39,754 nt of DNA from an uncultured Flavobacteriales bacterium (GTDB lineage Bacteria > Bacteroidota > Bacteroidia > CAIKAF01): the NCBI GenBank assembly GCA_903837495.1, contig CAILUT010000017.1, positions 1 through 39,754 on the forward strand, given 5' to 3'. Position numbers and translations under genes: made by a program. The notes below the pieces were generated by a model. It made no database searches, had not been told where the DNA came from, and saw only the letters and a list, made by a program, of their open reading frames with translations. Positions 1-39,754 of the stretch are shown piece by piece (the stretch's first letter is position 1; the number at the start of each line of letters is the position of its first letter).

Positions 1-504
1 ATGAAATCTCTGAAGGCTCTGATAAACAATCTTCAAGAGAAATTGGAAGAAAAAGACGGGCAAATTGTATTATTGAAAAAAGAATTGGAAAAAGTCAATG
101 TGCGGGTACAGACGGTTGAGCGGTCGTTTGACAGCCTTGCTGTTTCGCATGCGCGGCGGGGTGCGCGCATTGAGCAGCAAACAGAGGCTATAAATACCGT
201 ATTTTGGGCCACGGGCAATTATACTACCCTTAAGGAGAAAAAGGTGATTAGTTCTGGGGGATTTTTAAATGCCCGCAGCGGTGCCCGAATCTCGTCGGAT
301 TTTAACCAAGATTATTTTAAATCGGCAGACCGTCGGAAACTTCTAGAAATTCCGATTGGCACCCGGAACATCCATTTTGCCACAAACCACCCCAGTACCT
401 CTTATGAATTGGTTAAAACCGATTTCATGATTGAAAAATTGAGAATTCTAGACCCCGATGCGTTCTGGAGTTCTTCCCGTTACTTGGTGATTATTTTGGA
501 TTAG
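1..504 (+). CDS. C-terminal part of a coiled-coil Bacteroidota lipoprotein-family protein (5' end outside window)
   Basis: The reading frame is open from the first base and ends with TAG at 502-504. The visible 167 residues begin with a heptad-like coiled coil (about residues 1-60, rich in K/E/L). A conserved-looking globular tail follows, containing NTVFWATGNYTTLKEK, NHPSTSYEL and a terminal FWSSSRYLVIILD. That layout matches a Bacteroidota family of about 250-300 residues with an N-terminal lipoprotein signal, a coiled coil and this tail. I therefore think the ATG at position 1 is an internal Met and that the signal peptide lies upstream. Function is unknown; some relatives carry names such as collagen-binding adhesin, which I would not transfer. 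The next gene starts 4 bp downstream, so the two are probably co-transcribed. Confidence 0.7.
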   Translation: MKSLKALINNLQEKLEEKDGQIVLLKKELEKVNVRVQTVERSFDSLAVSHARRGARIEQQTEAINTVFWATGNYTTLKEKKVISSGGFLNARSGARISSDFNQDYFKSADRRKLLEIPIGTRNIHFATNHPSTSYELVKTDFMIEKLRILDPDAFWSSSRYLVIILD

Positions 505-508
505 TGCC

Positions 509-1006
509 ATGCAAGAGGATTACCTCAAGCGCACCCAAACCATTCAATCCCGAAAGCGAGAGGTAAAAGCCCTGTTTTCAAGCATTCAGCGCTGGAAGCC
601 TGCCGTACAGAACTCGGCTTTTCACCGGGCTCATGCCGAAGCCTTTGAACACACCGATTGCTTGTCGTGTGCCCGTTGTTGCAAAGAAACCGGCCCTTTG
701 TTTACCAACAAAGATGTTGACCGCCTGTCGTCGCATTTAAAAATGAGTCCGGGGCGGCTTCAAGAAACATACCTTCGGGTAGATGAAGATGGAGACTGGG
801 TTTTGAAATCGACGCCTTGTCCTTTTTTGTTGGACGACAACCGGTGTTCGGTCTATTCTGCCCGGCCTAGGGCCTGCCGAATGTATCCGCATACTGACCA
901 TTCAGCCATGTCGGAGGTGCTTGATTTAACGCAAAAAAATGCGCGCATTTGCCCTGCGGTGGCCCACATTGTTTTGAAATGGTTGGAACAACCACCCGCC
1001 GGCTAA
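509..1006 (+). CDS. YkgJ-family cysteine cluster protein
   Basis: This 165-residue protein has the CxxCxxCC cluster (CLSCARCC, about residues 51-58) and later cysteines in STPCPFL, NRCSVY, PRACRMYP and ARICPA. These are the hallmarks of the YkgJ/Fe-S or zinc-binding cysteine-cluster family (PF03692). Members are presumed to bind a metal or Fe-S cluster; the biochemical role is generally unknown. No signal peptide is visible, so it is probably cytoplasmic. The ATG at 509 follows the preceding stop by 4 bp, and the next gene starts 23 bp after this stop, suggesting one plus-strand transcription unit. Family assignment is firm; function is open. Confidence 0.85.
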   Translation: MQEDYLKRTQTIQSRKREVKALFSSIQRWKPAVQNSAFHRAHAEAFEHTDCLSCARCCKETGPLFTNKDVDRLSSHLKMSPGRLQETYLRVDEDGDWVLKSTPCPFLLDDNRCSVYSARPRACRMYPHTDHSAMSEVLDLTQKNARICPAVAHIVLKWLEQPPAG

Positions 1007-1029
1007 ACCCAAACGGCCTACCTTAGCGC

Positions 1030-2037
1030 ATGCTTGCAGTACGGATTGTTGGAAATGGATTGGCGGCCCATGTGCTGGCCCAAACCTTGCTGGGGCGCAA
1101 TATTGAAGTTGAATTGTTTGCGGCCGACCTGCCCGGTTCGGCTTCAAGGGCCGCTTGGGGCTTGTTAAACCCCGTGCATTTAAAAACGCGCACCTTAACC
1201 TATGGGGCAAATCATTTTGACAAAGCCATGCACTTTTATCGGCGCGCCGAGCAGCAACTGGGGCAGTCCTTTTTAAAACCAGTACGCCTTCGGCATTTTT
1301 ATCGGGACGAGCAAGATGCGAAAATGTGGATGCAGGCATGGCAAGAAAACCTGCACCGCCATGTTGTTTTAAAGGCCAACTGTGTGGAGGTGCTGCAGGC
1401 GGGCAGCCTCTCCATCCCAACCTTTATTGCCGCCTCTGAAAATGCCTTAAAAAAAGCGGGAATGCTTAGGCTGGGATTGGCTGGGGAAGCGGAACTGCTG
1501 GGCAGCCCCAAAGAGCAGTGGGTTGTTTGGGCACAGGGGCATTGGGCGGCACAATCGGGGCTTTTTGGCTGGGTTCCTTTGCGCCCTTCTGCCGGGGTTC
1601 AGGTGGAATGGAAGCAGGAGCCTTCGGCCTTTCAGGCGATTGTGCAGCATCGGGGTTATTTTTACGGTCAGGACCCAGTAAATTCAGAGACACACCGCTT
1701 TGGCAGCACCTACAGTTGGAGCATGGAGGCGGGGTACCAAACAGAGGGCGAGGCAGAGCTGCGGCAAGCAATGGCCGCATTTCCAGAGTTGAAAACAGCA
1801 GAAAATCTGCATTTTCGGATGGGTTATCGGCCTGCCAGCGGCGACCGGAAACCCATATTGGGCCCTCATCCGGCTTTTAGCAACCATTTGTTTTTTAATG
1901 GGTTGGGAAGCAAAGGACTTTTGATGGCTCCCGAGATGGCCGAGTTAACCGCAAATATTTGTGTACATTCGAACCGTGAAATTCCGGCAGAATTGGATAT
2001 TCGACGTTTTTATAAACGCTACAAGTCCAGTACGTAA
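1030..2037 (+). CDS. FAD-dependent oxidoreductase, DAO family
   Basis: The N-terminus carries a Rossmann dinucleotide-binding motif (IVGNGLAAHVLA, residues 6-17). It is followed by the Bacteroidota-type stretch SASRAAWGLLNPVHLK. The C-terminus has the DAO-fold signature GYRPASGDRKPILGPHP and the FAD-contacting NGLGSKGLLMAP. The 335-residue length fits glycine-oxidase/D-amino-acid-oxidase-like flavoproteins; the nearest named relatives include the C-terminal oxidase domain of MnmC. The substrate cannot be read from the sequence. A near-consensus -7 box, TACCTTAG at 1019-1026, ends 3 nt before the ATG, so it may have its own promoter as well as read-through from the gene upstream. Confidence 0.8.
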   Translation: MLAVRIVGNGLAAHVLAQTLLGRNIEVELFAADLPGSASRAAWGLLNPVHLKTRTLTYGANHFDKAMHFYRRAEQQLGQSFLKPVRLRHFYRDEQDAKMWMQAWQENLHRHVVLKANCVEVLQAGSLSIPTFIAASENALKKAGMLRLGLAGEAELLGSPKEQWVVWAQGHWAAQSGLFGWVPLRPSAGVQVEWKQEPSAFQAIVQHRGYFYGQDPVNSETHRFGSTYSWSMEAGYQTEGEAELRQAMAAFPELKTAENLHFRMGYRPASGDRKPILGPHPAFSNHLFFNGLGSKGLLMAPEMAELTANICVHSNREIPAELDIRRFYKRYKSST

Positions 2038-2740
2038 AGGATTCAGCCTGGCTTTTTTATTGTTCCCCTTGTTTTGTGAGGCTCAGCGCACCAAACCCAT
2101 TCATGTATTGATGCTGGGCGATAGCCACATGGTTGGCTATTTTGGGGAACACTTGCAGCGCTACTTGCATCAAAAAGGGGCCTTTCATATTTTGTCTGTG
2201 GCCATTGGCGGAGCGGGGTCGTACACCTTTGCTGCTCCGGTTTTAAAAAACACCTGTTGTGGCTATCGGATTCGCCGCACCTGGGCCGACGACAGCATTG
2301 GCTACAACAGCCCCATACGGGTGGTGAGCGGGGCCTTGCGAGCCAACCACATGGCCATTGGAAATTCCTGGAACAAAAACCTAGATAGTTTGCTCCAATA
2401 TTGGCAGCCCGATCTCATTGTTGTTGAACTGGGCAACAACCGGATCGACAACCACGCTGGTTTGATTCAAAAAATAAGGGCTGTTCGCCCCCACAGCCCA
2501 ATTTATTGGATTGGTCCATTTTTACGGCCGGGATTGGCCCAGCGGGTAGCGGGCATACAAAAAGCATTGAAACAAGACAACAACGCCCTACTCATACCCG
2601 CCTGGGATTTGGCCGGACACGATACGTTAGCGAGCTTTCACATGCCGTCGGCAAAAGCGAGAAAAGCCTCAGAACGCCTGGCAAGTCGAATATGCGACAC
2701 CCTGCATTTTCGGCAAAAAGGCTGGTTTTTTTCGTACTAA
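1961..2740 (+). CDS. Secreted SGNH-type hydrolase/esterase
   Basis: Residues 31-42 form a hydrophobic signal-peptide core (FSLAFLLFPLFCEAQ, cut after EA), so the product is exported. The catalytic block I is GDSH at residues 53-56, with Ser55 as nucleophile. Block III is ELGNNRID (usual GxND) and a block V-like His sits in ASFHMP near the C-terminus. SGNH enzymes hydrolyse acyl or acetyl esters; here the substrate is unknown. No ATG is available: the frame opens at GTG 1961, and GTG 1976 is an equally possible start. Both overlap the end of the preceding oxidoreductase gene by more than 60 bp. The last codons lie inside a tandem duplication (see 2712-2960). Confidence 0.7.
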   Translation: MYIRTVKFRQNWIFDVFINATSPVRKGFSLAFLLFPLFCEAQRTKPIHVLMLGDSHMVGYFGEHLQRYLHQKGAFHILSVAIGGAGSYTFAAPVLKNTCCGYRIRRTWADDSIGYNSPIRVVSGALRANHMAIGNSWNKNLDSLLQYWQPDLIVVELGNNRIDNHAGLIQKIRAVRPHSPIYWIGPFLRPGLAQRVAGIQKALKQDNNALLIPAWDLAGHDTLASFHMPSAKARKASERLASRICDTLHFRQKGWFFSY

Positions 2741-2960
2741 GCAGGAAAAGAATCAATGGGAATCGGAGCGAACCCAGGGGAACCGCTGCCTTTGGTCGCC
2801 CAGCTGAATTTCAATTTGATGCAGCCCATTGAGCCAGGCAAAAAAAAGACGGGTTTTTTTCGTACTAAGCAGGAAAAGCATCAATGGGAATCGGAGCGAA
2901 CCCAAGGGAACCGCTGCCTTTGGTCGCCCAGCTGAATTTCAATTTGATAGAGTCCATTGG
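2712..2960. repeat. Tandem duplication (about 125 bp x2) of two convergent gene ends
   Basis: Copy 1 is 2712-2836 and copy 2 is 2837-2959. The best-matching part (2724-2820 against 2852-2948, offset 128) differs at only a few positions. GGCAA occurs at 2712, 2837 and 2960, that is at both ends and at the junction. Each copy contains the last codons of the SGNH gene (FFSY, stop) and, on the minus strand, the T9SS tail codons of the serine hydrolase. The functional SGNH end is in copy 1 and the functional hydrolase end is in copy 2. The other tail in each copy is an orphan. Confidence 0.85.
2753..2838 (-). pseudogene. Orphan duplicate of the serine hydrolase's T9SS C-terminal tail
   Basis: On the minus strand this stretch reads AWLNGLHQIEIQLGDQ followed by RQRFPWVRSDSH and a stop at 2753-2755. 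The real hydrolase tail reads ALPNGLYQIEIQLGDQ, then the same 12 residues and stop. The orphan has no start codon and no upstream protein in frame. It is best explained as the leftover of the tandem duplication. Differences are concentrated at its upstream edge (P to W/L and Y to H changes), as expected for decay without selection. Confidence 0.75.
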
Positions 2961-4191
2961 GCAAGGCTCCAGGATTCCATTCCCGTTTAGCTGGGCCTTC
3001 GGACCAAAGGCGCCCCAATGCGTCATAGATTCGCCAAAAACTGGGCTCGCCCTTTCCTTGGTACTGTATGCGATTCTGGCCTGGATTGGGCCAAAGGAGG
3101 GCAGGGGCATTGGCATGCGTCGAAATACCCGAACTGCAAGGCAGGCGGTTGATGTAACGCCAAATATTGTTGGTAAAAACAGGCGTTACATCTCCACTTC
3201 CGCTGTTGGGACTTTCGCCCATGCGGACCCAAACCAAACCCGTGGAAGGAACAACGCTAAGGATTTGTCCGTCTCTTCCTTGAGCCGCAAACATATCGGA
3301 AGGCGCCTCAGGGAACAAAGGACCTGGAATGGCCAGTTGCAGACCTGGAAGCATAAAGGAAGATTGCCCATTTAGCCAAGTTAAGTACCCATAAGAACGG
3401 TTCTGGGCTTGAGACGGGCGGATCATTTGACCAAAAAAGGCGGTGTCAGACAAAACGGGGGTGCCGTTCCAGGTGCCTCGGTTCAACATCAACAATCCAA
3501 ACCTTGCCATGCTGCGTGGAGTACTAAAAAACACATTGTTGAAGCCAATGCCTAAAAACAATCCCGCCATTCCTGTGGCCGGGCGAATGCGGCTTTGAAA
3601 ATAAGAATTGGCATTTTGGCCGGTGGCATAGTACAGCACCGAATCAAGCAGGGTGTACACCGCATTGTGGTAGGCCCAACGGGTTCCAGCATCGCTTAGG
3701 TATTGAAGGCAGGTGTCAACGGTACAGTCTTTGTTGGCTACCCCATCGTCGAGCCCCGCATCCAAGGCAAGCTGATTCCGAACGGTTATTAAACGTTCTT
3801 TTGAGGCAGGGGCCGAGGTCCAGCCTGTTCCAAGGTATTGGCTGCTGCTGTCTGAAAGAGATAAATGCCCCTCTTGTTGCGCAATTCCCAGCAGCATGGC
3901 TGTCAAGGTTTTCCCTGCTGATGCCCAGTACCAAAGGCTGTCTTTGGTAAAATTACCAAAATAAGCCTCCAACACAATTTTACCTTTATCGAGCAACACA
4001 AACCCTTTGCTGTTGTTGGCTCCCAAATAGGCATACAGGCTGTCGATGTTTTCTTGGCACCACCCTAAATCGCTGGGATTTCGGCTGTCCCAGGTGCCGG
4101 TTTGAGGCGGGAAATACACAGATTGGCCTTGAATAGAACCGAAAAAAAATGCGGAAAGAAACAGCAGAGGAACAAGCACGGTTAAACGCAT
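2881..4191 (-). CDS. Secreted serine hydrolase (class C beta-lactamase family) with T9SS type A tail
   Basis: With the start at 4191 (MRLTVLVPLLF...) the protein has 436 residues and a clear signal peptide ending near IQGQ (residue 23). An upstream in-frame Met at 4224 would add 11 residues in front of the signal and is less likely. The SxxK motif is S91-A-G-K94 and the second motif is Y174-H-N176, as in PF00144 esterases and DD-peptidases. From about residue 360, WPNPGQNRIQYQG...IYDALGRLW...LPNGLYQIEIQ is a typical T9SS type A C-terminal sorting domain, so the enzyme should be exported across the outer membrane. The substrate is unknown; antibiotic hydrolysis should not be assumed. Its final codons lie in the duplicated segment. 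Confidence 0.85.
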   Translation of the reverse strand: MRLTVLVPLLFLSAFFFGSIQGQSVYFPPQTGTWDSRNPSDLGWCQENIDSLYAYLGANNSKGFVLLDKGKIVLEAYFGNFTKDSLWYWASAGKTLTAMLLGIAQQEGHLSLSDSSSQYLGTGWTSAPASKERLITVRNQLALDAGLDDGVANKDCTVDTCLQYLSDAGTRWAYHNAVYTLLDSVLYYATGQNANSYFQSRIRPATGMAGLFLGIGFNNVFFSTPRSMARFGLLMLNRGTWNGTPVLSDTAFFGQMIRPSQAQNRSYGYLTWLNGQSSFMLPGLQLAIPGPLFPEAPSDMFAAQGRDGQILSVVPSTGLVWVRMGESPNSGSGDVTPVFTNNIWRYINRLPCSSGISTHANAPALLWPNPGQNRIQYQGKGEPSFWRIYDALGRLWSEGPAKREWNPGALPNGLYQIEIQLGDQRQRFPWVRSDSH

Positions 4192-4314
4192 GGCATTGGG
4201 ATTGAACGGTAAATTACAAAACAAATTCCAGCTAAACAGAGGCGGTTTTTTTCAACTTCAGAAAAAATCACCTTGATGAATCTTGGATTTTTGAACGTTA
4301 AATTGAACTGCCGC

Positions 4315-5193
4315 TTATCCTCGATCACACAATTCACGAAACTTGCAGTAGCCGCACAACTTTTGTGGCTCAATCATAGGGAAGGCCTCTTTGGGCTTTG
4401 GAATGTTCGTGTCCACCTGTTCGCAGTACGAATGCATTTCTTGGGTATCGGCCTGTACTTTGGCTTCGAATTTGGGCAAGTCGCCGGCCTGTATATCGAC
4501 CTGGGTTTCAGTGCCGTTCAGATAGTGAATGATCAGTTCAATTTGATCAAACCCCACCCCCAAATTGGTATGGGCAAACAAGGCGTAGCCCAGCATTTGC
4601 CGGGCATGCTTTTCGGGGTCGGCCTTTCCCGTCTTCCAATCGAAAATATAGGTTTTACCTTGGTGTTGAAGCAAAAAATCAACTTTGCAATAGGCCTTTA
4701 AACTGTTGATTCGGGTTTCGCCAAAGCCCCCGGGCTCAATCATCCAAGCCCTTCGTGTGGACTCAGGCAAAGCACATATCCAAGCATAGCGTTCGCTTTG
4801 AAGAAACAGGTTTAGGTATTCAATGGCGGCCTCAGACAACTCCTCGGCCGTTGGCAGCGGCTTATTGCCGTAGTGCGCCTCATCAAACGTGTTGGTTTTA
4901 ATAAAAGAATCCGCGAGTTGAGTGAGGTGAGCGGCGAAGCGATTCGAGTCGATGGGAGCGGTGGACTTTTCTAGGCGTTTTAGCAAGGCCTCTATTCCCA
5001 TGTGGCTAATAGAACCTACGGCCAAGGCTCGGGTGCTTAGCATTTTCAACGCTTGAATTTTTGCAACCGGAAACTCTGCGTCAAACTTCGGATAATATTG
5101 ATAGTAGTAATGCCGCTTGCAAAAGGAAAAGGCTTCGTATCGGCTGGCAGACCACCCCAAAATGGCAGAAAACGGGTAAGAAATCAAGGTCAT
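4315..5193 (-). CDS. PD-(D/E)XK nuclease-family protein with Fe-S cysteines
   Basis: This 292-residue protein has the RecB/AddB/Cas4-type nuclease core: H64 in GSISHMG, D172 in KVDFLL, D185-W-K187 in YIFDWKTGK, and the QxxxY motif Q199-Y203 (ARQMLGYA). Four cysteines, C25 near the N-terminus and C280/C283/C289 at the C-terminus (CGYCKFRELC), match the arrangement that holds a 4Fe-4S cluster in AddB and Cas4. All catalytic positions appear present, so it should be an active DNA nuclease, probably in repair. No cas genes or helicase lie nearby. It reads away from the tandem repeats at 5206-5666. The start at 5193 puts the conserved SxSRYEAFSFC motif close to the N-terminus, as expected. Confidence 0.8.
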   Translation of the reverse strand: MTLISYPFSAILGWSASRYEAFSFCKRHYYYQYYPKFDAEFPVAKIQALKMLSTRALAVGSISHMGIEALLKRLEKSTAPIDSNRFAAHLTQLADSFIKTNTFDEAHYGNKPLPTAEELSEAAIEYLNLFLQSERYAWICALPESTRRAWMIEPGGFGETRINSLKAYCKVDFLLQHQGKTYIFDWKTGKADPEKHARQMLGYALFAHTNLGVGFDQIELIIHYLNGTETQVDIQAGDLPKFEAKVQADTQEMHSYCEQVDTNIPKPKEAFPMIEPQKLCGYCKFRELCDRG

Positions 5194-5205
5194 GGGTATG
5201 GTTAA

Positions 5206-5666
5206 ATGCGTGAACGGGCTTTACTAAACTCAAAGATAAGGAACGCGGTGGAGTTCTTCGGCCCAAACCAAGAACGGCCTGCCCAGCATACCGCTCAAGC
5301 ATGCAACAAAAGGCCCTGAATGCGTGAACGGGCTTTACTAAACTCAAAAATGAAACAACGCGGCCGAGTTCTTCCGAGCCAAACCAAGAACGGCCTGCCC
5401 AGAATACCGCTCAAGCATGCAACAAAAGGCCCTGAATGCGTGAAAGGGCTTTACTAAACTCAAAAATGAAACAACGCGGTGGAGTTCTTCGGGCCCAAAC
5501 CAAGAACGGCCTGCCCAGAATGCCGCTCAAGCATGCAACAAAATGCCCTGAATGCGTGAACGGGCTTTACTAAACTCAAAAATGAAACACCGCGGCCGAG
5601 TTCTTCCGAGCCAAATCAAGAACGGCCTGCCCAGAATGCCGCTCAAGCATGCAACAAAAGGCCCTG
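5206..5666. repeat. Four tandem 114-116 bp noncoding repeats
   Basis: Units start at 5206, 5320, 5436 and 5552 with ATGCGTGAACGGGCTTTAC (unit 3 has one change) and end with a GCCCTGA-like stretch. Lengths are 114, 116, 116 and about 115 bp; a 116 bp period is not a multiple of three, so a repeated peptide is excluded. Each unit contains the inverted repeat GTTCTT...AAGAAC. Units 1 and 3 share GGTGGAGTTCTTCGG, while units 2 and 4 share GGCCGAGTTCTTCCGAG, an A-B-A-B pattern. The array fills most of the 553 bp gap between genes; 5667-5746 is AT-rich leader for the next gene. Confidence 0.9.
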
Positions 5667-5746
5667 TTTGCTTGTCTAATTTACCTAAGCACCTTCCCTA
5701 AATTCTAAATTTTCACTATATTTAACGCCCTTATCTATTGAATAAT

Positions 5747-8170
5747 ATGTACTCAAGGATTTCAAACTTCGCTATGGTGGCACTTTTAACGGTGCTAAGT
5801 TTGGCCTTGCGGGCGCAGCAAGTTGTAACTGCAGGCCCCGATACCAGTGTTTGCACCGGCCAAACTGTTACCCTTACCGCGGTTGTGGCCGGCAGCGGCC
5901 CCGGCAACTCAGGTACGGTTTCTTTGTCGGACGACCAATACAGTGGGGTTGTTCCCATTGGATTTACCTTCAACTATTTTGGCATCAATTACACCAATTG
6001 CATCATTAGTTCCAACGGCTATGTTTCGTTTAACATAGGAAACGCCAATGGATATTCCGCTTGGAGCATCAACAATCCTATCCCCGGCCCAGGAACTCCC
6101 CTAAATTCCATTATGGCCCCTTGGCAAGACATCAATCCCAGCGTTTGGACCTCGCCAAACGGGGTAATCAGCTACAAAACCGTAGGTACAGCCCCCAACC
6201 GGATTTTTATTGTAGAGTTTAGAGACATTAATATGTTCAGCTGCACCAACGTTTGTTACGGAGGCCAAATTCAGTTGTTCGAAACCAGCAACATTATCGA
6301 AACACACATTGCCAGCAAACAGCTTTGCAATACCTGGAACAACGGCCGGGCCATCCATGGCATCCAAAACGCAACCGGAACCATTGCCGTGGCAGTTCCC
6401 GGGCGAAACTTTCCCAACCAATGGGCAACTGTAGCCGACGGTCGCCGCTTTACCCCCGCAGGAAACACCTACACCCTTTCTACCGTTCCCTTTGCCCCCA
6501 TCTTTATTGCCACCAACATTCCAGCCATTCAATGGACTACCATGGGCGGACAGCTTTTGGGCACCGGAAACACCCTTACGGTTACGCCTTCAACCACCAC
6601 TTCGTATTTGGCCAAATTGCCCTACTCCAGCTGCGGCACCTCCTTTTTCCAAGACACCGTAACGGTTACGGTTGGCCCTATGCCTGTAACCACCAGCCCC
6701 GACACCGCCATTTGCATTGGCGACACCGCTCAAATTTGGGCCCTAGGAACCACCGGCCAAAACATCACCTATGCTTGGTCGCCCGGAGCCACCCTCAGCG
6801 GTACAAGCATCCCCAACCCCCTAGCCTTCCCCACCCAAACTACGGCGTACTCCGTTACCGTTAGCAGTACCTTGTGTACAGCAACCCGAACCATCAACGT
6901 AACGGTAAATCCCCTGCCAAATGTAAACATCGCACCTGCAGCTCCTTCGATTTGCCCCGAAGCCGATGTGCAACTTACCGCCTCGGGTGCAAGCACCTAC
7001 CAATGGAGCCCCCCAACAGGCTTGAGCGCAACCAACATTGCAAACCCAATTGCCGACCCCGCCGTTACCAGCCAGTATGTGGTAACCGGCACAAACGCAA
7101 ACGGCTGCGTAAATACCGATACGGTTTTGGTTACCGTTTTCCCCGCAGCTCAAGTCGATATTAGCCCCTTGGCGCCTTCCATTTGTTTGCAAGACTCTAT
7201 CATCTTAACCGCCAGCGGAGCAGCAAGTTACCTCTGGAACCCCGCCGGAATGAACGGCCTAAATACCGGTGCAGGTTTGCAGGTTTCTCCAACACAAACA
7301 ACCACCTACCGTGCCATTGGAACCGATGCCAACGGCTGCGTTGACTCGGCCGACGTTACCCTTATTGTTTTTGCCCTGCCAACAGCAAATTTCTCGGTGG
7401 TCCCCCCCGAAGCGTGCATTCCCGCAAACTTAACCTTCACCGATTTGTCGCAAGGCAACGGAGGCATCATCAACAGCTGGGAATGGTTTATTGATTCCAA
7501 AGGCGGCTTTACCCAACAAAATCCAGCCATTGTTTTTACTGCCCCCGGAGTTTATGGAGCTTTCCTTAAGGTTACAACCTCCGATGGCTGCGTTGACAGC
7601 GTCCGTATTGATAGCGCAGCCTTTGCCCGCCCCTTGCCGATTGCCGACTTTTCGCATACGCCCGAAAAAACAAACATTGGAAATCCCATTTTCTTTTTCA
7701 CCGACCAATCAAGCCCCGATGTGGTTGCTTGGAATTGGACCTTCAACGGGCAGGGCGGCGTAGGAGCCTCAGACCCCAGCTGGACCTTCCCCGACGTGGG
7801 CGAATACTCCGTACAATTAACGGTTACCAATCAATACGGATGTACCGACAGCACAGGAACCATGGTTGAAGTAGAAGGCATTTCCGAACTCTGGATCCCA
7901 AGCGCCTTTACCCCCGACGGCGACGGATTGAACGAAACCTGGTTCCCCAAAGGAACAAACCTGACCGACAACGTCAACCTGCTGGTGCTGGTGTACGACC
8001 GCTGGGGCAACAAAGTGTACGAAGGAGGCAGCCCCGACAAACCCTGGACAGGCAATCAACCCGACGGGCAAACCGTTTGCCTTCCTGGAAGCTACTCCTA
8101 CCGAATTATGTTCCTGAACGAAATGAAAAAATACCATGAATTCATGGGCAAAGTTGTTTTAATCCGTTAA
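5747..8170 (+). CDS. T9SS type B surface protein with Ig-like and PKD repeats
   Basis: The ATG at 5747 gives 807 residues; a TTG three codons upstream is less likely. Residues 1-22 are a signal peptide ending LALRAQ. An N-terminal domain (about 30-230) contains GFTFNYFGINYTN and IMAPWQDINPS, resembling secreted adhesion-type beta domains. Several Ig-like repeats follow, two of which are near copies (SGASTYQWSPPTGLS and SGAASYLWNPAGMNG). Next come two PKD-type domains (WEWFIDSKG, WNWTFNGQG). The last 95 residues are a CHU_C gliding-motility/T9SS type B domain (FTPDGDGLNETW, VYDRWGNKVYEG, GSYSYRIMF). Such proteins are exported and act in adhesion or gliding. A weak -7-like TATATTTA lies at 5718-5725. 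Confidence 0.88.
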   Translation: MYSRISNFAMVALLTVLSLALRAQQVVTAGPDTSVCTGQTVTLTAVVAGSGPGNSGTVSLSDDQYSGVVPIGFTFNYFGINYTNCIISSNGYVSFNIGNANGYSAWSINNPIPGPGTPLNSIMAPWQDINPSVWTSPNGVISYKTVGTAPNRIFIVEFRDINMFSCTNVCYGGQIQLFETSNIIETHIASKQLCNTWNNGRAIHGIQNATGTIAVAVPGRNFPNQWATVADGRRFTPAGNTYTLSTVPFAPIFIATNIPAIQWTTMGGQLLGTGNTLTVTPSTTTSYLAKLPYSSCGTSFFQDTVTVTVGPMPVTTSPDTAICIGDTAQIWALGTTGQNITYAWSPGATLSGTSIPNPLAFPTQTTAYSVTVSSTLCTATRTINVTVNPLPNVNIAPAAPSICPEADVQLTASGASTYQWSPPTGLSATNIANPIADPAVTSQYVVTGTNANGCVNTDTVLVTVFPAAQVDISPLAPSICLQDSIILTASGAASYLWNPAGMNGLNTGAGLQVSPTQTTTYRAIGTDANGCVDSADVTLIVFALPTANFSVVPPEACIPANLTFTDLSQGNGGIINSWEWFIDSKGGFTQQNPAIVFTAPGVYGAFLKVTTSDGCVDSVRIDSAAFARPLPIADFSHTPEKTNIGNPIFFFTDQSSPDVVAWNWTFNGQGGVGASDPSWTFPDVGEYSVQLTVTNQYGCTDSTGTMVEVEGISELWIPSAFTPDGDGLNETWFPKGTNLTDNVNLLVLVYDRWGNKVYEGGSPDKPWTGNQPDGQTVCLPGSYSYRIMFLNEMKKYHEFMGKVVLIR

Positions 8171-8187
8171 CCACCAATTATTTAGCT

Positions 8188-8400
8188 ATGAAAAAACTAC
8201 TTATTCTTTCCGTAGCGTTGGGCCTCGGCTTGACTTCCTGCACAAAAACAGAGTGTTTGGAATGTTCCGGTGCTGCCGCGACCTACAACGCCTGCTCGAA
8301 CGATTCTCAGTTTTCCTTGGACCCAGGTTTTTGGGACAACCACGTTACAAATGCGGTCAATTACGCCACTGGGGTGGGCGACTCCTGCATCGTATTGTAA
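8188..8400 (+). CDS. Small Cys-containing lipoprotein
   Basis: The 70-residue product starts MKKLLILSVALGLGLTSC, a lysine-rich n-region, hydrophobic core and lipobox with lipidation Cys18. The mature part has four more cysteines (ECLEC, NAC, GDSC) and no recognisable domain. It begins 17 bp after the stop of the T9SS surface protein and is followed by a strong terminator (8425-8464), so the two form one transcription unit. A role as a partner of the surface protein is inference from position only. Confidence 0.65.
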   Translation: MKKLLILSVALGLGLTSCTKTECLECSGAAATYNACSNDSQFSLDPGFWDNHVTNAVNYATGVGDSCIVL

Positions 8401-8424
8401 GGCCTTTGGCCAAAGCATTTTCAA

Positions 8425-8464
8425 AACCCTTTCGATGATCTACATCGGAAGGGTTCTTTTTTTT
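8425..8464 (+). terminator. Rho-independent terminator
   Basis: Stem AACCCTT-TCGATG pairs with CATCGG-AAGGGTT around the loop ATCTA, directly followed by CTTTTTTTT. It sits 24 bp after the lipoprotein stop and closes the 5747-8400 transcription unit. Confidence 0.85.
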
Positions 8465-8490
8465 AATGAAAAAGTCCATGGTTTTTTGGG

Positions 8491-8650
8491 GGGCGGCAGC
8501 CGGGCTTTCCGAGCTACTCCGCGGCCCGAAAACGGGCCAGCCCTTGCCCGGCAGTAGCTCCTCGCGTCGCTCTGCCGCGCATGGGCCGGCAGCCGTTTCG
8601 GCCCTTGCGGGGTAGCTTCGTCAATCCCTGCCGCAGGCGGCTTGCCAGCC
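8491..8650 (+). repeat. GC-rich structured intergenic element, copy A
   Basis: It begins GGGCGGCAGCCGGGCTTTC, the same 19 bases that begin copy D at 39641. The terminal hairpin is GGCAG (8550-8554) with CTGCC (8572-8576), loop 8555-8571 reading TAGCTCCTCGCGTCGCT. Outer pairing joins GCTACTCCGC (8513-8522) to GCGGGGTAGC (8607-8616, one G-U pair) and GGCC/GAAA/CGG blocks (8523-8535) to 8593-8603. An alternative hairpin GGCCCG-AAAA-CGGGCC also exists. The 3' part TCAATCCCTGCCGC recurs in copy C. It lies in a 435 bp gene-free stretch after the terminator; 8651-8835 is AT-rich and holds nothing else I can name beyond a weak -7-like TACCTTTA at 8801. Short ORFs across it are not credible genes. Confidence 0.75.
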
Positions 8651-8835
8651 GAAGCCAAAAATCAACATAAAGCCAGCTCTAAAGAGCCTTAAAATGGAAT
8701 GGAAAAATTAAAAAACAAAAAAACATGCAGCAAAACCCAATAAATTTGGTCTTTTGCTTGTTAAATTTTCCGGAATCGTTTCGTTTCGTTTTTTGCAGTG
8801 TACCTTTATCAAAACAATGGAATCATTTGATTAAA

Positions 8836-11634
8836 ATGAGCTACCAAAAACAATTTTCGCTGGTTTGCCTTTTCACCTTGTACGCCCTTGGGCTTCAGGC
8901 ACAGTTTCACAACCACCGCTGGCTTTTAGGATTGAATGCCGACCCGGTTGTTGCATTTAATCAAACCACAAATTTCCCATCGGTTTCAACGGGTCATGCC
9001 TTGCCGTACGCCGACCAAGGGAACGGGGTCATCAATCATCCCAATACCGGACAGCTGCTCGCCTATTCAAACGGCAATCGAGTTTGGGATAATACCCACA
9101 CGGCCATGCCCAATGCCAACTTGGCTGGATTGAGTTCCTGTGCCAGCAACGGTCAGGTATGCGTAAATCCATCAAATTGCGACCGATTTTATCTTTTTTA
9201 CGCCCCAAACAACGTGGTTCAAAACCAGCATGGACCGCTGATGTATGCCAGCATTGACATGTCGCTCCCCGGAAACGGAAGCATCGCTGCACCCTTGGGC
9301 GACATTCCCGCAGGAGCCAAAGATTTGGTTTTGCACCCCTCTATTTCCGATGCCTTTGAAATCGCTAAAGGCCAAACCTCAAATCTGTATTATTTATATG
9401 CCATCAATTCGAATGGCGACTCCTTGCTCAGCTGGCGCATTGACAACCTTGGAATCTCGCCTTTGGCAGGCATTCAATTGCCCTTCACCTTGGGCGAGCC
9501 TTCGTCGATTCGGCACAGTGTGGTAAATCAAAAACTTGCAATTACCTCCCTTCGTGAAACAGATGCCGTTCTTCTGGCCGATTTCAATTTGGCAACAGGA
9601 ACGGTAAGCAACATTACTCAAGTTCCCAATTCCGTTTTTGGTGCATCGCCCACCAACTTTGAAGGAAATTACGATGCCGAATGGAGCCCCGACGGCAGCA
9701 AATTGTACATCAATAAACTTAGGTCTTCAAACGGCACAGGAGGCCGCGTTTATCAGTATGACTTAAACAACCCCGGAAATGCACCCGTTCTGGTGTACAA
9801 CGCAGGAGCCAACAATTCGCTGGTTGCCGCCGGCATCAAACTAGCTCCCGACAATGTGATTTATTTTGTTCGACGCGATGTTGGACTGGGATTTCAATAT
9901 TTGGGCGGCATTGCCAACCCCAATGCAGCGGGAATGGCTTGCAATCCCCAAGCCATTGGTATGAATTTGAACGTGGACATGGGCTTTTCTTTTAAAATAT
10001 CGGAAACGCTGCCCGGCAATCTAAAGCCCCTTACCCAAGACCTTCAAGTCATTGCCCCCTGTACGCCAATGTTTGCCAATCTGCAGGCCAATGTCCTTGC
10101 CGTTTCGACCGATGCCGACAATCCAAATTTAATCGTTTCCGTTTTGGGTAGCTCAGCCAATGTCAATGCCTCCGTCAACAATGGAATCATCAGCATGAAT
10201 TCGCTATCGCCCCAAACAGGCCCAGATACCGTCTTTTTTGCGGTCTGCGACGATTATTGCTTCCCCCGTTGCGATACAGGAATGGTTGTCATTGTTCCCT
10301 CAGCCCCATTCGGTGGCGTACTTCCAACCGATACCACCTTGTGCGTTCTAGGGCAAAACATTACCTTGAACACCGGATTGCCCGCTGCTGTACCACAAAC
10401 GTGGAACAACGGAACCATAGGCCCACAAACCGTTGTGAACCAACCGGGAATTTATTACGTTGATATTGTTGGCATCAACGGCTGTGCGTTCCGCGACAGC
10501 ATAATTGTAACTCTGTTTAACAATGTGAATTTAGGCAACGACCGCCTTATTTGCGGAGGGATTCCACCCATTATTGATGCGTCTTGCCCCGGTTGTACTT
10601 ACCAATGGAGCACAGGAGCAACAAGTTCTTCCATAAGTCCCATGCAAGAAGGAGAATACTTTGTTACCGTGAATTCCATTTGCGGTGTGTCTAGAGACAC
10701 CGTATATGTAAGCACCGCAGTTCCGCCCAGTGGAAGCCTGGGCCCCGACCGTTTGGTTTGCGATACGGCTTTGCTCAGCTTTGACTTCTCTTGCTTTGCC
10801 TGCACCTATCAGCTAAACAACCAACCCGTTAGCAACCCAATAGAAATAAGCAAATCGGGCACCTACTGGGTTGAAGTGACAAACGATTGCGGAACCTTGC
10901 GCGACACCTTTACCGTGGTTATTGGAACCACTGCCGAATTCAACATGCGCCAGGACTCCCTAGTTTGTCCGGGCGATACCGCCTTTTTGACAACCGGCGG
11001 AACCACCGGGCCCGTAGTTTGGAATACAGGATCAACGGCCGACACCATTCGGGTAACCACCGGAGGCTGGTATCTGGTTACCTGGACTGGAGCATGTGGG
11101 CAAACCACCGACTCCATATTTATCAAGCAATTGACGCCCGGGCAAATAAAACTGGGTCCCGACATTACCGTTTGCGACAGCGGCCTTGCCCCTCTTTTTA
11201 TTCCAAATCTGGGGCCAGATGCACAATATTTATGGTGGAATGGTTCTGTAGCCGATACCGCCTTTGCTTTTCAAGAAGAAAACTATGCGGTAAACGTTCA
11301 ATACTGCGGCGAAGTGTACCGAGACACGATATTTGTGCGTTATACGAACAAACGCGACGGGTTGTTCTTGGCGAATTCCTTTACCCCCAACGGCGATGGT
11401 TTGAACGAAATCTACTATGTGCGTGGTGTTGATCCCGGATACTTAGAATACCAGTTCATGATTTTTAATCGCTGGGGCAATTTGGTGTTTGAAAGCACCA
11501 ATCCAAACCAAGGATGGAACGCCTGGAAAGATGCAGAACCCTATGAATCTGAAGTGTTTACCTATCGAGTTTTCTACATCTCGCCTTGCCGTACCGAATA
11601 CGATTACCTAGGTAAGTTAAATGTGCTGAGGTAA
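8836..11634 (+). CDS. T9SS type B surface protein with N-terminal beta-propeller-like region
   Basis: I place the start at ATG 8836 (MSYQKQFSLVCLF...), which directly begins a signal peptide ending GLQAQ; the frame continues open to 8725 but those 37 residues lack signal character. The 932-residue product has a WD40/propeller-like region (about 25-420) with EWSPDGSKLYI and LAPDNVIYFVRRD. A beta domain with paired cysteines (CDDYCFPRC) follows, then about five Ig-like repeats of roughly 75 residues (NLGNDRLICGG, SLGPDRLVCDT, KLGPDITVCDS). The last 95 residues are a CHU_C T9SS type B domain (FTPNGDGLNEIYYV, IFNRWGNLVFES). It probably sits on or leaves the cell surface. It is separated from its sister gene by a terminator and element A, so it is likely transcribed separately. 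Confidence 0.87.
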   Translation: MSYQKQFSLVCLFTLYALGLQAQFHNHRWLLGLNADPVVAFNQTTNFPSVSTGHALPYADQGNGVINHPNTGQLLAYSNGNRVWDNTHTAMPNANLAGLSSCASNGQVCVNPSNCDRFYLFYAPNNVVQNQHGPLMYASIDMSLPGNGSIAAPLGDIPAGAKDLVLHPSISDAFEIAKGQTSNLYYLYAINSNGDSLLSWRIDNLGISPLAGIQLPFTLGEPSSIRHSVVNQKLAITSLRETDAVLLADFNLATGTVSNITQVPNSVFGASPTNFEGNYDAEWSPDGSKLYINKLRSSNGTGGRVYQYDLNNPGNAPVLVYNAGANNSLVAAGIKLAPDNVIYFVRRDVGLGFQYLGGIANPNAAGMACNPQAIGMNLNVDMGFSFKISETLPGNLKPLTQDLQVIAPCTPMFANLQANVLAVSTDADNPNLIVSVLGSSANVNASVNNGIISMNSLSPQTGPDTVFFAVCDDYCFPRCDTGMVVIVPSAPFGGVLPTDTTLCVLGQNITLNTGLPAAVPQTWNNGTIGPQTVVNQPGIYYVDIVGINGCAFRDSIIVTLFNNVNLGNDRLICGGIPPIIDASCPGCTYQWSTGATSSSISPMQEGEYFVTVNSICGVSRDTVYVSTAVPPSGSLGPDRLVCDTALLSFDFSCFACTYQLNNQPVSNPIEISKSGTYWVEVTNDCGTLRDTFTVVIGTTAEFNMRQDSLVCPGDTAFLTTGGTTGPVVWNTGSTADTIRVTTGGWYLVTWTGACGQTTDSIFIKQLTPGQIKLGPDITVCDSGLAPLFIPNLGPDAQYLWWNGSVADTAFAFQEENYAVNVQYCGEVYRDTIFVRYTNKRDGLFLANSFTPNGDGLNEIYYVRGVDPGYLEYQFMIFNRWGNLVFESTNPNQGWNAWKDAEPYESEVFTYRVFYISPCRTEYDYLGKLNVLR

Positions 11635-11637
11635 ACT

Positions 11638-11674
11638 ACAATTGATGGGCCCAAAAACACCTGGGACCAATTGT
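11638..11674. other. Hairpin between convergent genes
   Basis: ACAATTG (11638-11644) pairs perfectly with CAATTGT (11668-11674), and CCCA with TGGG inside. It begins 4 bp after the stop of the T9SS protein and touches the stop of the minus-strand gene. No T-run follows on either strand, so a terminator role is possible but not shown. Confidence 0.4.
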
Positions 11675-11997
11675 TAGGAAATATAAGGTTGCAGCATGTA
11701 GACGGCCAAGGCTAAAACGGCAGTTCCAATTAAGACGTACAACCACCATTGTTGATGTTTTGAACCTTTTGACTGGCCCATTGGGGCTTTTGAAGGCTGT
11801 TTGAGTTTGGCTTGAAAAACGCCATCTCTAGACAGTTCTTCACAAAGACGCGTCCATCGGTCGGGACTTATTCTGTCCTTTATAACGGCTTCCAACACCT
11901 CCGCATGTTCGTTGGGCATTGTTTTGCGGTATTTTAAAGCAAAACGAACCAGCTCAAGGTCGGTCAAAGAGTGCAAACGCTGTTCCAATGATTTCAT
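11674..11997 (-). CDS. Small protein with C-terminal transmembrane anchor, unknown function
   Basis: The 107-residue product has a helical, charged N-terminal part (about 1-50: EQRLHSLTDLELVRFALKYRKTMPNEH), a basic linker, and one hydrophobic segment at about residues 84-103 (WWLYVLIGTAVLALAVYML). This is a tail-anchored layout with the bulk in the cytoplasm. I do not recognise a family. It starts 3 bp after the stop of the EnvC-like gene, so the two are co-transcribed, which suggests a cell-envelope connection by context only. Confidence 0.6.
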   Translation of the reverse strand: MKSLEQRLHSLTDLELVRFALKYRKTMPNEHAEVLEAVIKDRISPDRWTRLCEELSRDGVFQAKLKQPSKAPMGQSKGSKHQQWWLYVLIGTAVLALAVYMLQPYIS

Positions 11998-12000
11998 GCC

Positions 12001-13254
12001 TTATTTTTTTACCATCCACGTTTGTGGGTTCTCGGGCGTTTGCCCGTTCATTACTCGAAAATGCAGGGCCGATTTCCCATCTTCTTCATCCATAAATACC
12101 GTCCCTAAAACCTCGCCAATTTTAACGGCTTGCCCTTTACGCACCGAAACCTGTTCCAAATTTCCATAAACAGTAAGGAAGGTTCCATGCCGAACAATCA
12201 CAACATTTTGATATCCTTCCAAAGTAAAAACGGCCGACACTTCGCCCCGAAAAACCGCTAAGGCCTTTTCGCCCCGCTGGGTGCTGATGTCAACCCCGTC
12301 GCGCTGTATGGTAACATGTTGAAAAACAGGATGCGGATGGATTCCAAACTTGCCGGTAACCAATCCATGTTTTACCGGCCAAGGCAAACGGCCCCGGTTC
12401 GATGAGAAATCGTTGCCCAAAGCCACCGTTTCTGGCGTTGCCGGAATGGGAGCTTTAGTTCCGCTTGCCTTGGCTTCCTCGGCCCGAACTTTTGCCGCCT
12501 TTTCATCGCGGGTCCGAGCCGCTTTTAACTCCGCAGTTATAATGCCTTCTATTTTTCGAGCCAAAGCAACAGACTCCTCCTGTTTCCGGGCAAGGCGTTT
12601 TCTAAGTTCCTTTTCTTTTCCTTTTAACTGCAGCAGTAAAGCCTCTTTGCGTAGGCGCTCTTGCTCTAAACGCTGGGCTTGAATTTGCTGCTCGCTGAGT
12701 GCCAAATGCTTCTGCAACCGCATCGTATCCAGTTGCTGAAGTTGGAAGGTTAAATGGGTGTTGGTTTGCTGAATGGATTGCACCTTTTGTTGCCGTAGGC
12801 GAGCCATGCGCTCAATATATTGGCGGCGACGCAGCAAAACTCCAGGGTCTGGGCTCGACAAAATAGGAATCAACCCCGATTGCCGGCGGCGTTGTACAAA
12901 GGCCGCTCGAACCATCCCCGAATAGGCTTCCTTTTGCCTTTCTAAAAGCTGCTGAAGCCGAAGAGACTCCCTGCGGCCCGATGCCAAAGAGCTATCCAAC
13001 ACCGTGATTTCCGTTCCCAAGGTCAAAACCAACTGCTCCCGGGCTTCAATGCCCGCCGCAATTTTTTGCAGGGCGTCCACGCTGTTGTTTTGCTTTTGCT
13101 GGGTTTGCTTTAGCAAAGATTCCGTGTACTTTATGTCGTTCTCGATTTTCTTCCTTTTCTTTTCAAGGGCCGACCGACTTTGAGAAAAGACTTGACCTGC
13201 CAACAGCATTAGCATGAATACCAAACCCAACCTTTTTGTAGCAAGCAGCTGCAT
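12001..13254 (-). CDS. EnvC-like coiled-coil protein with degenerate M23/LytM domain
   Basis: The best start is ATG 13254 (MQLLATKRLG...), because the frame's earlier TTG overlaps a -7 promoter box (13261-13268). The 417-residue product has a signal peptide ending VFSQS. A long coiled coil follows (about 25-260, e.g. SALEKKRKKIENDIKY), and a C-terminal LytM/M23 domain. The domain lacks metal ligands: the HxxxD position reads RDGVD and the HxH motif reads ALHF. In EnvC such loss of zinc binding goes with a role as activator of periplasmic amidases during cell separation, and the layout here is the same. So I infer an activator rather than a peptidase. The downstream TM gene is co-transcribed. 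Confidence 0.8.
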   Translation of the reverse strand: MQLLATKRLGLVFMLMLLAGQVFSQSRSALEKKRKKIENDIKYTESLLKQTQQKQNNSVDALQKIAAGIEAREQLVLTLGTEITVLDSSLASGRRESLRLQQLLERQKEAYSGMVRAAFVQRRRQSGLIPILSSPDPGVLLRRRQYIERMARLRQQKVQSIQQTNTHLTFQLQQLDTMRLQKHLALSEQQIQAQRLEQERLRKEALLLQLKGKEKELRKRLARKQEESVALARKIEGIITAELKAARTRDEKAAKVRAEEAKASGTKAPIPATPETVALGNDFSSNRGRLPWPVKHGLVTGKFGIHPHPVFQHVTIQRDGVDISTQRGEKALAVFRGEVSAVFTLEGYQNVVIVRHGTFLTVYGNLEQVSVRKGQAVKIGEVLGTVFMDEEDGKSALHFRVMNGQTPENPQTWMVKK

Positions 13255-13260
13255 AATTCC

Positions 13261-13268
13261 CAAATGTA
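13261..13268 (-). promoter_or_regulatory. -7 box for the EnvC-like gene
   Basis: On the minus strand this is TACATTTG, a perfect TAnnTTTG. It ends 6 nt before ATG 13254. I see no good -33 TTG at the usual distance. Confidence 0.45.
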
Positions 13269-13407
13269 ACGCGGTTTTTCATTCCCTGTTGTATTCCTTT
13301 TATCAAACCATCAACAATTCAGGTTTGAAAACACAAATAATTCGCTTTTCCCTGCGTTTTGATCCGCCATCTTGGGCGGCGTTTGTTCGAGAATGTGCAG
13401 CGGGGCT

Positions 13408-14172
13408 CTATGCGTCCAGGCCGCCCGTCCAAAAAGGAAAACGGCGGCGCAAGGCCTCCAGATGCGCCAAGTCGATCTCGGCTTTTTCATTGCTGACCTC
13501 GAATGGATTGTTTTCAAATACCGATTCGCCAAGCGGGCCCATTAAGCGGCTATCGCCGCTGTAAAGCAATCCATTCCCATCGGTTCCCACCCGATTAACC
13601 CCTAAAACATAACTTTGATTTTCAATGGCACGGGCTGCAAGTAGGGTTTTCCATGCCCGGCTGCGCCGCTCTGGCCAGTTGGCTACCACCAAAGCTAGGT
13701 CGTAATTGAAATGAGGCCGGCGGTACATCCACCCACCAAAGCGCAAATCGTAGCATACAAAAAGAGCAATGTTCCAGCCTCGGTACCGAAAAAGAAGCCT
13801 GGTATTTCCGGGTTTGTACTGCTTGGTTTCGCCCGCCAGTTCAAATAAATTTCGCTTGTCATAGTGCATCTGACTTCCGTCGGGGGCCACCCAAAAAAAA
13901 CGATTAACCGGCCCATCCAGCCCCGGAAACGCTAAACTTCCCGCCAAAACCATTCCCCGATCTTTGGCCATCTGATGCATCCAATCTAAGGCCTCTAACC
14001 CGCTGTTCGCCATGTCGGGATTCATCGTAAAGCCGGTAGCAAACATCTCGGGCAACACCCAAACATCGCATTCCCCTGCCAAGGGAGCCAGAACCGATAG
14101 GGCGCTCAAATTGCGGTCTGGCCTTTCCCATTCAGGATCCTGCTGGTGCCAGGCAATCTGCAGCCGACTCAT
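13408..14172 (-). CDS. Nitrilase-superfamily amidohydrolase (omega-amidase YafV/Nit2-like)
   Basis: The 254-residue protein has the complete nitrilase triad: E42 in LPEMFATGF, K106 in YDKRNLF and C140 in FVCYDLRF. FATGF and CYDLRFGGWMYR match the YafV/Nit2 branch, whose members deamidate alpha-ketoglutaramate or alpha-ketosuccinamate (omega-amidase). It is cytoplasmic, with no signal peptide. The start ATG overlaps the gatC stop by 4 bp (14169-14172), so the two are translationally coupled. A possible shared theme is glutamine-derived nitrogen, but that is inference. Confidence 0.85.
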   Translation of the reverse strand: MSRLQIAWHQQDPEWERPDRNLSALSVLAPLAGECDVWVLPEMFATGFTMNPDMANSGLEALDWMHQMAKDRGMVLAGSLAFPGLDGPVNRFFWVAPDGSQMHYDKRNLFELAGETKQYKPGNTRLLFRYRGWNIALFVCYDLRFGGWMYRRPHFNYDLALVVANWPERRSRAWKTLLAARAIENQSYVLGVNRVGTDGNGLLYSGDSRLMGPLGESVFENNPFEVSNEKAEIDLAHLEALRRRFPFWTGGLDA

Positions 14173-14501
14173 TTTTTTCCGCTCAACACCTTGGGCACTC
14201 GAAAATAATCGCTGTCCCGTTGCGGAGCGTTTTCAAGCGCCTCCCCATGGCTTATTGTCTGCTCGGCAAGCACCTCGTCTTTTCGGGGTTGTTCCAAATT
14301 CTCGGGACTCAAAGTGTACCTTCGGTCCGATAAATACACCAATGGCTCTACCCCTGTTGTGTCTATGGCCGACAAGGCATCTATAAATCCTAAAATGCGC
14401 GACAAATCGGCTTGAAGCTGGGGCAGTTCGTCGGCTTCAAATTCCAAGCGACTCAGATGGGCTAAGTGGGAAAGAAGTTTGGGACTAATTTCGACGTTCA
14501 T
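14169..14501 (-). CDS. gatC: Asp-tRNA(Asn)/Glu-tRNA(Gln) amidotransferase subunit C
   Basis: The 110-residue product matches GatC along its length: SPKLLSHLAHLSRLEF at the N-terminus, DLSRILGFIDALSAIDTTGVEP in the middle, and RDSDYFRVPKVL at the C-terminus. GatC stabilises the GatA-GatB complex that converts misacylated Glu-tRNA(Gln) or Asp-tRNA(Asn) in the cytoplasm. gatA and gatB are not in the window, which is common in Bacteroidota. A perfect -7 box (TATTTTTG, 14506-14513) ends 4 nt before the ATG, suggesting a leaderless transcript. The amidase gene overlaps its end by 4 bp. Confidence 0.92.
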   Translation of the reverse strand: MNVEISPKLLSHLAHLSRLEFEADELPQLQADLSRILGFIDALSAIDTTGVEPLVYLSDRRYTLSPENLEQPRKDEVLAEQTISHGEALENAPQRDSDYFRVPKVLSGKK

Positions 14502-14505
14502 GGCT

Positions 14506-14513
14506 CAAAAATA
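14506..14513 (-). promoter_or_regulatory. -7 box for gatC (predicted leaderless)
   Basis: Minus-strand TATTTTTG matches TAnnTTTG exactly and ends 4 nt before ATG 14501. No TTG lies at the expected -33 distance, so confidence is moderate. Confidence 0.45.
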
Positions 14514-14635
14514 CGGATTATTCCGTACCGCTTCCACACGCAATTCTATGTTTAACGCGCTGGGGCTTTCGGCCAAAAACAGCAAAAATCCTTCAAACAA
14601 GAAAAATGCCGGCAATTTTAGGCCCCCGTCTGTTT

Positions 14636-15571
14636 TTATGCTTTGGGCTTAGGAGTAAACCACAATCCCATAAAAATCCAAGCCCCAAATCGAACAATCA
14701 TCCGTGCCTTAGCCGGTTCTCCGTTTAGCAAATATCCCATGCCCAACAGCAAAGTACCCAAACTCTTTGCCGAAAACTCCAAATAGCGGCGCGTTCGAAC
14801 CCAAACCGAAGCCTCATCCACTTCCAACCGTTCGCCCAAGGCAAACCCAATGCAAAATTTTTTCAGGTAACTGGGGTTTAGCTTTTGATTGTCCACCAAA
14901 TGACCTACCGTCAAATCGGGATAATACCAAACGTGCTGTCGGGCCTCGCCCTTTACCCGTCCAAACAGTTCTTTCTCTTCGCCGGCCAGCAGTATGGCGC
15001 CCTTTCGTCCTAAATTTGGATTGAATAGCCCATAGGCATCAAAAAAAGTACGGCGAAAGGTCATGTTGCTGCCACAGGGAAATTTGCCCCAATCCAGCAT
15101 GGCGCCTTCTGCATCGCCCGCATCAAACTGTCCGGTTACGCCCCAATAGTATTTGGTGTACCATTCGGGCTTCCCATCTACAAATTCAGGTTCTATTTTT
15201 CCGCCAATGGCAAGCAATTCCGGCCGGGCATCCAAGTAGGCAATGGCCTTTGATAAGAAATCGGGGGCTGCCACTGCGTCGTCGTCTAAAAAAGTAACAA
15301 TGGATGCCTTCGATTCCTCTACTCCCCGATTTCGGCCGTAAGACAAACCTTGCCGGGTTTCCAACATGGTTCTAACCCTCATTTCCGGATGGGCTTTTTG
15401 GAAGTCGGCCACCACCTGCATGCTTGCATCGCTGCAGTTGTTGTCGATCACCAACACCTCAAAGGCAGATAAAGCCAAATCTTGATTCAGCAAGCCCATC
15501 AGGGCTTTTCCAATGTACTTTTCGCGGTTGTAGGTTGCAATTACAACCGATATGCGCAGCGGTTCTGCCAT
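14636..15571 (-). CDS. Glycosyltransferase family 2
   Basis: Starting at ATG 15571 (MAEPLRISVVIATYNREKY) the protein has 311 residues; the frame's earlier TTG at 15577 lies inside the promoter box. It has a GT-A fold signature: VVIATYNRE, VLVIDNNCSD, the metal-binding DDD in TFLDDDAVAAPDF, and a later acceptor region with GEEKELFGRV. A C-terminal hydrophobic stretch (SLGTLLLGMGYLL, WIFMGLWFTP) suggests membrane association. GT2 enzymes of this size add sugars to polysaccharides, lipids or proteins; the acceptor is not visible. It stands alone between the gatC unit and the alpha-oxoamine synthase. Confidence 0.85.
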   Translation of the reverse strand: MAEPLRISVVIATYNREKYIGKALMGLLNQDLALSAFEVLVIDNNCSDASMQVVADFQKAHPEMRVRTMLETRQGLSYGRNRGVEESKASIVTFLDDDAVAAPDFLSKAIAYLDARPELLAIGGKIEPEFVDGKPEWYTKYYWGVTGQFDAGDAEGAMLDWGKFPCGSNMTFRRTFFDAYGLFNPNLGRKGAILLAGEEKELFGRVKGEARQHVWYYPDLTVGHLVDNQKLNPSYLKKFCIGFALGERLEVDEASVWVRTRRYLEFSAKSLGTLLLGMGYLLNGEPAKARMIVRFGAWIFMGLWFTPKPKA

Positions 15572-15574
15572 GTT

Positions 15575-15603
15575 CAAAGGTAAGGTATTTTCGCCTTAGC
15601 CAA
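15575..15603 (-). promoter_or_regulatory. Promoter of the GT2 gene (predicted leaderless)
   Basis: On the minus strand TTG (15603-15601) is followed by an 18 bp spacer and the perfect -7 box TACCTTTG (15582-15575). The ATG begins 3 nt after the box, so the predicted transcription start is at or next to the start codon. Confidence 0.6.
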
Positions 15604-15672
15604 GGTTGGAAAACCAGCTAAACGGGCGCTGAGTTGGGGCCGGCGAATCTGGTTTAAGCTATGGCCTTGGCA

Positions 15673-17058
15673 TTAGCCCATAGGCACTTTCGGGAAACTC
15701 AAATTTCCATATTCCCTGCGAATCCGTTCTAAGTGCTGAGCGGTTTTTTCGATGGTAAAGGAAATGTCTTGCTCCGTATGGTCAGAGGTAATAAAAAACC
15801 GCAAGCGGGCCGACTCTTCGGGTACGGCGGGGTACAGTATGGGCTGCACATTTATTCCTTCTTTGAACAAAGCATCGGCCAGAAGCAAGGCATGCGCCGA
15901 ATTCCCGGTAATAATGGGGACTACCGCGGTATCTTTGCTGGGGCCCGTGTCCAGTCCTTTTGCCTTGGCTTGAGAAAGGAAAGAGGCCGCATTGACTTGG
16001 CATTTTTGGGCTCTCCAGGGCTCGCTCATCATGATGCTCGTGCTGGCCAGGGCGGCCGCGGCGTTGGCCGGGCTAATTCCCACCGAATACACAAAGCCGG
16101 GGGTGTTGTATTTCAGGTAATCAATCAAGGCTTTTCGGCCGGCGATGTATCCGCCGCAAGAGGCAAAGCTTTTGCTAAAGGTGCCCATCCACAAATCTAC
16201 ATCGTGGGGGTTCAGGTTAAAGTAATCGCGAGCGCCCAAGCCATTGGGGCCAATCACGCCCATGGAATGGGCTTCGTCAAGAAACAAAAGGGCGTTGTGT
16301 TTTTTCTTAATTTCTATGAATTTAGGCACATCGGCAATGTCGCCGTCCATGCTGTACACTCCTTCAATGGCTACGAGTACCCGTTCGTAATCGGCCCGGT
16401 TGTCGGTTAAAATTTGGTCTAAGGCCTCGTAGTTTTCGTGGGGAAAAGCGATTCGGCGGGCTCCCGACAACACAGCGCCTTCAATAATGCAGTTGTGCGA
16501 CAAGTCGTCGTACACAATTAAATCTTTGCCGGGGCGCATCAGGTGGCCAATAACAGTAACATTGGTGGCATGCCCGCTCACCAAGGTAATGGCGTCTTCG
16601 GTGCCGATTAATTCGGCCAGGGCCTTTTCAAGCTGACCGTGCAAGGGCTTCTCGCCGGTTGCTATTCGGCTGGCAGAAACCGAAGTGCCGTATTGATCTA
16701 CAGCGGCTTTGGCGGCCTCTGAAACCCGGGTATCGCCCGACAAACCTATGTAGTTGTACGATGACCAGCTCAACAATTCTCGGCCATCAATCTGGGTTTT
16801 GTTGTTTACAATAACCTCGTTCACCCGAAAATAGGGGTTCTCAACCTGCAAGGCCTCTAAGGTTTTAAATTGAGCGGCCAAGGCTTGCACTTCGGGAAAC
16901 TGATTTACATCCGCAAATCGAGCGGTGTCTATGTTCCCTTTTGTGGGGGCAACCGCAACGGTAGCCTTTGCCGCTTCGGCTTGGGCTGCTTTTTGTTTTA
17001 ACAGCTGCTTCAGCTTTTCGCGTTTTTCTTCGGCACTTAATGGGCGTTCTTCTGACAT
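15673..17058 (-). CDS. Alpha-oxoamine synthase (serine palmitoyltransferase / KBL / BioF-like) with N-terminal extension
   Basis: PLP-dependent alpha-oxoamine synthases condense an amino acid with an acyl-CoA or acyl-ACP. Family signs are H188 in DDLSHNC, D261-E-A-H264 in LFLDEAHSMGV, and the PLP lysine K296 in GTFSKSFASCGGY. The glycine-rich GTSVSASRIATGEKPLH matches serine palmitoyltransferase-type members. At 461 residues it is about 60 longer than usual: residues 1-50 are a charged helix plus an Ala/Thr/Pro linker (LSAEEKREKLKQLLKQKA) resembling linkers next to acyl-carrier or PKS modules. Likely products are 3-ketosphinganine or the sulfonolipid base made from cysteate; sequence alone does not choose. 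A gap of 82 bp separates it from the two-component genes upstream. Confidence 0.85.
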   Translation of the reverse strand: MSEERPLSAEEKREKLKQLLKQKAAQAEAAKATVAVAPTKGNIDTARFADVNQFPEVQALAAQFKTLEALQVENPYFRVNEVIVNNKTQIDGRELLSWSSYNYIGLSGDTRVSEAAKAAVDQYGTSVSASRIATGEKPLHGQLEKALAELIGTEDAITLVSGHATNVTVIGHLMRPGKDLIVYDDLSHNCIIEGAVLSGARRIAFPHENYEALDQILTDNRADYERVLVAIEGVYSMDGDIADVPKFIEIKKKHNALLFLDEAHSMGVIGPNGLGARDYFNLNPHDVDLWMGTFSKSFASCGGYIAGRKALIDYLKYNTPGFVYSVGISPANAAAALASTSIMMSEPWRAQKCQVNAASFLSQAKAKGLDTGPSKDTAVVPIITGNSAHALLLADALFKEGINVQPILYPAVPEESARLRFFITSDHTEQDISFTIEKTAQHLERIRREYGNLSFPKVPMG

Positions 17059-17140
17059 GGTTTCGGTTTTTCGGGAGTAAAATTACCAAAAAACCGAATG
17101 AGAAGGCTGCGGTTGCCGCAAGCAAATGGGCAAAGGGTTT

Positions 17141-17836
17141 TTAAGGGCGAATAAATTCAAATCCAATGCCATGCACCACCTGAATTTTTATCCTTGGATC
17201 GGCCGATACGTATTTTCTCAATTTTGAAATAAACACATCCATGGAGCGGCCCGTAAAGTAATCGGTTTTCCCCCAAACTGCTTGGAGCAAATCTTCGCGC
17301 CGAATTAACGCTTGGCTTTGCTGACATAAATAGTGCAGCAGTTTTCCTTCGCGTTCGGTAAGCCTGCGTTCTTCGCCTTGGGCATGCACCAACAAAAAGT
17401 TGTGGTAATCAAAAGAATACTGACCTAATTCGTACCTGGCTGGCTCTTTGCTTTCTTGCCCGCTCATGCTTCGTTTCACCAAATTTCGGATGCGCAGCAG
17501 CAGTTCTTCGGTTGAAAAGGGTTTAGACATGTAATCGTCGCCTTGGCTAAGGCCTTGCAGCACATCTTGTTGTGCGTCCCGGGCGGTTAAAAAAAGAATG
17601 GGCATTTTGGGCGCTTTTTCGCGAAGCACCTTGGCCAACGAAAACCCGTCCATTCCAGGCAGCATGACATCTAAAACCGCCACATCGTAGGTGTTTTTCT
17701 TGGCCGCCTCGGCCGCATCCTTGCCGTTCGATATCCAATCTACCCCCCAACCCGGAACATCGCTCAATTGCTCGCTCAATATTAACCCCAACGCTGCGTC
17801 GTCTTCTACATACAACAATCTTAAGCTGGAACTCAT
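17141..17836 (-). CDS. OmpR-family response regulator
   Basis: The 231-residue protein has a receiver domain with acidic EDD (11-13), phospho-acceptor D56 in VLDVMLPGMDG, T in LTARD and K in SKPF. A winged-helix DNA-binding domain follows (about 130-231; RLTEREGKLLHYL, GRSMDVFISKLRKY). The alpha4-beta5 turn reads QGDDYMSKPF, one residue shorter than the common GADDY form. Its ATG overlaps the histidine kinase stop by 4 bp, so the two form a coupled two-component system. It should bind DNA and regulate transcription; targets are unknown. Confidence 0.92.
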   Translation of the reverse strand: MSSSLRLLYVEDDAALGLILSEQLSDVPGWGVDWISNGKDAAEAAKKNTYDVAVLDVMLPGMDGFSLAKVLREKAPKMPILFLTARDAQQDVLQGLSQGDDYMSKPFSTEELLLRIRNLVKRSMSGQESKEPARYELGQYSFDYHNFLLVHAQGEERRLTEREGKLLHYLCQQSQALIRREDLLQAVWGKTDYFTGRSMDVFISKLRKYVSADPRIKIQVVHGIGFEFIRP

Positions 17837-19134
17837 GGCATCAATGGTTTTAGTTTTAAGGTAAAGACCGCTCCCTCGCCCTCTTTGCTGCGTAAGGCAA
17901 TTTGACCCCCATGCAGGCGTACAATTTGCTTTACGTAGCTAAGCCCCAAACCAAATCCTTTTATGTCGTGGCGGTTGCCGGTTGAAACCCGGTAAAACTT
18001 CTCAAAAATCATGCCTTGAACCGCTTTGGGTATGCCAGGCCCTGTGTCGCTGACTTCCAGCACCACCTGCCCCAACTTAAGCTGTGCCTTAAGTCGTATT
18101 TGAACGCTTTCGCCACCGTACTTTACTGCATTGTCGAGCAAATTAAACAAGGCATTGCTTAAATGATTCTTGTCGCCCAGTATGGAAACCCCGCTGGGCA
18201 GTTCCGGCAAAAACTCAAATCTGACCTTGCTGTTCTCCAATCTAGATTTAAATTGCTCTACCACCGATTGCAGCAATTCCAATACGTTGACGGCCTGGCG
18301 ATCCATGTTGTTCCGGGTCGATTCTACCATGGCAATTTTCAAAATCTGTTCCACATGGGTTTTTAACCGCAGCGATTCGTCTTGAATGATTTGTGCATAG
18401 CGTTGAACCCGGTCGCCCTCGCCGCCCGATGCCTGTTTTTTTAAGGCTTCCGCTGCCACCAGCAAGGTCGAAATCGGCGTCTTAAACTCATGCGTCATGT
18501 TGTTGATAAAATCCTGGCGCATGGCCGAAAGCCTCTTTTCCCGAAAAACAATCACCACCACAAAAATAAACACCCCCATAATCACCATTACGCCTAAGGT
18601 GCTGGCCGACAACACCCGAAGCTCGCGGGCAATGAAACTGCGCTTCCCCGGAAAATGCACCACCATCATGTGGCTCTCGCCGCTAAAGGTGTACGAGGGC
18701 AGTTTTTTCAAAACCGCTTCTCCAGGCGGTTTTCCTGAAAACAGCGGGCCCAATTTGGTGTTGTACGTACGCCAAACCATGCTGTCGGCAAAACAATCGT
18801 ACATGCCAACCTGAAAATCCTGCAATATAGATTGCTTCCTAAACTCGGCCACCAGCAGATTTAACAAAAAATCCGGAGGAACCGTTCCGTTCAAGCTCAC
18901 CAAAAAGTCTTCGTCGCCCAAGGGGGTTACGGCCTCGCGTACCGAGGTGGTGTCGCTGTTGTACCGATACACCTGCGAAGCCACCGATATCAAGCTCAGG
19001 GTTACCCGGTTTTGAAACTGTTCGTTGGTAAATCGATAGGCCTTTTGCACCCAAAATACCTGAATCAAAACCAAGCCACCTAAGGCCAGGCCCGACACCA
19101 ACGAAACTACCCGTAAGGTTTTGGATGTCAACAT
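17833..19134 (-). CDS. Sensor histidine kinase
   Basis: The 433-residue protein has TM1 (about 8-29), a periplasmic sensor of about 145 residues, and TM2 (about 178-198). The cytoplasm carries HisKA (H215 in NNMTHEFKTPIS) and an HATPase domain with an N-box (LSNALFNLLDNAVKYGG) and G-boxes (DTGPGIP, GFGLGLSYV). All catalytic elements are present. The sensor shows no known domain. The gene follows the M23 lipoprotein gene by 2 bp and overlaps the regulator, so envelope or wall status is a plausible signal, by context only. Confidence 0.92.
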   Translation of the reverse strand: MLTSKTLRVVSLVSGLALGGLVLIQVFWVQKAYRFTNEQFQNRVTLSLISVASQVYRYNSDTTSVREAVTPLGDEDFLVSLNGTVPPDFLLNLLVAEFRKQSILQDFQVGMYDCFADSMVWRTYNTKLGPLFSGKPPGEAVLKKLPSYTFSGESHMMVVHFPGKRSFIARELRVLSASTLGVMVIMGVFIFVVVIVFREKRLSAMRQDFINNMTHEFKTPISTLLVAAEALKKQASGGEGDRVQRYAQIIQDESLRLKTHVEQILKIAMVESTRNNMDRQAVNVLELLQSVVEQFKSRLENSKVRFEFLPELPSGVSILGDKNHLSNALFNLLDNAVKYGGESVQIRLKAQLKLGQVVLEVSDTGPGIPKAVQGMIFEKFYRVSTGNRHDIKGFGLGLSYVKQIVRLHGGQIALRSKEGEGAVFTLKLKPLMP

Positions 19135-19136
19135 TT

Positions 19137-20447
19137 TTATGGAATAAACAAAGAAACGGTTTGAGCGGCCTCGCCCAGCAGATTTTCATGAAACGAAAGT
19201 GCCATTAACCTAGGCGCTAGGGTATCTGTGCTGGCCTTAAATGCCCCCAAGTATTTGGAATCCAAAGGCACCGTAGCCTGGGGCTGCTCCCGAAAGGGAT
19301 CTACCTGTTTGCCGTTTTTCCAAAACCGGTAGCACAAATGCGGACCGGTGGCCAGCCCGGTACTCCCTACAAAACCAATCACTTGCCCCTGCCGAACCCG
19401 AACTCCCGAACGAATGCCCGGTGCAAAACGGCTCATGTGCAAATACTGGGTGGTGTACGTGCCGTCGTGCTTCAATTTTACGTAATTCCCATTGCCTTTT
19501 GCAAAGCGCGCATCGGTAACAATCCCATCGGCAACCGCAACAATGGGCGTTCCATGTGGGGCAGCATAATCGGTTCCCAAATGCGGCTTTACCCGCTTCA
19601 AAACAGGGTGCATCCTGTTCTTTGAAAATTTCGATGAAATGCGGCTGTATTCCAAGGGGGCTTTCAAAAATCGGGTTTTCATGCTTTGCCCCGCAGCGTC
19701 ATAATACCCCACCTGCCCGTTCTGCTCAAACCGATAGGCAAACTGCTCTTTGCCCCGGTGCAAAAACGAGGCCGCAACAATCCGTTCTACGCCCATTGGC
19801 ACCGAATCGGCTTCCCATTCTTCGTACACCACCCGAAACCGATCGCCTTTGGCAAGGGCAAAGAAATCGACCGACCACTTAAAAATATCGTCCAGCCGAT
19901 AGCACAACACCGGGTTTAAACCCTGTTCAACCACACTTTGGTACAGCGAATGCGTTATAATGCCTGCGGCTGTTTTTTGCACCAAACGCATGGGTTTTTC
20001 TTCTTTGTACACCTGCGGCAAGGTGTCGCTCCACCGAAACACCAAATACGAACGGGGATTGGGTTCGTACACCATACAAACAGGTTTGCCATCGGATCCC
20101 TTGCGGCAAAAAACACGGTATGAATGCCCCGCACGCAGGCTGCGTAAATCCATCAGTGCACTTGCCTGCTCTATCAAATCCTGCGAAACCACCGCCGAAA
20201 CGCCCAACTTCCCGAAAATACCCGATAAACTTTGCCCCGACGTTATGGTGTACGTCTGTTCTTCCAACCCACTTACGTCCATTCCATAGGCCGAATCGGC
20301 TTGTTCAACGCCCCGCAGGGAATCGCCCGCCGATACTTCTTCGGGGACGCTTGCAGATTCCCGGCAAGAAAAAAACACCAACACCCACAGAACAAATCCC
20401 ATGTTAAGCGCAAAACGCTTGCCCGTTCTTCTTAATGCCTTCCCCAT
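19137..20447 (-). CDS. M23-family lipoprotein with His-to-Cys change in the HxH motif
   Basis: I choose ATG 20447 because it gives a basic n-region, a hydrophobic core and a lipobox-like VFFSC (Cys28); ATG 20402 would lack positive charges. The start overlaps the dioxygenase end by about 16 bp. An N-terminal region (about 65-115, YTITSGQSLSGIFGKLGV) resembles the LysM/OapA-like domain of MepM-type endopeptidases. The M23 domain has H289 and D293 (HLGTD) and H337 (YLHMS). The final HxH reads H370-L-C372, so the second His, normally a zinc ligand, is Cys. Activity is uncertain: Cys can bind zinc, or the protein may be regulatory. Length 436. Confidence 0.83.
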   Translation of the reverse strand: MGKALRRTGKRFALNMGFVLWVLVFFSCRESASVPEEVSAGDSLRGVEQADSAYGMDVSGLEEQTYTITSGQSLSGIFGKLGVSAVVSQDLIEQASALMDLRSLRAGHSYRVFCRKGSDGKPVCMVYEPNPRSYLVFRWSDTLPQVYKEEKPMRLVQKTAAGIITHSLYQSVVEQGLNPVLCYRLDDIFKWSVDFFALAKGDRFRVVYEEWEADSVPMGVERIVAASFLHRGKEQFAYRFEQNGQVGYYDAAGQSMKTRFLKAPLEYSRISSKFSKNRMHPVLKRVKPHLGTDYAAPHGTPIVAVADGIVTDARFAKGNGNYVKLKHDGTYTTQYLHMSRFAPGIRSGVRVRQGQVIGFVGSTGLATGPHLCYRFWKNGKQVDPFREQPQATVPLDSKYLGAFKASTDTLAPRLMALSFHENLLGEAAQTVSLFIP

Positions 20448-21361
20448 TCCTTCCGCTCCTGTTCTGTCCATAATTCCGGAAAAAAAATACGCATCTGATT
20501 CTTGGGAGCCAGGTATTTCTGCCAGTTCGTCCCACCCGTCGCCGCTATGTCTTCGGGTTCCCGTTTTAAATAACGCACGGCCGATTTGTAGTGCATCAAT
20601 GGCCAATCTATGTTGACCTGCCGGTCAAAGGTCCGCAGCGCTTCACGCAAATCGGTACGCTGCCGATCCGACTCCGGCAAGCCCTGAAAAACTTCGTACA
20701 AGGTCTTCCCTTTCATCTCTTCGGCCAAACGCAAAAATTCCGCCCCATACTTGCCCTCAAACTGCCTTAATGTCAATGTTTTATTCCCGGTCAACAACTC
20801 GGCCGCACCCCGCCCCCAGTATATGTTTTCCAACAATTGAGTTGTGCTGCCAGCGGCTTCCGTACTTTCTCTGAGCTCAAATTGCAGCAAGTTTTGCAGC
20901 GGGGTAGCCCGAATTTCAATCATCCGGTATTGGGCCGATTGAAATCCAGAGGCAGGCAGCAAAGCCATTCGAAACTGCAAAAACTGTTCCGGCTCCATGC
21001 CCTCAATCATAATTTGAAACGAATGCGTTAGGGCCGAAAAATAAGCGGTCAGCCGCTTCAGCCGGCTTAGCAAAAAGTCGGCATCGCTGCTCCGCTCCGG
21101 AATCTGCTCCAGCTCATTCAGGCAAAGCTTAAAATACAATTCGGTAATTTGATGGTATAAAATAAATATTTTTTCGTCGGGAAACGAGGTCTTTGGCTGC
21201 TGCAAGGTCAGCAGGGTATCCAAATGAATATAGTCCCAGTAAGTCAAGTAGTTGGAGTGCATCAGCCCCTGCAAATAGCTGTTCATATCTTGCCCGCTGG
21301 CCCGGAATTTTTCCTGCAGCAATCGAAGGTTAGCCTGCAATTCGTTTTCGTTCATTTTCAT
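20432..21361 (-). CDS. kynA: Tryptophan 2,3-dioxygenase family protein
   Basis: With ATG 21361 (or 21355) the protein has about 309 residues. The open frame continues upstream through a GC-rich repeat and those residues are not protein-like. Family signs are YIHLDTLLTLQQPKTSFPDE, H70-Q in ILYHQITELYFKL, SGFQSAQYRMIE, and a probable heme ligand H257 in WPLMHYKSAVR followed by ATGGTNWQKYL. The enzyme opens the indole ring of tryptophan with O2 to N-formylkynurenine, the first step of the kynurenine route. No other kyn gene is in the window. Downstream and overlapping is the M23 lipoprotein, then a two-component system, an unexpected companionship. Confidence 0.82.
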   Translation of the reverse strand: MKMNENELQANLRLLQEKFRASGQDMNSYLQGLMHSNYLTYWDYIHLDTLLTLQQPKTSFPDEKIFILYHQITELYFKLCLNELEQIPERSSDADFLLSRLKRLTAYFSALTHSFQIMIEGMEPEQFLQFRMALLPASGFQSAQYRMIEIRATPLQNLLQFELRESTEAAGSTTQLLENIYWGRGAAELLTGNKTLTLRQFEGKYGAEFLRLAEEMKGKTLYEVFQGLPESDRQRTDLREALRTFDRQVNIDWPLMHYKSAVRYLKREPEDIAATGGTNWQKYLAPKNQMRIFFPELWTEQERKEWGRH

Positions 21362-21440
21362 GCAAAAAGGGTGAATCACGAAGGTAATAAATCGGCTTGG
21401 CTTTTGGGTATTGATTTGGGCGCCCAATCCGCTTTCCGCT

Positions 21441-21565
21441 GTAGCCAGGCCGTGCTGGGGCGGTTGGGGCTGGGCTGGGCAGTGGCTCCCAAGGTCGCCC
21501 TGCCCAACCGGCCCCAACAGGCCCCAGCCCAACCCGTCTGCCGCTGCAATCGGGGCGCGGGCCCC
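21441..21565 (+). repeat. GC-rich structured intergenic element, copy B
   Basis: The terminal hairpin is TGGGCAG (21476-21482) with CTGCCCA (21500-21506), loop 21483-21499 reading TGGCTCCCAAGGTCGCC. An outer stem joins GTTGGGGC (21463-21470) to GCCCCAAC (21511-21518). The loop matches copies A, C and D; the arms do not. It lies between the divergent dioxygenase and glycerol kinase genes, so it is within the upstream region of both. Borders are approximate because the ends are less like those of A and C. Confidence 0.65.
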
Positions 21566-21648
21566 CTCAACCGTACACCCCTTTCAGCAAACTAGCCACA
21601 ACCGCCGTTCCTTCAATTCCATTATCTTGTTCATAAATTCTGAACTCC

Positions 21649-23124
21649 GTGAAGAACACAAGCATTTTAAGCATAGACGCCGGCACCACATCGGTGCGGG
21701 CTCTGCTTTTCGATGTACATGGCAAGGTGCTGGCTGAATTCCGGCGGGCTGTTCCCCTTGATTTTCCACAAAACGGCTGGGTTGAACAATCGCCCGGGCA
21801 GCTGTGGCAGGCTGTGTACGAAAGCTTAGAGCAGGCTCTTCAGTTTGCTCGAAACCAAAACCTAGAGGTAGCATGCGCCGGTTTGACCAACCAACGCGAA
21901 ACCGTGGTTGCCTGGAACAAAACCACAGGAAGGGCCTTGGCTCCCGCCATTGTATGGCAAGACCGGCGAACCACCGAATCCTGCGAAGCTTTAAAGCAAA
22001 AAGGACTGGAATCGGAAATCAGGCAGCGCACCGGTTTGGGCCTTGACCCTTACTTTAGTGCAGGAAAAATGGCCTGGCTGCTTGAAAACCAGCCCGAGGT
22101 AAAGCGGGCTGCCGAGCAAGAACAACTGGCCTTAGGAACGGTGGACAGCTGGCTGATGTTTCAGCTGCTGGGCCGCCACCTCAGCGAAGCCAGCAACGCC
22201 TCGCGCACCTCGCTCTACAATCTGGAACTCGGCAGCTGGGACCCTGCCTTGCTAAATGTGTGGAACATCCATCCAAATTGGCTTCCTGAAATTATGCCCA
22301 GCGATGCGGCCTTTGGAAGCATTGCCTTGCCGGGTTTGCCCAAAATTCCCCTGACCGGTGTTTTGGGCGACCAACAGGCTTCGTTGCTGGGGCAAGGCTG
22401 CTTAAATGCGGGCGACACAAAAAACACCTATGGTACGGGCTGCTTTATTATGCAACAAGCCGGCAGGGTTCGACCTGATTCGGGCAAGGCCTTGCTAAGC
22501 ACGCTGGCCTGGGAAACTCAACAAGGCCGATTTTATGCTCTAGAGGGCAGCGTTTTTATGGCCGGAGCTTTGCTAAACTGGTTGAGCGACGAATTGCATT
22601 TGGCCGATTCTATGGCGGGCTTGAACGCCTTGGCCGAATCGGTTTCGAACAGCGGCGGAGTGATTTTGGTTCCGGCCTTTACGGGTTTAGGCGCCCCATA
22701 CTGGTCGCCAAGAGCCCGGGGAACCTGGCTGGGAATCAATGCCGGAACAGGCAAAGCAGAGCTGGTGCGCTCGGCCTTCGACGCCATTGCCCAGCAAACC
22801 GCCGACGTGCTAGACAGCATGCAGGCCTTGACTGGAATTCCAACAAGGGCCCTATGGGTTGATGGCGGGGCTTCGGCTTCAGATGTGCTGATGCAAAGGC
22901 AGGCCGACCTAGCCGGAATGCCGGTTTTGCGCAGCCCCATTCTAGAATCTACGGCCTGGGGTGCCGCCATTATGGCCGGTCAGGGCGCTGGGCTTTGGTC
23001 CTTAGAACGGGCGGGAAACCCAAATTCTACCTCGGTTTTTTCTCCCAGCAATGCAACAGAATTGCCGGCCGAAAGGCAGAGCTGGAAACGCGCTGTTCAG
23101 GTGTGCCAAGATTGGAAAGGCTAA
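21649..23124 (+). CDS. glpK: Glycerol kinase
   Basis: The 491-residue FGGY-family kinase starts with GTG at 21649, giving the canonical ILSIDAGTTSVRALLFD phosphate-binding start at residue 5. GlpK features include GLTNQRETVVAW, IVWQDRRT, the DP near LGLDPYFSAGKMAW, VLGDQQASLLGQGC, NTYGTGCF and GLGAPYWSPRARG; WVDGGASASDVLMQ is the C-terminal ATP-site motif. It phosphorylates glycerol to glycerol-3-phosphate in the cytoplasm. No glpF or glpD is adjacent. Length is normal for the family (about 495-500). No convincing promoter box was found; element B sits about 85 bp upstream. Confidence 0.95.
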   Translation: MKNTSILSIDAGTTSVRALLFDVHGKVLAEFRRAVPLDFPQNGWVEQSPGQLWQAVYESLEQALQFARNQNLEVACAGLTNQRETVVAWNKTTGRALAPAIVWQDRRTTESCEALKQKGLESEIRQRTGLGLDPYFSAGKMAWLLENQPEVKRAAEQEQLALGTVDSWLMFQLLGRHLSEASNASRTSLYNLELGSWDPALLNVWNIHPNWLPEIMPSDAAFGSIALPGLPKIPLTGVLGDQQASLLGQGCLNAGDTKNTYGTGCFIMQQAGRVRPDSGKALLSTLAWETQQGRFYALEGSVFMAGALLNWLSDELHLADSMAGLNALAESVSNSGGVILVPAFTGLGAPYWSPRARGTWLGINAGTGKAELVRSAFDAIAQQTADVLDSMQALTGIPTRALWVDGGASASDVLMQRQADLAGMPVLRSPILESTAWGAAIMAGQGAGLWSLERAGNPNSTSVFSPSNATELPAERQSWKRAVQVCQDWKG

Positions 23125-23136
23125 GGGCCTATAAAA

Positions 23137-23925
23137 TTATTCCTGGGGTTCAGGAGGAAATTCTCCCCGCTTGATGCGCTGATAATAGCCTTCGGTCACC
23201 TGAATGTCAACCTGGCTCCAGCTTTGTCCGTAATGCCGCAGCCAGGCCTCAATGCCTTGAACCCGATGCATGAATTTTCGGTTTGTGCGCTCTAAAGCAT
23301 CTTCGGGGTTGATGCCTGTAAGGCGGGCATAATTTACCAAGGCAAACAGCATATCGCCCATTTCTTCTTCTTGGTTGTCCACATCGCCTTTGGCCCTGGC
23401 CTCCTCGAATTCCTGCAATTCCTCTTTCACTTTTTCCCAAACTTGCTCGGGCTTTTCCCAATCAAATCCAACTCCTGCGGCCTTTTCTTGCAAGCGCCAA
23501 GATTTCACCAAGGCTGGCAAGCCCCCTGGAACTCCGCCCAACACAGAACGGTTGCCTTCTTTTAATTTAATCTGCTCCCAATTTTGCTTTACTTCTTTTT
23601 CGTCTTTTACCTGAACATCGGCGTAAATATGCGGGTGGCGGTGAATCAGTTTTTCGCAAATTCCATTCAGCACCTGTTCAAGGGTAAACCAGTTTTTTTC
23701 TCGGCCAATGCGGGCATAAAAAACCAAGTGCAGAAACAGGTCGCCCAGTTCTTTGCGTATTTCGTCGGGCGATTCAGACAAGATGGCATCGGAGAGTTCA
23801 TAGAGCTCCTCGATGCTCAAGGTGCGCAGGGATTCCATGGTTTGTTTTTGATCCCAGGGGCATTGCTCGCGCAATTCGTCCATAATCTGAAGTAAGCGGC
23901 CAAAGGCAAGCAGTGTAGAATCCAT
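23137..23925 (-). CDS. mazG: Nucleoside triphosphate pyrophosphohydrolase MazG
   Basis: From ATG 23925 the protein has 262 residues (a Met 12 codons upstream overlaps the promoter zone). It shows the MazG signature: LREQCPWDQKQTMESLR, EELYELSDAI, IRKELGDLFLHLVFYARIG in the first repeat, and EEMGDMLFALVNYARL in the second. The acidic ExxE...ExxD metal sites are present in both halves. It hydrolyses NTPs to NMP and pyrophosphate, cleaning the nucleotide pool or affecting ppGpp levels. It is convergent with glpK (12 bp apart) and divergent from the small membrane protein gene at 23968. Confidence 0.93.
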   Translation of the reverse strand: MDSTLLAFGRLLQIMDELREQCPWDQKQTMESLRTLSIEELYELSDAILSESPDEIRKELGDLFLHLVFYARIGREKNWFTLEQVLNGICEKLIHRHPHIYADVQVKDEKEVKQNWEQIKLKEGNRSVLGGVPGGLPALVKSWRLQEKAAGVGFDWEKPEQVWEKVKEELQEFEEARAKGDVDNQEEEMGDMLFALVNYARLTGINPEDALERTNRKFMHRVQGIEAWLRHYGQSWSQVDIQVTEGYYQRIKRGEFPPEPQE

Positions 23926-23933
23926 GTGTTTTT

Positions 23934-23941
23934 TACCTTTG
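23934..23941 (+). promoter_or_regulatory. -7 box for the NqrM-like gene
   Basis: TACCTTTG is a perfect TAnnTTTG, 26 nt before ATG 23968. It lies just beyond the mazG start, next to the oppositely oriented box at 23950-23957. No clear -33 TTG. Confidence 0.4.
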
Positions 23942-23949
23942 CAGTAGAA

Positions 23950-23957
23950 CAAAGATA
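23950..23957 (-). promoter_or_regulatory. -7 box for mazG
   Basis: On the minus strand this reads TATCTTTG, a perfect TAnnTTTG, 24 nt before the mazG ATG at 23925. The two divergent boxes are separated by 8 bp, so polymerases at the two promoters should exclude each other. Confidence 0.4.
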
Positions 23958-23967
23958 ACACTGCGAC

Positions 23968-24162
23968 ATGAACTGGACATTATTGCTTTTGGTAATTGGC
24001 CTGCTGGCCTTGGCTTTTGCGGGCATCGCAGTGAAAATTTTGCTAAAAAAAGACGGTAAATTTGCGGGCACCTGTGCCAGTCAAAGTCCGTTTTTAAACA
24101 AAGATGGAAAAGCGTGTGGCCTGTGTGGCGCCTTGCCCACTGAAACCTGTTCTAAGAGTTAA
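23968..24162 (+). CDS. Small single-TM Cys protein, NqrM-like (DUF539-like)
   Basis: The 64-residue product has one N-terminal TM helix (about 3-25, LLLLVIGLLALAFAGIAVKILL). A short tail follows with four cysteines: GTCAS, ACGLCG and ETC. Helix plus a four-Cys tail is the layout of NqrM, the factor thought to deliver iron for the intersubunit Fe centre of Na+-NQR. Similar small proteins are common in Bacteroidota. The match is by architecture, not close sequence identity. No nqr genes are nearby. It is followed 33 bp later by frr on the same strand. Confidence 0.65.
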   Translation: MNWTLLLLVIGLLALAFAGIAVKILLKKDGKFAGTCASQSPFLNKDGKACGLCGALPTETCSKS

Positions 24163-24195
24163 ACCTAGACTTTCGACCCCTAAATAAAGACGCAC

Positions 24196-24753
24196 ATGAG
24201 TACCGATGCCATTTTACAACGCTGCCAGGGCAGCATGGACAAAGCGATTTCGCATTTGGAAGACGAATTGTTGAAAATCCGTACCGGCAAAGCCAATCCG
24301 GCGATGCTTGACTCGGTTTACGTAGAATATTACGGTTCCAACGTGCCCCTGCCACAGGTGGCCAACGTGAATACACCCGACGGGCGCACCCTAACGATTC
24401 AACCCTGGGAAAAGAAAATGCTGCAAAGCATTGAACGGGCCATCATCAACAGCAATTTAAATCTAAATCCTCAAAGCGATGGGGAAATGATTCGGATTCA
24501 TGTGCCCCCTTTAACCGAAGAACGCCGCAAAGACATGGTAAAAATGGCCAAAGTGGAAGCGGAAAACGCCAAGGTTAGTTTGCGCAATGCCCGCCGCGAT
24601 GGGAACGAAGGCTTCAAAAAGCTGGTAAAAGAGGGGCTGGCCGAAGATGTTGCCAAAGACCAAGAGGCCCGCGTTCAAAAAATGATTGAGGAATACTCCT
24701 TAAAGGTAGATGACCTTTGCCAGCGCAAAGAAAAAGAAATAATGACTGTTTAA
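24196..24753 (+). CDS. frr: Ribosome recycling factor
   Basis: The 185-residue protein matches RRF end to end: MDKAISHLEDELLKIRTGKANPAMLDSV is the classic first helix (RTGKANP), with LPQVANVNTPDGRTLTIQPWEK, IRIHVPPLTEERRKDMVK, and KVSLRNARRDG. With EF-G it splits the post-termination ribosome. Length is exactly typical. pyrH, a frequent neighbour, is absent. The next gene starts 6 bp after the stop. Confidence 0.96.
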   Translation: MSTDAILQRCQGSMDKAISHLEDELLKIRTGKANPAMLDSVYVEYYGSNVPLPQVANVNTPDGRTLTIQPWEKKMLQSIERAIINSNLNLNPQSDGEMIRIHVPPLTEERRKDMVKMAKVEAENAKVSLRNARRDGNEGFKKLVKEGLAEDVAKDQEARVQKMIEEYSLKVDDLCQRKEKEIMTV

Positions 24754-24759
24754 GTCGGT

Positions 24760-25101
24760 ATGCTAAGCCGGTTTTTCCAGGTCTTGACCTCCTGGGTATT
24801 TCGATTGTCTCTGCCCATTGTTCCTGCATGGTTTCATATAGATTGGCTGCGCTGGATTATGCCCGCCACCAAAAACGAATGGCTGTTGCTGGGCTTGTTG
24901 CTCAGCAGTTCGGCCTTGGCTTTGGCCTCGTGGACGGGCCCCAATTGGTTTTCTAGGGCATTTGCCCTTGCCGTTGTTGGTTCAGGTTTGGGCTTAATGC
25001 TGTTTCCTTTGCCCAATTTAGCGGTTCAGCCTCCGCTTACTTATTTGTGGAGCGTCTCCATGGGGCTGTTTTTTTTAGGTTGGCCCAAAGGGGGGAAATA
25101 G
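24760..25101 (+). CDS. Small integral membrane protein, unknown function
   Basis: The 113-residue product is hydrophobic with three probable TM segments: around 44-58 (LLLGLLLSSSALALA), 66-84 (AFALAVVGSGLGLMLFPL) and 90-108 (PLTYLWSVSMGLFFLGW). An amphipathic N-terminus (FFQVLTSWVFRLSLPIVP) precedes them. I do not recognise a family. It sits 6 bp after frr, which supports it being a real, co-transcribed gene. It is followed at once by element C. Confidence 0.55.
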   Translation: MLSRFFQVLTSWVFRLSLPIVPAWFHIDWLRWIMPATKNEWLLLGLLLSSSALALASWTGPNWFSRAFALAVVGSGLGLMLFPLPNLAVQPPLTYLWSVSMGLFFLGWPKGGK

Positions 25102-25111
25102 GTTCTTTTTT

Positions 25112-25262
25112 GAGGCCCGCGGTAGGGATTGAAGAGGGTTGCCCGCAAGGACAACAGCACTTTAGGGGCCCGAGCTGCGGAGGCGACTTCAGGAGCCACC
25201 GCAAAGCCGGAGCCCCTGTGCTGTTGACCGCGGACAACCCCTGAAAGCCCGCAACCGCCCTA
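25112..25262 (-). repeat. GC-rich structured intergenic element, copy C
   Basis: Read on the minus strand, the loop is TGGCTCCTGAAGTCGCCT (25198-25181) closed by GCGG/CCGC. Outer arms pair strongly: CAACAGCAC (25152-25160) with GTGCTGTTG (25218-25226), AGGGGC (25164-25169) with GCCCCT (25212-25217), and GGGTTG (25136-25141) with CAACCC (25235-25240). Its minus-strand ends resemble copy A: GGGCGG...GGGCTTTC at the start and CTTGCGGG...TCAATCCCTACCGC at the end. It fills the gap between the membrane protein and the lipoprotein gene. Confidence 0.75.
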
Positions 25263-25289
25263 AAAATAAGCCCTAGAATAAACCATGAA

Positions 25290-25321
25290 ATTGTGGATTT
25301 GACTCGGGTAGCGTATCTTTG
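25290..25321 (+). promoter_or_regulatory. Promoter of the 25326 gene (predicted leaderless)
   Basis: ATTG (25290-25293), a 20 bp spacer and the perfect -7 box TATCTTTG (25314-25321). The ATG starts 4 nt after the box. Confidence 0.55.
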
Positions 25322-25325
25322 CCGC

Positions 25326-25850
25326 ATGCACCTGCGAATTTGGGCCTGGATTTTGCCGATAACCCTGTTTTGGACCTGTTCCGGTGGGCCTTTAAAGCAG
25401 CACTTTGAAGAAATGGCGGGGCCCGAAAACGCCCATTGGAGGGGCATAAACCTGGGCGATTCATGGGAACAAGTGCAAGAAAAAGAAGACGCCAAAGCCC
25501 TGCTTGCTTTGGATTCTGCCTTTGCAAAATACCACTTCCACTACTCCGACTCGGAATATTACGAAGTTCAGTACCAATTTGTGGAAGAACGCCTCGATGA
25601 AATCTACGTACAAGTATTTTTAGGCTCGGAACCCCAGGGCGAAGCGCTCAGCGGTTTGGCTGTGGCCCACTTTTCAGAAGCCTGGAAGCAAGAAGCCTTG
25701 ATGGATCAGGGCGTATATGTCTTTACAAAACCGGGCGTTTTACTGGAAATCATGGACGAGAGTCCTTTTCATGGTCCGGGCTTGGTGCGGCTTATTTTTA
25801 GGCTGGGGCCAGAATCCAAACCTGAAGACGAACCCAAGTTGCCCAGTTGA
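25326..25850 (+). CDS. Putative lipoprotein, unknown function
   Basis: The promoter box ends 4 nt before ATG 25326, so I take this start (174 residues) over the Met 11 codons earlier. The N-terminus MHLRIWAWILPITLFWTC is a short signal with a lipobox-like end, although Thr before Cys is unusual. The mature part is acidic with aromatic clusters (YHFHYSDSEYYEVQYQF) and ends in a Pro/Glu-rich tail. I do not recognise a family. Its TGA shares bases with the ATG of the ABC ATPase gene, so the two are translationally coupled. That hints at a role in the same transport process, perhaps as a surface component. Confidence 0.6.
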   Translation: MHLRIWAWILPITLFWTCSGGPLKQHFEEMAGPENAHWRGINLGDSWEQVQEKEDAKALLALDSAFAKYHFHYSDSEYYEVQYQFVEERLDEIYVQVFLGSEPQGEALSGLAVAHFSEAWKQEALMDQGVYVFTKPGVLLEIMDESPFHGPGLVRLIFRLGPESKPEDEPKLPS

Positions 25851-27526
25851 TGTTGGAGCCTGTGCTCGACATCCAATCTCTGTCCATTGCCTTTTCGGGC
25901 AAGACGGTACTTCGAGATGTTTCAATCCGCATTCAGGCTGGAGAAACCCTGGGGCTGGTGGGGGAATCGGGCAGCGGGAAATCCCTAACCTCTTTGAGTG
26001 TTTTGCGTCTAAATCCTGGGCAGGCTAGCGGCCGCATTTTACTTCGGCATGAAGAACAAAATGTAGATGTATTAAGCCTGCCCGAGCGGCAGTTGCCCAG
26101 CATACGAGGCAAGTCGGCGGCCATGATTTTTCAAGAGCCCATGACCTCTTTAAACCCGTATTACACCTGCGGGTTTCAGGTAATGGAAGCCCTTCGGGCC
26201 CACGAGAAAATGAGCAAAACCCAGGCTTGGGCTCGCTGTTTGGAGTTGTTTCGCGAAGTGCAATTGCCCCGGCCTGAGGCGATGATGCGGGCCTATCCGC
26301 ATCAAATTTCGGGCGGACAAAAACAACGGGTCATGATTGCCATGGCCATTTCGTGTGCTCCAGGCCTGTTGATTGCCGACGAGCCCACCACGGCCCTAGA
26401 TCCAACGGTTCAAAAAAGCATATTAAACACCTTAAAAAAACTGCAAGACGAACGGGGCATGGCCATGTTGTTTATATCGCACGATTTGGGTGTGGTTTCA
26501 ACCTTGGCTCACCACATCGCTGTGTTGTACCGGGGCGACCTGGTGGAACAAGGCAAGACCGAAGACATACTCCGCAATCCTAAGCATCCCTATACCCGAA
26601 GTTTGTGGGCCTGCAGGCCTCGATTGCTGTCGGCAGCCCAGCGGCCTGCCCGTTTGCCCTCGGTCGAAGATTTTATGCTGGGGCAAGAAAAAAGCGAGAT
26701 CTTTCATCGGCATCGCCCCCAAATCGAGGCCGCAGCACCCGTACTTTTAAGGGCAGAAGGATTGACCGTAATTTACCCCCTAGAACGCGACTGGCGCGGA
26801 AAAACCAAATCCAGCATAACCGCGGTGGACGGAGTTGGATTTGAGCTAAAAAAAGGCCAAACGCTGGGCTTGGTTGGCGAATCTGGCTGCGGAAAATCAA
26901 CCCTGGGCCGTGCCCTGGTTGGCTTGGTTCAGGTGCATTCTGGCGAAATTCATTTCGGCGAAACCAATCTTAAAACCCTAACTGGAGAAGCTTTAAGAAG
27001 GTTTAGGCCCAACATTCAACTCATTTTTCAAGACCCCTTTGGCTCTTTAAATCCATACATGTTGGTGGGCGATGCCATTGCTGAGCCGCTGTGGGTGCAT
27101 CGAAAATATAGCAGTTGGGCTGCTTGCCAAGCGCAAGCCAAAAATTGGCTGCAACGCGTGGGCCTGCCCATTGATGCCTACGGACGGTATCCCGTTGAAT
27201 TTAGTGGAGGGCAGCGGCAGCGCATTGGAATAGCCAGAGCACTGGCCCTGAAACCCAGTGTGTTGATTTGCGATGAATCGGTTGCCGCCTTAGATGTATC
27301 GGTACAAGCCCAGGTGTTAAACCTGTTGCGGGGACTGCAGGAAGAAGATGGATTTGCTTGCCTTTTTATTTCGCACGATTTGGCGGTGGTGCATTACATG
27401 AGCGATGAGGTGATGGTGATGCAGGCGGGAAAAACCATAGAGCATGGTGGGGTAGAGCGGGTATTGGAGCATCCTACTGAGGCCTATACCCAAGGTTTGC
27501 TGCAGGCAGCCATGCCGGGGCAATAG
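25850..27526 (+). CDS. Fused double ABC ATPase of the oligopeptide/nickel (Dpp/Opp, YejF/GsiA) type
   Basis: The 558-residue protein contains two complete nucleotide-binding domains. NBD1 has Walker A GESGSGKS (38-45), signature SGGQKQR and Walker B LLIADEPTTALD. NBD2 (from about 300) has GESGCGKS, SGGQRQR and VLICDESVAALD. The DppD/DppF-type C-terminal stretch HPYTRSLWACRP follows NBD1 and HPTEAYTQGLLQA follows NBD2. Each half would energise uptake of peptides or similar solutes through DppB/DppC-like permeases, which are not in the window. ATG 25850 is chosen; a TTG immediately upstream is an alternative. Its convergent neighbour ends 38 bp away. Confidence 0.92.
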   Translation: MLEPVLDIQSLSIAFSGKTVLRDVSIRIQAGETLGLVGESGSGKSLTSLSVLRLNPGQASGRILLRHEEQNVDVLSLPERQLPSIRGKSAAMIFQEPMTSLNPYYTCGFQVMEALRAHEKMSKTQAWARCLELFREVQLPRPEAMMRAYPHQISGGQKQRVMIAMAISCAPGLLIADEPTTALDPTVQKSILNTLKKLQDERGMAMLFISHDLGVVSTLAHHIAVLYRGDLVEQGKTEDILRNPKHPYTRSLWACRPRLLSAAQRPARLPSVEDFMLGQEKSEIFHRHRPQIEAAAPVLLRAEGLTVIYPLERDWRGKTKSSITAVDGVGFELKKGQTLGLVGESGCGKSTLGRALVGLVQVHSGEIHFGETNLKTLTGEALRRFRPNIQLIFQDPFGSLNPYMLVGDAIAEPLWVHRKYSSWAACQAQAKNWLQRVGLPIDAYGRYPVEFSGGQRQRIGIARALALKPSVLICDESVAALDVSVQAQVLNLLRGLQEEDGFACLFISHDLAVVHYMSDEVMVMQAGKTIEHGGVERVLEHPTEAYTQGLLQAAMPGQ

Positions 27527-27564
27527 AAAAAGAGGCAAAGCTGCCGATTGACGTTGGTCTTACC

Positions 27565-28722
27565 TTAAGGCCGCACCTTTTCCCAGAGCACCGATTGCTT
27601 GCCCTGCATGTAGCGTAGGGCTCCGGCCAGCATGGCGGCGTTCATCATCAAAAAATACATAGGCATGTAGAACAAGGGGATTTTCAGTTGAAAACGGTTT
27701 AGGGCGACCCCCAGCAAAGCCCAGGCGTAAATGCCAAGGTGAATTCCAGCCGAAAAGAGCCAAACCCCTTGATTGTTGGCCCCCAGGCACAGGTGGGAAA
27801 ACAGAAAAAAGAGCAACAGGGGCGGGGCAAGCATCCAACGCATCCAACGGTGGCCTACAAAAACGAGCCAGGCTCGGGGCCAGGTAAAGGGTTTTTTAGG
27901 GAGTTCAAGCCGAGGTAGGGACTGAAAAACACCGGCCGCGATGCGAATTTTTCGTTTCCATTCGGCTTGCAAATTGGGGCTGGCCTGTTCGGTTGCCAGG
28001 GCGGTTGGGGCATAGGCCACGCGAAAGCCTTGTTCAACGATGCGGACCGAGAGCACAAAATCATCTAAAATGGCATCGGGTTCAAGGGGTTTAAAGAGCG
28101 AAGTACGGAAGGCAAAGAGTTCGCCTGCGGCACCTACAATGGTGTAAAAACGAGCATCCCAATGCTTTATTCGGCTTTCGTATTTCCAGTATAGGCCTTC
28201 GCTTGAGGTGCTGTTTCCTGGGTCGGCCTGAACGCGTTTTTCGCCGGCTACAGCCCCAATCGAGCTCCATTGAAAAGGGGCGGTTAGGGCCAGAAGGGCT
28301 TCGGGGTTAAGCAAGGTATTGGCATCGGTGATCACCGTGATTTGGGCGGAAGAAAAACCAAGAGCCCGGTTAACCGCGGCCGATTTGCCTTGACGCTGGG
28401 TTTGATGCAGCACTTGAACCCGAGCATCGGGAAAATGTAGGGCCTCGGAGCCATCGGTGCTGCCATCGGTAACAACAAGAATGCTCAGCAGGTCAAATGG
28501 AAAATCGAGGGCCAGGGTGTTGGCCAGTTTGGCGGGCAAACAGGCCGCTTCGTTGTAGGCTGGAATAACCACGCAAACCGAGGGAAGGCCATGGGTAGAA
28601 GCCCAACTTTTAGGAAAAGGTTGAACAAATTTAGAAACCAAGGCCATGGCAAATCCATATCCCAAATAAATGAACAGCAAAAGCCCCAGCATGCCCCAAA
28701 AAACCAATTCCAGTTCAGCCAT
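27565..28722 (-). CDS. Processive-type membrane glycosyltransferase, family 2
   Basis: From ATG 28722 (385 residues) the protein has one N-terminal TM helix (about 5-30). The GT2 domain has CVVIPAYNEA, VVTDGSTDGS, metal-binding TDANT, catalytic-base region LDDFVLSVR, and EWKRKIRIAAG in place of the QxxRW motif. Three to four C-terminal TM helices (about 280-370) follow. This is the layout of hyaluronan-synthase/IcaA-like enzymes that make or export polysaccharide at the inner membrane. The frame's earlier Met at 28755 lies upstream of the -7 box and is unlikely. It stands alone, with no other polysaccharide genes beside it. Confidence 0.88.
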   Translation of the reverse strand: MAELELVFWGMLGLLLFIYLGYGFAMALVSKFVQPFPKSWASTHGLPSVCVVIPAYNEAACLPAKLANTLALDFPFDLLSILVVTDGSTDGSEALHFPDARVQVLHQTQRQGKSAAVNRALGFSSAQITVITDANTLLNPEALLALTAPFQWSSIGAVAGEKRVQADPGNSTSSEGLYWKYESRIKHWDARFYTIVGAAGELFAFRTSLFKPLEPDAILDDFVLSVRIVEQGFRVAYAPTALATEQASPNLQAEWKRKIRIAAGVFQSLPRLELPKKPFTWPRAWLVFVGHRWMRWMLAPPLLLFFLFSHLCLGANNQGVWLFSAGIHLGIYAWALLGVALNRFQLKIPLFYMPMYFLMMNAAMLAGALRYMQGKQSVLWEKVRP

Positions 28723-28726
28723 GCTG

Positions 28727-28755
28727 CAAAAGTAGGCAGAATCTTTGTAGGGCAA
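28727..28755 (-). promoter_or_regulatory. Promoter of the 28722 glycosyltransferase (predicted leaderless)
   Basis: On the minus strand TTG (28755-28753), an 18 bp spacer, and the perfect -7 box TACTTTTG (28734-28727). The ATG follows after 4 nt. Confidence 0.62.
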
Positions 28756-28800
28756 GAATGGGGGCGGGAGCAGAAAATCTGCGGCTTTCCCTGTTAAACA

Positions 28801-28832
28801 TTTGTTAATCGAAAAGGTTCGACCTAAATTTG
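28801..28832 (+). promoter_or_regulatory. Full-consensus Bacteroidota promoter for the DUF1573 gene
   Basis: TTTG (28801-28804), a 20 bp spacer and TAAATTTG (28825-28832) match both boxes of the Bacteroidota housekeeping sigma consensus. This predicts a leader of about 42 nt before ATG 28879. Confidence 0.75.
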
Positions 28833-28878
28833 CATAGTTTTGGAGAGCAAACGAAGAACATCGTTAAACACATTTGTT

Positions 28879-29343
28879 ATGAAAATTTCATTTTTAATTG
28901 CCGCTTCGGCCTTTTTCTTTTGTGGAACTGTATTGGCTCAAAACGCCGACGCAGCAAAGTTAACCGCAGAATCAATGATTGTAGATTATGGTGAAGTTGC
29001 CTACAAAGGCGATGGAGTCCGTGATTTTGTTTTCAAGAACGAAGGCAAACAACCGTTGATGATTACCAATGCGAAAGGTTCTTGTGGCTGTACCGTTCCT
29101 GAATGGCCTAAAGACCCGATTCGTCCGGGTGCCAAAGGTGTGGTTAAAATCAAATACGACACGGCCCGTCCGGGAATGATTTCCAAAACGGTGACCATCA
29201 CGACAAACGAGGTTGAATCTATGGACGATGCGGGCAATCCGCAGTACAAGCAACACGTGGTTCGCATTACTGGCAACGTGAAGCAGCCGCCTGCCAGCGG
29301 TGGTTTGCCTGTGAACAACAATTCTGGAGTACCGGGCGAATAA
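28879..29343 (+). CDS. DUF1573 domain secreted protein
   Basis: ATG 28879 gives 154 residues starting with a clean signal peptide (MKISFLIAASAFFFCGTVLAQ). The body is a DUF1573 beta-sandwich of the ASH/MSP-like type: VDYGEVAYKGDGVRDFVFKNEGKQPL, SCGCTVPEWPKDPI, KIKYDTARPGMISKTVTITTN. A Pro/Asn/Gly-rich tail ends it. DUF1573 proteins are abundant periplasmic proteins of Bacteroidota with no settled function. The consensus promoter and strong downstream terminator suggest high expression of a single-gene transcript. A Met 13 codons upstream is in frame but precedes the signal peptide. Confidence 0.9.
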   Translation: MKISFLIAASAFFFCGTVLAQNADAAKLTAESMIVDYGEVAYKGDGVRDFVFKNEGKQPLMITNAKGSCGCTVPEWPKDPIRPGAKGVVKIKYDTARPGMISKTVTITTNEVESMDDAGNPQYKQHVVRITGNVKQPPASGGLPVNNNSGVPGE

Positions 29344-29367
29344 TTCTATTTCTGGTTTGTTTTAAAT

Positions 29368-29390
29368 AGCCCTCGAAAGAGGGCTTTTTT
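29368..29390 (+). terminator. Rho-independent terminator
   Basis: AGCCCTC-GAAA-GAGGGCT followed by TTTTT, 24 bp after the DUF1573 stop. The last T residues overlap the -33 box of the next promoter. Confidence 0.9.
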
Positions 29391-29417
29391 GTGGATTAAA
29401 AACCCGGTGTATATTTG
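29388..29417 (+). promoter_or_regulatory. Promoter of the M23 peptidase gene
   Basis: TTTG (29388-29391), an 18 bp spacer and TATATTTG (29410-29417). The leader to ATG 29488 would be about 65 nt. Confidence 0.6.
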
Positions 29418-29487
29418 AATAGAAAAGAGGATGCATTGGGCCTAAGGGGTTCAGACCTTCTTTTCAATAATCGGGAACAAAATAGGC

Positions 29488-30459
29488 ATGTCGCGCACAA
29501 AGTACCACTACAACACCAAGACCTTGCGTTTTGAGCCCTATCGGGAGCGTTGGGTTAAGCGCGTGTTTCGGATTGCGTTTAATTTGCTTGCCGGCATGTT
29601 GTTTGCGACACTGGTTTTATTGTTGGCCTATCGGTATTTAGATTCTCCGAAAGAGAAACGGCTTCGGCGGGAGTTGGAATTAACAGAAAGCCAGCTCAAG
29701 GTGCTGGAGAATCAAATGGGCGAAATGGAGGGGGTGGTTGCGGACTTAGAAAACCGGGACGATCAAATTTACCGGGCCTTGTTTGCGGCCGAACCCATAT
29801 CGGCCGAGGTTCGAAAATCCGGCATTTCAGGTCTGAATCGGTACGACCGGTTTAAAGGGCTACTGATCAGCGATTTATTGACAGAGGCCACGCAGAAAAT
29901 GGATCAAATTCGAAAAAGGGCCTACGTTCAAACGCGGTCCTACGATGAATTGTGGGGTTTAATACAAAACAAAAGCGACATGCTCAAGAGCATTCCCGCG
30001 ATTATTCCTATTGATTTGGGCGATTTAGAGCGCATGACAAGCGGATTTGGCTACCGAATTGACCCGATCTACCAAACGCCGAAGTTTCATGCGGGAATGG
30101 ATTTTGTGGCTGAAATGGGTACTGCTGTTTACGCCACGGGGAATGGGGTGGTAATAGGGGCAAGTCATGAAGCAGGCGGGTATGGAAACTGCGTTCGCAT
30201 TCGCCATGGATTTGGCTATGAAACCGTTTATGCCCATTTAATGTCAATATCGGTGCGGGCGGGCATGCGGGTAAGCCGCGGTCAAAAAATCGGATTGCTT
30301 GGCAGCACGGGCAAATCAACCGGCCCACACTTGCACTACGAAGTGGTGCACAAAGGGCAACCCGTTAATCCGGTGTATTTTTACTATTCTGACATCAGTC
30401 CCGAGGAATATGCAAAGCTGATTGACCAGTCAAACCGCCCTGGGCAAGCCATGGACTAA
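29488..30459 (+). CDS. M23 family metallopeptidase, membrane-anchored, active site complete
   Basis: The 323-residue protein has a basic cytoplasmic N-terminus and one TM helix (about 29-49, AFNLLAGMLFATLVLLLAY). A periplasmic coiled coil follows (about 53-95), then an M23 domain (from about 180). The zinc ligands are all there: HAGMD, and HLHYE in STGPHLHYEV, plus the YAHLMS His. It should cleave peptidoglycan cross-links (DD-endopeptidase type). Of the three M23-type proteins in this window it is the only one with an intact site. It converges with the deoxyhypusine-synthase-like gene, 6 bp apart. Confidence 0.92.
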   Translation: MSRTKYHYNTKTLRFEPYRERWVKRVFRIAFNLLAGMLFATLVLLLAYRYLDSPKEKRLRRELELTESQLKVLENQMGEMEGVVADLENRDDQIYRALFAAEPISAEVRKSGISGLNRYDRFKGLLISDLLTEATQKMDQIRKRAYVQTRSYDELWGLIQNKSDMLKSIPAIIPIDLGDLERMTSGFGYRIDPIYQTPKFHAGMDFVAEMGTAVYATGNGVVIGASHEAGGYGNCVRIRHGFGYETVYAHLMSISVRAGMRVSRGQKIGLLGSTGKSTGPHLHYEVVHKGQPVNPVYFYYSDISPEEYAKLIDQSNRPGQAMD

Positions 30460-30465
30460 TTTAAA

Positions 30466-31437
30466 TTACCAGTCGAGCAGCCAGGCAAAAATCAAAGGCG
30501 CCACAATGGTGGCGTCGGATTCTACAATAAACTTGGGCGTATGAATGTCGAGTTTGCCCCAGGTTATTTTCTCGTTGGGAACGGCCCCGCTGTAAGACCC
30601 GTACGAGGTGGTGGAATCGCTGATTTGGCAAAAATACGACCAGAAGGGTACGTCGTGCCATTCCAAATCTTGATACATCATGGGCACTACACAAATGGGA
30701 AAATCGCCGGCAATGCCGCCGCCAATCTGGAAAAAGCCAAGGCCTTTGCCCCCTGAATTTTTGCGGTACCAATCGCTTAGCCAAGTCATGTATTCAATGC
30801 CCGATTTCATGATTGAGGGCTGAAGTTCGCCCTTGATACAATACGATGCAAAGATGTTGCCCATGGTGCTGTCTTCCCAACCCGGCACAACCATGGGCAG
30901 GTTGCGTTCCGCAGCGGCAATCATCCAACTGTTTTTGGGGTCTATTTCATAATACTGTTCCATAACTCCGCTCAGCAGAAGTTGGTACATGTATTCGTGC
31001 GGCAAATAGCGTTCTCCGGCTTTTTGTGCCTTTTCCCACAAATGAAAAATATGTTTTTGAATGCGGCGAAAGGCCTCTTCTTCAGGAATACAGGTGTCGG
31101 TAACGCGGTTAAACCCCTTTTCCAGCAAATCCCATTCGTCTTGGGGACTTAAGTCTCGGTAGTTCGGAACGCGTTTGTAGTGGCTGTGGGCCACCAGATT
31201 CATGATGTCTTCTTCAAGGTTGGCTCCCGTGCACGAAATAATGTCCACCTTGCCTTGCCGAATCATTTCGGCCAAGGAAAGCCCCAGCTCGGCCGTACTC
31301 ATAGCCCCGGCTAGGGTAACCATCATTTTCCCACCTTCCAGCAGGTGTTTTTCATATCCTTTGGCGGCATCTACCAATGCCGCCGCATTGAAATGCCGGT
31401 AATGGTGCTCCATAAATTTCGATACAGGCCCTTTCAT
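30466..31437 (-). CDS. Deoxyhypusine-synthase-like protein (probable polyamine enzyme)
   Basis: The 323-residue protein has the DHS fold signatures: TLAGAMSTAELG, ISCTGANLEEDI, the catalytic lysine K295 in EKITWGKL, and ESDATIVAPLIFAWLL at the C-terminus. In eukaryotes and archaea DHS modifies eIF5A/aIF5A with the aminobutyl part of spermidine. Bacteria have no such substrate, and bacterial homologues are linked to polyamine synthesis such as homospermidine. The agmatinase-family gene lies 12 bp upstream on the same strand, supporting a polyamine role. Arginine decarboxylase, a common neighbour in this phylum, is not here. Confidence 0.85.
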   Translation of the reverse strand: MKGPVSKFMEHHYRHFNAAALVDAAKGYEKHLLEGGKMMVTLAGAMSTAELGLSLAEMIRQGKVDIISCTGANLEEDIMNLVAHSHYKRVPNYRDLSPQDEWDLLEKGFNRVTDTCIPEEEAFRRIQKHIFHLWEKAQKAGERYLPHEYMYQLLLSGVMEQYYEIDPKNSWMIAAAERNLPMVVPGWEDSTMGNIFASYCIKGELQPSIMKSGIEYMTWLSDWYRKNSGGKGLGFFQIGGGIAGDFPICVVPMMYQDLEWHDVPFWSYFCQISDSTTSYGSYSGAVPNEKITWGKLDIHTPKFIVESDATIVAPLIFAWLLDW

Positions 31438-31449
31438 GTTGCAATCGGT

Positions 31450-32490
31450 TTATTGATTTGTATTTTGGTGTGAACGGTGTGCTTCGGTGCAAAGATGAAA
31501 CAAAATTCGAGCTCCTACATTGGCGTCCCATTCTGTTTCTCCTGGAACCACCTCAACCAAATCAAATCCAACCAAGGTTCGGCCAGAAGCATGAATGGCC
31601 TGAACAATTGAAACGGCTTGATAAAAACTAAGGCCTCCAGGTACTGGTGTTCCGGTGTTCGGGCACAATGAGGGGTCAAGTCCATCAATATCAAAACTCA
31701 AGTACACTTCCTTGCCCAAAGGCTTCAGAATGTGCTCCACCGTTTTTTTCCACGGTTGCCCTTCGGCAGCGCAGTCCTGTAAATACCGGTCAGAAAAATG
31801 GTGAATATTGCTGTTTTGTTGGGCGTAATCTGCTTCTTCTTGGCATAGATCTCGGATTCCAACTTGAACCAGTGCGGTTAACTGAGGTAATTCCTGGTGA
31901 AAATTGCGGCTGATAGAGGCATGGGAATACCGAAATCCCTCATACGCATGACGCAGGTCGCAGTGGGCGTCAATTTGCAAAACAGAAAGAGTGGGATGCT
32001 TTTTGCTCAGAGCACGAATTGCTCCCAGCGGCGTGGAATGGTCGCCCCCAATCAGGCCAACCATTTTTCCTTTTTTCAAAAGGGAAGTTACCCGTTTTTC
32101 GACCCATTGGTTCATGGTATGGCAACCCGCATTGATGTTTTTAAGCAAGAAAGCCTGCTCTTTGGTGTCGGCCAATTCTCCAATCAGCAGCCCTTCCATA
32201 TAGGTTTCGGCCAAAATCCTAAGGTGTCGGCTTTCCTTTTTTAGGTTTTTAGAAATAGGGGCCATGGCGGTTTTGCAGGCCCAAACCTTGGGAAAGCTTG
32301 GGTCGTATAAATCCACCTGCATAGACGCATCAAAAATCGCCTTGGGCCCGCGGTCCGCTCCGCCCCCATACGAAACGGTAACCGCCCATGGAACGGGCAG
32401 CAAAACCAAATCGGCTTCGGCTTCGGTGTAAGGCAGCCCAAAAATACCAGATGCTGCAGATGCCGGGGCGTTGGGGTCAAAAGAACTCAT
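31450..32490 (-). CDS. Agmatinase/arginase-family ureohydrolase
   Basis: From ATG 32490 the product has 346 residues (MSSFDPNAPASAASGIFG...). The frame runs about 72 codons further up, but that part is not conserved-looking and lies above the promoter box. Binuclear Mn motifs are complete: GGDHS, DAHCDLRHAYEG with SHAS, and SFDIDGLDPS; PNTGTPVPGGLS is also conserved. It probably removes urea from agmatine to give putrescine, although other guanidino substrates are possible. With the deoxyhypusine-synthase-like gene 12 bp downstream it forms a polyamine operon. Confidence 0.88.
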   Translation of the reverse strand: MSSFDPNAPASAASGIFGLPYTEAEADLVLLPVPWAVTVSYGGGADRGPKAIFDASMQVDLYDPSFPKVWACKTAMAPISKNLKKESRHLRILAETYMEGLLIGELADTKEQAFLLKNINAGCHTMNQWVEKRVTSLLKKGKMVGLIGGDHSTPLGAIRALSKKHPTLSVLQIDAHCDLRHAYEGFRYSHASISRNFHQELPQLTALVQVGIRDLCQEEADYAQQNSNIHHFSDRYLQDCAAEGQPWKKTVEHILKPLGKEVYLSFDIDGLDPSLCPNTGTPVPGGLSFYQAVSIVQAIHASGRTLVGFDLVEVVPGETEWDANVGARILFHLCTEAHRSHQNTNQ

Positions 32491-32494
32491 AAGG

Positions 32495-32502
32495 CAAAGG
32501 TA
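32495..32502 (-). promoter_or_regulatory. -7 box of the polyamine operon (predicted leaderless)
   Basis: Minus-strand TACCTTTG, perfect TAnnTTTG, ending 4 nt before ATG 32490. No TTG at the ideal -33 distance. Confidence 0.5.
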
Positions 32503-32695
32503 GGTCTCAGAGGTGTAGATTTGATTGATTGCAGAGCAAAGATGCAAATTGAACGGCGGTTTTGAAATTATTAATGGCAGGAATCGCTTTGAGGCCGTTT
32601 GGTGTGTGGGATTTGAAATGGGCTTGATTCCGTTTGCAAGGCGGTTTTGAAATGAATAAATACAAGGCGGGGAGGGTATAGGCTCAAAATGATTG

Positions 32696-32703
32696 TACTT
32701 TTG
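32696..32703 (+). promoter_or_regulatory. -7 box for the DUF4271-hemD-rnpA unit
   Basis: TACTTTTG, perfect TAnnTTTG, 39 nt before ATG 32743. A -33 element is not evident. Confidence 0.4.
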
Positions 32704-32742
32704 CACTGCAAATGACTCTGCAAAAGAACCTCAGCCAGCAAC

Positions 32743-33435
32743 ATGCCTGAACCCACTGCCCCATCGAGCTTCATTGCCTTTCAGATTGGCATTCCAAATC
32801 CCAGCGGATTTAACATAGAACACTGGGTTTTTTGGGCCTTGCTCTCGGGATTGGCTTTTCTGGTTATCTCCATACAAACCAACCGGCATCGATTGACCGT
32901 TTTTTTTAAGTCCATGGTGCACCGTCCATTGCTTTTGGAATATGTCGATGATTTTAACCAGAAGGGAATGCCGGCCGATTGGAGTTTGTTTTTGGCCGGA
33001 TTTGCGGTGGCTCCGGTTCTTTTTGCGTACGCAGGTATGGCTGCAACGCCTTGGACTACCCTAGCAGCAACATTGGGATTAATGGGGGGCGTTTTGCTGA
33101 AAACCCTGCTGGTTGAAAACCTGGGGCGTTTGTTTGCCTTTAAACCGCTGGCTCGAACCCACAATGCTGTTTTCTTTCAGTTTCTGTTTGGCTTGGGAAT
33201 CCTTTTCCTTCTGGCTGTTTTCTTGTACACCCTAGGCTGGATTCCGGTTCCAGAACCCCAACCCTATGCTCTGCTTTTCTTCTTTTTAATCGGTTATCTG
33301 CTGTATTTTATTCGCTTAGCCTCAGTGCTTTGGTTTAGCACCCATGCCATTGGAGTTTACTATATTTTATATCTTTGTACGCTAGAACTCATCCCTTTGG
33401 GGATTTTTTTACGGTGGAGTGGGGTATTTCTCTGA
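32743..33435 (+). CDS. DUF4271 multi-pass membrane protein
   Basis: The 230-residue protein has about six TM segments (about 27-45, 85-103, 106-126, 143-163, 176-195, 205-225). A cytoplasmic loop with FKSMVHRPLLLEYVDDFNQKG separates the first from the rest. Length, topology and position directly before hemD match DUF4271, a Bacteroidota-specific family of unknown role. The gap to hemD is 20 bp, so they are co-transcribed. Confidence 0.8.
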   Translation: MPEPTAPSSFIAFQIGIPNPSGFNIEHWVFWALLSGLAFLVISIQTNRHRLTVFFKSMVHRPLLLEYVDDFNQKGMPADWSLFLAGFAVAPVLFAYAGMAATPWTTLAATLGLMGGVLLKTLLVENLGRLFAFKPLARTHNAVFFQFLFGLGILFLLAVFLYTLGWIPVPEPQPYALLFFFLIGYLLYFIRLASVLWFSTHAIGVYYILYLCTLELIPLGIFLRWSGVFL

Positions 33436-33455
33436 ACTAATTTGCAATTCAAGAC

Positions 33456-34211
33456 ATGAAAATCAGGTCGGTATTAATTAGTCAGCCTAAACCAGAAACG
33501 GAGAAGTCTCCGTATTACGATGTGGCCAAAACCCACAAAGTAAGCCTAGAATTTAAGCCCTTTATTCAGGTGGTTGGCGTCACTGCTGCCGAACTGCGTA
33601 AGCAAAAAGTGGATTTTACGGAATATGCTTGCGTCATCATGACCTCCAAAAGTTCTGTGGACCATTATTTTCGGCTGGCCCAAGAAATGCGGTTTGTCAT
33701 ACCCGAGGGCATTAAGTATTTCTGCGCCTCGGAAACCATAGCCTTATACATGCAGAAGTACGTTGTGTACCGCAAGCGCAAAATTTTTCATGGTACAAAT
33801 GGAGTAGAAGAATTGGTGGACTATTTCAAGAAAAACAAGAACGAGAAATTCTTGTTTCCCTGCTCTGACAAACACAGCGACAAAATCACGGATTTTTTGA
33901 CCAAAAGCAAGATTTCGTTTACCAAGGCTTCTTTTTACAAAACGGTGGCTACCGATATGTTGGGATTCTCTTTATTGGATTTCGATATGATTGTGTTTTT
34001 TAGCCCAAATGGCGTAGAGTCATTAACAACCAATTATCCCGATTTTAAGCAAGGCAACACCCACATTGGAACCTTTGGTGAAGGAACAGCCCTCGCCGCC
34101 GAATCGGCTGGGTTGACCGTTCAACTTAAAGCTCCCATGCCCAAATCCCCTTCTATGGCCATGGCTCTGGATTTTTACCTAAAACAGGTTAACGGAAAAT
34201 CCGGAAAATGA
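33456..34211 (+). CDS. hemD: Uroporphyrinogen-III synthase
   Basis: The 251-residue protein follows the Bacteroidota HemD pattern: VLISQPKPETEKSPYYDVA at the start, VGVTAAELRKQKVDFTEYACVIMTSK, then GTNGVEELVDYF, LFPCSDKHSDKI, and FFSPNGVESL in the second lobe. HemD closes hydroxymethylbilane to uroporphyrinogen III for heme and related tetrapyrroles. The family is poorly conserved, so the call leans on these motifs and on the DUF4271/rnpA context. Its stop overlaps the rnpA start by 4 bp. Confidence 0.88.
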   Translation: MKIRSVLISQPKPETEKSPYYDVAKTHKVSLEFKPFIQVVGVTAAELRKQKVDFTEYACVIMTSKSSVDHYFRLAQEMRFVIPEGIKYFCASETIALYMQKYVVYRKRKIFHGTNGVEELVDYFKKNKNEKFLFPCSDKHSDKITDFLTKSKISFTKASFYKTVATDMLGFSLLDFDMIVFFSPNGVESLTTNYPDFKQGNTHIGTFGEGTALAAESAGLTVQLKAPMPKSPSMAMALDFYLKQVNGKSGK

Positions 34212-34585
34212 ACCCCGGTCAAAACGGCCGTTCCCTAAGCCTAAAATCACCCATTCTAATTTCTGCCTTGTTTTCAAAAGGGCAACGGCATTTCCAATAC
34301 CCCTTAATTTTAATTCGGGCAACCGAACCAACCACAGCCGGGAAGGTGGTTTTTAGTGTTTCAAAAAAGAAATTCAAGCGGGCGGTAGATCGAAACCGAA
34401 TAAAGCGGCAGCTCAGGGCTGTGTTTTTTTCGCTGCAAAAAAACACCCCAGAAACGCATCTTGCCCTGGTGTATGTGGGGGCGGAATTCCTGCCTACCTT
34501 AAAACTCGCCGAGGCCCTACAGCGGCTCTTGGTTGAAACAACAGCGAACAACGGGCCCCAAAAAGCAAATAAAAAAGCTATTTGA
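34208..34585 (+). CDS. rnpA: Ribonuclease P protein component
   Basis: The 125-residue basic protein has the RnpA core: LFSKGQRHFQYPLILI, VVFSVSKKKFKRAVDRNRIKRQLR (with the RNR-like motif DRNRIKR) and a final helix with EALQRLL. It binds the 5' leader and the RNase P RNA to help process pre-tRNAs. In most bacteria rnpA follows rpmH; here it follows hemD with a 4 bp overlap, an arrangement known in Bacteroidota. The RNase P RNA gene was not seen in the window. Confidence 0.92.
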   Translation: MNPGQNGRSLSLKSPILISALFSKGQRHFQYPLILIRATEPTTAGKVVFSVSKKKFKRAVDRNRIKRQLRAVFFSLQKNTPETHLALVYVGAEFLPTLKLAEALQRLLVETTANNGPQKANKKAI

Positions 34586-34681
34586 AATTCCCTGACTCTT
34601 GAAAAGCAAGCAGATAGCATTCGCTTAACGTTTCAGTAACCCCTAGGTGGTATTTAAAGGTTACACTTGCAAAAACCGAAT

Positions 34682-35524
34682 ATGCCTCAAAAACGAAGGG
34701 TCGAAGTGCTGGTAATCTCAGACATTCACTTAGGCACCTTCGGTTGCCATGCCAAGGAACTGCTCTGCTACCTTAAAAGTGTAAAGCCCGACCAGGTTGT
34801 TTTGAACGGAGACATCATAGACATGTGGCAATTTAAAAAGTGGTACTGGCCACAGTCCCACATGAAAGTGCTGCAACACATCTTAAAATGGGCCATCAAA
34901 GGAGTTCCCGTTACCTACCTTACCGGAAACCACGATGAAATGCTTAGGCAGTTCCCAGACCTTCAGTTTGGCTCATTGCGGGTTCAAGACAAACTGCTGC
35001 TTGAACTGGACGGCAATAAAACCTGGATTTTTCATGGCGATGTTTTTGATGCCAGCATTCAGTATTCTAAATTTATTGCCAAACTTGGAGGCCAGGGTTA
35101 CGACCTATTGATATTAATCAATAAAGCCTTGAACTGGATTTCAGAAAGCGTCGGCCAAGGGCGAATATCCCTTTCAAAACGCGTGAAAAACAGCGTGAAA
35201 CAGGCCGTGAAATTCGTCTCTGATTTTGAAAATACCGCCGCCGAACTCGCCATCGACAATGGCTACCAAGCCGTAATTTGTGGGCATATTCACCAACCCG
35301 CCAACCGCATGTTCGAAAACGAAAAAGGCAGCGTTCGCTACCTAAACCCCGGCGATTGGATCGAAAACCTGACTGCCCTGGAATACAACGCAGGGGAATG
35401 GGCCGTGTTCACCTACCCAAAAGCCGATGCTTTGCTGAGTGCAGAAGATTCCGAGGACGACACGGAGGAAGAACACCGGATGAATGCCGAAAAAGCCCTG
35501 CTGCTAGGCATGCTGATTCGGTAG
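34682..35524 (+). CDS. LpxH-like metallophosphoesterase (UDP-2,3-diacylglucosamine diphosphatase family)
   Basis: ATG 34682 is preferred to the TTG at 34667, which lies in a near-consensus -7 box (TACACTTG, 34662-34669). The 280-residue enzyme has all calcineurin-like metal motifs: D14-x-H16 (SDIHLG), GDIIDMW, GNHDE, HGDVFD and GHIHQP. LpxH-type members hydrolyse UDP-2,3-diacylglucosamine to lipid X in lipid A synthesis. This subgroup, longer than E. coli LpxH (about 240 residues) with an acidic tail (EDSEDDTEEEHR), is widespread in Bacteroidota and its exact substrate is less certain. It follows rnpA by 96 bp. Confidence 0.82.
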   Translation: MPQKRRVEVLVISDIHLGTFGCHAKELLCYLKSVKPDQVVLNGDIIDMWQFKKWYWPQSHMKVLQHILKWAIKGVPVTYLTGNHDEMLRQFPDLQFGSLRVQDKLLLELDGNKTWIFHGDVFDASIQYSKFIAKLGGQGYDLLILINKALNWISESVGQGRISLSKRVKNSVKQAVKFVSDFENTAAELAIDNGYQAVICGHIHQPANRMFENEKGSVRYLNPGDWIENLTALEYNAGEWAVFTYPKADALLSAEDSEDDTEEEHRMNAEKALLLGMLIR

Positions 35525-35585
35525 TTTTTAACGAGCAATTCTACCCTAAAATCTGAACGCATATTGGATTAACCGGGAAAGTCCC

Positions 35586-35616
35586 ATTGAAAAATCCGGA
35601 AATCTTGTTAGGTTTG
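35586..35616 (+). promoter_or_regulatory. Candidate promoter of the TonB-dependent receptor gene
   Basis: ATTG (35586-35589), a 19 bp spacer and TAGGTTTG (35609-35616), giving a leader of about 100 nt before ATG 35721. The leader contains a small CGCC/GGCG inverted repeat near 35680; no known riboswitch was recognised. Confidence 0.42.
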
Positions 35617-35720
35617 GCTGTGTCAAAAAAGATATCTTGCCCTTTTCCGACCTTTATGCATTCACTTCCGAACCGCCTTTCCAATTGGCGCTCCTAAATA
35701 TTACTTAACGTCATTTCCAC

Positions 35721-38117
35721 ATGCAGCACTTATTCAAATGCATCTTCTTTTGTTTCATGCCCCTGTCTATACTCGCCCAAAAAGGCCTGTTGGAAGGCCG
35801 AATCAGCGATGCCGAAACGGGATTGCCCATACCTTTTGCAAATATTGTGGTAGATGAAAGCACCACTGGAACATCCAGCGATATAGATGGTCGTTTTTCT
35901 TTGTCGATTCCCGCCGCCACGGCGGTGATTCTAAAAATCAGCTCGGTTGAACACATTCCCCTTATCGAATCCGTTCAGGTAGAAGCCAACAGCAGCAAGA
36001 AAATGGATTTTAAGTTGAAACCCTTCGTACGAACCTTGGGCGAAATGATGGTGAAATCGGAAGGGAAATACGAAAAACGCCTGGAAGAATTAACCGTTTC
36101 GATGGAGGTGGTTCGGCCGGCCCTAATTGAAAACAAAAACACCACCACCGTTAGCCAGATATTAAGCCAGGTGCCCGGGGTGAACATTGTGGACGAAGAG
36201 CCGCAAATCCGCTCGGGCAGTGGATATTCCTTTGGAGCCGGAAGCCGTGTTATGGTTTTGGTGGACGACATGCCCATTTTGTCGGGCGATGCCGGACGGG
36301 CCAGTTGGAGCTTTGTGCCCACCGAAACCATTGAACAAATTGAGGTAATCAAAGGCGCCTCATCTGTCTTATACGGTTCCAGCGCCTTGAACGGAGCCAT
36401 TCACGTGCGCACCACCTACCCCGGGGCAAAACCCTCTACACGCATTCAAACCTATGCCGGAATTTATGACCTGCCGGCCAACCGAGATTGGACCAAAGCC
36501 ACCCCTCCCATGCAAGCCGGTATTTCGGCCACCCATCTGCAGCAATTTGGGCAGTTCGATTTGGTGGTGGGCATGAACGCCCAAGCAGAAAACGGCTGGA
36601 GTGGGCCCCCTTCTGTGGCGGCGGCATTGGCCGCGGGCGACACCACCGGAACCGAACCGGGCCAATACGGAAACCGCCTGCGCACCCATTTAAATACCCG
36701 ATACCGCTTTAAATCCATACCCGGATTAAGCATTGGATTGAATTCTACGCTTCTTTTTTCGCGAAGTTCATCCGGTTTTATTTACGAAAACGGAGCCGAG
36801 GGATTTTACCGATTCAGTGCCGGCAGCGTTACCCGCACCGTACAGCAACAAGTAGCCGTTGACCCCTACCTTAGTTATGTGGGAAAACGCGGCAGCAGCC
36901 ACAACCTGCGCACCCGCTTTTACCACCTAAACAACGACAACGACAACAACCAGGCCAACGCCAACCAGGTTTTATTCACCGAATACCAATACCAAAAACG
37001 CTTTATAGATGCCGAAGAACAATCGGTCTGGCTAAAAGACCTAAGCCTGACCGGCGGTCTTATGCTGAATCAGGTGTTTGCCAGTTCTCAAATCTTTGCC
37101 GGAAACGTAAACCAAGGCGACAACCGGCAAACCAACCTGGCCGCTTACGCTCAGGTAGAAAACAAGTTTTTTCGCCGGCGGCTTAGTGCGGTGGCGGGAG
37201 TACGTGTAGAGCACTTTCGCCTTGGCGACATCCAAGAAACCAAACCTGTTTTCCGGGGTGGACTCAGCTTTAAAATGGCCGAACACACCTTTATGCGTGC
37301 ATCGGTAGGCCAAGGCTTTCGGTTTCCAACCATTGCCGAACGCTTTGTGGAAACCGTGGTGGGCGGAGCGCCCATTATTCCTTCGGCCAACCTAAAACCC
37401 GAAACCAGCATTTCCTATGAACTGGGCATCAAGCAAGGGTTCCGCCTAGGAAAAAGCTTCAACGGCCTGATTGATGTGGCGGGATATTGGCAAGATTATG
37501 AAGACTACATAGAATTCACGGCAATACTTGTTAATTCGGACCCGCCCTTAGCCTTTACCTCCGTAAACATCGGCCCCGTGCGCATGTACGGCATCGATGC
37601 CTCAATAACTACTTCTGGAAAACTGAGCCCCAACGTAACCTTGAACATCTTGGCCGGCTACAACTATTCCAACCCCATAACCCTGGACCCCGAGTTTATG
37701 TTTTATTCAGATTCGGCGGGATCTGTTAACTACATTAAATCGTCAAGCGTGATTGAAACAGACTCCAACGAACGGGTGCTCAAGTACCGGTTTAGGCATA
37801 CCGCCAAGCTGGATGCCGAAGTGGTTTGGAAAAAATGGAACCTGGGATTTAGCTACCGCTACAACAGTTTTATGGAGAACATTGACAATGCCTTTTTGGC
37901 TTTAGACAACATCATCTTCAAAACCGGTCTAAAAGAATTCCGCGATCAACAGCGCGGAGGCACGCATGTAATGGACGCCCGCATCGGCTTTAGCATCACC
38001 CCTCAAAGCCGTTTATCGCTTATTGTAAACAATCTGACCAACCTTTCGTACTCGTTGCGGCCCTTATTTGCCGACCCCCCTCGATTTTTCCTGATACAAT
38101 ATGCACTAAGACTTTAA
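35721..38117 (+). CDS. TonB-dependent outer-membrane receptor with CarboxypepD-like N-domain
   Basis: The 798-residue protein has a signal peptide (MQHLFKCIFFCFMPLSILAQ). A carboxypeptidase-regulatory-like domain (about 23-105, LEGRISDAETGLPIPFANIVVD) follows. The plug domain (about 120-240) has VSQILSQVPGVNIVDEE, VLVDDMPIL and IEVIKGASSVLYGSSALNG. A 22-strand-type beta-barrel ends with an aromatic/hydrophobic strand (FFLIQYALRL). It imports a substrate across the outer membrane with TonB energy. No SusD partner follows, so metal-chelate, cofactor or peptide uptake is more likely than glycan uptake; the ligand is unknown. Confidence 0.92.
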   Translation: MQHLFKCIFFCFMPLSILAQKGLLEGRISDAETGLPIPFANIVVDESTTGTSSDIDGRFSLSIPAATAVILKISSVEHIPLIESVQVEANSSKKMDFKLKPFVRTLGEMMVKSEGKYEKRLEELTVSMEVVRPALIENKNTTTVSQILSQVPGVNIVDEEPQIRSGSGYSFGAGSRVMVLVDDMPILSGDAGRASWSFVPTETIEQIEVIKGASSVLYGSSALNGAIHVRTTYPGAKPSTRIQTYAGIYDLPANRDWTKATPPMQAGISATHLQQFGQFDLVVGMNAQAENGWSGPPSVAAALAAGDTTGTEPGQYGNRLRTHLNTRYRFKSIPGLSIGLNSTLLFSRSSSGFIYENGAEGFYRFSAGSVTRTVQQQVAVDPYLSYVGKRGSSHNLRTRFYHLNNDNDNNQANANQVLFTEYQYQKRFIDAEEQSVWLKDLSLTGGLMLNQVFASSQIFAGNVNQGDNRQTNLAAYAQVENKFFRRRLSAVAGVRVEHFRLGDIQETKPVFRGGLSFKMAEHTFMRASVGQGFRFPTIAERFVETVVGGAPIIPSANLKPETSISYELGIKQGFRLGKSFNGLIDVAGYWQDYEDYIEFTAILVNSDPPLAFTSVNIGPVRMYGIDASITTSGKLSPNVTLNILAGYNYSNPITLDPEFMFYSDSAGSVNYIKSSSVIETDSNERVLKYRFRHTAKLDAEVVWKKWNLGFSYRYNSFMENIDNAFLALDNIIFKTGLKEFRDQQRGGTHVMDARIGFSITPQSRLSLIVNNLTNLSYSLRPLFADPPRFFLIQYALRL

Positions 38118-38125
38118 GGAAAATA

Positions 38126-38133
38126 TACATTTG
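38126..38133 (+). promoter_or_regulatory. -7 box for glutamate dehydrogenase
   Basis: TACATTTG, perfect TAnnTTTG, 24 nt before ATG 38158. No clear -33 TTG upstream. Confidence 0.4.
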
Positions 38134-38157
38134 TACTCAAATTAACACCTGTTTTTT

Positions 38158-39588
38158 ATGTCCAACCCAACCGACGCACAAAAACCCCATTCATTTTTTG
38201 AGGATGTTCTTCGTTACTTTGACTATGCATCCTCCTTTGTAAATGCTCCCGAGGGCATTTTAGAACAGATTAAGCACTGCAACTCGGTGTATAAAATGCG
38301 GTTCCCCGTAAAAACAAGCCGTGGAATCGAAGTAATTGAAGCCTACCGGGTGGAGCACAGCCACCACAAACTGCCCACCAAAGGCGGAATACGCTACAAC
38401 GAAAACGTAAACCAAGACGAGGTAATGGCCTTGGCCGCTTTAATGACCTACAAATGCGCCATTGTTGATGTGCCATTTGGTGGAGCCAAAGGCGGCATCA
38501 CCATCAATCCCCGCGATTACAATGTGGACGAACTGGAGCGCATAACCCGCCGCTACACCACCGAGTTGATAAAAAAGAACTTTATTGGTCCTGGCATTGA
38601 CGTCCCTGCTCCCGATTACGGTACGGGCGAGCGCGAAATGGCTTGGATGGCCGATACCTATGCTGCCTTTTCTATGGGCGAGCTAAACGCCTTGGGGTGC
38701 GTTACCGGCAAGCCGGTTTCGCAAGGCGGAATACGCGGCCGCCGCGAAGCCACTGGCTTGGGCGTGTTTTATGGAACCCGGTATGCCATGTCTTTTGAAG
38801 AAGACATGAAGAAATTGGGCCTAAGCACCGGGTTAGAAGGAAAAACCGTTGCCGTTCAAGGGCTAGGAAACGTGGGGTACCATGCCGCCAAGTTTTTCTT
38901 TGAAGGCGGAGCCAAAGTTATTTCGCTGGGCGAATACAACAGCTCCATTTACGACGCCAACGGCATTGACCCTACCGAAGCCAAAGCGTATTTCAGCGCA
39001 AAAGGAACCCTGCACGGCTACCCCGGCTCAACCGCATTGCCCAACAACACCGACGTGTTGGAGGTAGATTGCGACGTCTTGATTCCCGCCGCCCTTGAAA
39101 ACCAAATCAACGGAGGAAATGCGGCCCGCATCAAAGCCAAAATCATTGCTGAGGGCGCCAACGGGCCAGTAACTCCAGAGGCCGAAGACATCATCACCGC
39201 ACGTGGCGGCATGATTATCCCCGACATTTACATGAACGCCGGCGGAGTAACCGTTTCGTACTTCGAGTGGCTTAAAAACCTGTCGCACGTTCGCTTTGGC
39301 CGCATGGAAAAGCGCTACCAGCAGAACATGAACCACAGCATCATTCAAGCCATTGAAAGTTCAACCGGCAAAGCGCTCTCCGACACGCAAAAGAAAGTGC
39401 TTGACCGCGGCGCCGATGAGCAGGACTTGGTTTACAGCGGCTTAGAGGAATCCATGATCACGGCTTACGACCAAATTCGGGCCACCTATTTAAAGCACGA
39501 GGGCATCCGCAATCTGCGCACCGCCGCCTTCGTAACGGCCATCGAAAAAATCGCCGTCAGCTACGAAATGATGGGCATTTTCCCTTGA
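38158..39588 (+). CDS. gdhA: Glu/Leu/Phe/Val-family dehydrogenase, probable glutamate dehydrogenase
   Basis: The 476-residue enzyme has K75 (LPTKGGIRY), K99 ([15 protein letters not shown]) and the catalytic K111 in GGAKGG, followed by [15 protein letters not shown]. The NAD(P) fold carries [14 protein letters not shown], and the C-terminal half has [15 protein letters not shown] and [17 protein letters not shown]. It interconverts glutamate and 2-oxoglutarate plus ammonium in the cytoplasm. Length exceeds the usual 410-450, mainly through a longer C-terminal helix region. It is a single-gene unit closed by a strong terminator. Confidence 0.93.
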
Positions 39589-39615
39589 TTCACGCATTCA
39601 AAATTCAACATACAG

Positions 39616-39640
39616 AAGGGCCGAAAGGCCCTTTTTTTTT
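39616..39640 (+). terminator. Rho-independent terminator
   Basis: AAGGGCC-GAAA-GGCCCTT followed by a long T-run, 28 bp after the glutamate dehydrogenase stop. Element D begins at the next base. Confidence 0.92.
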
Positions 39641-39754
39641 GGGCGGCAGCCGGGCTTTCACCGGTAGGCCGCCGTTGCTGGGCGCTGCCCCAGCGGGCTT
39701 GCGGTGGCTCCTAAAGTCGCCTCCGCGCCACGCGGGGCAGGGCCCAGCAACCTG
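39641..39754 (+). repeat. GC-rich structured intergenic element, copy D (cut by window end)
   Basis: It starts with the same 19 bases as copy A. The loop TGGCTCCTAAAGTCGCCT (39705-39722) is closed by GCGG/CCGC, with a competing GTGGC (39704-39708)/GCCAC (39727-39731) stem. Outer arms are perfect: CTGCCCC (39685-39691) with GGGGCAG (39734-39740), and GTTGCTGGGC (39674-39683) with GCCCAGCAAC (39742-39751). By comparison with A and C, its 3' end should continue beyond the window. Confidence 0.75.

Follow-up and report, generated by a model that had tools for sequence, protein, structure and literature searches.

In an uncultured Flavobacteriales bacterium, two convergent genes have had their facing 3′ ends duplicated in tandem. 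In the window, by which we mean the whole 39,754-nucleotide stretch that was analysed (contig CAILUT010000017.1 of assembly GCA_903837495.1), positions 2715–2967 consist of two head-to-tail direct copies of a 128-bp unit, adjacent to each other as in a simple tandem duplication. This arrangement had been proposed in an initial annotation, and the comparison of the copies bears it out. In our judgement it very probably goes back to one small, neutral tandem duplication by slippage or template switching, with the orphaned gene ends decaying since.

Results

The copies 2715–2839 and 2843–2967 are 93% identical over 125 nt, with 9 differing positions in this best alignment, and TRF reported a period of 128, 2.0 copies and a score of 443. 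The middle of the unit (2724–2820) differs at 2 of 97 positions, in keeping with the nearly identical core described earlier. The divergence also bears on a trivial explanation, namely that the cell has a single copy which the assembler wrote out twice. With 67 contigs, and with repeats at some contig edges, the assembly would suit such an error. However, a falsely duplicated sequence is normally identical, whereas these copies differ at 12 of the 128 positions of the full unit, and we regard an artefact as highly improbable.

The plus-strand gene was named SGNH-like because of a weak DUF459 match, below the family cut-off, together with what we read as a GDSH motif in its protein. Against the NCBIfam profiles it gave no match, and its start is ambiguous, the mechanically called ORF start overlapping an upstream oxidoreductase ORF. 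The minus-strand gene encodes a serine hydrolase (PF00144, E 1.4e-21) whose tail matched TIGR04183 over residues 378–438 of 447, with a borderline 23.8 bits above the cut-off of 23 and with 27.3 bits in a genome-wide profile search. That search gave 80 matches at E ≤ 0.01, 72 of them over the cut-off, and a PorV-family protein is present in the genome (379 bits). Judged by a profile score over the curated cut-off in a genome with T9SS parts, the hydrolase would carry a type A T9SS sorting domain.

The unit contains the ends of both genes, the outer pieces being the genes' own and the inner pieces orphans (Table 1). The SGNH stop (2738–2740) lies in copy 1 and the hydrolase stop (2881–2883) in copy 2, with an orphan twin of the latter at 2753–2755; each gene ends in the outer copy and leaves the other unused, just as had been read initially. 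Within one copy the stops are 12 nt apart, whereas the true stops are now separated by 140 nt.

Table 1. Features of the duplicated locus (window positions)
Feature	Position	Strand	Basis and remarks
SGNH-like protein	1961..2740	+	ORF; DUF459 E 0.00087; relatives in genus; 3′ end in copy 1
Copy 1 of 128-bp tandem unit	2715..2842		Sequence comparison, TRF
Orphan hydrolase C-terminus, 26 residues + stop, motif decayed	2753..2833	-	Residues 422–447, 92%; open frame 61 aa
Junction of copies: GGC, A8 (A5 at left border), GACGGG, T7	2837..2860		Read from sequence
Copy 2 of tandem unit	2843..2970		Sequence comparison, TRF; good match to 2967
Orphan SGNH 3′ end (DGFFSY + stop)	2843..2868	+	Read from sequence
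Serine hydrolase, Pfam beta-lactamase family, type A T9SS tail (predicted)	2881..4224	-	PF00144, TIGR04183; 3′ end in copy 2

The SGNH protein was found in 16 of the 60 genomes searched, the window's own (G000) included, and among them in all five congeners compared (G001–G005). In G002 and G003 the same convergent SGNH/hydrolase pair is present, and its stops are 33 and 41 nt apart, spacings that leave no room for a second unit. The single-copy form that the initial annotation had expected in close relatives is thus present in these two genomes, so that two copies are the derived state, and the ancestor, as predicted from G002 and G003, had a single unit. G001 and G004, which have the pair split over different contigs, are uninformative on spacing. 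In G005, the nearest congener (76% protein identity in SGNH), a fragment of the hydrolase 3′ end (RFPWVRSEAK plus a stop; L054 1305–1337, contig C45) lies 10 nt beyond the SGNH stop, and the similarity breaks off within the unit that the window has twice. For this reason G005 supports closely spaced stops, in line with the original distance of about 12 bp put forward earlier, but not a copy number. From this fragment the contig continues for about 500 bp, in which we found nothing similar to the window; the sequence there holds repeats, including four of ATTCGTGCATTCGTGGC, and a search for the hydrolase elsewhere in the G005 assembly gave no match at E ≤ 0.001. The G005 fragment could be the true end of a gene. 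If G005 shared the duplication, it could instead be an orphan, and this leaves room for an event older than the split between G000 and G005. The ATTCGTGCATTCGTGGC sequence, with longer surrounding repeats, also occurs at L106, L125, L132, L097, L109 and L133 of G000, often in arrays of 87–131 bp and several times at contig ends, where it may limit assembly.

With the spacing of the stops so enlarged, the extra copy might be regulatory, acting as a doubled bidirectional terminator or as a spacer between the convergent transcripts. The A8...T7 arrangement at the junction would fit this idea, as would the T7 at the SGNH end, which is the site of the one terminator-like match of the scan (2710–2725). 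That single site nevertheless compares with 1.2 expected in shuffled sequences, the RNA fold z-scores of the two strands were −0.50 and 0.41, and the window had no Rfam match at gathering score; none of these three approaches gave anything above chance. G002 and G003, moreover, do without such an extra unit, and we consider a regulatory role most unlikely.

To return to the duplication itself, the in-register homology at its borders, read by eye, is GGC: on the left GGC is followed by AAAAAGGCTGG, on the right AAGGC by TCC, and at the junction CAGGC by AAAAAAAAGACGGG. This suggests that the original unit was 125 bp long and that three extra A may have been gained at the junction. The initial annotation had described a unit of roughly 125 bp with GGCAA at each border. 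GGCAA is present at 2712, 2837 and 2960, but with spacings of 125 and 123 nt against a repeat register of 128, which puts these sites 3–5 nt out of register (by eye) and makes them fit only if small indels are allowed. Few-bp microhomology has been reported at rearrangement junctions in Escherichia coli, mostly for far larger events, in the portion of the literature report that concerns us (PMC3161906). Measured against that portion, the duplicated locus resembles bacterial microhomology-associated tandem duplications in its direct tandem copy, the few bp apparently shared at the border and the slightly altered junction; unlike most of the events described there, its unit is far smaller (about 125 bp), and it is a diverged fossil rather than an experimental event.

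The differences between the copies are unevenly placed. The last 20 nt of the 125 hold 5 of the 9 mismatches (randomisation p about 0.005), and over 128 nt there are 8 mismatches in the last 22 positions versus 4 in the other 106 (Fisher p 7e-5), both intervals having been chosen after looking; the longest stretch free of mismatches, at 43 nt, is nothing out of the ordinary (p about 0.19). Such crowding at the right edge is not predicted by even drift after one event, and homogenisation at the locus, or a junction of complex structure, may have played a part. If G005 is taken as a guide to the older state (by eye), the changes would be those at 2721 and 2777 in copy 1 and at 2723 in copy 2; the relatives suggest a further change in copy 1, at 2821. 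As regards age, the copies differ at 9/125 positions and the SGNH genes of G000 and G005 at 169 of 679 aligned nt. As the copies are the closer pair, either the duplication came after the split or the copies were homogenised. Of the two readings offered initially, a recent event or conversion, the first does not hold on the scale of strains, given a copy divergence of 7–9%, and the second, gene conversion between the copies, is possible.

The orphan minus-strand tail matches residues 422–447 of the hydrolase at 92%. It had been said to read 20-plus residues of the T9SS C-terminus; there are indeed 26, but compared with the TIGR04183 match they represent the end of the sorting domain only. The orphan reads WLNGLH where the hydrolase reads LPNGLY, has lost at position 2821 a tyrosine kept in 9/9 aligned relatives, and is out of frame with the hydrolase because 128 is not a multiple of 3. 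It is absent from the 80 TIGR04183 matches of the genome (E ≤ 0.01), a 26-residue piece being perhaps too short to score, and it does not combine a profile match with an intact PxGxY-type motif, as a sorting domain would. According to a review (PMC5445135), such tails are most conserved at PxGxYVV and KxxxK, within their final 22 residues, and in Porphyromonas gingivalis these 22 residues were sufficient for secretion. Holding the last 26, the orphan possibly once spanned a sufficient signal whose motif is now altered.

By the same token, the unit could be a donor of T9SS sorting tails that spread to new genes, as the initial annotation had speculated. Besides the altered motif and the different frame, the results of several searches stand against this. 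A genome-wide DNA search with positions 2700–2980 gave one match at E ≤ 0.001, namely its own place, and the unit accordingly lacks the further genome copies of a dispersed repeat or mobile element. Furthermore, among 31 tails compared as DNA (those of the 30 best TIGR04183 loci of the 80 matches plus the window's, the other 49 being left out) there was no near-identical pair; the closest reached 77.5% over 89 nt and belongs to proteins with open frames of similar length (1248 and 1261 aa). We hold the donor role to be extremely improbable, and nothing found here seems to point to any use of the orphan tail. When the query was widened to 601 bp and the limit relaxed to E ≤ 1, four further matches of 24–30 nt appeared in the own genome (E 0.016 to 0.7), which we take as chance. 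Across six genomes of the genus, the own one included, the same query returned the place itself and short flank matches in G002, G003 and G005; G005 also matched the hydrolase end over 23 nt, and the remaining weak matches, among them the four of the own genome, measured 17 to about 50 nt.

We also surveyed tandem arrays and copied gene ends more widely. Arrays with a period of 40 or more numbered 14 in 715,729 sampled bases of G000 (41 stretches, window included; 1.96 per 100 kb) and 6 in 346,283 bases of G002 (20 stretches; 1.73 per 100 kb), rates that are rough and maybe high, since some arrays adjoin and the stretches are a non-random sample, many beginning at contig ends, where repeats are perhaps enriched, and others having been chosen around T9SS tails. 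A downstream copy of the gene's 3′ end was found for 2 of 556 ORFs in the G000 sample, the window hydrolase and an ECF sigma factor at L115, in a test that uses the last 50 nt of mechanically called ORFs (at least 100 aa, filtered for overlap) and is blind to the SGNH end, of which 26 nt are inside the unit. The control, gene starts copied upstream, gave 1 of 536 (L115 337–834, 78%). The corresponding figures for G002 were 2/282 and 0/273. Both G002 cases are at L154 (contig C18; 8030–8416 and 15197–15571), where the last 50 nt of the ORFs recur 368 nt on, at 90% and 88%, and may reflect tandem paralogues. As the end of the ECF sigma factor gene has been copied as well, 3′-end copying is not tied to sorting tails. 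At L115 (9860–10120, contig C20 of G000), three copies of about 86 bp take in the end of the sigma factor gene plus the beginning of its downstream neighbour (MRQPIDQRF), a gene start that therefore occurs three times. Like the window, this array has a tandemly copied gene 3′ end, in units near 86 bp; unlike it, it has three copies, lies between co-directional genes and is without a sorting tail.

Several other repeats were noted in passing. At 5205–5666 of the window a 116-bp unit is repeated four times in tandem (92% matches). This array separates the starts of two divergent genes, a PD-(D/E)XK nuclease-family gene on the minus strand and, on the plus strand, a gene for a CHU_C / type B T9SS domain protein, whose domain scored over the Pfam cut-off and just under that of NCBIfam. 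L134 (3979–4204, contig C64 of G000) has a 53-bp array of four copies between convergent ORFs, one of which encodes a subtilase whose match to a T9SS tail is weak and falls below the Pfam cut-off. At L135 (12707–12841, contig C66 of G000) a 68-bp unit is present twice, parts of which match many places of the sampled genome on both strands. Finally, a palindromic unit of about 35 bp (AGACGCAACATTTTGCGTCT and variants) forms arrays in L117 (1096–1256) and L110 (near 7524–7751), and L132 and L135 have stretches related to it.

Discussion

The sequence is best explained by a short series of events. Slippage during replication, or a template switch, at a short microhomology (GGC, perhaps GGCAA) would have produced a tandem duplication of about 125 bp that copied the facing 3′ ends of the two convergent genes. 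Both genes would have kept intact ends, each reading its outer copy only, and for this reason we infer that the duplication was close to neutral and free to drift. The inner ends, being without use, would since have been decaying, as the WLNGLH of the orphan tail illustrates. Both the mechanism and the neutrality are inferred.

A broader reading would make convergent gene ends in this genus a hotspot of breakpoints, with copies kept alike by conversion and with spare 3′ ends persisting as raw material for new C-termini, in which case G005 would represent a second event at the same place. We think this very unlikely. The broken hydrolase end of G005 suggests that orphan ends of sorting tails can also arise via gene loss.

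For annotators, the orphan fragment in the window is not to be taken as a gene or as a sorting signal. The duplication has little significance beyond its locus and looks like ordinary genome wear; it illustrates neatly that a small duplication placed between two convergent genes can spare both of them and yield decaying 3′ fragments.
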